From positions 1-41,821 of the IMG/VR virus record IMGVR_UViG_3300025326_000090: a DNA stretch of 41,821 nucleotides; one strand, written 5' to 3'. Under the pieces are notes generated by a model. That model did no database searches. It was not told where the DNA came from and saw only the letters and a list, made by a program, of their open reading frames with translations. Position numbers and translations under genes: made by a program. Origin of the DNA: a virus. Shown here one piece after another: positions 1 through 41,821 of the stretch; within the stretch, counting starts at the first letter, position 1, and each line of letters starts with the position of its first letter.

Positions 1-126
1 GTTCAAAACGCCCTCAAGAAAAAACGACCGAAAGACGGCTGGCCTAAATAGGCCCTGTGGATAACTAAAAATTACCCCTTCTGTAACCCTTTGCTGGCGC
101 TGGGTTTACTAAAGTACATACTTCCG
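1..126. repeat. Terminal redundancy, copy 1 (identical to 41673-41798)
   Basis: Bases 1-126 are identical to 41673-41798. After base 126 the two copies diverge at once (AGTC here, CCGT at the other end). The repeat is the right-hand end of the inserted element described at 39580-41798, and contains the C-terminal codons of the small gene at 41592. I read it as assembly overlap of a circular or repeat-linked molecule rather than a true phage terminal repeat, because it lies inside a mobile element and not beside a terminase or cos region. Confidence 0.85.
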
Positions 127-420
127 AGTCTTTGCAAGTGCTTTTTCTGGATGCTTCATGCCCCATCTTTTTATGGCAAATGCCACTTTTCCTTTATTCG
201 CATCTCTATATTTTTTTAGCTGATTATTGACTTTTTGTTTATTATTTTTTTTCCATTCAGCGACTCTTGCTCGCATTATTGATGGTTTTTTTCTATGTCT
301 AATAGCCGCCTTTAAACGAAAACAAACAATACAATCACCCCTTACTCCGCCTATCCCTCTTTCACATTTATGAAATTCAGTAAATGATTTAATTGCGCCA
401 CAACAAGAGCATGTTTTCAT
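109..420 (-). pseudogene. HNH homing endonuclease, N-terminal fragment, interrupted by the 2.2-kb element
   Basis: This 103-residue reading frame begins with a Cys-rich zinc-binding part (MKTCSCCG near residue 1, CIVC near residue 30) followed by basic repeats with NKGK and HPEK, as in HNH endonucleases of phage genomes. It lacks the catalytic HNH domain. Its last codons (RKYVL and stop) come from the inverted end of the inserted element, starting at base 126. The missing catalytic half lies at 39342-39579 next to the other end of the element. No Shine-Dalgarno sequence is visible upstream of the ATG at 420. It sits directly after the scaffold gene, a normal place for a homing endonuclease in a structural operon. 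Confidence 0.75.
127..134. repeat. Target-site duplication AGTCTTTG, copy next to the element's right end
   Basis: AGTCTTTG directly follows the right inverted end of the element (110-126) and recurs at 39572-39579 directly before the left inverted end. Removing the element and one copy joins the two HNH fragments. The duplication could be counted as 9 bp if the C at 39580 is given to the target instead of the element. Confidence 0.75.
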
Positions 421-448
421 ACACAGTTATAAATAAATTTATTTTGCT

Positions 449-1285
449 TTAAACCGGATCCGGATAAGCCCATTTAGAAAGCTGTTCCATTTCGAGCTTG
501 GCTTGTACATTGCCGGAGGTATAGCGCTTCACAAAGTCAGTATCTTCGCGCAATAAGCCGATTTTGCGTTTGGCCTGTTCCGGGGTCAGGATGCCAGAAC
601 CGAAATCAGGCGCAGTTTCGCCGGTAATAAAATCCGCCTCGCCCATCTTGGTCCCGAGATTATAGATAAACTCCATCGCCCGCCCCGGCCCCAGCGCGGT
701 ACGCAGGCCCAGCAAATCATCTTTAGTCAGCCCGAGCGAGGTCGCCGTCTGATCGACAATTTTCGTCTTCTGCTCGTAAGCTGCGCCCCATTTGGTTTTA
801 AGAGCGGCAACCGCTTCATTGGCGGCGGTTTGCGATTTTTGCGTTTCGCCCTCGCGTATGGTCTTGGCATAATCATTCCAGTCCGTTGCCAGTCCTTCCG
901 CTTGTTTTGCCGATAGACCGTGTTTATGAAACCAGGTCGCGGCGGTCTTGGAAAAAGCGGCATCCTCGCCTTCCGGCACCGGAATTTTGTAGCCATCCGG
1001 TTTTTCCGGTCGCCCCAGCCGGTTATAAATAACGTCCATCTCCGCGCCTTCGAGTTTTTCCGGCAGTTTGATGATGCGTTCCGCCGGGACGCCGTGGAGT
1101 TTTTCAAGGTTCTGATAACTGGTGATCACATCGGCGTTCCCTTTCCAGCCTTTCTTTTCGACAAAGCCGAGTGTTTCTTGCGGCAGTCCGTCCGTCCAGA
1201 CGGGGGCTGTGGCCGTGGTGGTGGTGTCTTGTGTAATACTCTCTGCTGTAGTTGTCGCGGATGCGGCTACGAGTGGTTCAGTCAT
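449..1285 (-). CDS. Capsid scaffolding-like protein
   Basis: This 278-residue acidic protein has a Thr/Ala-rich N-terminus and a helical, charged body. It lies between the portal gene and, across the contig join, the major capsid gene. Composition, length and position fit the scaffold or head-assembly protein of podoviruses, which guides procapsid formation and then leaves the shell. There is no catalytic motif. A good ribosome binding site (GGGAG, 6 bases upstream) supports the ATG at 1285. Identification rests mainly on position and composition. A minor head protein is the main alternative. Confidence 0.6.
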   Translation of the reverse strand: MTEPLVAASATTTAESITQDTTTTATAPVWTDGLPQETLGFVEKKGWKGNADVITSYQNLEKLHGVPAERIIKLPEKLEGAEMDVIYNRLGRPEKPDGYKIPVPEGEDAAFSKTAATWFHKHGLSAKQAEGLATDWNDYAKTIREGETQKSQTAANEAVAALKTKWGAAYEQKTKIVDQTATSLGLTKDDLLGLRTALGPGRAMEFIYNLGTKMGEADFITGETAPDFGSGILTPEQAKRKIGLLREDTDFVKRYTSGNVQAKLEMEQLSKWAYPDPV

Positions 1286-1305
1286 CTATGTTTCTCCCAT
1301 AAAGT

Positions 1306-1647
1306 TTATACAACTGATCTTCGGTTGCTGTGTAATTCTAAATGGTGTTTACGGCATAACCATTTAATCTCAAGTGGCTTAGAATAATCATCATGGTGTA
1401 TCTGAGAGTTTTCGTCACCACATTGTTCACAAGATTGCTTTATTAGTTTTCCCCTGTCTCGGTAAACATGGGCATAAGCTCTGGCATTTGACCTCTGCCT
1501 TTGTTCATCAGTTAAATCACTATATTTTGGCCTATGTTCGCGCATCCATGCTGCATGGCATGTTTTACAATATCTCTTTTCTGCATTACTTCTTGGGCCA
1601 TGACAACGCGAACATAAACCACTATTCTTGGGTAATCTTTCCCTCAT
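1306..1647 (-). CDS. HNH endonuclease (free-standing homing type)
   Basis: This 113-residue protein has two zinc-knuckle parts. The N-terminal one has CSRCHG and CKTCH. The C-terminal one has CEQCGDEN, then a His-His-Asp-Asp core (IHHDDYSKP) and the ending WLCRKHHLELH, characteristic of short phage HNH proteins. It would nick or cut DNA and spread its own gene. It is inserted between the Bbp19-like gene and the scaffold gene in the late operon and is not needed for virion assembly. No clear Shine-Dalgarno precedes the ATG at 1647. It is one of four homing-type genes in this operon. Confidence 0.8.
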   Translation of the reverse strand: MRERLPKNSGLCSRCHGPRSNAEKRYCKTCHAAWMREHRPKYSDLTDEQRQRSNARAYAHVYRDRGKLIKQSCEQCGDENSQIHHDDYSKPLEIKWLCRKHHLELHSNRRSVV

Positions 1648-1680
1648 GTTGACAGTAACCTATTGTCAATCGTGGAACAA

Positions 1681-1950
1681 TCAAGTATCTATATTCCTGC
1701 CATATAATTTATATAATTGTTCTTCTGTTAAATTTACATGTTCCATTATTCTTAACCAACATTCCCTACGGCCATCCAGTCTGGCAGCAAGATATGGATC
1801 AGGATTAAACGTACTTCTATTGGCACGGCAAAAACGCGCCAGATCTTTTAATACGGCTTCGCCATCTGCCCCCGTGCCGAGGAACGTAGCAATATACGCC
1901 TGTCTCCGGTTCTTGAGAAAGTTTTTTACGATTTCAACAGCGTTGGTCAT
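1681..1950 (-). CDS. Bbp19-like phage protein
   Basis: This 89-residue protein has the pattern LARFCRAN near residue 37, then a small aromatic-rich stretch and GRRECWLRIM, with a short acidic C-terminal helix. This matches my memory of the Bbp19-like family of BPP-1-type podoviruses, where it sits beside the portal gene. Its ATG overlaps the portal stop codon (ATGA at 1947-1950), so it is translationally coupled to portal. Its role is unknown. Position suggests head assembly or packaging. Confidence 0.65.
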   Translation of the reverse strand: MTNAVEIVKNFLKNRRQAYIATFLGTGADGEAVLKDLARFCRANRSTFNPDPYLAARLDGRRECWLRIMEHVNLTEEQLYKLYGRNIDT

Positions 1951-3587
1951 GCTTTAGCGAGTGCGGCCCCACCCTTCATGGCGGCGGCAATACCGGGCAA
2001 GGCTTGCGACAATTCCGCCGCCTGTTTGGCCTGTTCACGGCTGTCGCGGATGGCGCCAATGGCTTCGACGGAACGCATCCAGCGCGCCGGTACGCCGTTG
2101 ATATCGGACATTTCCGGGATAATGGTGTCCCAGTCGTAATGATCCAATGGCGTCGGGTCTTGCGTCACTTCGACGATGCGCAGTGTTGCATCCATCGAGC
2201 GGATCAGTCCCGCCGCCTCGCCGCTACGTTGAATCCGCGACAATGGCGAATCAAACACAATCTTGTATTCACCCCGGGCTTCGATGAGTTCCGGCGGCAT
2301 CGGCGGGATCAGGCGTTGTTCGGACAGTACATTGAGTTCACGCTCGAACATCGGCCCCAGGTATTCAGCTTGCTGGCGCCCCAGCACCGGGGCCAGCAAG
2401 ATGCCTTTCTCACGCGCTTCCTCGATCACCTGGGTCGCCGTCTTTTGTGGCGAGTCCACCAAAATTCTGAATAATGTTACCAGAAACGCATCGTTGATGA
2501 TCGCCCGTTCATCGTCCATCAATTCCTTGCAGACGGCGATATTACCGATCGGGAGCGTGCCGACCAGGGCGCGGCCTTCCGCCGACATGCCCCCGGCAAT
2601 TACCGATCCGGGCCGGAGGCTCGCCGTATCCAGCACACCGTCATCATGGGTAAGCAATATCGGATCAGTTTGCCGGTGACCCTGCTTTAACAGGGTTTTC
2701 TTTTCTTCGTTCAGTGTCTTGATGGCGGGCAAGACATCCATTGCCGGAGAACGGCCATAGACTTCGTTCGGCGCTTGTTCGTAGCGGGATATGGCATAGG
2801 GGAAGGATTGATAGCCACCTTCTTCCATGATTTTTTTGCCTTCAATCAGGACGTAATAAGAAGCGATGGGCATCCCTTTGTTATCGCGCCGCGCCGGATC
2901 ATATTCTTTACGCGGCTTGACGCAATGCAGTAAAAATACATTATCTTCCGGGTGGGTAATCAATCTGCTTTTCAGGTTGTCCGGTAATTGTTGCGGCCAG
3001 CGTTGTTCGATCTGGCGTAGAGTTAATGCGAAATAACGGATGCATTTGTCCACGATGCCCTGATGGTTCTCGAAAAAATAAATCTCCGACAGATGGATAT
3101 TGCGGTAACGGATGCCGGGTTCGCCGGACAGCCGGTCTACAAACATCGGACCGGAGCCAAAGGCCCCCAGTGATTTATAGCCTTGCTGATTTTGACTGAC
3201 AAAATTTGATTTTGGCGCATAGCGGTATTTAAACAACGCCGTATTAATCTCATCAAAATAGAGTTTCACGCGGCGGCTTTTATTGAGTTCAAGCAGCGAC
3301 GCCACCGGCCGCGACCAGATTTCGTTGCGGGGGGTAATGGTAGAATCGAGGATCGCGCCAAAACGGGTCAGCGCAATGGCGGCAGTGGAATCATAAACCT
3401 CGCGGTTGCGTTTTTCGCCGGTCGTGGACAGCATGCCCTGGGCAGCGAAGGCCGTCCATTGTGACGGCCAGATACGTTCCGCGATTTCACGCCAATGACT
3501 GTCCCAGTTGGCGCGGTTGCTTTTCGCCTGCTCGAATTCGCGGATGATGTTATCAGCTTCTTCTTCCGCGTTTTTAGGCAATGCCAT
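1947..3587 (-). CDS. Portal protein (head-to-tail connector)
   Basis: This 546-residue protein has the size and start of the podovirus head-to-tail connecting family. The N-terminal helix is rich in charged residues, followed by REIAERIWPSQW and the motif RNREVYDSTAAIALTRFG near residues 60-80. It would form the dodecameric ring at the unique capsid vertex through which DNA is packaged and ejected. It lies between a 68-residue protein and the Bbp19-like gene and downstream of the large terminase, the usual order. The ATG at 3587 follows the preceding stop by one base, implying coupled translation. Confidence 0.9.
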   Translation of the reverse strand: MALPKNAEEEADNIIREFEQAKSNRANWDSHWREIAERIWPSQWTAFAAQGMLSTTGEKRNREVYDSTAAIALTRFGAILDSTITPRNEIWSRPVASLLELNKSRRVKLYFDEINTALFKYRYAPKSNFVSQNQQGYKSLGAFGSGPMFVDRLSGEPGIRYRNIHLSEIYFFENHQGIVDKCIRYFALTLRQIEQRWPQQLPDNLKSRLITHPEDNVFLLHCVKPRKEYDPARRDNKGMPIASYYVLIEGKKIMEEGGYQSFPYAISRYEQAPNEVYGRSPAMDVLPAIKTLNEEKKTLLKQGHRQTDPILLTHDDGVLDTASLRPGSVIAGGMSAEGRALVGTLPIGNIAVCKELMDDERAIINDAFLVTLFRILVDSPQKTATQVIEEAREKGILLAPVLGRQQAEYLGPMFERELNVLSEQRLIPPMPPELIEARGEYKIVFDSPLSRIQRSGEAAGLIRSMDATLRIVEVTQDPTPLDHYDWDTIIPEMSDINGVPARWMRSVEAIGAIRDSREQAKQAAELSQALPGIAAAMKGGAALAKA

Positions 3588-3588
3588 T

Positions 3589-3795
3589 TTATTGCCTTAA
3601 AAGAATACGTTTAGCGGAGTATTCGTCATCCAGCAACCCCTGCCCCCCGGTGAGTGTAGTCGAAGCGCGGCCCCTGGCTTTACGTTCCAGCGCGGCCGCT
3701 TCCTGCATCCGCCGGGCAACTTCGGCGGAGGTGTCCGGCGCCGGTGGCTTGGGTGGGGGTGGGGGTGCTTTTGGTTTGCTGAATAAAAATCCCAT
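3589..3795 (-). CDS. Small Pro-rich protein between terminase and portal
   Basis: This 68-residue protein starts MGFLFSKPK, has a run of prolines (residues 10-19) and then a charged helix rich in Ala, Arg and Glu. A clear Shine-Dalgarno (AGGAGA) precedes the ATG. Small proteins of this kind sit between TerL and portal in BPP-1-like phages. Function is unknown. A packaging or portal-assembly accessory is a guess from position. Confidence 0.7.
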   Translation of the reverse strand: MGFLFSKPKAPPPPPKPPAPDTSAEVARRMQEAAALERKARGRASTTLTGGQGLLDDEYSAKRILLRQ

Positions 3796-3803
3796 GGCGT
3801 CTC

Positions 3804-5288
3804 CTAACTGAATAATGGATAATCGGTATTATAGCTCATCACTTTCATTCCATGCGGGCCTTTGCCCAATGTTACATTACGATCTTCCCCCGCCGCAAGC
3901 AAATCATAATGCAACGCCTCGACCACGTGCGAAAAAATATTCTTGTCAGCCACGTCACGAAAATGATCGCCCGTGGTCTGGATGCGCTTGAACTGGTAGC
4001 CGCCCATCAGTCCCTTGCGCAACATCTTGCAACGTGGGTGAATGAGGATGGCCGGTTCGCCGTCGATGATAGTGCGCAATAGAAAATCCAGCGCCTCACG
4101 CCGCCGCGTCGGATCATTGGTCGGCGCCGGTTTGCAATTCTTGAAGCCCGCCGCGCGCATGATGGAAAAACAGGTGCTTTCGTCCGGGTTCATGGCGTCG
4201 CCTGCTGGGTCGCCGCTGAAACTCGCAATGGGAAAGTCAGCGTATTCCGTGGAGAGTTTGCGTTTAAATTCTTCGGCGAAGGTGGTGATGCCCATGCGCT
4301 CCGAGGTATATTCATCATGCACCAGCCAGCGGCCATTCGGCAATCTTTGCGTGATGACGCCCGCCGGGGTCAGACCCCAATCGGCGCCCGCCCGTATGGG
4401 CAAGCCTTTAATCAGCGGGAATTCGCGGCAATGGGTGGATTCGCGGTAGCCGGGATGCACTGCCAACCCGTCCATCGAAAAGCCGTATTCGCCGTGGACG
4501 TAAATTTTAATATGATCTTCAGTCTTGCCAGCCTGGGCGAATTGATAATAACCTTTGCGCAGGTTGCCGATATTTTCTGCTTGTGCGGACACCCCACTCG
4601 GTTGCGCATAAAACGACATCAATTTCTGGTCCTCTTTCAACACATGGACGGCCCGCAATTCATCTTCAGCCTTGTGCATGGAGGCCAACATCTGCCGGTT
4701 GCGTTCCGTGCTCTGGTCCTGTTCGGCGAGGCAATACCACCAGTGCTCGGTATCGGGCGAATTGGTGTCCATCAATAACTGTACATTGGCCGCCCCGCCA
4801 TCACGTTCCGCCGGGTAGCGCCCGATGCGTTCCGTCAATCCGTCAATGACGGCCTTCGGGATTTCCCGCGCCTCGTTCACCCAGCAATCGGACAATTCCA
4901 TGGACAGGACTTTATGCACGTCCTCCGGCGAATCCAGCGCCACAAACAACACCTCCCACTCGAATTTATTGCGCAGGTCTTTGATGTAATGGCGCGGCGG
5001 GCCGTTGTCGCGCCAATGGCCGATAGTTTTCGGCATCCATTGCTCCCACGATTTGATGGTCGTTGTTTTTAATTCCGGCATCGTGTTCCTGATAATGGCC
5101 GTGCGCCTGCGTTTCCAGCCATCAGGCCCGTGCGTCTGTGTCTGCGCGTTTTTGATGAGTTTGATGATGGAAGCAGTGGATTTACCGGATCCAATGGGGC
5201 CGCGTATGCCGCAAATAAACGCATCATCATGCAGATAACGCTCAGCGACGGGCCCCGGTGGCTTGTAATCAATAACGAGATCGGCCAT
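3804..5288 (-). CDS. Terminase large subunit
   Basis: This 494-residue packaging ATPase-nuclease pumps DNA into the procapsid through the portal and cuts the concatemer. Walker A is GPIGSGKST near residues 31-39. A Walker B-like segment SDCWVNEAREI lies near residues 131-142. A C-terminal RNase H-type nuclease domain begins around RAGADWGL (about residue 301), with further acidic residues in FSGDPAGDAMNPDES. Length is typical for the family. The start ATG overlaps the TerS stop (TGATG), so the two subunits are coupled. Confidence 0.92.
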   Translation of the reverse strand: MADLVIDYKPPGPVAERYLHDDAFICGIRGPIGSGKSTASIIKLIKNAQTQTHGPDGWKRRRTAIIRNTMPELKTTTIKSWEQWMPKTIGHWRDNGPPRHYIKDLRNKFEWEVLFVALDSPEDVHKVLSMELSDCWVNEAREIPKAVIDGLTERIGRYPAERDGGAANVQLLMDTNSPDTEHWWYCLAEQDQSTERNRQMLASMHKAEDELRAVHVLKEDQKLMSFYAQPSGVSAQAENIGNLRKGYYQFAQAGKTEDHIKIYVHGEYGFSMDGLAVHPGYRESTHCREFPLIKGLPIRAGADWGLTPAGVITQRLPNGRWLVHDEYTSERMGITTFAEEFKRKLSTEYADFPIASFSGDPAGDAMNPDESTCFSIMRAAGFKNCKPAPTNDPTRRREALDFLLRTIIDGEPAILIHPRCKMLRKGLMGGYQFKRIQTTGDHFRDVADKNIFSHVVEALHYDLLAAGEDRNVTLGKGPHGMKVMSYNTDYPLFS

Positions 5289-5824
5289 CAGATCAATTCT
5301 TCCGTTTCCGCCTGAATAATGACGGGTTGCGCGCAGGCTGGCGGCGGATTGAGGCTTTGAATGTTGATGATGATGGAATTGCCCGCGCCTTTGCCCTGAT
5401 TTTCATCGCCAAACCGCTCTTTATCGAGTTTTCCGGCGAATTTATGGCGCGCATCCATTTGCACCCGCGCCACCGGCACGGCGTCCTTGTCATCACAGGC
5501 GTCGGCAATCAATATCGTCTCGTGATAATACTCGTCCGCCCGTATTTTGAGCGCGGCATCGTATTCCATGGCGCGTTCCGGGTCATCCGCCACCCATTGA
5601 CAAAACGGGCGCACCGGCAGACCCCAACTTTCCGCAATTTGCTTCAACGATTCCCCGTCCATGACGCGTTGGCTGATGATATTCATGGAATTCGGGTCTT
5701 GCTTGACTAACTCAAGGCGTTGCAGCGGCCCCAGATGATCGGGGATGACCGGGAAATTATTTTTTTCAGCCAGTTCCTCGCGGCGTTGCCGGACTGCTTG
5801 CAGGGTGAGCGTGGTGGCGGCCAT
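5288..5824 (-). CDS. Terminase small subunit
   Basis: This protein of about 178 residues has an N-terminal helix-turn-helix-like segment (SQRVMDGESLKQIAESWGLPVRPFCQWV, near residues 55-80), a long helical middle and a charged tail. It lies just upstream of TerL with a TGATG overlap. It would bind the packaging site and stimulate TerL. I chose the ATG at 5824 because it overlaps the stop of the preceding gene. A GTG 21 bases further upstream (5845) is an in-frame alternative. Confidence 0.8.
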   Translation of the reverse strand: MAATTLTLQAVRQRREELAEKNNFPVIPDHLGPLQRLELVKQDPNSMNIISQRVMDGESLKQIAESWGLPVRPFCQWVADDPERAMEYDAALKIRADEYYHETILIADACDDKDAVPVARVQMDARHKFAGKLDKERFGDENQGKGAGNSIIINIQSLNPPPACAQPVIIQAETEELI

Positions 5825-5976
5825 CAATGCACGGTCTGCGAACACGCCTCAAGCAGGGCATTTGGGATTAAAATCATTTCGCCGCCCAGAAACGTCACTA
5901 TCAGCCCGGCCGGATGCGGCTCTAAGCTGACCACTATCTTGTCAAATTCGGCAAAAATTTTATAATTTTCCAGCAT
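5824..5976 (-). CDS. Small protein upstream of terminase
   Basis: A 50-residue frame starting MLENYKIFAEFDKIVV, predicted mainly beta-strand. Its stop overlaps the TerS start (TGATG) and its start overlaps the end of the upstream gene by 17 bases, which supports real, coupled translation. No family is recognised. Confidence 0.55.
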   Translation of the reverse strand: MLENYKIFAEFDKIVVSLEPHPAGLIVTFLGGEMILIPNALLEACSQTVH

Positions 5977-6130
5977 CGCGACAATGAAGTCTTGTTTTAA
6001 CTAACTCAGCCGCGATTCTGGCGAACCTGCCAGGGTATGCTTTAGTAAATAAATTAATATTTTTAATATCATCCAATACATCCAGCGCCGGACTTTTGTT
6101 GTATCTTTCTTTTATGTCTATGTTAGTCAT
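5960..6130 (-). CDS. Small protein, first gene of the late operon
   Basis: A 56-residue basic, helical frame beginning MTNIDIKERYNKSP. GGAGAG lies 10 bases upstream of the ATG, a plausible ribosome site. It opens the minus-strand late operon leading to TerS. No family is recognised. The region upstream (6131-6197) must hold the late promoter or leader, but I could not pick a convincing box. Confidence 0.5.
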   Translation of the reverse strand: MTNIDIKERYNKSPALDVLDDIKNINLFTKAYPGRFARIAAELVKTRLHCRDAGKL

Positions 6131-6195
6131 TAGTGCTAGTCTCTCCTATGGGTGACGCAGATGGATTCAGCCTTGTCTATTACCCGAGTATGGAC

Positions 6196-6234
6196 AAAAA
6201 AAACCGCCAGCACAAGAGGAGGTTTGGCTGGCGG
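6196..6234 (-). terminator. Intrinsic terminator, minus strand
   Basis: CCGCCAGC at 6204-6211 pairs perfectly with GCTGGCGG at 6227-6234. Read on the minus strand the hairpin is followed by a run of eight U residues (6196-6203). It would stop minus-strand transcription arriving from the origin-like region just before the late operon begins, insulating that operon. Confidence 0.8.
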
Positions 6235-6606
6235 CAAGATTACAACGTAGGAGTGACATTGTGCAACAAGATAAGTATAACGCCTGCCCATAAAGAAAAC
6301 AATGATTCAATGCAACAAAAGAATTGAAACGTGGAAAATTTATTAAGACCTGCCCCTATAATTTCGCGGACGCATAAACTTTTGGGGGGCCGGGGTCTGT
6401 CTGAAAAAATATGGGGTCGATTAGTAAACACTCACTATCGCCGAATCGTACTACGTATAATAAACATTATGTTAAATAGGATTATTTATCTATATAAATC
6501 AATAACATCCGTTTACTAGTGGTGCCTGATTACTGATTGCACTGCATCATCTTGTCAAGCTGGGCACTAGGCCAGGGACTTAGTGTAGCTGGTACACTCA
6601 TATTAA

Positions 6607-6785
6607 TGATAGATGATGATAGATTGTCCGGATAATGAATTGGCCGAATGTATGATTGTGTATGGTGTAGAATAGTGTAGTGATAGATGATAGATTGTGA
6701 TACTTTGAACAGTTCCTCTCTTTCACGCGCCCGCGCGCGCGCAGCACGTTAATGGTTTGAACTATCACAATCATACATCTATCAT
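6607..6785. repeat. Repeat family TGATAGATG...TAGATTGTGATA, direct and inverted copies
   Basis: Related copies begin at 6607 (TGATAGATGATGATAGATTG) and 6681 (TGATAGATGATAGATTGTGA). An inverted copy lies at 6762-6785, whose complement reads ATGATAGATGTATGATTGTG. A partial copy is at 6649-6660. The direct and inverted copies flank the alternating CG tract near 6724-6742. This looks like a protein-binding array or an origin component. Confidence 0.55.
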
Positions 6786-6796
6786 TATTGTCGTAA

Positions 6797-6882
6797 AATC
6801 CTACACTCGTCCTTATAATTCAATGAGTTACAGTACGACATCTGTAGTGTAGGATTTATAAATCTTACACTAATCCTACACT
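6797..6882. repeat. Four 11-bp iterons, AATCYTACACT
   Basis: AATCCTACACT occurs at 6797-6807 and 6872-6882, inverted at 6846-6856 (AGTGTAGGATT), with a one-mismatch copy AATCTTACACT at 6861-6871 directly abutting the last one. The array ends at the -35 region of the candidate promoter for the gene at 6943, so a bound protein could control that promoter or initiate replication. Confidence 0.65.
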
Positions 6883-6910
6883 TGTGCATTATGTAGCATT
6901 GTGATATATT
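6882..6910 (+). promoter_or_regulatory. Candidate sigma-70 promoter for the 6943 operon
   Basis: TTGTGC at 6882-6887 and TATATT at 6905-6910 are separated by 17 bp. The -10 box matches 5 of 6 consensus positions, the -35 box only its TTG. It lies 33 bases upstream of the first plus-strand gene and abuts the iteron array. Confidence 0.4.
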
Positions 6911-6942
6911 TAAATATTATCTAATGATATGAGGACATTACC

Positions 6943-7191
6943 ATGATGACACCTAAAGAATGGGTATCAACTTTCGTCCAACAGAACGACTTAGCCAGAA
7001 CCAGGGTGCGCGATCTCTATCAGTCTTGCTTAGTCCATTGCGAGATTAACCAGGCCAACCTGTCCATCAACCTGTTTTCCAGACTTATGGTCAGTAAGTA
7101 TGGATTTCGCCGTGTTAGATTGTGCCAGGGTATGTACATGTGTGTAACATTGCGCGATACTGTGATAGATAGTGACACTTTATCCGCATAA
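6943..7191 (+). CDS. Winged-helix-like small protein resembling a primase C-terminal domain
   Basis: An 82-residue protein with RVRDLYQSCLVHCE (residues 22-35), LSINLFSRLM and GFRRVRLCQGMYM. This arrangement recalls the winged-helix DNA-binding domain found at the C-terminus of phage and P4-type primase-helicases, here as a stand-alone gene. It directly follows the iteron array, so origin recognition is a reasonable inference. GAGGA lies 10 bases upstream of two adjacent ATG codons (6943 and 6946). Similarity is by eye only. Confidence 0.6.
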   Translation: MMTPKEWVSTFVQQNDLARTRVRDLYQSCLVHCEINQANLSINLFSRLMVSKYGFRRVRLCQGMYMCVTLRDTVIDSDTLSA

Positions 7192-7268
7192 CGATAATCC
7201 CTGCATTATCAATCACTTATGTTTCCGTTAACAAATCTTTTATGGGAATCACATATTCAGGCAATTGA

Positions 7269-7550
7269 TTGATTCTCGTCATCTGTGATGATTATGTGGC
7301 CAAATTGCTGTCAGTCTCAGCCTATACAGTAAGTGCCTGGAGACGCGGCAAGCGTGAAATGCCTGACAGTCTTATAGAATTGTTACAGTTAAAACTTAAG
7401 GCCGCTGATACAATAGAAAATATACAAATAAACAACATGATTGCAGAATTTAAAGCAGCACAGGCCACTGCTACCGGCCTCCATAACTGCCCGAGCGCGA
7501 TCGTACGCACCCGGGGCATATCCAGGCATAGGCTGTTTTTTCGATTTTGA
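7269..7550 (+). CDS. HTH protein, paralogue of the 8329 gene, uncertain start and possibly decayed
   Basis: The segment DDYVAKLLSVSAYTVSAWRRGKREMPD shares most residues with the protein at 8329 (SVSAYTV, W-R-x-G-x-R-x-MP, LLxxKLxAA), a small helix-turn-helix fold. The frame has no ATG before this motif. It opens with TTG at 7269 after an in-frame stop, and the usual N-terminal residues are missing. The C-terminal tail (after about residue 55) has no counterpart in the paralogue. It may be a truncated duplicate. Confidence 0.4.
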   Translation: MILVICDDYVAKLLSVSAYTVSAWRRGKREMPDSLIELLQLKLKAADTIENIQINNMIAEFKAAQATATGLHNCPSAIVRTRGISRHRLFFRF

Positions 7551-7663
7551 TAGATTTTGCTAATCGTGACGATAAAAATATATTGCTAAAATAAATGCTT
7601 TTCGCCTTGCATATCGCCATATCTATGCTAGGATTAGATATAGTTAATAGAGGAGATCAGATC

Positions 7664-7837
7664 ATGCTAAACACATACGGAGACCATACCAGCTACAACG
7701 AGAGCACAGATACAGCCACAATGTCATTTTGGTTGCGCGACGCGTTGGAGTCCGCCAAACAGCGCGATCCGGTAGATGCTATCAATGACGCCGAGTATCT
7801 GCTGCTGACTCTCAAAGAGTTCTACGGCATTAAGTGA
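7664..7837 (+). CDS. Small acidic hypothetical protein
   Basis: A 57-residue frame starting MLNTYGDH and ending LKEFYGIK, with helix-forming segments such as FWLRDALESAKQRD. AGAGGAGA 6-13 bases upstream supports this ATG over upstream ones. No family is recognised. It is one of a run of small genes, each with its own strong ribosome site. Confidence 0.65.
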   Translation: MLNTYGDHTSYNESTDTATMSFWLRDALESAKQRDPVDAINDAEYLLLTLKEFYGIK

Positions 7838-7847
7838 TCCATCCGTC

Positions 7848-7870
7848 CACTGCATCTATATGGTGCAGTG
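7848..7870 (+). promoter_or_regulatory. RNA hairpin between small genes
   Basis: CACTGCA at 7848-7854 pairs with TGCAGTG at 7864-7870 with a 9-base loop. No U-run follows, so it is not a typical intrinsic terminator. It lies between the 7664 and 7901 genes and may set mRNA stability or processing. Confidence 0.4.
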
Positions 7871-7900
7871 CGGGATGTACCATAAATAGGAGGTAATATC

Positions 7901-8047
7901 ATGCAGCGCACAATGACCCTGAATGAAGCTATTGGCCTGCTAGAACAAGCTGGCAATACATATAATGGTGCTATGAGTATCCCGGTTTACGCATTATGGG
8001 AAAACTGCCGTTATGCACGGCAAAAAGTAGGGGTGATAGCCAGATAG
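7901..8047 (+). CDS. Small hypothetical protein
   Basis: A 48-residue frame (MQRTMTLNEAIGLLEQ at the start) with a strong ribosome binding site (AGGAGG, 8 bases before the ATG). The first half is predicted helical. No family is recognised. Part of the plus-strand small-gene operon. Confidence 0.6.
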   Translation: MQRTMTLNEAIGLLEQAGNTYNGAMSIPVYALWENCRYARQKVGVIAR

Positions 8048-8113
8048 CAGACGAAAGCATCGTGGCATCCATGAAGCTATATCTGACATGCCTAGATATT
8101 TAGGTGAGGCCGT

Positions 8114-8332
8114 ATGACCACACTATCACCATTCCGCGTGTATGATGATCAATTGAAATTGATAGCTATGCACCCGGAACCAGCCGATTTAAGCGCCCGC
8201 AGCCAGATAATAAATAATCTGCATAATGCACTACTGAGCCAAAGATCGATAAAAGGCCGTATTAAATCACTGCTCAGGTGGCATTTTTCAAAATGTGAAC
8301 TCACATACAGAATATGCCGTTTATTAAAATGA
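8114..8332 (+). CDS. Hypothetical protein coupled to the downstream HTH gene
   Basis: A 72-residue basic protein with several Cys, Arg and Lys residues in its C-terminal half (KSLLRWHFSKCELTYRICRLLK). AGGTGAGG precedes the ATG. Its stop overlaps the start of the HTH gene at 8329 (ATGA), so the two are made together. No family is recognised. Confidence 0.6.
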   Translation: MTTLSPFRVYDDQLKLIAMHPEPADLSARSQIINNLHNALLSQRSIKGRIKSLLRWHFSKCELTYRICRLLK

Positions 8333-8526
8333 CCGCCCTCGCGCAACTCATGCAGGACCACCAGCTCAGGGATGAGCAAGTGGCGATCATGCTATCAGTG
8401 TCGGCTTATACCGTCGGCATGTGGCGCAAAGGGCGCAGGGACATGCCAAATAATCTAATGGAGCTGTTAACGATTAAATTACAGGCCGCTGCTAGCGGCA
8501 ACCATAACCTGAGGAGGATGAAATGA
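8329..8526 (+). CDS. Small helix-turn-helix protein
   Basis: A 65-residue protein in which LRDEQVAIMLSVSAYTVGMW forms a helix-turn-helix (about residues 14-33), followed by RKGRRDMP and a leucine-rich helix. It is a paralogue of the frame at 7269. I chose the ATG at 8329 because it overlaps the previous stop (ATGA). Likely an early regulator binding phage DNA. Its target is not visible. Confidence 0.65.
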   Translation: MTALAQLMQDHQLRDEQVAIMLSVSAYTVGMWRKGRRDMPNNLMELLTIKLQAAASGNHNLRRMK

Positions 8527-8756
8527 ATACATATTATATTACATATTTGTCAAAAAAAGTACGTGTGCGAGCCTCATCGGCAATAGAGGCAGCAGAAAAA
8601 TACTCAGAACGGATGTTTTTTGGGAATAGCCCGTTTTACGGATTGCAACTAAAAACGGTTGATGCGGCCACAAGAGGTATTCGCGGCGCGACTTTTAAAG
8701 CGCACAAACAGGCCGGAAATCAATTTAGCGTTTACAGCGATATCACCCCAGCATAA
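8523..8756 (+). CDS. Hypothetical protein
   Basis: A 77-residue protein starting MNTYYITYLSKKVRVRASS, mixed beta and alpha. The start ATG overlaps the stop of the HTH gene (ATGA at 8523-8526) and GAGGA lies just upstream. The opening resembles that of the gene at 9066 (MKKYLITY), so the two may be distant paralogues. Function is unknown. Confidence 0.6.
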   Translation: MNTYYITYLSKKVRVRASSAIEAAEKYSERMFFGNSPFYGLQLKTVDAATRGIRGATFKAHKQAGNQFSVYSDITPA

Positions 8757-8763
8757 ATACACC

Positions 8764-8794
8764 GCTCCCCTCACCCTGATACGGTGAGGGGAGC
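8764..8794 (+). promoter_or_regulatory. Perfect 12-bp RNA hairpin without U-run
   Basis: GCTCCCCTCACC (8764-8775) pairs completely with GGTGAGGGGAGC (8783-8794) around a 7-base loop. Flanking bases are not U-rich in either direction, so it is unlikely to be a simple intrinsic terminator. It sits between two small genes, just ahead of a strong Shine-Dalgarno, and may be a processing or mRNA-protection structure. Confidence 0.7.
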
Positions 8795-8825
8795 TTAACC
8801 CGATAACCTGTAGGAGGATCGGACA

Positions 8826-9044
8826 ATGACTAACCTGGATGATAATACATGGGCACCGGATTATTCCGGGATACCTGAATATATGTGTGCTTACTACAGG
8901 GCGCTTTTAACCAACCCGTTTACTGGCAAATCTGCATTGCCCTTTGCATTGCGCAATGTAAAAGAGGCAATGCTCATTGAAGCTGTTTCACGGGGTGAAT
9001 TACTGGAGTACGCATCCTGTTACGGGCGGCAACCGCGTAACTGA
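8826..9044 (+). CDS. Hypothetical protein
   Basis: A 72-residue protein beginning MTNLDDNTWAPDYSG, with a helical C-terminal half (RNVKEAMLIEAVSRGELLEYA). AGGAGGA lies 8 bases before the ATG. No family is recognised. Confidence 0.6.
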   Translation: MTNLDDNTWAPDYSGIPEYMCAYYRALLTNPFTGKSALPFALRNVKEAMLIEAVSRGELLEYASCYGRQPRN

Positions 9045-9065
9045 TCAAAAAGTGGAGGGCAGATC

Positions 9066-9224
9066 ATGAAAAAATACTTGATAACTTACCGCTTATTCAA
9101 TGGCCCGGTGCATTGTGTAGTACAACAGGATACCGATGCGTTCCGGGCTGTATCCAATTTACTCACCAACGCCGGTTTGTCTTTCCGCTCGGTAACGAGT
9201 GTCAAGGCAGTGCCGGTCAATTGA
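9066..9224 (+). CDS. Small hypothetical protein
   Basis: A 52-residue frame starting MKKYLITYRLFNGPV, predicted beta-alpha-beta. GGAGG precedes the ATG. The opening resembles the 8523 product (MNTYYITY). No known family. Confidence 0.55.
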   Translation: MKKYLITYRLFNGPVHCVVQQDTDAFRAVSNLLTNAGLSFRSVTSVKAVPVN

Positions 9225-9242
9225 CCGATGTATGGAGGATAG

Positions 9243-9473
9243 ATGCAAAATTTAACACTCAATGATCTGGTTAACCCGCGGGAAATCAAGGCCGTACTTG
9301 TATGTAATTCAAAACAAAACGCCATAGTTGAGGCATGTGATGATCAAGGTTTCCAGGAATATCCTGGGTCAATAGAATTGTGGCAATCATTACCAGATGG
9401 CAGATTGCTAAGAGTGAAGCGATGGCTCAAAAAGTCAATAATTTGTACATGGGCTTATTTTCCCAGGAATTAA
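9243..9473 (+). CDS. Hypothetical protein, last gene of the plus-strand small operon
   Basis: A 76-residue protein (MQNLTLNDLVNPREIKAV at the start, WLKKSIICTWAYF near the end). GGAGG lies just upstream. It converges on the primase-helicase gene with a 4-base tail-to-tail overlap and there is no terminator between them, so the two transcripts probably run into each other. Confidence 0.55.
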   Translation: MQNLTLNDLVNPREIKAVLVCNSKQNAIVEACDDQGFQEYPGSIELWQSLPDGRLLRVKRWLKKSIICTWAYFPRN

Positions 9474-11983
9474 AACCGGTCCTGCCAATCAGCCGGTACC
9501 TCCGGCAAGGGTAAATCCTCCTCCACTTGCCGGGGCCCGTCTTTCAGCGCGAAGCCGATAAAAATATTACCTGCGCCACCGCGCTTGATGGCGTAACCGC
9601 GCTGTTTCATCGTCTGCGTAAATCTCTTGGGCGACGGCAGGTATTGGATATTTTCCCCATTATGTTCAGCCCATTCTTTCAGGCTCTTGTGCGCTTCTCT
9701 GGTAGAGGCTTCGGCCTGGTTGGATTTATCGCAACAGTCCGTAAACCAGGCGCCCAACATATCTTCATCCTCCATATATTCCTGTACATTCTGGGCAATC
9801 TCCGGCGGGCGTTTGAGGCCAATTTGCAGCCAGTCCATGCAGCCCTGGATCATTTTGTGGAGTATCGCCGGATATTCTTGATGCAGCCGGTCTTTCAGCG
9901 TGTTGTCTTGTTCCGCTTCCGGCAATGCCCGTTGATGATATTCGATCAGGTGCAGCCGCCGCGCAATGCCACCTTCGACGCTCTTTAAATGCGGGGTGTA
10001 ATTGCCGTGTATCCAGATTTTGCCGGTGGGCTTATATTCGGTGTCATTCATGCGCATCAAATGAGCGGAGATCACATCGCGGCCCGTGAGCTTGCAGATG
10101 AGCGCCTCATTCCAGCGCCGGTGCTGTTGCGTTTCATTGGCGTGGATGAAGCGTTTGCCTTCGAGTTTGGCAATCTCCTGCGGATGGCGCATATGTTTTT
10201 GCTCGATCAGCGCATCCATGCTGATATTGACTGCATAATCGCCCATAATATCGGCCAGTGCATTGATCATCGTGGACTTGCCGGAACCCGGATTACCACG
10301 CAAAAAGAACAGGGCCTCCTCGCGGGTGTCGCCGGTCAACGCGCCATAGCCCAGCGCTCGCCACAGGTAGGCTTCAATCGCCGGATCACAGCCGGACGGA
10401 AACGCCAGGACGGAATCCCATAGGGGTGTCGGCCCCGGTGCTGGGGAAATCGTTGTCTGATAGGTGAGGTAATCCTCCTGCCGGTGTCCGCGCATCAGCC
10501 CGGTAGTGAGATCAATGGTGCCCTGTGGCGTATTGAGCAATAGCGGGTGATTGTCAAACGTCTCCGCTGATGCGACCAAGTGCCGGTCGAAACTCGCTGA
10601 ATCCAGAAAAGCGCCTTTGAATTTCATGGTTTCAAATCTATCCTTGACAGCGGGCGACAACCCTGCCGCCCCCGGCTGATATTTGAGGCCCATTGCCAGG
10701 TCCTTCGCCAGTTGCATCGCCGTGACCCGGTTGCGGTCCCGTTTCCAGCGTGTCCCGTCCCACGCCAGCCACATGGGTTTGGAACTGGAGCCCCATTCAT
10801 GGCAGACGCGAAATTGATCGTGATGCAACGCCACGAACTGACCCGCGACCCCATCTTCGCTGTATTGGAGTGGCACCTCTTCTGTATCCAGTTCCTCGGC
10901 GAGGCTGCTAGTGCCGCCCACTACCGTCAACGGCGGCTTTTTTTGGCGTTTTGGCTTGACCGGTTTTTCAGCCATACCAATGGGAGGGGATTCCTCACCC
11001 CGTTCAGCCACGGCCTGATTTGGCGGTTCTTTTCGCAGGGAGATGTGGATATAGTCTGATGTTCGCGGTTTTGCCCATTCAATGAGCCGCGCCGTGTCCC
11101 AGCCGTCTTTTTCAAAATCGGCGAGGTCATATCCTTCCGGCATCCGGTTCATATCAACCACCCGCACGGCACAACCGAGGCCCGCCGGATCAGATAAAAG
11201 ATTAGCGAGTTTTTGCATGGCCGCGTAGCCAACATCATCCGCATCCGGCATGAGCAATAGCTTGCGGTTGGCTACCGGCAGCCAGTCGTATTTATCCCAA
11301 TGCGTCCAGCCTCCAGCCCAACTGATGGAGACGCAGGACGGCAACAGGTTTTTACCGGCATCGGCCTTTTTCGGGCCTTCCGTCACCAATACCTGTGCGT
11401 CCGGCCGTTGTGCGAGCCGATCCAGCCCATAGAGCGGACGCGGCTTGGTGTACATGCCACAGGCCCACGCTGGGGGATTATCGCCGCGCCGCCCCCACGT
11501 CCATTGCCGCGCCTTCATGTTTGGATCAGACACGTCATAGCGGGCCTCGTACATAATCAGCGACCCTTCGCTGTCTTTGAATGGATAAATCTTGATCGGT
11601 TCGCCAAATCCTTCCATGCCCATTTTGGGCGTTGGCGCAGCGGCAGGCGGCTTGCTGGTAATGCGTTCCGGCGGGGGCGGCGCTGTGGGCACCGAGATCG
11701 CCGGTTGCCATTGTGGGCTGTCACCATTGAGCCGGGTTAATGCCGCCTCGAAATCCAGACTTTCAACCTCCATTATGAAACCAATAATATCTGAAGAAAA
11801 CCCACAGCTAAAACAATGGACAAAACCCTTATCCGGCACGACATACATGGAGGGGTGCTCATCCGGCGAATGGGCGATGCAGCGGCCGACGTATTCGCGG
11901 CCTTTTTTAACGAGGGGAGTATAGTGCCCGACGATAGCGGCTAAATCACAGTTTTTTTTTACTTCTTCCGCGTCAATCGTCAT
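9470..11983 (-). CDS. DNA primase-helicase fusion
   Basis: This 837-residue replication enzyme makes RNA primers and unwinds the fork. The N-terminal CHC2-type zinc finger uses C35, H38, C57 and C60. A TOPRIM-like segment VLVTEGPKKADAGK with a downstream acidic LLLMPDADDVG lies near residues 190-250. The C-terminal half is a D5/SF3-type helicase with Walker A GNPGSGKST at about residues 560-568 and a downstream HANETQQ. It is the last gene of the minus-strand early operon. Its ATG abuts the stop of the RuvC-like gene at 11983. Together with the Sak4-like and RecE-like genes it forms the replication-recombination machinery. Confidence 0.92.
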   Translation of the reverse strand: MTIDAEEVKKNCDLAAIVGHYTPLVKKGREYVGRCIAHSPDEHPSMYVVPDKGFVHCFSCGFSSDIIGFIMEVESLDFEAALTRLNGDSPQWQPAISVPTAPPPPERITSKPPAAAPTPKMGMEGFGEPIKIYPFKDSEGSLIMYEARYDVSDPNMKARQWTWGRRGDNPPAWACGMYTKPRPLYGLDRLAQRPDAQVLVTEGPKKADAGKNLLPSCVSISWAGGWTHWDKYDWLPVANRKLLLMPDADDVGYAAMQKLANLLSDPAGLGCAVRVVDMNRMPEGYDLADFEKDGWDTARLIEWAKPRTSDYIHISLRKEPPNQAVAERGEESPPIGMAEKPVKPKRQKKPPLTVVGGTSSLAEELDTEEVPLQYSEDGVAGQFVALHHDQFRVCHEWGSSSKPMWLAWDGTRWKRDRNRVTAMQLAKDLAMGLKYQPGAAGLSPAVKDRFETMKFKGAFLDSASFDRHLVASAETFDNHPLLLNTPQGTIDLTTGLMRGHRQEDYLTYQTTISPAPGPTPLWDSVLAFPSGCDPAIEAYLWRALGYGALTGDTREEALFFLRGNPGSGKSTMINALADIMGDYAVNISMDALIEQKHMRHPQEIAKLEGKRFIHANETQQHRRWNEALICKLTGRDVISAHLMRMNDTEYKPTGKIWIHGNYTPHLKSVEGGIARRLHLIEYHQRALPEAEQDNTLKDRLHQEYPAILHKMIQGCMDWLQIGLKRPPEIAQNVQEYMEDEDMLGAWFTDCCDKSNQAEASTREAHKSLKEWAEHNGENIQYLPSPKRFTQTMKQRGYAIKRGGAGNIFIGFALKDGPRQVEEDLPLPEVPADWQDRF

Positions 11984-12423
11984 TATTTATAATCCCTCTG
12001 CGCTAAATCCAATAACCATAATGCGTCGGCTTCATTGTCCGATAAATTTTGTTTGTTGAATTTTGTTTCCGCCGAGGCGATCATTTTTTCTTTGCCTGAA
12101 TTGCCTTTCCCGGTTGCATGTTTTTTTATTTCCGATGCAGAATATGCCCTGTAATTAATATTATTTTCATCACAAAAAGTAACGATAATCGCTACTAATT
12201 TTGCACTATGTATAACTGAATTTACATGGAAACCAGCCGGACGTTCATAAACAACCAAATCAATCTTTTCAAGAGCACATACTTCTGCAAGTTTTGCTTT
12301 AAATCGCAAAAACTTCATCCCCTCGCTCTCATCTTTTCGTGTGCTAAAATCCCATTCTCCATATAAATCATAACTTATAGCCCAGCCAGTGACGGTGGCC
12401 TGATCCAAAGCGAGAATATTCAT
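11983..12423 (-). CDS. RuvC-like Holliday junction resolvase
   Basis: This 146-residue RNase H-fold nuclease has the first catalytic Asp in ILALDQATVTGWA (residue 7), the Glu in LVVYERPAG (about residue 67) and the C-terminal acidic pair in NEADALWLLD (about residues 131-140). This is the pattern of phage RuvC-like resolvases that cut branched DNA before packaging. It lies directly upstream of the primase-helicase with overlapping stop and start. About 140 AT-rich bases with no visible gene precede it (12424-12562). Confidence 0.8.
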   Translation of the reverse strand: MNILALDQATVTGWAISYDLYGEWDFSTRKDESEGMKFLRFKAKLAEVCALEKIDLVVYERPAGFHVNSVIHSAKLVAIIVTFCDENNINYRAYSASEIKKHATGKGNSGKEKMIASAETKFNKQNLSDNEADALWLLDLAQRDYK

Positions 12424-12562
12424 AATTTCCTTAGATTAATACAGCGAATGATAGCATTTATTTTTTTAGAGATGTAATTATAAAAATTATGTTTATAAAA
12501 ATATAAATAATCTATAGGTTGTATAGTCAAGCGCGAGAATACGCATTATCTTGTGGTCTTTA

Positions 12563-12829
12563 TCAAAAATTTAATTCATCATCCACAAATGGCGGCGTGA
12601 TTTTCTTTTTAGCTGTGCTTCTTTTTGGTTCCGGGTAATCTACGCCGGGTTGTTTGCCCCAGCTTGCCGGATAGTCATGCCTGATGGCCTTGTTTTCGGC
12701 CACTTCAATCTTGCGCAAACATTCAACATGGATGGCTTTTGCGCCTTTGTGCCAGTCAATCTCATTGCCGATATGGATTTGCAAACCGCAGTGCGGACAT
12801 TTGCCCTCGTATTTGGCAACAATAATCAT
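12563..12829 (-). CDS. Zinc-ribbon-like small protein
   Basis: An 88-residue protein whose N-terminal half has CPHCG (about residues 11-15), IGNEIDWHKGAKAIHVEC and a Lys/Arg-rich C-terminal tail (STAKKKITPP). The C-x2-C plus His/Cys pattern suggests a single zinc site, as in small phage proteins that coat DNA or recruit replication factors. The stop of the membrane protein at 12831 lies one base before its ATG. Exact function is unknown. Confidence 0.6.
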   Translation of the reverse strand: MIIVAKYEGKCPHCGLQIHIGNEIDWHKGAKAIHVECLRKIEVAENKAIRHDYPASWGKQPGVDYPEPKRSTAKKKITPPFVDDELNF

Positions 12830-12830
12830 T

Positions 12831-12992
12831 TTACAATATTGCCCATACCGCCCAGATGATCACGCCAGATACTACAATACCCGCAGCGCATCCGATCCAG
12901 AAGCCGCACTTGAATCCGGCGACAGCGTTATTCAATTCCTCATCCAGATTAGTCAATGTGTGTAGCAGATCGCCGTTTTTCATGTTTTTCAT
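12831..12992 (-). CDS. Small single-span membrane protein
   Basis: A 53-residue frame with a charged N-terminus (MKNMKNGDLLHTLTNLDEEL) and a C-terminal transmembrane stretch (GFWIGCAAGIVVSGVIIWAV, about residues 31-50). GAGGA lies 8 bases before the ATG at 12992. It is in the early operon, not the lysis cassette, so a host-membrane or superinfection role is possible, but this is inference. Confidence 0.6.
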   Translation of the reverse strand: MKNMKNGDLLHTLTNLDEELNNAVAGFKCGFWIGCAAGIVVSGVIIWAVWAIL

Positions 12993-13006
12993 AATCTTGT
13001 TCCTCA

Positions 13007-13267
13007 TCATGTCACTAATTCCTGTTCCTGCTCTGTACGCTGCTTTGCATCTGGGTCAGAGAGATGGCGGATTTGGTGTTTTAAGACGCCTCCTGTAAAT
13101 TCACCATATGAATTTGGCAATGGATGCCACACTCCATAATCACAGTCACGCGGAATCATCTTACCTTTATAAGGATCGCCATTATAACCAATAATTTCAG
13201 CAATAATGCCGTTTAAATGTTTACTACTTGCTAGATTTTGCAGCACGCCAATATCACCTATTTTCAT
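13007..13267 (-). CDS. Hypothetical protein
   Basis: An 86-residue protein starting MKIGDIGVLQNLASS, resembling a small beta-barrel fold (GIIAEIIGYNGDPYKGKMI). The ATG at 13267 overlaps the stop of the upstream gene (ATGA). An in-frame ATG at 13279 is a less likely alternative. It ends with a Glu/Gln-rich tail. Function is unknown. Confidence 0.6.
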   Translation of the reverse strand: MKIGDIGVLQNLASSKHLNGIIAEIIGYNGDPYKGKMIPRDCDYGVWHPLPNSYGEFTGGVLKHQIRHLSDPDAKQRTEQEQELVT

Positions 13268-13443
13268 TTCTCTGGACATAACAGTGTCCTCACTTGTTTA
13301 ACAAATTCGTCGCCCCTTTCGCGGGTGAAATAACCGCGCCAGTATTTGACATGATGTTTCGGCAGCGATTTTATAAACCGCGCCACGCAATGCGCGCAGG
13401 CGAAATTATAAATACCTTGCTTGGTGCAGGTATCACAAGTCAT
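13264..13443 (-). CDS. Cys-rich small protein
   Basis: A 59-residue frame beginning MTCDTCTKQGIYNFACAHCV, giving two C-x2-C pairs that could bind one zinc ion, then a basic part (KSLPKHHVKYWRGYFTRER). Both ends show ATGA overlaps, with the ASCH-type gene upstream and the 13267 gene downstream, which strongly supports that it is translated. No family assigned. Confidence 0.65.
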   Translation of the reverse strand: MTCDTCTKQGIYNFACAHCVARFIKSLPKHHVKYWRGYFTRERGDEFVKQVRTLLCPEK

Positions 13444-14132
13444 GGTTGTGTGACTTCATCAATATTTTTCTTGATGACCTCGAACTCAATGACCCATACC
13501 CACGGATTTTGTATCCATAAGTAAATACCATTTATTTTCTCAAACAGCATTTGATACACGGCTATCGGGCCTATGCCGCAGTTGTATATTTTGGCTTGCT
13601 GTTCATGCGACACGGAATCCAACCAGTACATTACACCTTCCGCAAGCGCATCCTGTTCTGAAATATCCTGCACACGCTCGATGCGGATATGGGTTATCTC
13701 GAGAGTGAGGCGTGAATATTTGCGCGGCATGTAACGCGATGATTTCCATTTCAACGCCTCGGCATCATTAGGTGCGTTCTCCCAGCCTGCCGGATGAGAT
13801 GCTTCATATTTCGGCGTAGCTCTATAATCTATCCATAAATCTCCGCCATAATCACGATCATTAACTGGGCACCACGTCTCTTTTACATATAAAAAATCAC
13901 CAGGTTGGCCATATGGTGAATTATTAATTAAATATTTAATTGCTTCTGTGACTTCTGAATCTAGTATTCTGGCGGGTGCGTTTAATCGATCAGAAATGGC
14001 TTGCTTAGTCATTTTTTCAAATGATGTTTCATAGGCATGTCTATGTTTCACAACCCGCCTTGTTTGCGTTTTCTGTCCCGCAAGCAAAGCCCGGATCATT
14101 TCACCTGAAAATATGATGGGTCTGGCTTTCAT
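13440..14132 (-). CDS. ASCH/PUA-like phage protein
   Basis: This 230-residue protein opens with KARPIIFSGEMIRALLAGQKTQTRRVV, the G-x-K-T-x-T-R-R motif of phage ASCH-domain proteins (often labelled morphogenetic protein). Further on are YGQPGDFLYVKETWCP and ISEQDALAEGV, both typical. The PUA-like fold suggests binding of RNA or modified nucleotides. Its true role in phages is not established. Overlaps of the ATGA type on both sides place it in the middle of a coupled cluster of small proteins. Confidence 0.75.
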   Translation of the reverse strand: MKARPIIFSGEMIRALLAGQKTQTRRVVKHRHAYETSFEKMTKQAISDRLNAPARILDSEVTEAIKYLINNSPYGQPGDFLYVKETWCPVNDRDYGGDLWIDYRATPKYEASHPAGWENAPNDAEALKWKSSRYMPRKYSRLTLEITHIRIERVQDISEQDALAEGVMYWLDSVSHEQQAKIYNCGIGPIAVYQMLFEKINGIYLWIQNPWVWVIEFEVIKKNIDEVTQP

Positions 14133-14341
14133 AGCGCCCGGTATAAATCACAATTTTTGCAAAAATCTTCTCCTGTTACCCGATGCCCGATCAGCGACCA
14201 GCACCCCATCGGATCAACGGCATATGGATAAGTACACCACGGCGGTTGTTGATATTGTTTTCTACACTCATCCCATGTTATTTTCGAATCGATCAAATAC
14301 AACCATTCAATGAGATTGATTTGGTGAAAATATTGGATCAT
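14129..14341 (-). CDS. Cys/Trp-rich small protein
   Basis: A 70-residue protein rich in aromatic residues, with Cys residues in ECRK, PPWCTYPY, GCWS and FCKNCDLY. Its stop overlaps the start of the ASCH-type gene. A metal-bound small protein is possible. No family is recognised. Confidence 0.5.
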   Translation of the reverse strand: MIQYFHQINLIEWLYLIDSKITWDECRKQYQQPPWCTYPYAVDPMGCWSLIGHRVTGEDFCKNCDLYRAL

Positions 14342-14356
14342 TTCATCACCACGTAA

Positions 14357-14596
14357 TCATGCGGACAGTATTCCGTGCCATTTTAGCTTAGAACGAAGAG
14401 TCCCGCGACTAATGCCAAGCCACTTTGCCATTTTGCTTTTGTTGTATGCTGCCTCTTTGTATACCGTTCGTAAAAAAGGCCCTTCTGCGGTGTATAGGAA
14501 TAATTCATAGAGTTTGATTGGCTGCTCACCATCCAGGTCCTTGAAATATTTAACAGTCGCGATAGTAATAGTTTCAGCAATTGATTTGTTGCTCAT
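14357..14596 (-). CDS. Fis-type helix-turn-helix protein
   Basis: A 79-residue protein whose C-terminal segment NKSKMAKWLGISRGTLRSKL (about residues 52-71) is a clear Fis/NtrC C-terminal helix-turn-helix, ending KWHGIL as in Fis-like regulators. The N-terminal helices probably dimerise. It would bind and bend DNA, possibly at the origin-like region or an operon promoter. Placed in the early operon, coordinated with the YdaS-like regulator. Confidence 0.7.
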   Translation of the reverse strand: MSNKSIAETITIATVKYFKDLDGEQPIKLYELFLYTAEGPFLRTVYKEAAYNKSKMAKWLGISRGTLRSKLKWHGILSA

Positions 14597-14608
14597 ATCT
14601 ACCTCTAG

Positions 14609-14857
14609 TTAAATAAAATCATTCTGGCAGTTATCTCTGCGAAATTGGTCTATCACTTCGTCCCTATTCCCAATATATATTGCATTATCAGTGGCTAGTG
14701 AATAGCCGTATCGGGTAAAGCGTAATCGTGCTTTTATGTCTCTGGTATCGATCGTCATGTGCGTTACGTTCCCCTGATAGGTACTGAGTTCCATACAAAT
14801 TTCGTCTGTATGATTAGGTGTGGAAAGGTACATGGCTATTGCGAGGAGATAGTTCAT
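14609..14857 (-). CDS. Hypothetical protein
   Basis: An 82-residue protein starting MNYLLAIAMYLSTPN, mostly beta in prediction, ending FRRDNCQNDFI. The ATG overlaps the stop of the zinc-finger frame at 14854 (ATGA), which supports both genes. The N-terminus is hydrophobic but too short for a clear signal peptide. Function is unknown. Confidence 0.55.
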   Translation of the reverse strand: MNYLLAIAMYLSTPNHTDEICMELSTYQGNVTHMTIDTRDIKARLRFTRYGYSLATDNAIYIGNRDEVIDQFRRDNCQNDFI

Positions 14858-15018
14858 TTCACCTTACCATTTATCTTCCTCGTCAATTTTGTACCTGCAT
14901 GAAAGCATCCGCAAAAATTGCAGGCATATATATTTTGTTTCTTTCCTCTTTTCCGGCCGCCGTGTTGCAGGGCTTTATTCGCATTTTCCCATGATGTGAA
15001 TTTAATTTTACCCGACAC
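14854..15018 (-). CDS. Zinc-finger-like small protein (GTG start or C-terminal half of a frameshifted gene)
   Basis: From a GTG at 15018 this frame reads SGKIKFTSWENANKALQHGG, then NIYACNFCGCFHAGTK. This matches the common small phage protein in which a basic F-x-S/T-x-x-x-A-x-x-A helix precedes a CxxCxxxH knuckle. The ORF is 54 residues and ends in an ATGA overlap with the gene at 14857. No good Shine-Dalgarno precedes the GTG. Adding one G to the GGG at 15011-15013 would fuse it in frame to the upstream frame at 15128 (reading ...MRCRGKIKFTSW). A sequencing error or a real frameshift is therefore possible. Confidence 0.55.
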   Translation of the reverse strand: MSGKIKFTSWENANKALQHGGRKRGKKQNIYACNFCGCFHAGTKLTRKINGKVK

Positions 15019-15128
15019 CGCATGAATTTATCCAGTCTTTTTTTTGCGTGTGCCTGAACGCCGCCATGTTTTGATCCGCGTTGACGTGAGGCTTCCGGCA
15101 TGGGATTGAGGATGAAGTCTTTACTCAT
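14883..15128 (-). CDS. Basic small protein, N-terminal part possibly fused by frameshift to the zinc-finger frame
   Basis: Frame starting MSKDFILNPMPEASRQRG at 15128, overlapping the stop of the YdaS-like gene, followed by a basic stretch (KHGGVQAHAKKRLDK). Up to about residue 40 it reads plausibly. After MRCRV it loses resemblance to any protein, while the next frame (see 14854-15018) then shows a recognisable zinc knuckle. Probably only residues 1-40 of this frame are meaningful. The full 81-residue version would overlap the zinc-finger frame almost completely. Confidence 0.4.
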   Translation of the reverse strand: MSKDFILNPMPEASRQRGSKHGGVQAHAKKRLDKFMRCRVKLNSHHGKMRIKPCNTAAGKEERNKIYMPAIFADAFMQVQN

Positions 15129-15378
15129 TGCTTGATCCATATATGTCCGGCCTTAATGCGTATCTGGATACGCCAGTCACAGCTTCTATTGATAACACCC
15201 AATGCGGTGGCGCTATCTGCCATTGATGGACGCCCTGGCGGGTTGCGCCGAGGACTTTACCGTGCCTTGTCGTCTTGATCATCCCGAGCTTTTCCGCCAG
15301 CGCTGACTCGCCGCCAGCTATTTTAATCGCTTTTTTCAGGGCTTTACGCATTTTCAGTATGTCAGTATAGCGGATCAT
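15121..15378 (-). CDS. YdaS/Cro-like helix-turn-helix regulator
   Basis: An 85-residue DNA-binding protein. GGESALAEKLGM (residues 23-34) begins the HTH, GATRQGVHQWQ carries the recognition helix, and APPHWVLSIEAVTGVSRYALRPDIYG is the typical YdaS-family ending. It is the first gene of the minus-strand early operon, opposite the Ro60 operon across a shared promoter segment whose TTGACA boxes form an inverted pair. It is likely to bind there and act as a Cro-type switch or autorepressor. No Shine-Dalgarno is seen. The ATG at 15351 is an alternative start. Confidence 0.8.
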   Translation of the reverse strand: MIRYTDILKMRKALKKAIKIAGGESALAEKLGMIKTTRHGKVLGATRQGVHQWQIAPPHWVLSIEAVTGVSRYALRPDIYGSSNE

Positions 15379-15398
15379 ATTTTATTTGCAAGTTTACC

Positions 15399-15433
15399 TT
15401 GACAACCATATATCATTAAGTCCATACTGTCAA
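15399..15433. promoter_or_regulatory. Overlapping face-to-face promoters driving the two early operons
   Basis: Plus strand: TTGACA at 15399-15404 and CATACT at 15423-15428 (18-bp spacer). It would start transcription near 15435, about 10 bases before the first Y-like RNA. Minus strand: TTGACA (complement of 15428-15433) and TATGGT (complement of 15405-15410), 17-bp spacer, starting near 15398, about 20 bases before the YdaS-like gene. The two promoters occupy the same 35 bp, so polymerase can bind only one at a time. The inverted TTGACA...TGTCAA pair could also be an operator for the YdaS-like protein. Confidence 0.7.
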
Positions 15434-15445
15434 CCATGAAGAATT

Positions 15446-15509
15446 GCCTTGGCGAAGATTACTGCTACTTCACTGCTAATGAAAAATACAGTAATCGTTT
15501 ATTCCGGGC
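15446..15509 (+). ncRNA. Y-RNA-like RNA 1 (Ro60 partner candidate)
   Basis: A 64-base fold. Lower helix GCCT/GGGC (15446-15449 with 15506-15509), bulged T15450, GG/CC (15451-15452 with 15504-15505), bulged C15453, then GAA opposite an internal loop, and an 8-bp upper helix GATTACTG (15457-15464) with CAGTAATC (15489-15496). The loop is 24 bases. A helix with a GGCGAAG strand and bulged bases near one end is the known Ro60-binding part of Y RNAs. It lies 116 bases upstream of a Ro60 gene and just after a promoter. No tRNA-like module is visible. Confidence 0.65.
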
Positions 15510-15517
15510 GCTAAATT

Positions 15518-15606
15518 TGCGTGGCGAAGATTAGAGATACTTCACTTGGCGAACGGAAGCGGGCCGCAAGGCAGCGCACGAAAAACTCTAATCGAATATT
15601 CCCGCA
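15518..15606 (+). ncRNA. Y-RNA-like RNA 2 (Ro60 partner candidate)
   Basis: This 89-base RNA repeats the design of RNA 1 with different helix sequences. Lower helix TGCG/CGCA (15518-15521 with 15603-15606), bulged T15522, GG/CC, bulged C15525, conserved GAA, and upper helix GATTAGAG (15529-15536) with CTCTAATC (15586-15593). Both RNAs share GGCGAAGATTA, a loop beginning TACTTCACT, and a 3' strand AATCG-N3-ATTCC. The larger 49-base loop contains a hairpin GCG-G-GCC, GCAA tetraloop, GGC-AG-CGC (15559-15577). It ends 18 bases before the Ro60 start codon and could also act as a 5' leader for the mRNA. Confidence 0.65.
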
Positions 15607-15624
15607 TTACTTTGGAGAAATGAT

Positions 15625-16938
15625 ATGGCGAAGATAAATATAAAACGCGATCCTATCTATACTCAAGAAGGCGCGATAGCAAAACACATCAATCCATCGC
15701 AACAATTACGCCGTTCTGTGATGGCGTGTATGTTATGGGAAAATGAATTTTATGAAGATGGACAATCTATCACCTCCCGCATTTCTGATGCTTGTCAAAA
15801 AGTAAAGCCGGAAGAACTGGCGGCGCTTGCGATCGAGGCCCGTACCCATTTCAAACTTCGTCATGTGCCGCTGTTACTGGCGCGTGAACTGGCACGCGGC
15901 AAAACAAGAGGAACGCTGGTTGGCAAAACTATCGCCAGTGTTATTCAGCGCGCTGATGAATTAACTGAATTTCTGGCAATTTATTGGAAGGACGGTCGCT
16001 GCCCCCTTTCCGCACAGGTTAAGCGCGGCCTGCAAAATGCCTTTCGTAAATTCAATGGTTATCAACTGGCGAAATATAATCGTGATGGCAAAATCAAATT
16101 GCGAGACGTGCTGTTTCTGTGCCACGCCAAGCCCAAAAATGAGGAACAAGCGCAAATCTGGAAACAGCTTATCGCCGGAACCTTAACGGCACCCGATACT
16201 TGGGAAGTCGCCCTATCCGGCGGCGCAGACAAGAAAATAACATTTGAACGCCTCCTGTCAGAAAAGAAACTTGGCTATCTGGCATTACTCCGCAACTTAA
16301 GGAATATGCGGAATGCTGGTGTAGGCGAATCTCTGATATTTGCTTCTCTACATGAAGGTGCGAAGAATAGTAAAGCCCTTCCGTTTCGCTTTATTGCGGC
16401 GGCGCGTGCTGTGCCGCAGTGGGAGCCTGAAATTGACAAAGCGATGCTTCAAGCCATGAATGGAATTGAGCGCATTAGTGGTAAAACCGTTATTCTAGTA
16501 GATAACAGCGGCAGCATGGACGCATCATTGTCAGCGAAATCCGATTTAATGCGTCGTGATGCGGCTTATGCGGTAGCAATATTAACCGCTGGCGTTTGTG
16601 AAAAAACTAGGGTATTTGCTTTCAGTGATTCACTTGCCGAAGTTCCGCCACGTCAAGGCATGGCTCTTGCAGATGCTTTGAAAAACGCAACAGAACATAG
16701 CAGCACCTATCTAGGTGAGGCGGTTCATGCTATGAATAAAATTGAATATGACAGGCTTGTTGTTATTACCGATGAACAAAGTCATGACCGTGTACCTGAT
16801 CCGGTTGGTCGCGGCTATATGATTAATGTCGCATCCAACAAAAATGGTGTGGGTTACGGCAAATGGATTCATATTGACGGATTCAGCGAGGCCGTCATTG
16901 ATTATATTCGTGAATTTGAAAAGGCTTGTCAACCATGA
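15625..16938 (+). CDS. Ro60-family protein (TROVE plus von Willebrand A domain)
   Basis: This 437-residue RNA-binding ring protein is the bacterial and phage counterpart of the Ro autoantigen. The N-terminal TROVE part (about 15-275) has the helical-repeat signature IEARTHFKLRHVPLLLARE and YLALLRNLRNMRNAGV. The C-terminal von Willebrand A domain starts near residue 285 with a complete MIDAS: D293-x-S295-x-S297, T361 and D383. In the family the ring cavity binds misfolded RNA ends and its outside binds a Y RNA, which in bacteria can couple Ro60 to PNPase. Two Y-like RNAs lie directly upstream. GGAGA at 15613-15617 supports this ATG. It is somewhat shorter than the usual 500-540 residues. Confidence 0.93.
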   Translation: MAKINIKRDPIYTQEGAIAKHINPSQQLRRSVMACMLWENEFYEDGQSITSRISDACQKVKPEELAALAIEARTHFKLRHVPLLLARELARGKTRGTLVGKTIASVIQRADELTEFLAIYWKDGRCPLSAQVKRGLQNAFRKFNGYQLAKYNRDGKIKLRDVLFLCHAKPKNEEQAQIWKQLIAGTLTAPDTWEVALSGGADKKITFERLLSEKKLGYLALLRNLRNMRNAGVGESLIFASLHEGAKNSKALPFRFIAAARAVPQWEPEIDKAMLQAMNGIERISGKTVILVDNSGSMDASLSAKSDLMRRDAAYAVAILTAGVCEKTRVFAFSDSLAEVPPRQGMALADALKNATEHSSTYLGEAVHAMNKIEYDRLVVITDEQSHDRVPDPVGRGYMINVASNKNGVGYGKWIHIDGFSEAVIDYIREFEKACQP

Positions 16939-17108
16939 ATAAACTACTCGGAAAATTAATCTGCCATTTCAAGGGCCACAGGCGCGGTAGAGTCAAGATA
17001 AGGCCAGCGTATGTTACATCTACATCCACTGATCAAAATGACTACCGTGTATTTGAATGTCCACGTTGCGGGCGCGTAACCAGATACAAGATAAAGGAGA
17101 AGAAATGA
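16935..17108 (+). CDS. Small zinc-ribbon protein coupled to Ro60
   Basis: A 57-residue basic protein beginning MNKLLGKLICHFKGHRRGR and ending FECPRCGRVTRYKIKEKK. C-H-x3-H-like residues near the start and CPRCG near the end could form one zinc site, and the charge suggests nucleic-acid binding. The ATG overlaps the Ro60 stop (ATGA), so it is translationally coupled to Ro60 and may act with it. Family unknown. Confidence 0.65.
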   Translation: MNKLLGKLICHFKGHRRGRVKIRPAYVTSTSTDQNDYRVFECPRCGRVTRYKIKEKK

Positions 17109-18334
17109 AAATATTAAAATTGACCGCCGAAAATATCAAGCGCTTGATTGCCGTGGAAATTACACCTGACGGAAATCTTGTCCAGATTACAGGGAAAAAT
17201 GGTGCTGGCAAAACATCAGTGCTCGATGCGATCTGGTGGGCGCTTGCGGGTACTAAACATATCCAGGCGCAACCTATCCGTAAAGGCGAAAACAAGGCGC
17301 GGGTCCGTCTCGATTTGGGTGAAATTGTGGTTGAACGCAAATTTACGGAGGCCGGGAGCACGCTGACCGTAGAAAGCATCAAAGGGGCGCGATTCTCTTC
17401 CCCACAAACACTGCTTGATAAATTGCTAGGCGAACTCTCGTTCGACCCGCTCGCATTTTCGCGCATGGAAACACGCGAACAATTTGATGAGTTAAGACGC
17501 ATATCGAAATTGGACGTGGATATTGATGAACTGGATGCGCTGAACAAAGGCGATTATGCCAAGCGCACAGACTTAAATCGAGATAGCAAAGCAAAACGCG
17601 CACAAATTGATGGGATGATAATACCAGCAAATACGCCGGATGAACTCGTTGATGAATCTGTGTTAGTGGATGAGTTACAAAAGGCCGGGGAATACAATGC
17701 CCAGATAGAGCAACGCAAAGCCAACCGGGAACGTATAATATTAGAGGCCAAAGGACAGCGCGAGCAAGCGGAAAAATTGATGGTGGAAGCAAAGGCTTTA
17801 ATTAAAGCAGCGGACGAATATGATGAGAAATTGAAATCCGCGCCTGAATTACCACCGCCGGTTGACACAGTTTTATTGCGGCAAAATATTGAGAAGGCCG
17901 CGATTATAAATCGATCTGTTGCTGCGTTAAAACAAAAAAGGATGCTTATTTCTCAAGTCGAAGAACTGGAGAATAAATCAACGTCTATAACCGAACAAAT
18001 GTGTGCCAGAGAACAGGCCAAAGCAGACGCCATAACTCGCGCCAGTATGCCGATACCCGATATTGGCTTTGGTGATGGACAGGTAATTTATAAAAACATA
18101 CCTTTTGATCAAGCCTCGGATGCGGAAAAACTCCGAGTATCGCTGGCAATAGCCATCGCCGCCAATCCTGAATTACGGGTTATCCGGATACGGGATGGAT
18201 CATTATTGGATGATGACGGTCTGGCGGCAATAGCAAAGATGGCCGATGAACTTGATTATCAAGTGTGGATTGAACGCGTTGATGGTAGCGGTAAAGTTGG
18301 GGTTGTCATTGAAGATGGCATGGTGAAATCATGA
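17105..18334 (+). CDS. SMC/SbcC-like ATPase
   Basis: A 409-residue P-loop protein. It starts MKILKLTAENIKRL, has Walker A GKNGAGKTS at residues 30-38 and a following YD-like helix (VLDAIWWALAG), a central coiled coil (about 170-300, rich in Glu/Lys/Gln), and a C-terminal half with the signature-like SDAEKLRVSLAIA and Walker B-like LRVIRIRDGSLLDDDGL. This is the arrangement of RecF/SbcC/Rad50-type ATPases reduced for phage use. It precedes a RecE-like nuclease and a Sak4-like ATPase and probably serves recombination or end processing. AAGGAG supports the start at 17105. Confidence 0.85.
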   Translation: MKILKLTAENIKRLIAVEITPDGNLVQITGKNGAGKTSVLDAIWWALAGTKHIQAQPIRKGENKARVRLDLGEIVVERKFTEAGSTLTVESIKGARFSSPQTLLDKLLGELSFDPLAFSRMETREQFDELRRISKLDVDIDELDALNKGDYAKRTDLNRDSKAKRAQIDGMIIPANTPDELVDESVLVDELQKAGEYNAQIEQRKANRERIILEAKGQREQAEKLMVEAKALIKAADEYDEKLKSAPELPPPVDTVLLRQNIEKAAIINRSVAALKQKRMLISQVEELENKSTSITEQMCAREQAKADAITRASMPIPDIGFGDGQVIYKNIPFDQASDAEKLRVSLAIAIAANPELRVIRIRDGSLLDDDGLAAIAKMADELDYQVWIERVDGSGKVGVVIEDGMVKS

Positions 18335-19185
18335 CGTCGGGGATACATACAATATCAGCAGAAGTTTATCATGCCGATCCATGCGATGAACCATCGCTAT
18401 CAAGCAGCGTAGCTAAAGTATTATTAAATCAGTCGCCGCGCCATGCCTGGATGCAGCACCCGAAATTGAATCCTGATTACCGGCCTGAGGAAAATTCGCG
18501 CTTCGATCTCGGCAGTGCCGCCCATGCCTTATTGCTGGAAGGTAACCAGGCGAAAATAGCGATTATCGAGGCGGACGATTGGCGCACGAAGAAGGCCAAG
18601 GAAGAACGGGACGAGGCGCGGGCCAATGGCCTGCTACCGATACTGGTGAAACATGATTTTGCGTTAAAGGCGATGGTTAAAGCAGCCAATGAATTTATTG
18701 AAACCACAGAATTGAAAGGCATTTTTGAAAACGGGAAACCGGAACAAACGGTCATTTGGCAAGAAGGAGATATTTGGTGCCGTGCGCGTCCAGATTGGTT
18801 GACGAACGATAATAAAATTATTCTGGATTACAAAACCACCGACAGTGCGGCCCCGGAAGTATTTATCCGGCAAATCCCGCGTATGGGTTACGATCTGCAA
18901 TCAGAATTTTACAATCGCGGCATTTACCGGCTATTCGATCTCATGCCGGTGTTCATTTTTCTGGCGCAGGAAATTGAACCGCCCTATGCCTGTTCGCTGG
19001 TCAGTCTGTCCAATGCCTACCGGGACATTGCCGATGCCAAGGTGGAACGGGCGATGGAATTATGGGGACAATGCCTGTCATCCGGCAACTGGCCGTCCTA
19101 TAACCCGGCGATCCACTATGCCGAGCCAAATTCCTGGCAACTTGCTGAATATGAAGAATTGGTAAATATTAATGATATTAAATAA
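18331..19185 (+). CDS. RecE-like PD-(D/E)XK exonuclease
   Basis: A 284-residue protein of the exodeoxyribonuclease VIII-like family. The N-terminal SLSSSVAKVLLNQSPRHAW and GSAAHALLLEG, then CRARPDWL with IILDYKTT (catalytic D and D-x-K, residues about 150-170), and QSEFYNRG (Q-x3-Y-type motif) match the family. It would digest one strand from duplex ends to give 3' tails for single-strand annealing. Its start overlaps the ATPase stop (ATGA), and it is followed by the Sak4-like gene, a typical phage recombination cassette. Confidence 0.85.
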   Translation: MTSGIHTISAEVYHADPCDEPSLSSSVAKVLLNQSPRHAWMQHPKLNPDYRPEENSRFDLGSAAHALLLEGNQAKIAIIEADDWRTKKAKEERDEARANGLLPILVKHDFALKAMVKAANEFIETTELKGIFENGKPEQTVIWQEGDIWCRARPDWLTNDNKIILDYKTTDSAAPEVFIRQIPRMGYDLQSEFYNRGIYRLFDLMPVFIFLAQEIEPPYACSLVSLSNAYRDIADAKVERAMELWGQCLSSGNWPSYNPAIHYAEPNSWQLAEYEELVNINDIK

Positions 19186-19205
19186 TGTTAATTATGGAGA
19201 CATAT

Positions 19206-20108
19206 ATGAATTATCATTTCAAACCTTCCAAAGATGAATTAGTCAGCAAAACCGTATTACTTGCTGTTGCTGGCACTACTGGTTCAGGGAAAACAGAAAG
19301 TGCTATGAGAATTGCACGCGGTATTGTTGGTGATAATGGCAAATTTTGCGTGATAGATACAGAGAACAGACGCGCTCTTAATAAAAAAAGCCGTTATCAA
19401 TTTGATCATATGGATTTAAAAGCACCATATTCTCCTGACAACTTCAAAGGCGCTATTGACGCCGCTGAACAAGCCCAGTACGGAGCGATTATTGTTGATA
19501 ATTTATCTCATGAATGGTTTGGGGAGGGCGGCTGTACTGATATGCAAGAAGAAGCCCTTGAACGCATGTCTAAAGGAGATACAGACAAGGCAGCACGTTT
19601 GACTGCATTGGCATGGAAGGGGCCCAAACAAAAACATAAAAAACTGATGTATCGAATAATGCAATGCGCTGTACCAATTATATTTTGTTTACGGGCAGAA
19701 CCTAAAATTAAATTCCAGAAAGACAATGACGGCAAAATGCAGGTAGTTGATGCTGGTTGGCAACCTATTTGTGAGAAAATGTTTGGGTATGAAATGCTGA
19801 TATACGCATTGCTTATGCCGGAAAATCCAGGGGTGCCTGTCATGCTTAAAAAACTTGAACCGGAATTTGAAGCAATGTTCCCGTTAGGTCAACAAATCAC
19901 CGAAGAATCCGGCAAACTGATTGTCGCCTGGGCGGCAGGCAGTAAAGCTGTGCAGCATGACTGGCGCGATGAAATTATTAATGCACAATCGCTGGATGAA
20001 CTCGCTGCACTCTGGAAGAAAATACCGAAGGATGAGAAAGCCGCACTTGAAACGGCAAAAAATACGCGCAAAAAAGAACTTGAAATACCTGGTGAACAAT
20101 TAATATAA
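19206..20108 (+). CDS. Sak4-like ATPase (AAA_24, single-strand annealing recombinase candidate)
   Basis: A 300-residue P-loop protein. Walker A AGTTGSGKTES lies near residues 22-32, CVIDTENRRA follows, and Walker B-like GAIIVDNLSHEW is near residue 100. These fit the Sak4/AAA_24 group of phage RecA-like recombinases. The C-terminal segment (about 260-300) is helical and Lys-rich. An upstream ATG at 19185 overlaps the previous stop, but GGAG at 19196-19199 favours the ATG at 19206. With the RecE-like nuclease it would mediate strand annealing. Confidence 0.8.
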   Translation: MNYHFKPSKDELVSKTVLLAVAGTTGSGKTESAMRIARGIVGDNGKFCVIDTENRRALNKKSRYQFDHMDLKAPYSPDNFKGAIDAAEQAQYGAIIVDNLSHEWFGEGGCTDMQEEALERMSKGDTDKAARLTALAWKGPKQKHKKLMYRIMQCAVPIIFCLRAEPKIKFQKDNDGKMQVVDAGWQPICEKMFGYEMLIYALLMPENPGVPVMLKKLEPEFEAMFPLGQQITEESGKLIVAWAAGSKAVQHDWRDEIINAQSLDELAALWKKIPKDEKAALETAKNTRKKELEIPGEQLI

Positions 20109-20109
20109 A

Positions 20110-20331
20110 ATGACCGCCCCCCAATTAAAACAACTGAAACAGATGGCACAGAAGGTTGTTGATCTGATGCCATGCGGATTACTGATAAATGGCAAAGGCA
20201 ATTTCTGCCAGAAGAATGGCAACATAGTACCATCTGTAGATGTATTGAGACAGATTGATACAATTATTGACCATGCCTTTGAACTCAACCGCGTGATCCA
20301 GAACCTTGAAGGCCGGAAGGCGAAGAAATAA
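20110..20331 (+). CDS. Hypothetical protein
   Basis: A 73-residue protein starting MTAPQLKQLKQMAQKVVDLM, mostly helical with a hydrophobic middle (CGLLINGKGNF). It follows the Sak4-like stop by one base, so coupled translation is likely. No family is recognised. Confidence 0.55.
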   Translation: MTAPQLKQLKQMAQKVVDLMPCGLLINGKGNFCQKNGNIVPSVDVLRQIDTIIDHAFELNRVIQNLEGRKAKK

Positions 20332-20363
20332 AGCCGCCTGAATGAACATATAGGAGAGATGAG

Positions 20364-20555
20364 ATGAAGCTCAGTAAAAAAACAGCGACCGCAGCATTTA
20401 TTGGATCGGCCATGAGTATGCCGTGGAATATTGGTAGTGTATTTCATTCCGGCAAACACAAATCATCACTATCAAGATTTGATCGTGCTAAACGCAAACG
20501 GACAAATAAAGCTGCAAGGAAAGCAAGGCGTATTAATAGACTGAAAGCCGCCTGA
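20364..20555 (+). CDS. Very basic small protein
   Basis: A 63-residue protein with a strongly basic C-terminal half (RFDRAKRKRTNKAARKARR). GGAGAG lies 5 bases before the ATG. It may bind nucleic acid. No family is recognised. Confidence 0.55.
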   Translation: MKLSKKTATAAFIGSAMSMPWNIGSVFHSGKHKSSLSRFDRAKRKRTNKAARKARRINRLKAA

Positions 20556-20575
20556 ATGACCTATTATGAACAATG

Positions 20576-20693
20576 GCTCGATGTGACAAACAACGTGAGA
20601 GGGTAAGTCTAAAAACTTATGGTGAAAGCCCTAATCGATTTACAGTTCAATTCTGTGCGCGTCCTGAGATATCGCAGGTCGTCACAAAGAGCC
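20576..20693 (+). ncRNA. Candidate structured RNA in a 159-base gap
   Basis: The ends pair in two blocks. GGCTC (20576-20580) pairs with GAGCC (20689-20693), and TGTGAC (20583-20588) with GTCACA (20681-20686). Inside are several smaller hairpins: TAAGT-ctaaaa-ACTTA (with GGG and CCC flanking it), TACAG-ttcaatt-CTGTG and CCTG-agatatcg-CAGG. A closed multi-branched fold of this length in an operon otherwise packed with overlapping genes suggests an RNA with its own role, or a cis-regulatory leader for the small genes after it. No known riboswitch motif is recognised. A tiny 16-codon frame starting at 20557 overlaps it. Confidence 0.45.
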
Positions 20694-20714
20694 GCCCGAT
20701 ACAGGAAATAGACA

Positions 20715-20795
20715 ATGACCCCAACACAGGCACTTAATAAATCTATCGCTCACTGGCAGCGGATGTTGAAGCTGACGATAGAGGAACAACCATGA
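20715..20795 (+). CDS. Mini-protein coupled to the next gene
   Basis: A 26-residue frame (MTPTQALNKSIAHWQRMLK at the start). GGAAA lies 6 bases before the ATG and its stop overlaps the next start (ATGA at 20792-20795). It is either a small helical protein or a leader peptide for translational coupling. Confidence 0.4.
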   Translation: MTPTQALNKSIAHWQRMLKLTIEEQP

Positions 20796-21007
20796 GCAAG
20801 ACACCGAGAACTGATGCTATCAGACATGCCGACGTAAATGCGGTTGATGGATTTTATAGATTATCAGAATTGAGTTGTCAACTCGAAACCGAACTCATTC
20901 AGGCACAGGAAGAAATCAAGCGGTTGAAGGAAGCGTTGGAGTTTTATGCTGAGTTTGACATTGTAGACAAAGGTCAACGCGCCAAACAAGCACTGGAGCA
21001 ACCATGA
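20792..21007 (+). CDS. Coiled-coil small protein
   Basis: A 71-residue protein starting MSKTPRTDAIRHADVNAV, whose second half is a likely coiled coil (CQLETELIQAQEEIKRLKEA). Similar SKTPRTDA-starting proteins are common in phages and are of unknown function. Its stop overlaps the next start (ATGA). Confidence 0.6.
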   Translation: MSKTPRTDAIRHADVNAVDGFYRLSELSCQLETELIQAQEEIKRLKEALEFYAEFDIVDKGQRAKQALEQP

Positions 21008-21339
21008 GTGATATAAACATTGCAATAAGTATAATAGAAGCAGAAGCCAGAGAAGATATTAATGCTGCTAAAACTCTGAAGGATAAATTCAAGGCCGCAT
21101 TTTCCAGAGCGCGTAATCATTATATGTTCACTGATGAAGATATACAATTCAGAGCTGCAATCGGTGCGGTATTGATTGTACTGGATAAAGATTCTGATGA
21201 TTATAACCGTGTCTTGAAAGAAGTGCATACATTAAATACTTTATCAGCAGCATTGTCCGGTATACCAGTAAATTTTAACCAAATGGAAATTGATTTTGAA
21301 CCGATTGGGCTTATGAAGCTATGGAAGGGGCAACCATGA
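21004..21339 (+). CDS. Hypothetical protein
   Basis: A 111-residue protein, mainly helical (MSDINIAISIIEAEAREDIN at the start), Ala/Asp-rich with no catalytic motif. Overlaps its neighbours on both sides by ATGA. Family not recognised. Confidence 0.6.
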   Translation: MSDINIAISIIEAEAREDINAAKTLKDKFKAAFSRARNHYMFTDEDIQFRAAIGAVLIVLDKDSDDYNRVLKEVHTLNTLSAALSGIPVNFNQMEIDFEPIGLMKLWKGQP

Positions 21340-21716
21340 ACCTCACTGAACAACAATCCCTGCTTATTATCGCAAGGCATGAATGGCCAGATTCCATTAA
21401 TATTCAACAGGATGCTGATTATTATGAGCCTATTATTATTACTAATGTAGATGATTATGTAAGCACTATTTATTTAGACCACAACTTTATTGAGCCAATC
21501 TGGAATCAGTGGCTGGATAGGCTAGTTACACGTTTTACAGAACAGTCAGAAGATTTAATAAAACAGGATAAGATTGATCCTAATGATATTAGGAATTGGG
21601 CCAGAGCAAATGCGTTGAATGATTTATTAAAACTCAGCACCCCACTAGATAAAGCCAATGCCCTGATTAAATACTGGTTAGCGGCAGGAGAAATAACTGA
21701 AGAGGATTTGAAATGA
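21336..21716 (+). CDS. Hypothetical protein
   Basis: A 126-residue acidic, helical protein (MNLTEQQSLLIIARHEWPD at the start, LIKYWLAAGEITEEDLK at the end). I use the ATG at 21336 because it overlaps the previous stop (ATGA). An in-frame ATG at 21321 lies inside the preceding gene. Function is unknown. Confidence 0.6.
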   Translation: MNLTEQQSLLIIARHEWPDSINIQQDADYYEPIIITNVDDYVSTIYLDHNFIEPIWNQWLDRLVTRFTEQSEDLIKQDKIDPNDIRNWARANALNDLLKLSTPLDKANALIKYWLAAGEITEEDLK

Positions 21717-21928
21717 ATGAAGCTATTGAAAGTGTAGAAATTAACGGGGGAAAATATTTCAGGCAAACAGAACAGGATATACGTGTTAATCAACTGTTGT
21801 CAGACGTTTATGGTCAATTATGGGCAGAGGCGTGCTACGATCCATATAATGAAAGCACAAGAAAATTTGCCCTTCCGTTATATGAAAAAATGCATGAATT
21901 AAACACAATATTAAAATTCAAAAAATGA
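21713..21928 (+). CDS. Hypothetical protein
   Basis: A 71-residue protein (MNEAIESVEINGGKYFRQTE at the start) with alternating charged and aromatic residues. Its start overlaps the previous stop (ATGA). Family not recognised. Confidence 0.55.
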   Translation: MNEAIESVEINGGKYFRQTEQDIRVNQLLSDVYGQLWAEACYDPYNESTRKFALPLYEKMHELNTILKFKK

Positions 21929-21937
21929 GGATTTGAA

Positions 21938-22264
21938 ATGAACCATCTCGACTATAAAGCAGAAGAGCATTATACAGCCCGGCTTGAGGCAACGCTTGAC
22001 TCGCTGAAAATGGAACCTAAATACTGGTCTGATGAGGCGCAACAAATGGCTGACAATCTGCCCATGCAATATATCCACTGGTTGCCGATTGTGGCAAGGC
22101 ATTGGCATAGTCCGTTGAAACTGGGTGGGGCGTTATATTGTGAATATGCGCCATTTATTGAGACTATTGGTATTAAGGATGATTACGTTGTCTGGGGTGA
22201 GAGAAGCAAGTTATTTTTTAGAAGTGAATTTGAGAAGGCTTATGAACAAACAAAACCAGTTTGA
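21938..22264 (+). CDS. Hypothetical protein
   Basis: A 108-residue protein starting MNHLDYKAEEHYTARLEATL, with a Trp/Tyr-rich middle (YIHWLPIVARHWH). GAGG lies 8 bases before the ATG. Family not recognised. Confidence 0.55.
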   Translation: MNHLDYKAEEHYTARLEATLDSLKMEPKYWSDEAQQMADNLPMQYIHWLPIVARHWHSPLKLGGALYCEYAPFIETIGIKDDYVVWGERSKLFFRSEFEKAYEQTKPV

Positions 22265-22349
22265 CTCCTTCCTAGAAACTCAACAGGCCATGCGCGAGGA
22301 ACGGGACAGGATGGTGATAGAAGGCATTGCGGATTACCTCATGAAATGA
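22242..22349 (+). CDS. Mini-protein
   Basis: A 35-residue frame (MNKQNQFDSFLETQQAMREE at the start), helical and charged. It overlaps the end of the previous gene by 23 bases, and its stop overlaps the next mini-gene (ATGA at 22346). GAGAAGG precedes the ATG. Confidence 0.4.
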   Translation: MNKQNQFDSFLETQQAMREERDRMVIEGIADYLMK

Positions 22350-22423
22350 CTAAATTGTATGGTGATGAGGTAGTAGAAAAGGCGATCATGACTTATAATC
22401 CGTCTTATAAGAATGACAACTAA
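22346..22423 (+). CDS. Mini-protein, end of the plus-strand operon
   Basis: A 25-residue frame (MTKLYGDEVVEKAIMTYN at the start). Its start overlaps the previous stop. Its own stop (22421-22423) abuts the stop of the opposing DUF1353 gene (22424) with no base between, and no terminator hairpin is seen, so opposing transcripts probably overlap here. Confidence 0.4.
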   Translation: MTKLYGDEVVEKAIMTYNPSYKNDN

Positions 22424-22831
22424 TCAGGGCGCTATATAAATCTCCTTCTGGTTTCTCGGATTAGCTGCATCACCATTGGCAATAGCAAGTCCATTCATCC
22501 AATACCAGCGCCGGAAGGCCGCAGTCCCATCTTCCTTTAACCATTGATCAAGTTCCTTGTCTGCCAGTTTCCAGAAGTGGAAAGGCAATAATCCAAAACG
22601 TATTAATTCATACAGGAAGTCATGGCCGCATGATCCGCGCACTACATTTGATGTGTCCCAAGTTAGTCCGCTTGCACCATCCCAGGCGAACCAGGGGGAG
22701 ACAGTCATCACGCCTTTTGTAGTTATCGTGCCAAGTTTTGTAATAATATCCTGTTCAGGAAAGATATATTTTAACTGAAAGACCTCCGGCTCATCATAAA
22801 GCTGATTTTTATAGCCCTTGCGGTATCTCAT
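22424..22831 (-). CDS. DUF1353 protein
   Basis: A 135-residue protein with the family features WFAWDGASGL (about residues 47-56), VRGSCGHDFLYEL (about 63-75) and a following FRRWYW. DUF1353 genes are common near phage lysis or tail genes. The His-Asp pair suggests a metal site, but the function is not established. It is the last gene of the late operon and follows the lipoprotein directly. Confidence 0.75.
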   Translation of the reverse strand: MRYRKGYKNQLYDEPEVFQLKYIFPEQDIITKLGTITTKGVMTVSPWFAWDGASGLTWDTSNVVRGSCGHDFLYELIRFGLLPFHFWKLADKELDQWLKEDGTAAFRRWYWMNGLAIANGDAANPRNQKEIYIAP

Positions 22832-23260
22832 TCAGGGTAGTGGCAGTGCTGCGCGTCCAAGTAAGGAATTGACTATACCATCGACAATCGCCGGGGTGAC
22901 TTCAACCGCATTATCAGAAAATACTTTTTCCACACTGGCTCGTATTTCCGCCGCAGTAGAACCTTTGACATCGCTGGCCGTATAAGTAAAATCTTGTGTT
23001 CCATCACCATTTAAATCAACTCCACCAGCAACGAATGATTTATTCTTACAATCCCACCATCTGACTGTAAAGGCTTCCGGTTTCTCGGCATCAGATTCAA
23101 CCGGCTGCACATATTCCGCTACCGTACAACCCTGAAAGTTTTGCGGATTGAAGTCAGTCAGTTGTGAATGTTGGCGCAACCAGGATATCCCAGGCATGGT
23201 GGAACACCCGGACAATACCAATACACAGGCAATGATTAAAAATAAATTGAGTTTACTCAT
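22832..23260 (-). CDS. Lipoprotein in the lysis region
   Basis: A 142-residue protein with a lipoprotein signal: MSKLN, a hydrophobic stretch, then the lipobox LSGC (cysteine near residue 20). The mature part is hydrophilic (TVAEYVQPVESDAEKPE) and includes a calcium-like GGVDLNGDGTQDF segment. GAGG lies 8 bases upstream of the ATG at 23260. It would be anchored in the outer or inner membrane. An outer-membrane spanin role is possible from position, though it is longer than typical Rz1. Confidence 0.7.
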   Translation of the reverse strand: MSKLNLFLIIACVLVLSGCSTMPGISWLRQHSQLTDFNPQNFQGCTVAEYVQPVESDAEKPEAFTVRWWDCKNKSFVAGGVDLNGDGTQDFTYTASDVKGSTAAEIRASVEKVFSDNAVEVTPAIVDGIVNSLLGRAALPLP

Positions 23261-23276
23261 GATGAAATACCTCTTT

Positions 23277-23699
23277 TTATAAAGCATTTTTGAATGTGCG
23301 CAGGTTCGTGCGCCACGGTTCCATCATTGGCGCCATTTCCGTGCGCGGTTCTAAACACGCACCCATCGCTAGTGTATAGGCCAGTTGTGTATCAACTAGC
23401 TCATGCGCCCACGCGAACTGCACGGCCTGGAATGCTCGTTCTTTCATGCTCTCGGCGACATTTTGCGATTGAATGGACTTAATCAACAATTCCATATCAG
23501 CACCGGCGATACGATGGTCAGTGGCTTTAATAACATCCATAGCGAACAATCCACAAGCATCTATCCGCAGGGTGCGCCCGGTGTAATCCACCGCCCCATG
23601 CGCGTATTGTGAGGTCACATATAATACTGTGGCCAGGACAAACGGACTGACCGGAAGCGCAATGAGTGCGGCTATGATTAATAGCAGCAGGCGTTTCAT
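23277..23699 (-). CDS. Secreted or membrane-anchored protein after the endolysin
   Basis: A 140-residue protein with an N-terminal hydrophobic segment (LLLIIAALIALPVSPFVLAT, residues 4-23) acting as a signal or anchor, and a helical soluble part containing two Cys residues. It lies between the endolysin and the lipoprotein. It may belong to the lysis set. Family not recognised. Confidence 0.55.
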   Translation of the reverse strand: MKRLLLLIIAALIALPVSPFVLATVLYVTSQYAHGAVDYTGRTLRIDACGLFAMDVIKATDHRIAGADMELLIKSIQSQNVAESMKERAFQAVQFAWAHELVDTQLAYTLAMGACLEPRTEMAPMMEPWRTNLRTFKNAL

Positions 23700-23720
23700 A
23701 GTCCTACCCGGATAAAATAA

Positions 23721-24113
23721 TCATAGTATTAATTCCCAATGCACCATGTCATCGAACTTGTTGTCCTTGACTTGTGTATCCATATTCCAGTCGCCGCCCC
23801 ATCTGATTTTAATATTCATACTGATGGCTAGTCCCTTCACTACACCTGCGAAATAAGACATGCGCTCCCGGTCTTTCCAGTCTACGGGATAAGGGATTAC
23901 ATCAACCGCAATAGATGGTATCTTGTTATGCTTCCCATCCGGCCATTTAAGTTGTGAATTGCCGGAACCAAACGCAATGTTCTGTGCAATTTGGCCACGA
24001 TGGCCTTCCAACACCTTGCAATCAAAATGATTTACGACCTGATAAAACAGACGTTGCAAATCCTCATGACAAGTTTCTAGTTTGGCAATGGAAGATTGGG
24101 AAAATTCAGCCAT
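23721..24113 (-). CDS. Endolysin, M15 (VanY/L-Ala-D-Glu) peptidase
   Basis: A 130-residue peptidase. The N-terminal helix is followed by VLEGHRGQIAQN, then KWPDGKHNKIPSIAVDVIPYP, which gives the His and Asp zinc ligands of the M15 fold, and DDMVHWEL gives the last zinc His and the catalytic Glu region near the C-terminus. It cuts peptide bonds in peptidoglycan. There is no signal peptide, so a holin is needed to release it. The gene starts inside the stop of the small membrane gene (TAATG), consistent with a holin-endolysin pair. Confidence 0.88.
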   Translation of the reverse strand: MAEFSQSSIAKLETCHEDLQRLFYQVVNHFDCKVLEGHRGQIAQNIAFGSGNSQLKWPDGKHNKIPSIAVDVIPYPVDWKDRERMSYFAGVVKGLAISMNIKIRWGGDWNMDTQVKDNKFDDMVHWELIL

Positions 24114-24265
24114 TATTTATACTTCCAGTAAATGACCCACATGGCCGCGACCAGCAATATCCCGGTAACAAAGCCGATCAGCACCAGTTCAAAGTCAGTC
24201 AACCCGCTCTGGTTGTTAAGAATAGCGGTGGCCGTAGTTTGAGCGATTTCTTCAACAGGTTTCAT
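24113..24265 (-). CDS. Small single-span membrane protein, holin candidate
   Basis: A 48-residue frame: MKPVEEIAQTTATAILNNQS, then one transmembrane helix (FELVLIGFVTGILLVAAMWV) and a short basic tail WKYK. Stop and start overlap both neighbours (ATGA with the upstream membrane protein, TAATG with the endolysin). Directly upstream of the endolysin, it fits a small holin or holin-like pore-former. Confidence 0.65.
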   Translation of the reverse strand: MKPVEEIAQTTATAILNNQSGLTDFELVLIGFVTGILLVAAMWVIYWKYK

Positions 24266-24633
24266 GGTTCGTACTCACGTGTACTGCGCATCAATGCCCG
24301 GCCACCGACATGCGGCGCATCGGCAGTGGTATTGGAGGCCCCGAGATGCTCAAGCTGTTTTAATATCTTCCAGTTGATTTCTTCCTGCCGGGCCTGAGAG
24401 GCTTTGATCTCTCTTACTGTATCCGCCGTATAAATGATGTTCTGCTTGATCGGTTCCAGCGTAAGTTTCATTTTCTCATCGGTGACCATGTTTTTTTGGT
24501 CAGACTGGATATTGTCTATGTCTCCTTCGGCTTGTGTCACACGCCAGCCTAAAGAACCATAACCAGCGGAGACAGCCGCAACTGTAATAAATACAGAAAG
24601 CAGGAACGGAAGCCATTTAGTGTCCAGTGTCAT
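24262..24633 (-). CDS. Membrane protein with coiled coil, spanin or lysis component
   Basis: A 123-residue protein with one N-terminal transmembrane helix (LPFLLSVFITVAAVSAGYGS, residues 8-27) followed by a charged coiled-coil-like region (QAEGDIDNIQSDQKNMV, VREIKASQARQEEIN). This topology resembles an inner-membrane spanin. A holin-type protein is the alternative. It opens the lysis cassette and is coupled by ATGA to the 48-residue membrane protein. Confidence 0.55.
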   Translation of the reverse strand: MTLDTKWLPFLLSVFITVAAVSAGYGSLGWRVTQAEGDIDNIQSDQKNMVTDEKMKLTLEPIKQNIIYTADTVREIKASQARQEEINWKILKQLEHLGASNTTADAPHVGGRALMRSTREYEP

Positions 24634-25019
24634 TACAATAATCTCCGTATCACCAATTTTGTCAAGCGTTTCAAGACGCCAATGGCCTGTGCCGCATTAG
24701 TCACATTCGCGTCCCACCATGTATCAAATTGCGCGTTGGTCATGGTCTTGAAAGAATTAACTATGGTATCTGCCTTGATGATACTTTCTAATTCCTCAAG
24801 GCGCAGTTCTTCCGTTGTTTTAACTACAGGTACAACGGTTATGGTCTGCCCCTTAATCCAGAGATCACGTAGTGGCGTATTTGCGGCATTATCATAAGCA
24901 AACGCATCGGGAAACTTGTCCTTTAAACGATCCACATGCGCCTGTGCTTCGGCTTGTGTCGGATATTCTTGAAATTTTACAATCCGGTTATTTTCAACTT
25001 TTACTATCGCGATATACAT
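24633..25019 (-). CDS. Tail-fibre-adjacent hypothetical protein
   Basis: A 128-residue protein, MYIAIVKVENNRIVKFQEYP at the start, then a helical body with TMTNAQFDTWWDANVTNAAQ. It lies 3 bases after the tail-fibre stop. Position suggests a tail-fibre assembly factor, but no known chaperone motif is seen. Confidence 0.5.
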   Translation of the reverse strand: MYIAIVKVENNRIVKFQEYPTQAEAQAHVDRLKDKFPDAFAYDNAANTPLRDLWIKGQTITVVPVVKTTEELRLEELESIIKADTIVNSFKTMTNAQFDTWWDANVTNAAQAIGVLKRLTKLVIRRLL

Positions 25020-25022
25020 AAT

Positions 25023-26507
25023 TTACTCCGACGATCCTGATGCCACGCCAGCATCAAAAGTGTTTGGCGTCACAGTGGTTAATCTGACGGTTGTTAATTC
25101 AGCGGATAATGATTTACTAAAAGCTCCGAGATCAACTTGGGCGTTGTCCGATCTGCTCGTAGTAGAATGTGAAACCCAAGTAAAATCAGAGGCGTCCTCT
25201 AAAGACAAAATAACAGAGCCGTGCAAAATACCCGTCCCGCTATAACTGGCTGTAATTAACATTGCAGTGGTGCTTATTGCAGTAGTTGGCCCAGTCTGGC
25301 AAGACCCCAAATACCCTGTGGCTTCTATACCACCGGCATCGCCTAATTGAATTTGCCAATTTGTATTTCCATTCGTGCTTCCGCCGACAATATTGATGGT
25401 GACTCGTTTCGCCCCAGATGGAATAGTAAAATCTTTTGAAGTCCCGGAGGTCAGGGCTTGTTCGGCAAGAATGGTAATGCTGGAACCCAGTGCATCAATC
25501 GCCTGTTTGGTTCTCAGGGGCGTCATCAACGAGGCGTTTTGCGTCCCCGCTTCGGCTTCGGCTTGGGTTGCGACACCCAGATAAAGCACATCTAATTGCG
25601 TTGTGGTATCGGCATAGACATAAGCCACACTCCCCGCCACTACGGTTATATCTACACCGCCATTAACGATATTGAGATTGGCGGAATGGGTAAGTGTGGG
25701 TGTGCTGTCAAAAATCACCTTCATCCAAGCGCCCGCTTGGGGGGCCGTGCCAAACGAGGTAATCGGGCCGGTACTGCCGGTGATATGTCTCGTATTCCCA
25801 TCAGTAGCCCAAATATTACAAGTAGCGACTGAAGCTACGGCAGCGCCTTCCGCTTCGATAATGGAAGCAGCGGTCATGGTAATGTCGCCGGTCATGGTGC
25901 CGCCAGCGAGCGGTAAAGCACCCAGGGATGTTAATGCTGCTGCTGCTGTAATCGCATTGGTGCCGCCTTGAGAAACAGGCACTGGTATCGTGATAGTACC
26001 GGCCCCGGTAATGGTAGCGGCTTCAAATCCATCTATTGCAGCATTGGTACGGATAGTTTGTGCAGCGGCAGTAAATACCGGCAATGTAGTATCAAAATCA
26101 TCCGGGTCAAAGCTGTCAGCCAGTCTCACGGTCCCGGTGATTTGATCGTCTAGGCGTTGCGCGATCATGGTCAACCTGTCCAGTGGTTCCTCAATGGCCG
26201 TTTCCGCTGGCAATGGATCATTTTCAATAATATCTATGAGTTGGGTAATGGCTGGTTCCCGCAAGATGGTCCAGGTCACGGTTGAGGCCGGGGCGGTAAC
26301 GGCGGTGACAGTGCCGCCTGCGGCAACACCGGCTCCTGTTACCGTGTAATGCGTAGTGATTGTTTTTACCGTTTCTATACCAGTCGCAATAATGCGCTCG
26401 ATGACGGTCAGATCGCCATTAGCGAGGAAAAGATAGGGGAAACTAAACGCTGTAGTAACGCCGTCGCCGGTGTAGGATTTGCGGATAGCAGTGCTGGCTA
26501 TGGTCAT
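25023..26507 (-). CDS. Tail fibre / receptor-binding protein with T7-type N-terminus
   Basis: A 494-residue protein. The N-terminal part (about 1-130: YTGDGVTTAFSFPYLFLANG, REPAITQLIDIIENDPLPAETAIEEPLDRLTMIAQRL) is the virion-attachment domain of T7-like tail fibres and spikes. The middle is rich in Ala, Gly and Thr repeats (GGTNAITAAAALTSLGALPLAGGTM), which is common in beta-structured fibre shafts. The C-terminal part (after 340) is probably the receptor-binding tip and is the part expected to vary between relatives. It follows the large internal virion protein and precedes lysis genes. Confidence 0.85.
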   Translation of the reverse strand: MTIASTAIRKSYTGDGVTTAFSFPYLFLANGDLTVIERIIATGIETVKTITTHYTVTGAGVAAGGTVTAVTAPASTVTWTILREPAITQLIDIIENDPLPAETAIEEPLDRLTMIAQRLDDQITGTVRLADSFDPDDFDTTLPVFTAAAQTIRTNAAIDGFEAATITGAGTITIPVPVSQGGTNAITAAAALTSLGALPLAGGTMTGDITMTAASIIEAEGAAVASVATCNIWATDGNTRHITGSTGPITSFGTAPQAGAWMKVIFDSTPTLTHSANLNIVNGGVDITVVAGSVAYVYADTTTQLDVLYLGVATQAEAEAGTQNASLMTPLRTKQAIDALGSSITILAEQALTSGTSKDFTIPSGAKRVTINIVGGSTNGNTNWQIQLGDAGGIEATGYLGSCQTGPTTAISTTAMLITASYSGTGILHGSVILSLEDASDFTWVSHSTTSRSDNAQVDLGAFSKSLSAELTTVRLTTVTPNTFDAGVASGSSE

Positions 26508-26580
26508 AGTTAATGCCTTGTTTCAGTCTGGTTCAAAATCTGGTTGCCGAAGTATAACGTATCTATCATTTTTAACATGG

Positions 26581-29500
26581 TCATTTTTTGTAGCCGTAGA
26601 TTGGATGACCGAGAAATCCTGAGATACCCTCAGCCAAGCCCTGTTCGTGTAACTGTTGCATAAAAATCGGTTCAAAGTTCTGTGCGGCATGACGTGCCCG
26701 GTGGAATGTTCGTTCTGCGGTGCCTGCGTCCTCATCAAACATTCTTGGTGCCCAGTACGGGCTGATCCATTCCTTTTCAGTGATTTGTGTTGTCATTTCT
26801 TTGGGGATGATACCGAGTTTGCTGCCTGCGGTCTGCCAAGGCTTCTGTACCCATTTGAACGGCTCAATAAATTGCTTGGAGAATTGCATCTTTCTACCGT
26901 CACCTAATTCCAGCATGAGTGGTTCTTTGTTCTCCCAGAGCGGGTGTCCAGACATCATTATATTGATCGTGTTACCGACAATCCCGAAGAACGCTGCGCC
27001 CCTCAAAAAGTAATTAAAATGCAGCGCCTGTGCTCTTGGATTTTCCGCAAAGCCCGGTATGGCTTTGGCAATGACTTTCAAATTAGAGATCGTCCAGTCC
27101 GGGGCGAACATGAGTAATTGCATGAAGGTTCTGGACTTCGGAGAAAGTGCATCAAAGGCTACTGCCCTGCCGAGTCTTGAGGTGAACCGTTCTGCCATTG
27201 CCGCCCAGTTCTGACCACCAAACATATCATTAACACTACCGGCAATTTCTCTGGCTAATACATCTCTGGGAACATCTTTGTTTGCAGGATTTAATAATGC
27301 CTTTTCCATTTCCTTTGCAAAAACCGCGATTTTCCCGCCAGTCATTACCCTGTCCCACATGAAATAATCCATTTTCCGGTTAGCACCTTCAAACAATCTC
27401 AGCCCTGTGCCGACTGTGCTTTTGACTATCGCGCCAAACACACCATCCAGTTTATCAATCGACTCCTGGGCTGATTTCAGGCTGGAATAAAAAATATCCG
27501 TGCCGACATCCTCAATCGTGCCGATCTTGAGCCCTGCTTTCAGTCCTTCATCAACAATATCCCCGGCTTGACCTGTTCTTAACTGATCGGCATAACGGGG
27601 GATATTTTTTGGATTCAGTCCGGAAAAGAGTGATGATTCCAAAAGGGCATTGGCATGGAAAGCAGATAACGCAACCAATGATCGCTTCATGGCAAAGTTC
27701 AAGGCTAACATGCCGCGGTACCACATCGGCGGATCAAACGTCCCAAACGCCATCTTTAATGGTGGCGCCAGATCTGGGTGTACCGCCATACCCTGTAACT
27801 GCTTCACATCATTAATGGTCTGGTAGCCTTTCGGCGCATCATCGATAGCCATGATAAATGGCTTTCCGGAATCCGGTGCAATTTCATCCTTGAGTAAATT
27901 CATGATCCGTTTGTTCTGTACGGCAACGTGTAAGGCGTTACCGTAGGTTTTCATGATCTCGGCAATATCATCCGTTTCCAGTTTCAATCCCATTGCTTCA
28001 CCTTCCTTGATAGTGGGGATCGTCCGTTCCTTGCCGAACTTGAATTTTCCTGCACCTGCGGCTTGTAATAATCTGTCGATCAGTCCCTTGTCCCGTTTCC
28101 ATAAATGCGTAACGTAGTTTTCCAGCATACCATTGATAATGCCTTCACGTTCCGCCAAATTACCCAGCGACCTGAAATAACCCTGTATCTCTTGTGCGGT
28201 TGCATGTTCTTCTGCCGTTAACTTAATACTGTCATCGCCATCAATCCAGCGCGTGACTTTAGCGCGTGATGCCTTGTCCGGGAGTTCTTCCAATACAGCT
28301 TGCGAGGCTATCCAGACCTGCCGTTGTCCGGTAGCAATATTACCGCGCCTCATTCTGAACAGATCATCACGGGTAATGGCTTGTTCGAGACTCACGGTTG
28401 CTTTTTTGATTGCACGGGCGGCAAGCCCAATACCTTTGTAACCTGCCAACGCCGCAATGCCGACAATGGCTGAACCTAATAACGCATCACCAATACCGCC
28501 GGTATTTTCACCGTCTGCGCTGATCGCCGTAGTGCTTAACCCAAAGGCGCTGCCGCCAATAATGATCATGCTTGCGGCGAGTTTTGGGTTGATCCTGCCA
28601 GCATCCAGTCTGAGTTCCGGCCTGCCGATAATCGGCACGTCTTTTGTTTTTGCCAATTCTGCTTTCGTTAATAGTTTTGCATGGCCGGGGACGATGATCT
28701 CAACCTTGTTCTTGTTGAAAGGCAGAGCATCAACATTGATCAGTTCCCATTCACCTGCTTTAAGATTTTCCCATAGGTTTGCAATCTGGCTGGCTGGGAC
28801 TTGCGCTTCCAATACCTCATCCGGCGCGAGATTAAGTTTATTAACGCCGCTATACTCAACGATGACACCACCTTTCCTGTCCCTGATAATATTTATGGTC
28901 TTGCCGACGCTTGCTTGAAATTCAATCACATTTCCTGCTAATGGTTCTTTAGGCGGTGCTGCGCCAAGATCGGTGGTGACTTCACCCCAATTAATCCCGG
29001 CTTTTTCTCCGGCCGTGTCCATAGACTTCTGTATTTCCACGTCCGTTTTTTCAATGCCGAAAGAATCCAGAACAGACTTGATGGAGGTGTGAACATCGCC
29101 GCCTTCACTGATGGATTTCTCTAATGCTTTTTTGAGCGCTTCTTTATTTGGAATTTTTGCTTTTGCGAATGGCCCAAGAAATGCACCAAACAAGGCGCTT
29201 GCACCTGCTGCAATCTGTACTTCATTCAGTGTGCGTTTACTGCTAATAACATCACTATCACCCAACTGGCGTGCCATTGATATCGGAATTTCCGCAACTG
29301 CGCCCATCACTCCGGCTGACCCGGCACCAACGACGATCTTGGCGGTCATTTGTGCAGCCTTCGTCATTTGTGCAGTGGTCTTTGCTGCAAGTCCTGCCGT
29401 CCTAAGTGCGCCCAATGGAACAGCAAAATATTCAGGATCAGCAATCATTGCATTGACTAAATGGGCAGAGAGCCCGCCCGGATCATTCTTGGCCGCTTCA

Positions 29501-31806
29501 AAGATCATTCCAAAGTCAATATCTTCCTGTTGCTCGGCTTTTTCTACGGCCTGATTAAAGTCCTCATAACGCTCGGTGATAATGTCATCAAACGTATCAA
29601 TCAGTGATTGTTTCTGGTTTTTGAGATTGTGTAATTGTCTTGTTTCATCATCATTCAGATCGCGGGATTCCATTTGCTTGATTTCCGCATCCAGTGATTT
29701 GATCCGTCCGGCAAACTCCAGATCTGCCGCCTCCTCACCCTTGCGTTTGAAATACCATCTCACCATCCCGGCCAGCCCGCCTTTGCTCCATGATCCAAAA
29801 TCAAGATTGTTCATGAACCCGGACTGGTATTCCTGCAAGATTTCAGCTTTAGCGGTGCCTTCATTCAGTTGAGTGATCACTTTTTCCACTTCCTTTTCAC
29901 TCACGGTTTCACCACTTTTAATCCGTTTCTGGATGTTTTCAAACTCCGTTGCGGCCTGATTGGTTTTCCCGGCAAGTAGCTCAGCTTCCTTCACGATTTC
30001 ATCGGTATTCAAATTGGCAAGTTTATTCGCGTAACCCCTGCGGACTTCTTCCGCTGGCCGGATGTTCCGGATCGCCGGGGCTTGTGGTTTGGTCAGATCA
30101 AGTTCAATCGTGTCTTTCAGATTTTCCCATGCCCTTTCCCTTGCCGTGTCCATATCTGGGATCGCCATGTTTTCAAAATGGGCGCGTACCAGATTGTCAT
30201 AACGTGCCGTGACCTGTGGATCAGGATCGGCTGCGGTAGTGAACGGAACCGGGAAATCAATACCAAAGATTTCTTGTCGATGACGTTCGTTTTCCTGCTC
30301 AAAGTCACGTTGAATATAATCTCCAAGCGCAAACGCATTGGTATTGCGATCTTTGTCCTTGCCCTTGACCTGTTTGTAATGTTCATTAATTGCGGTCTTT
30401 TCCTCACTGCTGCGCGTGAGTGAATTTTTTACAAACTTAACCGGATCGGGAAAGCTACTTTCTTCAAGTGCCGCAATTTCCATGAATCTTGCTGCTTCAA
30501 AATCATTAAATTGGCGATAGGCAACAGGAGCATTATCATGGATGGATTTCACCATCCTGGACGTCTCCAATACCGTATTATTGTCAGGATTTGACAGCCC
30601 GGTTGTCACCCGGCTTTTAACAAAAGCAGGGATAATCTGATATTCAGAAACAAACTCACCGATATTTTCATCAGGTACTTCCAGTGATTCATAAACCTGA
30701 TCCACATAATCACGATGCTCTTTAATGGAACTATCCAGCCCCATACCAATTTTAAGGCGTGAATCAATATCTTCTCTGGCAGACGTTATTTTGCCAATTT
30801 TCTCCCTGCGGCTGTCAACAATACCAGATAACTTGAATACATGACCGTCAGTCAACCCGCCAGTACCTAATTCATTACTGTCATTATATAAACGATTAAT
30901 CTCCTCATCGACCAGTTCCAGTTCTGTTTCAGATTCCGCGTCTCTGGTTTGTTTATATAGATCGAAATAGTTTTTAGTCTGGTTTCTGCTGATCTGTCTT
31001 TCAGTTTCAATGCGTTCGGCGCGTTCGGCCTGTTCGATTTCGCCATACATTTGAACTTTGGTCTGGCCGTCAATAAAGTCGTTCCATTGGCCGCTGTCCA
31101 GTTGTTGTTTAGCTTCTTGATGCGACAAGGATATCCAGCCCCGGATGGCGGACGTTGCCAGTTCATTGGTGCTGTTGATGCGAAGTTGCGCGGCGTCTGC
31201 CGATGATAAACCTGAATCAACCAGTTGATTGATATAAGCATTATTCCTTTGCAAGGTGATCGAGAAAGAAGATGGATCATTCACCAGCGCCGAAGATGAA
31301 GAATTAAGCGCCGTATTAAAATCTTCCTTGGCTTTGACGCCAGCGAGTCTTGCTTGCCCTTGATAGGCGGCTGTTAAAAGATGGGTGTGAAGGTTGGCGG
31401 TTTGTTCATTAAAATATTGCCTGCCTTTTTCAGTTTTTATATCTTGTCCGAGTTGTGAAAAATAATTATCTAGTTCATCGGTAAATTTTGGGACAATAGT
31501 TTTGTCGCCGGGGGCCGCTGAATTTAACCGCTCATCGAGATTGGTAGACCATTCTTCCTGCGCCTTGCTGATTTTAACATTAAGTTCCGAGACTTCCGCC
31601 TGTTCTTCAGCGCGTTTCAGTTTTTCCTCTTCCTCCTTTCTGCGCCGCTCCATTTCATCGCTGATTTGCCCGATGGTGCCGCCCAGGTTGCTGAAGGCTT
31701 GCGCGGCATACCCGCCAAAGTCACCGGCACCGGCAGCGGCAGCGCGTCCGCTTGGCGCATTCGGCGGAATATCGGTCTGGGTTTCGTAGGGGCGGATATT
31801 CGGCAT
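26581..31806 (-). CDS. Giant internal virion / DNA ejection protein
   Basis: A 1741-residue protein, by far the longest here. The N-terminal 600 residues are Glu/Lys/Gln-rich and helical. In the middle are hydrophobic segments (TAQMTKAAQMTAKIVVGAGSAG near residue 810, AALAGYKGIGLAARAIKK near 1105), and the C-terminal third is amphipathic. Location after the gp14-like gene and size match the fused internal core proteins of BPP-1/T7-like podoviruses (gp15/gp16 type), which are injected and form the transenvelope channel. No lytic transglycosylase motif was recognised. Start TGATG overlap with the upstream gene. Confidence 0.8.
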   Translation of the reverse strand: MPNIRPYETQTDIPPNAPSGRAAAAGAGDFGGYAAQAFSNLGGTIGQISDEMERRRKEEEEKLKRAEEQAEVSELNVKISKAQEEWSTNLDERLNSAAPGDKTIVPKFTDELDNYFSQLGQDIKTEKGRQYFNEQTANLHTHLLTAAYQGQARLAGVKAKEDFNTALNSSSSALVNDPSSFSITLQRNNAYINQLVDSGLSSADAAQLRINSTNELATSAIRGWISLSHQEAKQQLDSGQWNDFIDGQTKVQMYGEIEQAERAERIETERQISRNQTKNYFDLYKQTRDAESETELELVDEEINRLYNDSNELGTGGLTDGHVFKLSGIVDSRREKIGKITSAREDIDSRLKIGMGLDSSIKEHRDYVDQVYESLEVPDENIGEFVSEYQIIPAFVKSRVTTGLSNPDNNTVLETSRMVKSIHDNAPVAYRQFNDFEAARFMEIAALEESSFPDPVKFVKNSLTRSSEEKTAINEHYKQVKGKDKDRNTNAFALGDYIQRDFEQENERHRQEIFGIDFPVPFTTAADPDPQVTARYDNLVRAHFENMAIPDMDTARERAWENLKDTIELDLTKPQAPAIRNIRPAEEVRRGYANKLANLNTDEIVKEAELLAGKTNQAATEFENIQKRIKSGETVSEKEVEKVITQLNEGTAKAEILQEYQSGFMNNLDFGSWSKGGLAGMVRWYFKRKGEEAADLEFAGRIKSLDAEIKQMESRDLNDDETRQLHNLKNQKQSLIDTFDDIITERYEDFNQAVEKAEQQEDIDFGMIFEAAKNDPGGLSAHLVNAMIADPEYFAVPLGALRTAGLAAKTTAQMTKAAQMTAKIVVGAGSAGVMGAVAEIPISMARQLGDSDVISSKRTLNEVQIAAGASALFGAFLGPFAKAKIPNKEALKKALEKSISEGGDVHTSIKSVLDSFGIEKTDVEIQKSMDTAGEKAGINWGEVTTDLGAAPPKEPLAGNVIEFQASVGKTINIIRDRKGGVIVEYSGVNKLNLAPDEVLEAQVPASQIANLWENLKAGEWELINVDALPFNKNKVEIIVPGHAKLLTKAELAKTKDVPIIGRPELRLDAGRINPKLAASMIIIGGSAFGLSTTAISADGENTGGIGDALLGSAIVGIAALAGYKGIGLAARAIKKATVSLEQAITRDDLFRMRRGNIATGQRQVWIASQAVLEELPDKASRAKVTRWIDGDDSIKLTAEEHATAQEIQGYFRSLGNLAEREGIINGMLENYVTHLWKRDKGLIDRLLQAAGAGKFKFGKERTIPTIKEGEAMGLKLETDDIAEIMKTYGNALHVAVQNKRIMNLLKDEIAPDSGKPFIMAIDDAPKGYQTINDVKQLQGMAVHPDLAPPLKMAFGTFDPPMWYRGMLALNFAMKRSLVALSAFHANALLESSLFSGLNPKNIPRYADQLRTGQAGDIVDEGLKAGLKIGTIEDVGTDIFYSSLKSAQESIDKLDGVFGAIVKSTVGTGLRLFEGANRKMDYFMWDRVMTGGKIAVFAKEMEKALLNPANKDVPRDVLAREIAGSVNDMFGGQNWAAMAERFTSRLGRAVAFDALSPKSRTFMQLLMFAPDWTISNLKVIAKAIPGFAENPRAQALHFNYFLRGAAFFGIVGNTINIMMSGHPLWENKEPLMLELGDGRKMQFSKQFIEPFKWVQKPWQTAGSKLGIIPKEMTTQITEKEWISPYWAPRMFDEDAGTAERTFHRARHAAQNFEPIFMQQLHEQGLAEGISGFLGHPIYGYKK

Positions 31807-32270
31807 CAGCCCGTCCTTGTTAATTTCGGCGGATTATAGTTGTTATAAAGTTTGGCCCCGCCCGTCAGTAATTCATCCGCCGCGGAGATATAGCCGCCGG
31901 TACGGGCGCCGGAGGCTGCAAAAGTATCCAATGTAGCGGTATTCTCATAACCACGGGCGGCGAGCTCCCCCTGATGACGGATAGTCAATGCATCGAGTTC
32001 CGCATTGGCGGCGGATTCTTCCAGTACATCCAGCGGTGTGCCTTCCAGCGTGACGCCGGACGCGCCATATCCAGCCCTTGCCCCGCCAATAGTTTTCCGG
32101 GTAAGGATGCGTTGCCGCCGCTCATTTTCCGCTGCGACTTGACGCGCATAAACGGCGTTGTTTCTGGCGACTGCCGCATTATAATCTGACGACGCCGCTT
32201 GCGATTGTCCCTGACGTATCGCGCCGACGACGCTGACAAGCGTGCTGATAATAGTTAATGCTGCTGCCAT
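31806..32270 (-). CDS. Internal virion protein, T7 gp14-like
   Basis: A 154-residue Ala-rich helical protein (LTIISTLVSVVGAIRQGQSQAASS, NAAVARNNAVYARQVAAENERR). Its hydrophobic N-terminal helix, Ala/Glu/Arg repeats and position between the gp13-like protein and the giant internal protein match internal virion protein B of T7-like phages. It is ejected with the DNA. Overlaps of start and stop on both sides (TAATG and TGATG) couple the set. Confidence 0.75.
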   Translation of the reverse strand: MAAALTIISTLVSVVGAIRQGQSQAASSDYNAAVARNNAVYARQVAAENERRQRILTRKTIGGARAGYGASGVTLEGTPLDVLEESAANAELDALTIRHQGELAARGYENTATLDTFAASGARTGGYISAADELLTGGAKLYNNYNPPKLTRTG

Positions 32271-32698
32271 TATTTTATTCTCGCATACAAAACCGCATTA
32301 CTGCCGTCCGGCCAGTAGCCGGTTAATACATCTGCTTCTTTCCTGAACCCAAGCAGTGTAATCCATTTATGCCCTTTACTGAAATTTTCATCCACCACGG
32401 CTTCCACGCGCCGTAACGGGCAGACTTCCAGAAAACGCTTGATGGCGTTATGCACGGATAAAAACTCATGACGCATGGATCGATCCAGAATGGCCCACGC
32501 CTCGCCCCGGCCTTCCCAATACGGAATCACGCCGGAACAACCGACAATCCGCCCGGAAACGACGCCAGTAAATGACCACGGCGAATCTTCGAGCGCTTGA
32601 TAATGCTCGCGGGTAAAATACTTGCTGAATTTCATGTCCGCATTTTGCCGTTCCAGTTCTTCCACATGCTCAGGCAGAAAGTTGATGACTTCAATCAT
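32270..32698 (-). CDS. GNAT-like virion assembly protein (gp13-type)
   Basis: A 142-residue protein beginning MIEVINFLPEHVEELERQNA, with the GNAT-like order SWSFTGVVSGRIVGCSGVIPYWEGRGEAWAI. Such acetyltransferase-fold proteins stand in the internal virion protein A position of many podoviruses and are thought to aid core assembly. The acetyl-CoA loop is not well kept, so catalysis is doubtful. I use the ATG at 32698, which overlaps the stop of the upstream tail gene (ATGA). Confidence 0.7.
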   Translation of the reverse strand: MIEVINFLPEHVEELERQNADMKFSKYFTREHYQALEDSPWSFTGVVSGRIVGCSGVIPYWEGRGEAWAILDRSMRHEFLSVHNAIKRFLEVCPLRRVEAVVDENFSKGHKWITLLGFRKEADVLTGYWPDGSNAVLYARIK

Positions 32699-35235
32699 AA
32701 TCGATCCTGGGTCGTCATTTGTGGCGCAATCGCCAGAATCATGCCTGGTAACGGCTGATCCTGCCGCCAGCAAAATTGATTGTCCATATCATAATCAAAA
32801 TCAATATTCTCTGAAATAATGCCGGTAAATAATTCCGGCGGTTGATTAGTTTCATCCGCTGATGTACGGAATACCACGGTATCCAGATTGTCAAAATCCT
32901 TGCCGATTTTAAGCCCCAGGGTACGATGCAGCATCATGGCGATCCGGTTAATCCGGCGCGTTTTGCCGATGGCCGTACCGTCCTGCGCACCAGATTCTGG
33001 CCGCAATAATTTCCCATCACTGTTGTAATTATAACCCACATGCACCAGTGATGCCGGACTCGCCAGCGTGATTGCGCCCAAGGTCATTACTTCGTCCGTT
33101 AATGGCGCACCATCCGCTAGTATGCTCACGGTTTCGCCTTCAAGATGGAAACCGCCGGTAACGGTCGTCACCGTCATGCGCCAGAGGGCGGAAGCGATCA
33201 AGGTTAAATTGGGCCACGCGGCTTGTATGGTCGCTGTGACGACCGTGCCGGAGGTATAGCCGGTGATCTTGGCGATGGCCTTGTAATTAACGCCGTTCAA
33301 TACATAGGGATAATGGATATAACGATCGACGTCGCCAGATACAAACACGCTCGATCCAGCGGTAAAGGTCACGCCGGTAGTGTCTTTAACATTGGCACCG
33401 GTTCCCGGAGTCAGGGTGGCGGCAATCGTATTATTGAGCGTCAATCCGGCATCCAGAAAAAAGGCTTCTTCTTGCAGATCATCATCTTCAAAAAAGGCCG
33501 TCATGTATTCAATAAACCGTTTCGTGCCGCCATTGATATAACGCTTGACCACCATCCAGACCTCATCATGATCCGCGCCCACAGAAGGAATGATGGCGAT
33601 GCTTTCGACAATCGCATCATTGCCCAGTGCATCACTCACCCCGCCGATGATCTGCCTGGCCCAACCGATACGCAATGTATCCACGGAACGCTCATAGGTG
33701 GAACTGACCAGCACGCCGTCGCTTCTGACATACCATAACAACGATTGCGGATCGATCATGGAGGCGGAATCCACAATGCCGCCACGGGTAATGTGTTCGG
33801 CGATTTCGGTCAAGTCCGTAGACTGAAACCCGTCCACGTCAAAAAAGTAATTCAATTCCCGCACTTTATGGCCGGTGCGCTGCACAAAAACAACGGCCTT
33901 GCCGGAATGGATGGCCTGTAAATTGGCACTCCCGTAAAAAGTCGTCGGCTGGGCATTAATACTGGTCGGTGTCAGGGCTTCGCCGAGATTGGAACTACGG
34001 ATAATCCATTCTCCGGCGACCGTCCCGGCGAACAATCCTTTTTCGTCGCTGATCAGCCATTGAATATTATTGACACCATTGGAGTTCAAGGTAAAGGCCA
34101 GCGCGTTACTGGCGATCACCGTGCCGTCGGTGCCGGAGGGTGCGAAGTTTTCATAATCCCCGGAATTACTGGCATCGAGCCGTAATGGTGATCCTAAAGC
34201 CCCGCCGAACACCAGTCGATCTTCATGGAAGGTCGAGCAGGAGGGATAGCCGGTCGTGTCTGACCACACGCCCAGCCGCCAATTCACTTTGGCCGCCGTC
34301 GAAGTCAGGGTATTGACCACATCCGCCGTAACGACAGTGGTCGACGTGTACCCCACAATTCTGACATAACCCCACACCGTTCCCTGTTGCATACGGATCA
34401 TCCTGCCGACATCAGTCGATAAAAACCCACTGCCGCCATTGATACCGGTCACTGCCGAGGCGGTCACGGTAATCCCGGCCCCGGTTGCGGCGCTGGGGGT
34501 TAAAGTAGTGGCCGTAGTATTGGTTGATAGATACGGCCCATCCAGAAAGGTGATCGTTGTCAAAGTCCACGACGTATGCCCGGTGCGGGAGAGCTTGCGC
34601 GGCGCGTAGGAGGGATGGGTGATATAAAGCACATCCGCCGATTGCGTGAATTTAAGCGTAAACAGATCGGCGGTCGCATAGGTCGTCACTACTTCATAAA
34701 TTTCTCCAATAGTACCGCCGCTCGCATAGGTCGTATAAGCAGTGCTATCAATGCCGGAGAGTTCAAAAGTATTGGCCCCAACGTCAACATTGGCGACGGT
34801 AAACTCACGATTATTAACTTCCGTCATGCCGAGTACGCCGGTAATTAATATACGATCAGTGTTGGCATAGGTATCGGCCCCGGTATAAGTCACTACCGCT
34901 GGATTGGCTTTGGTGATGCCGGTAATGGCTTGCGTCGTCAAGGTGATCGAGCCATTGTCTTTATAAAAACGCGCATAGAGATTGCCGAATTCAATGATAT
35001 AGGCTTGCGTCGTCGAAAATTCAAAATTAATGATGCGGGTCGCCAGACTGCTGGTTTTGACTTCAGCCACAAATTTGGTGCCAGGACGCCGCGCTAATCC
35101 ACCTTGGATGGCCGGGATGTAATTGAGACACGTCGTCAGCCCTGCGGCATAACGCTGTGAATCCACGCGACCGGAGGCCAGCGGGCTAAATTCACCGGAA
35201 CTGAATGATGACTGCAAAGGTGAACTACGCGACAT
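32695..35235 (-). CDS. Tail tubular protein B-like
   Basis: An 846-residue protein starting MSRSSPLQSSFSSGEFSPLASGR, followed by GGLARRPGTKFVAEV (about residues 46-60), both marks of the T7 gp12-like tail nozzle family. The rest is beta-rich. It would form the distal tail tube or nozzle on which fibres sit. It follows the tail tubular A-like gene by one base and precedes the internal virion set. Confidence 0.88.
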   Translation of the reverse strand: MSRSSPLQSSFSSGEFSPLASGRVDSQRYAAGLTTCLNYIPAIQGGLARRPGTKFVAEVKTSSLATRIINFEFSTTQAYIIEFGNLYARFYKDNGSITLTTQAITGITKANPAVVTYTGADTYANTDRILITGVLGMTEVNNREFTVANVDVGANTFELSGIDSTAYTTYASGGTIGEIYEVVTTYATADLFTLKFTQSADVLYITHPSYAPRKLSRTGHTSWTLTTITFLDGPYLSTNTTATTLTPSAATGAGITVTASAVTGINGGSGFLSTDVGRMIRMQQGTVWGYVRIVGYTSTTVVTADVVNTLTSTAAKVNWRLGVWSDTTGYPSCSTFHEDRLVFGGALGSPLRLDASNSGDYENFAPSGTDGTVIASNALAFTLNSNGVNNIQWLISDEKGLFAGTVAGEWIIRSSNLGEALTPTSINAQPTTFYGSANLQAIHSGKAVVFVQRTGHKVRELNYFFDVDGFQSTDLTEIAEHITRGGIVDSASMIDPQSLLWYVRSDGVLVSSTYERSVDTLRIGWARQIIGGVSDALGNDAIVESIAIIPSVGADHDEVWMVVKRYINGGTKRFIEYMTAFFEDDDLQEEAFFLDAGLTLNNTIAATLTPGTGANVKDTTGVTFTAGSSVFVSGDVDRYIHYPYVLNGVNYKAIAKITGYTSGTVVTATIQAAWPNLTLIASALWRMTVTTVTGGFHLEGETVSILADGAPLTDEVMTLGAITLASPASLVHVGYNYNSDGKLLRPESGAQDGTAIGKTRRINRIAMMLHRTLGLKIGKDFDNLDTVVFRTSADETNQPPELFTGIISENIDFDYDMDNQFCWRQDQPLPGMILAIAPQMTTQDRL

Positions 35236-35236
35236 G

Positions 35237-35809
35237 TCAAGCCCGCGCCGTCAACCATTCATCTTCAGGCAAATATTCGGCCGTTTTTTCTATCGCATTG
35301 ATACGGCGTGCTTCCCGGATCACCATGATATAATCGGTTCTGGCAGCTTCCTTTTTAGTATTGCTTTGGGTTATTTCCTCGCACAGTTCATAGGCGATTT
35401 TGGAGGACAAGGCTTCGCGGAACAGTGCGTCCATCGTGTTCGGATCGGTAATTTTCGCGACATAACGGACATCGAGCGGCGCCGCATCATCCGTCAATAA
35501 ATTGCGCCCTTCAATCGTCCAGTCCAGATCCGCAAGATTATCAAAGCGATCCCGTGGCAGTAGGCGTAAAAAATCGGAGGGTAACTGGAACTGATTATCA
35601 AAATAGAATGTGGGTGCGGTCGCCAGTGCCGCCAGTTGCACCCGCTTTACTGAAAAGCTCCATGGATGGGCGCGAAGTTCCGCATCGCGGATCGGCTCAT
35701 AGGCGACATTGCAGGAGCGTGCATTGGCCGAATCCTGCGTCAATGAGGTAATTCTTCCGGCCCCCAGTTTTTGCAGGGCACGGTTACAAATTTCTGTTTC
35801 ACTGCTCAT
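35237..35809 (-). CDS. Tail tubular protein A-like
   Basis: A 190-residue protein with the start SSETEICNRALQKLGAGRITSLTQDS and LRAHPWSFSVKRVQLA, the hallmark of the T7 gp11-like tail adaptor family that joins portal to nozzle. FQLPSDFLRLLP follows near residue 75. It directly follows an intrinsic terminator placed between it and an HNH gene, so it may need its own promoter or read-through. Confidence 0.88.
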   Translation of the reverse strand: MSSETEICNRALQKLGAGRITSLTQDSANARSCNVAYEPIRDAELRAHPWSFSVKRVQLAALATAPTFYFDNQFQLPSDFLRLLPRDRFDNLADLDWTIEGRNLLTDDAAPLDVRYVAKITDPNTMDALFREALSSKIAYELCEEITQSNTKKEAARTDYIMVIREARRINAIEKTAEYLPEDEWLTARA

Positions 35810-35830
35810 GGCATACGCGAAACCTTAATT

Positions 35831-35856
35831 AAAAAAGGGCGCAATCAGCGCCCTTT
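35831..35856 (-). terminator. Intrinsic terminator inside the late operon
   Basis: AAAGGGCGC (35834-35842) pairs perfectly with GCGCCCTTT (35848-35856) around a 5-base loop. Reading on the minus strand the stem is followed by a U-run. It lies downstream of the HNH gene (35891) and upstream of the tail tubular A-like gene. Confidence 0.8.
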
Positions 35857-35890
35857 CAGTATATAGCATATTCTGGAATAAATTAAACGT

Positions 35891-36373
35891 CTAATAGGCA
35901 AGAACGTCAGTCCACCTATTTTTCTTCACCCTATTATCTTTAGCGTGAAGTAATTGAAGATTGTTTTCGACATGGAGCCCACACACGTTTTTCCCTTTTA
36001 GTGGCACAATATGGTCAACTTCTAAATCCAGCCAGATAGACCGAAATAAACCGCAAACCTCGTACATTCCGGCAATATAATCTAAGTTAGCCCACCTTGG
36101 CGTAGCTTGTAGTTTTCCAGCCCGTCGGTTGTTTTCGTAATTTGTTAAGTGGACTCGTTTCGTTTCCGTAGATCGACGCTTTGCTGCCTTTACTTTCTCT
36201 GGATTTTTCTGTCGCCACACACGCATATACTCTTTTTTCAATGCGTCTCGATTCGGGTGGCGCGTAGCCCGTCGTGCAGCCGCAGATCTGGCATAGCCGC
36301 CAGAATTACGCATAGATTCAACACGTTTGAAAATATGGGCCGCGCTTTGCTTGCGACCCGTATTAAAATGCAT
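35891..36373 (-). CDS. HNH homing endonuclease
   Basis: A 160-residue protein with basic N-terminal repeats (RQKNPEKVKAAKRRSTETK), then ATPRWANLDYIAGMYEVC, the catalytic LDLEVDHIVPLKGKNVCGLHVENNLQLL and a Lys/Asn-rich ending. This is the HNH fold of phage homing endonucleases. The broken HNH gene at 39342 (IPKWAN, LEVDHIIP, VCGFHCEDNLQLL) is a clear relative. It sits between head and tail genes with an intrinsic terminator right after it. Confidence 0.88.
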   Translation of the reverse strand: MHFNTGRKQSAAHIFKRVESMRNSGGYARSAAARRATRHPNRDALKKEYMRVWRQKNPEKVKAAKRRSTETKRVHLTNYENNRRAGKLQATPRWANLDYIAGMYEVCGLFRSIWLDLEVDHIVPLKGKNVCGLHVENNLQLLHAKDNRVKKNRWTDVLAY

Positions 36374-36380
36374 GGATTAT

Positions 36381-37016
36381 CTAACCTACGTCTAACTCTT
36401 CCCAGATGATACCGAAGTTCGCCACCAGTGTCGTCGCCGTGGCCGAAGCCGCAACCGATACGAAACAGGACGGCGGCACGGTAATCAAGCCATCTAATCG
36501 TACCCAGTTCATGTCTCCTATAGTAACTGTCAGGGCGCCTGTAGATACGCTACCCAAGGGCAGGAAAAACTGGTTCGCTACGGTCGTGCCTACCCGGTAC
36601 GGCGTACAGGCTGATGCGGCCCCGCCAATCAACAGATTAGCGGAACTGTCAATCGCGGTCGCAGTAGTCGGTGCCGCCGGTTGTCCACTGCCGCCCGTCA
36701 AGCCAATGGCTGCGGCCACTGTAGACACCACCGAAATACCCCAGCCAACCGCCAGAATACTCGCTTTCTTGGTCGTCGAGCCGTTCCACAACAGCGGTCC
36801 GCCGGTGCCCGCTTCGGTCGTCCAGATGACTGGAGCGGTGACAATCGCATTCGCCATGTACAGGTTGCCGCGTGCCGATGCTTCCGCATAGAGACTGTGC
36901 GCCATGCCGGTAATCAATTCACGGTCTTTGCCTAGCCGCAATTTGGCGGATACGCCATCAGCGACCCGGCTTGTACCGGCTTCGCCCAGCATGGTTACAT
37001 TGTCAAGGACACTCAT
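36381..37016 (-). CDS. Structural protein (head or neck)
   Basis: A 211-residue protein rich in Ala, Gly, Thr and Val (TGGSGQPAAPTTATAIDSSANL), beta-type with little charge, consistent with a virion shell or neck component. It is in the cluster between the capsid and tail genes. No specific family is recognised. Alternatives are a head decoration or head-closure protein. Confidence 0.55.
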   Translation of the reverse strand: MSVLDNVTMLGEAGTSRVADGVSAKLRLGKDRELITGMAHSLYAEASARGNLYMANAIVTAPVIWTTEAGTGGPLLWNGSTTKKASILAVGWGISVVSTVAAAIGLTGGSGQPAAPTTATAIDSSANLLIGGAASACTPYRVGTTVANQFFLPLGSVSTGALTVTIGDMNWVRLDGLITVPPSCFVSVAASATATTLVANFGIIWEELDVG

Positions 37017-37030
37017 AGTATTCCCTCAAG

Positions 37031-37225
37031 TTAAGCAATCGGACTTGTTTCTTTCATTTGCAAATAGGCTTCAATGGCTTTCAGCCCCATCAGCACATGC
37101 AGTTTGTTCGTATAAATCGTATCGGCCACACGCAGTTCAATGGCTTCCGAGGACGTGGCTGCGCCTTCCGTGACCATGTGCTGCATGTTCTCGCCGAGGA
37201 TGACGCTGTAGAACCGGTCGGCCAT
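37031..37225 (-). CDS. Small structural-region protein
   Basis: A 64-residue protein, MADRFYSVILGENMQHMVTE at the start, ending in a helix (HVLMGLKAIEAYLQMKE). Its start overlaps the stop of the upstream structural gene (TAATG). Function is unknown. A head-assembly helper by position. Confidence 0.5.
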   Translation of the reverse strand: MADRFYSVILGENMQHMVTEGAATSSEAIELRVADTIYTNKLHVLMGLKAIEAYLQMKETSPIA

Positions 37226-37725
37226 TAGATGACGTACTTCACTTTCGTCGCAATCGTGCCAGCGGCGGTGCCATTGGTTACGCTCGTCCAGCAGATGTCG
37301 TAATCACGCATGGAATCAGCGGCCAGCGCCAGTAATTCCCATAACCGTTTTTCCACCTTGTCAATGTCAGTTGCGGTGGCTTCCAGCATATGCTCGGTAA
37401 ATACAAGCGCGCTGGATAAATCAACGGCGGAGGCAAAGACATCAGCATCCACCACGGCCCCACCATTCGCGGCGGTCTGGTAGACGCCAAGATGATAGGA
37501 GGTGCCAAGGGTGATGGCGTCGCAGCCAGTCAGAATACTGGTGATGCGCGCGTTTGACGGTACCCGTACCATGCGATAAACAGAACCATCGTCATCGGCG
37601 GCGGCAACTTCGACCGTGCCGACGGCCTCATACAGGGTGCCTTTGGAGATATAATCGCTGGTCAATACCTTGGGATCGGCATCGGCATTGGTAATGAAAG
37701 TGCTTTTAGTGTTGGCTACCGCCAT
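37225..37725 (-). CDS. Virion structural protein downstream of the capsid
   Basis: A 166-residue protein with ITSILTGCDAITLGTSYHLGVYQ and GAVVDADVFASAVDLSSA, beta-rich and low in charge. Proteins with this kind of sequence follow the capsid gene in several podoviruses and are taken as head decoration or minor head proteins. GTGGAG lies 10 bases before the ATG. Confidence 0.6.
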   Translation of the reverse strand: MAVANTKSTFITNADADPKVLTSDYISKGTLYEAVGTVEVAAADDDGSVYRMVRVPSNARITSILTGCDAITLGTSYHLGVYQTAANGGAVVDADVFASAVDLSSALVFTEHMLEATATDIDKVEKRLWELLALAADSMRDYDICWTSVTNGTAAGTIATKVKYVI

Positions 37726-37744
37726 GTTAATTCTCCACGTTAAG

Positions 37745-38227
37745 TTAAGCTATCTGTAAAACTTGTTTCTTTGAGAGATACTTTTCGTTATGTATCTTCT
37801 GGCATTTCCTACATTCACGGCCAGAACCGTCTGCTTTCATGTATGTATTTTGTTCCGTAAATTCATGACCGCGTTTGCAATGAGTTTTGATTCTGTTATG
37901 TTCTCCACGGCAAGGTATTAATTTCCATTTGGCAATGATTTCTTCAATCTTTTCTTGTCGCCTTGGGGACAACAAAGAATAAAGCGTCATCATCAGGCCG
38001 ATAGCGCGTTTGCCATGAATATGCAGGGAATTATAAAAAGTTTCTTTATTGGTTCCCCAATTCTTGAATTTATAGAATTTACCACCAACAAGTTTATGTA
38101 CTTTTTCAAGTGGCCACATTTCCTTTTGCGCTATCGTGATAGATGGCGTTTTGCCCCACATAGAAAAACATGCTTCACCGTCCATAAATCCGGCCAGCCA
38201 GTAAATATCTGTAATATTTAAAGCCAT
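37745..38227 (-). CDS. LAGLIDADG homing endonuclease with Cys knuckle tail
   Basis: A 160-residue protein with one LAGLIDADG motif (IYWLAGFMDGEACF, residues 8-21), which implies a homodimer. The C-terminal part has CKRGHEFTEQNTY and RECRKCQKIH, forming a zinc/NUMOD-like DNA-binding tail. It is inserted directly after the major capsid gene, and its ATG overlaps the capsid stop (TAATG), so it is co-translated with a highly expressed gene. It probably targets intron-free alleles of the capsid region in relatives. Confidence 0.85.
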   Translation of the reverse strand: MALNITDIYWLAGFMDGEACFSMWGKTPSITIAQKEMWPLEKVHKLVGGKFYKFKNWGTNKETFYNSLHIHGKRAIGLMMTLYSLLSPRRQEKIEEIIAKWKLIPCRGEHNRIKTHCKRGHEFTEQNTYMKADGSGRECRKCQKIHNEKYLSKKQVLQIA

Positions 38228-39123
38228 TATGCTCTATAGCTCTCTATTGAATATACCTTGTTTTCCTCAAGCCGGGTCGCGCCGCAGGTCATCTTGACAT
38301 AGGCTTGCCACGGTTCGCTCTGGATGTCATTGCGCACCGTAATTGAAGCCTGTATTTCATTCCACACGCCCAAGTGCATCCCTGATTTTGCCCACACCGG
38401 CACATCCACTTCATTCGTACCGGCAGCCACGCTTTCAATCAGTTCGCAATAAATGAAATTCATGCCGAGGAAACGGGTCAACTTTCCGTCCTGCAAAACC
38501 GGGGTGTCCCTCTGATTGAAGTCAGAGGATACCATCTGGATATCCTCCAGCAAAGAGGATTCGTCTTTGGCGGTCAGGCCGATATAGACCGGATCGTTGT
38601 CAAAGTCCACGAAGTTGGCCCGCATGAGTTCCTTAACGGCCTTGATTTTGGCGACATTGAGGCGTGAGTTGGCGCCGCCGGTGGAGACATCCACTTCATT
38701 GGCGGCGGTAAAGATGGTGCTGCCAGCACCAGCGACGCCGGTTTTCGCGGCATCGGTAAAGGCATTGATGATGGCGGTATCTTTCTTGCGGCCCAGGGCA
38801 TAAACCGCATTTTCAACATAACGGCTGCCCGGATCGGTCAGGAGGCGCAATTTATCAAAGCTGTCAATCAACTGCGGCACATCGTAATCGGTCGGTGTGA
38901 CCCAGCGCCGGGAAAGTGCGGCATCAATACGCGGCATATCGGCGAAACGCGAGGTGACCGTATTGGCTTCAATCGAACCTACTTGATCGACGGGAGAGGC
39001 CTGGGTGCCGACATAAGAACCCATTGAAACAGCGCTGGAGAGCTTGGAGCCCTTCTGCTGTAACAACAGATCGATGTTGGTGGAATATTGCTGGACGTAC
39101 CACGAAGGTATATTTACGGACAT
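38227..39123 (-). CDS. Major capsid protein
   Basis: A 298-residue protein starting MSVNIPSWYVQQYSTNID. The sequence (RWVTPTDYDVPQLIDSFDKLRLLTDPGSRYVENAVYALGRKKD, KELMRANFVDFDNDPVYIG) fits the HK97-type capsid proteins of podoviruses. AGGAG lies 8 bases before the ATG at 39123, favouring it over an ATG 33 bases upstream (39156). It has its own sigma-70-like promoter (39309-39337). It builds the icosahedral head with the scaffold protein encoded across the contig join. Confidence 0.8.
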   Translation of the reverse strand: MSVNIPSWYVQQYSTNIDLLLQQKGSKLSSAVSMGSYVGTQASPVDQVGSIEANTVTSRFADMPRIDAALSRRWVTPTDYDVPQLIDSFDKLRLLTDPGSRYVENAVYALGRKKDTAIINAFTDAAKTGVAGAGSTIFTAANEVDVSTGGANSRLNVAKIKAVKELMRANFVDFDNDPVYIGLTAKDESSLLEDIQMVSSDFNQRDTPVLQDGKLTRFLGMNFIYCELIESVAAGTNEVDVPVWAKSGMHLGVWNEIQASITVRNDIQSEPWQAYVKMTCGATRLEENKVYSIESYRA

Positions 39124-39308
39124 TACAATGCTCTCCTGGAAAATGAGAATAATCATTCTCGAAGGGCTTGTCCTAGAGGGGGCCGGCTTCTACCAATTAC
39201 TACTAATGGCGTAGTGCCTACTTTGAGGCGTTCATCCGGTTCTAAAAAAGAATTATCGGAACTACATCGTTAATAACTTATGTTTTCACGGTCATTAACT
39301 TATATATA

Positions 39309-39337
39309 AAGATATTCATTAAAAATGAAAATGTCAA
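39309..39337 (-). promoter_or_regulatory. Candidate sigma-70 promoter of the capsid gene
   Basis: On the minus strand TTGACA (complement of 39332-39337) and TATCTT (complement of 39309-39314) have a 17-bp spacer. The -35 is perfect. The -10 matches 4 of 6. Transcription would start near 39302, giving an untranslated leader of about 180 bases, which contains a small palindrome GAGAAT-AATC-ATTCTC near 39141-39156. It lies just after the end of the disrupted HNH gene, so the capsid could be expressed even though the inserted element blocks read-through. Confidence 0.55.
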
Positions 39338-39341
39338 GTAT

Positions 39342-39579
39342 TTAATTAAAAAATCCATCAGGCCAATAATGATTACCTTTGCTGATGTTGTCTGTCCTAG
39401 ACAAAAGTTGCAGATTATCTTCACAATGAAAGCCACAAACTTTATTACTTATCAATGGGATAATATGATCTACTTCGAGGCCAGATATTCGTGCTTTATG
39501 ATAAATTTGTTCTATTTTTTCAAAATTTGCCCATTTTGGTATTGCATTTTTTTGTGCGGCCCTCGTTTTGCAGTCTTTG
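39342..39579 (-). pseudogene. HNH homing endonuclease, C-terminal catalytic fragment
   Basis: Reading on the minus strand: TRAAQKNAIPKWANFEKIEQ, GLEVDHIIP, NKVCGFHCEDNLQLL, then stop at 39342. This is the complete catalytic half of the same family as 35891-36373. There is no start codon. Upstream the frame enters the inverted end of the inserted element and meets a stop. The N-terminal half lies at 109-420. Rejoining the halves across the 8-bp duplication leaves a one-base frame difference (see findings). It lies between scaffold and capsid genes. Confidence 0.8.
39572..39579. repeat. Target-site duplication AGTCTTTG, copy next to the element's left end
   Basis: AGTCTTTG precedes the left inverted end (39580-39596) and matches 127-134 beside the right end. 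The two copies are the only ones in these flanks, and the outside sequences belong to one HNH gene. Confidence 0.75.
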
Positions 39580-39615
39580 CGGAAGTATGTACTTTACGAA
39601 ACATAGTTTAATAAA

Positions 39616-39640
39616 AACCCCTCGGTCACGGGGAGGGGTT
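39616..39640 (-). terminator. Intrinsic terminator inside the element, minus strand
   Basis: AACCCCTC (39616-39623) pairs with GAGGGGTT (39633-39640). On the minus strand the stem is followed by UUUUU-A-UU. It would stop minus-strand transcripts of the element, and late transcripts from upstream, before the capsid gene. Beyond it, 39641-39686 holds another inverted pair GTTTCTTGG / CCAAGAAAC. The remaining 39687-39851 shows no gene, only a possible -10 box TATAAT at 39831. Confidence 0.75.
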
Positions 39641-39851
39641 GGTTTCTTGGGTGGGGGGAATTATGCCGCGGGGGCAACCAAGAAACATGATCAGCTTAAC
39701 CAATCAACAAGCTAATGTCTGTACACCAAAATGATGATTTTTCAGTTATTTTATTGTCACTTATCAGGGATATATGATAGTTAGTGGCTAATTGTGTTGT
39801 AAATCACATGAAAAACAACGCAAAAAATCATATAATTAATCTGTTGTATCT

Positions 39852-40232
39852 ATGCTGTCTTGCACAAACTTGATAAATATTGATAACCCGCGTCCTGACT
39901 GGGCGTTAAAGGCGTTTTTTATGAGAGAAAAAATAGTCCCATTAAAGCCTGTTGTAGACACCATTATTATTACGGTGAACTACCACAATTTTGATAGGTA
40001 TCACTACTTTAATTCTACTGATGTCCTGGGGCTTCATATTGGGAGCAATGATCTGAAACGTGCGTTTGATGACATAACGGGTGTAATTGAGACACTTATG
40101 GAAGCTAATTATGGCATCTTGTGTAAAGCAATTCCGTTAATGACATTTGATGAATTTCTGGCCGCCGCGAAAGATGATGGCATCAGGAAGGAAAATACCA
40201 ATCGTTGCTTTGAGCTAAGAATGGCCGCATAA
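39852..40232 (+). CDS. Hypothetical protein on the element
   Basis: A 126-residue frame. The body from about residue 24 (MREKIVPLKPVVDTIIIT) to the end (FDEFLAAAKDDG, RKENTNRCFELRMAA) is compact and mixed alpha/beta. An ATG at 39921 gives a 103-residue version with a slightly better context. It is followed within four bases by a small gene whose product resembles HicA-type folds, so a toxin-antitoxin pair is conceivable but unproven. Confidence 0.5.
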   Translation: MLSCTNLINIDNPRPDWALKAFFMREKIVPLKPVVDTIIITVNYHNFDRYHYFNSTDVLGLHIGSNDLKRAFDDITGVIETLMEANYGILCKAIPLMTFDEFLAAAKDDGIRKENTNRCFELRMAA

Positions 40233-40235
40233 CAA

Positions 40236-40406
40236 ATGGCCGCAATGCGCTTGTACAGCAAGGATGAGCTGGATAACGCGCTTGTAAAGCTTGGCTGGCA
40301 GAAAACAGAATCTAAAGCTCAGACGGTTGAGTTTTGGAAAAGTGCGAATGGTAAACTTCTAACAGTCCCGGAACCAGACCCGGTATCCGGCGCATACTCT
40401 GACTAA
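40236..40406 (+). CDS. Small protein on the element, weakly HicA-like
   Basis: A 56-residue protein: LYSKDELDNALVKLGWQKTE, then TVEFWKSANGKLLTVPEPDP. The order helix, GW, short strands and xLTVPxP resembles HicA/YcfA-type folds, but the catalytic His of HicA is absent. Start ATG at 40236. An in-frame ATG at 40245 is an alternative. The end of the preceding gene and this start form a short direct repeat, ATGGCCGCA, twice. Confidence 0.45.
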   Translation: MAAMRLYSKDELDNALVKLGWQKTESKAQTVEFWKSANGKLLTVPEPDPVSGAYSD

Positions 40407-40444
40407 TATTGTAGTTGAGTAAAGGCATTTCGTCAAGTAAAAAG

Positions 40445-40651
40445 TTAGTCTTTTTCTATTTTTCCTGGGCGGCGTGTTATGGAGTTTTTGTCGATGAGCG
40501 CCCTAATGCCCTCCCAAAAGACAGCCTGGACAATCGAAGCAGGCTGGTTACCAAAACCTTCTTCGTCCATCAGGTCATTCACATAGGCAGCCATTTTCGC
40601 AGTTAAGTCAAACTGTATCGATTGGCCTGTGGTAGCACGTTTTTTTGCCAT
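40445..40651 (-). CDS. Ribbon-helix-helix-like DNA-binding protein
   Basis: A 68-residue protein: QSIQFDLTAKMAAYVNDLMDE gives the N-terminal strand and first helix, ASIVQAVFWEGIRALID the second helix, and a basic C-terminal tail RRPGKIEKD. This is the ribbon-helix-helix plan of small repressors and antitoxins. Repeats of TTTCCAATC (40671-40702) lie just upstream of its start and are a likely operator for self-control. Confidence 0.6.
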   Translation of the reverse strand: MAKKRATTGQSIQFDLTAKMAAYVNDLMDEEGFGNQPASIVQAVFWEGIRALIDKNSITRRPGKIEKD

Positions 40652-40670
40652 TTAGGAATTTTACATGCAA

Positions 40671-40702
40671 TTTCCAATCAAAAAAGATTGGATTTCCAAT
40701 CA
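40671..40702. promoter_or_regulatory. Operator-like repeats upstream of the RHH gene
   Basis: TTTCCAATCA occurs at 40671-40680 and 40693-40702 with an inverted GATTGGA (40686-40692) between. Position 20-50 bases before the RHH start fits an autoregulatory operator. Confidence 0.5.
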
Positions 40703-40898
40703 TTCTTAAACTACTATATATAGATATTAAGGATTGATATATCCCCTTATCTAGGAACTGGATTAGTATGGGGTAATCAGAATGGCGGAAATGGTATCGC
40801 CAACACCGCTTACAATGCGGTAATTGACGAGAGTCCATGAAACTCTCGAAACCCATGTATACTTGGGTTTACGACACCATCTCCAAACTAAACAAAGG

Positions 40899-40980
40899 TC
40901 CCCGGTGAGGGGATCGAACCCTCAAGGCGTAATGCCGGTGACTCCCAAAGCCACTGCGTCTCCGTTTCCGCCAACCGGGG
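40899..40980 (-). tRNA. Class II tRNA with UGG (Pro) anticodon and Leu-like D arm
   Basis: Minus-strand cloverleaf: acceptor CCCCGGT/ACCGGGG with A73; positions 8-9 TG; D arm GCG-GAAACGGAGA-CGC; anticodon stem GTGGC/GTCAC (one G-U) with loop TTTGGGA, anticodon UGG; variable arm CGGCATTACGCCTT, which can form a GGC/GCC stem; T arm GAGGG-TTCGATC-CCCTC. The loop, C1-G72 and A73 are as in tRNA-Pro. The long variable arm and D arm resemble tRNA-Leu. The 3' end continues CCT, so CCA is not fully encoded. Confidence 0.8.
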
Positions 40981-41015
40981 TTAGTTGAAGGGGTGGCGTG
41001 CCTGCCGCCTAGCTG

Positions 41016-41032
41016 GTTAGCCATTGGCTAAC
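41016..41032. promoter_or_regulatory. Perfect palindrome GTTAGCCATTGGCTAAC
   Basis: A 17-base palindrome with one central base, directly after the stop of the small gene at 41033 and 36 bases before the tRNA. It can be an operator or, as RNA, a 7-bp hairpin separating the small mRNA from the tRNA. Confidence 0.5.
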
Positions 41033-41140
41033 TTAGTTGCACGGTTTGGGCGTTGACCGTCTGTGTGGTCTCACGGGTACGGTCTTCGGCCCAGGCTTTT
41101 TGCCTTCCCGAACTCGTCGGGGTTTGGTTTCGCAGCCCAT
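41033..41140 (-). CDS. Short Lys/Arg/Pro-rich protein on the element
   Basis: A 35-residue frame with a very strong ribosome site (AAGGAGGTGAG just before the ATG): MGCETKPRRVREGKKPGPKT, then VRPHRRSTPKPCN. Unusually basic. The K-P-G-P-K motif recalls the K-T-G-P-E-P motif of the other short protein at 41592. Function not recognised. Its region is more GC-rich than the surrounding phage genome. Confidence 0.5.
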   Translation of the reverse strand: MGCETKPRRVREGKKPGPKTVPVRPHRRSTPKPCN

Positions 41141-41591
41141 GCTCTCACCTCCTTCCGGCGGACAAGCCCGTCGGACGCGACCGCAAATCGCGGCTTTATT
41201 GGAAGAAAAGCAGGCACGCTCCCTTCGTTTCTTCCATGAAGAACAACCTCCATATGTTCATTTCTTAAAGAATGAAATGAAATATATTGTGTAACTTTGA
41301 TCTATAGCACCACAATAAAATGTATTCAAGTGCTAATTAAACCACAATATGATGTGTATTTCGTTGTTATTATTGATTGTATTTTCTGTGGATAAAATGA
41401 TGATTTTCTGGCTTGTGTTGATGTTGCTACGCACCAATCACATTGTATTCATGCGCTTACTGTGGAAGGGGTAATTTTACTGCCAGAGAGATCGTCTGGT
41501 GGATATGTTTAATCTGAAGGTTATACGCACTATCTATGTGCAAAAAATTATTCAGAAATTGAAAAAATATTTTTATGTATGATTTGAGATT
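41141..41591. other. Non-coding part of the element with imperfect repeats
   Basis: No convincing gene. 41141-41270 is GC-rich and upstream of the 41033 gene. 41290-41591 is AT-rich and carries three imperfect repeats containing CACAAT/CACATT and TGTATT (near 41310-41333, 41342-41363 and 41432-41456). These may be binding sites for the RHH protein or for a helper recombinase. Confidence 0.35.
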
Positions 41592-41723
41592 ATGAAGAAA
41601 TCAAAATCTGAAAGTAAAAAGACAGGACCAGAACCAGAGCGAGTCAAAACTGACAAGCCTTGGGATAAGGCTGTTCAAAACGCCCTCAAGAAAAAACGAC
41701 CGAAAGACGGCTGGCCTAAATAG
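41592..41723 (+). CDS. Short Lys-rich protein at the element's right end
   Basis: A 43-residue frame (MKKSKSESKKTGPEPERVKT at the start, KKKRPKDGWPK at the end). I recall similar short proteins (GPxPERVK, W-x-x-A, KKKRPKxGWPK) scattered in proteobacterial genomes, with unknown role. Bases 1-50 of the window repeat its last codons because of the terminal overlap. Confidence 0.5.
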   Translation: MKKSKSESKKTGPEPERVKTDKPWDKAVQNALKKKRPKDGWPK

Positions 41724-41798
41724 GCCCTGTGGATAACTAAAAATTACCCCTTCTGTAACCCTTTGCTGGCGCTGGGTTTACTAAAGTACATACTTCCG
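41673..41798. repeat. Terminal redundancy, copy 2
   Basis: Identical to bases 1-126. Ends precisely at the outer base of the element's inverted end. Confidence 0.85.
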
Positions 41799-41821
41799 CC
41801 GTTCGTAAACCCCGTGATAAA
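41799..41821. other. Alternative flank of the element at the contig end
   Basis: These 23 bases, beginning CCGTTCGTAAACC, follow the element's right end in place of the phage HNH sequence AGTCTTTGCAAG seen at 127. The break falls exactly on the predicted boundary, so this is probably a second insertion context or an assembly branch. Confidence 0.6.

Follow-up and report, generated by a model that had tools for sequence, protein, structure and literature searches.

A tRNA-like T-arm hairpin in the non-coding spacer of a phage Ro60 operon

The Ro60 operon and its spacer

The window analyzed here is the entire virus record, 41,821 bases in length. On its + strand, an operon opens with a Ro60 gene of the TROVE/vWA type (15625-16938) and continues with a 57-codon ORF (16935-17108), genes for an SbcC-like ATPase and a RecE-like PDDEXK exonuclease, an AAA ATPase gene at 19185-20108 whose product is weakly Sak4-like, and a number of small ORFs. 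The 57-codon ORF, also on the + strand, encodes a CPRC motif; it starts inside the end of the Ro60 gene and runs into the start of the SbcC-like gene. From Ro60 to position 22264 the genes overlap or lie no more than 32 nt apart, with the sole exception of a 159-nt spacer between a 63-aa ORF (20364-20555) and a 26-codon ORF (20715-20795). A sequence-only reading had placed a candidate structured RNA in the largest gap of an operon of overlapping genes, and the gene layout bears out that description, given an SbcC-like gene start at 17105 and a real 57-codon ORF before it. The features of the spacer are as follows:

20556-20714, + strand: non-coding spacer, 159 nt (ORF layout and codon score)
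20575-20693, + strand: closed fold, 119 nt with a corrected start (minimum free energy, pair probabilities and shuffles)
20575-20587, + strand: 5′ strand of the end helices, GGCTC and TGTGAC (sequence and pair probabilities)
20593-20597, + strand: 5′ strand of an acceptor-like stem, ACGTG (stem search; pair probability 0.25-0.30)
20600-20632, + strand: stem-loop AGGGT...GCCCT (minimum free energy; pair probability 0.80-0.85)
20641-20657, + strand: T-arm hairpin TACAG-TTCAATT-CTGTG, with 5 bp and a TTCRANY loop (consensus scan; pair probability 0.71-0.91)
20658-20662, + strand: 3′ strand of the acceptor-like stem, CGCGT, 0 nt past the T-stem (stem search)
20682-20693, + strand: 3′ strand of the end helices, GTCACA and GAGCC (sequence and pair probabilities)

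Codon use in the spacer is that of non-coding sequence. On a scale based on the phage's own codon use, the 54-codon ORF that traverses the fold (20573-20737) scores -0.36 per codon; all in-frame slices of that length from the training genes score higher (0.27 +/- 0.13), and the value falls within the range of out-of-frame slices (-0.18 +/- 0.18). A second ORF through the spacer, of 30 codons, scores -0.22 per codon, like out-of-frame sequence, and has no convincing ribosome-binding site. The neighboring small ORFs score +0.06 to +0.19 per codon under the same model. A coding gene in the spacer was rejected on this basis. At the upstream edge, a 16-codon ORF (20556-20606) has a mildly positive score of +0.07 and is possibly a real gene.

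A 16-nt exact direct repeat, AAAGCCGCCTGAATGA, is present at 20330-20345 and 20544-20559, which are the ends of two successive small ORFs, and a diverged third copy is found near 20691, at the 3′ end of the candidate fold. Outside these three copies, GCCGCC(C/T)GA is absent from both strands of the window.

The spacer is also present in the IMG/VR contigs 3300025312_000278 and 3300025167_000068, which are identical to the window over 14,429 and 11,618 aligned bases, respectively. A further contig, 3300025319_000110, shares 10,038 identical bases with the window but ends short of the spacer. The nearest diverged relative, 3300031965_000182 (95% identity in Ro60 and 87% in RecE), ends inside the AAA gene, before the spacer, and two more distant relatives (L069 and L007) have no such element after the AAA gene as judged by eye. 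Our searches found only identical copies of the spacer and no diverged homologue that covers it. The operon used as a query against phages matched 13 records, solely in the Ro60 part; the 4 phage matches of the spacer itself are 19-25 nt long, none with an E-value below 2, and a plasmid search gave one 33-nt match (E 0.4), located in the ORF after the spacer. Blastn and nhmmer searches of related loci yielded no spacer homologue; the four matches obtained, 14-34 nt long, are due to chance. With the AAA gene or a downstream ORF as the query, IMG/VR yielded nothing but the phage's own copies; 407 phage records contain a distant AAA homologue (<60% identity). Pattern scans of IMG/VR recovered four tRNAs and a chance match in L079 besides the copies from this phage itself, and scans of genome contigs found no relative covering the spacer. 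When a covariance model of the candidate was run against 73 sources, the candidate alone appeared at E < 0.05; up to E 5, the model also matched a coding stretch (E 0.061) and a real tRNA-Leu (E 0.71), and nothing else. A weak covariance match in L073 was rejected; it lies inside a 237-codon ORF.

The closed fold and the T-arm hairpin

The closed fold fills most of the 159-base spacer. Its outer helix pairs GGCTC (20575-20579) with GAGCC (20689-20693), and its inner end helix pairs TGTGAC (20582-20587) with GTCACA (20682-20687). Pair probabilities in the end helices are 0.87-0.997 for five sampled pairs in three longer contexts. The two end helices stand as originally described, but the fold had been given as 118 bases (20576-20693), and the pairing places its start at 20575, for a length of 119 nt.

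As a whole, the fold weakly exceeds chance. The 118-nt version has a z-score of -1.84, with 8 of 200 shuffles folding equally well, and the 119-nt version, whose ends were chosen, has a z-score of -2.38 (19 of 1000 dinucleotide shuffles equally good). With ends set by the neighboring ORFs, the whole spacer is ordinary (z -1.11; 146 of 1000 dinucleotide shuffles), and the stretch 20607-20714 is equaled by 148 of 1000 shuffles. Among 2086 slices from both strands of the window, each compared with 60 shuffles, 49 have z-scores as low as or lower than the candidate's, which was -2.75 in the same run. The closing pattern of 5+2x2+6 bp was observed twice, against an expectation of 1.05 per shuffled window (40 shuffles), so a functional RNA cannot be argued from the closing helices alone, and the outer end helices are probably a coincidence. 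Much stronger folding outliers among 119-nt slices of the window are located at 6681-6799, 8761-8879 and 1521-1639 (z -4.5 to -5.0).

Inside the end helices, the hairpin at 20641-20657 is an exact fit to the tRNA T-arm consensus. An acceptor-like stem adjoins it: the 3′ strand follows the T-stem directly, and the 5′ strand precedes the T-stem by 43 nt. In tRNA, positions 8-48 span 41 nt. The stem-loop at 20600-20632 begins 2 nt past the acceptor-like strand and occupies the place of a D-arm, making it a candidate D-arm by position. The sequence-only reading had noted several inner hairpins, but it had overlooked the fit of this one to the T-arm consensus and the acceptor-like stem.

It is this hairpin that exceeds chance. 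The T-arm consensus occurs at two places on the two strands of the window, 20641-20657 and a tRNA gene at 40897-40980, against an expectation of 0.07-0.1 per shuffled window (both strands). Shuffling the spacer itself produced a T-arm in 4 of 20000 trials. When 5 pairs directly below the T-stem were also required, with the partner strand 36-60 nt upstream, the same two places were found, compared with 0.0125 per shuffled window (400 shuffles). These enrichment figures overstate the case, since the T-arm was recognized post hoc among several possible motifs. Related loci totaling 989,796 bases contain the consensus at 143 distinct places: 58 are in tRNA genes predicted by ARAGORN, 61 lie behind a YrlA-type TAC(T/A)TC box, and we read the other 24 as mostly missed tRNAs or variant YrlAs, with about five that look like chance. 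Because the T-arm places in these loci belong mainly to tRNA or YrlA, a match there is usually a real T-arm. An IMG/VR scan for TNACAGTTCAATTCTGTGCG, a pattern that holds the T-arm and is thus expected to be biased towards tRNA matches, identified six contigs: two are copies of this phage, and the other four match in tRNA genes, of which three are one and the same tRNA-Ile from 80-kb records that resemble each other. These four phage tRNA genes contain 16 of the 17 T-arm letters plus CG.

Comparison with tRNAs, YrlA and Y RNAs

The absence of a recognized riboswitch, as stated in the sequence-only reading, agrees with the Rfam results: none of the 4227 families of Rfam 15 reaches E 1 or better in the whole window. 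The only match in the region itself is to a snoRNA (10.2 bits, E 6.2), and searches of the window, the region and 10 Ro60 relatives assigned no family to the candidate. The same reading had excluded a tRNA, and neither default ARAGORN nor the Rfam tRNA model gives the candidate a score. For Rfam, the search of a short stretch is the fairer test, because the whole-window searches missed the tRNA gene at 40897-40980, although a short-stretch search gives it 43.7 bits. This gene, on the − strand, has a long variable arm and the anticodon TGG (Pro); we read its body as Leu/Ser-type, and it is possibly a recoding tRNA.

Compared with phage tRNA genes (RF00005), the candidate shares the exact fit of the T-stem and T-loop, the adjoining stem, the 43-nt spacing between acceptor-like strand and T-stem, and nearly all letters of the T-arm. 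It differs in the rest of the molecule. The acceptor-like stem has 5 contiguous pairs in place of 7, and there is no CCA end. A drawing by relaxed ARAGORN has neither a D-arm with GG in the loop nor a 5-bp anticodon arm with a 7-nt loop: its acceptor stem is broken by 2 mismatches, its D-stem has two G-U pairs and a loop without GG, and its poor anticodon arm has a 6-nt loop. At 70% of its threshold ARAGORN does report the candidate, but it reports 123 places in the window versus a mean of 140 in 30 shuffles, and these matches were discarded as noise. Among 134 tRNAs, the top local alignment is to the phage tRNA-Leu matched by the candidate's covariance model and is collinear with it. No shuffle of the whole candidate (0 of 200) scores equally high; with the T-arm held fixed, however, the score is reached by 90 of 1000 shuffles of the flanks and by 16 of 600 slices taken at random, which is not significant. 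Taken alone, the part before the T-stem is equaled by 28 of 200 shuffles and the part after it by 169 of 200. A full-length tRNA pseudogene, as judged by sequence similarity, was rejected for this reason.

YrlA RNAs are a second natural comparison. PMC8394870 describes YrlA as a terminal stem joined to a domain that looks like the acceptor, D and T arms of a tRNA, states that it is modified by DusA and TruB, and describes it as tethering PNPase to Rsr; PMC7824862 mentions TROVE proteins in some jumbo phages. No element like the candidate was found in the accessible parts of the literature on Ro60, Y RNAs, YrlA and tRNA-like RNAs. As in the YrlA (RF02553) of Ro60-encoding phages, a terminal stem encloses a T-arm module in the candidate, and the phage encodes Ro60. 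In the YrlA of related phages, however, a Y box, T-arm, closed acceptor hairpin and D-arm follow one another, whereas the T-arm comes last in the candidate, with no such D-arm after it and no TACTTC. The candidate has neither the Y module of YrlA (TGGYG-AG box, end stem and TACTTC) nor its permuted module (T-arm, acceptor hairpin and D-arm).

Neither TACTTC nor TGGYGWAG occurs within 20575-20693. The loose half Y box TGGTGAAAG at 20620-20628 is a weak point against rejecting a Y RNA. RF02553 has 0 matches in the window; its matches below E 1e-3 occur in 10 of the 15 searched records (the window being one of the 15), none of them over the curated cut-off, and at the loose limit of E 10 it also matches 13 of 14 control genomes. 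A covariance model built from 12 phage YrlA RNAs and run with filters off gave 9 matches up to E 10, and the candidate is not among them. The absence of TACTTC and the null results of both models led us to reject a YrlA or Y RNA identity, as the sequence-only reading had done for Y-like RNAs.

The 12-YrlA model has two weak matches beside Ro60, at 15530-15601 (9.6 bits, E 0.71) and 15458-15505 (6.4 bits, E 4.3). Two likely minimal Y RNAs in this region, directly upstream of Ro60 on the + strand (15450-15500 and 15522-15597), carry TGGCGAAG, an 8-bp end stem and TACTTC and have no T-arm. Both are nearly identical in the relative L010 (7825-7975), and one copy is present in L011. They resemble the candidate in lying on the same stretch and strand, upstream of it, and in being closed by an end stem, but differ in their TGGCGAAG and TACTTC motifs, the latter missing from the candidate, and in their recurrence in two relatives. 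Among the phage Ro60 loci examined (L010-L068), 47 of 57 have a Y box with TAC(T/A)TC beside Ro60 and 39 of 57 have T-arm-bearing YrlA-like RNAs there, up to 4 per locus; near-identical loci were not merged in these counts. The tRNA-like modules of these RNAs vary widely.

Origin and possible role of the spacer

Our leading explanation, held tentatively, is that the operon mRNA contains a tRNA, or a tRNA-like element, that has decayed. The 159-nt spacer is long enough for one tRNA gene. It would most likely be the remnant of a phage tRNA gene, or else of a tRNA-like module, in which the T-arm and part of the acceptor stem stayed intact while the D-arm, anticodon arm and acceptor end decayed. 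Residual action, if any, would be likeliest in cis, with the operon mRNA cut or bound at the T-arm/acceptor stack and the Ro60-to-recombinase part thereby separated from the small downstream genes. RNase P, TruB and TrmA recognize a tRNA by this stack, and a site for processing or binding of the mRNA would accordingly be a natural residual role. Against descent from a tRNA stand the insignificant similarity of the flanks, the low pair probability of the acceptor-like stem, the lack of an Rfam tRNA match and the roughly five T-arm matches in related loci that also appear to be random.

Chance ranks close behind and is quite possible. The segment would then be an ordinary non-coding spacer, a decayed gene or an insertion scar, with a coincidental T-arm and no RNA element. 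The ordinary folding of the whole spacer, the end-helix pattern expected about once per window and the number of equally extreme slices all favor such an account, as do the direct repeats around the neighboring ORF and the third copy near 20691, which suggest a patchwork origin. It is opposed by the rarity of the T-arm in spacer shuffles and of the T-arm with its adjoining stem in shuffled windows.

A cis-acting mRNA element appears unlikely. Ribosomes translating the 16-codon ORF would unwind the 5′ strand of the end helices, which would determine the structure presented to the next gene, by attenuation or coupling. The ATG at 20556 abuts the TGA of the preceding ORF, and the ORF, with its mildly positive codon score, includes the first acceptor-like strand as well as the 5′ strand of each end helix. 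However, no Shine-Dalgarno site was seen for this ORF, no terminator-like or promoter-like site is present in the spacer on either strand, and the start codon of the next gene is mostly unpaired, with only two G residues of its AGGA paired. Beyond the position of the ORF, nothing in the spacer speaks positively for the cis-regulator that had been proposed.

A separate small RNA that binds Ro60 is more doubtful still. Such an RNA would be YrlA-like and unpermuted, with an 11-bp end stem around an acceptor/D/T core. In the minimum-energy fold, the end stem encloses a tRNA-like core with the linkers of a tRNA (2 nt and 0 nt), YrlA likewise combines an end stem with a tRNA-like domain according to PMC8394870, and the phage has both its own Ro60 and the loose half Y box. 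The suggestion that the candidate is a further ligand of the phage Ro60 nevertheless found no backing from either YrlA model, and it is unlikely because TACTTC is absent and Ro60 already has two likely Y RNAs upstream of its gene. A short protein gene of 54 codons at 20573-20737 is hard to credit: its frame stays open across the entire fold, but its codon score is under all in-frame controls, no Shine-Dalgarno site was seen before it, and tblastn against 50,697 phage records gave no match up to E 10 (tblastn with the downstream 26-codon ORF also gave none). Least probable is a split YrlA-like system in which the Ro60-tethered Y RNAs have shed their tRNA-like module and a separate, unpermuted tRNA mimic, consisting of the end stem and acceptor/D/T core, would offer the tRNA-like surface in trans from downstream in the same operon.

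A relic of a tRNA, or a processing site that resembles one, would, if real, add another case of tRNA pieces left behind in phage operons and be of modest help in annotation. Of greater value is what adjoins it. In many phages that encode Ro60, the gene is accompanied by one to several Y RNAs that mimic tRNA, whereas this phage seems to keep stripped-down Y RNAs only; the tRNA-like part of Y RNAs may therefore be dispensable for a phage Ro60.
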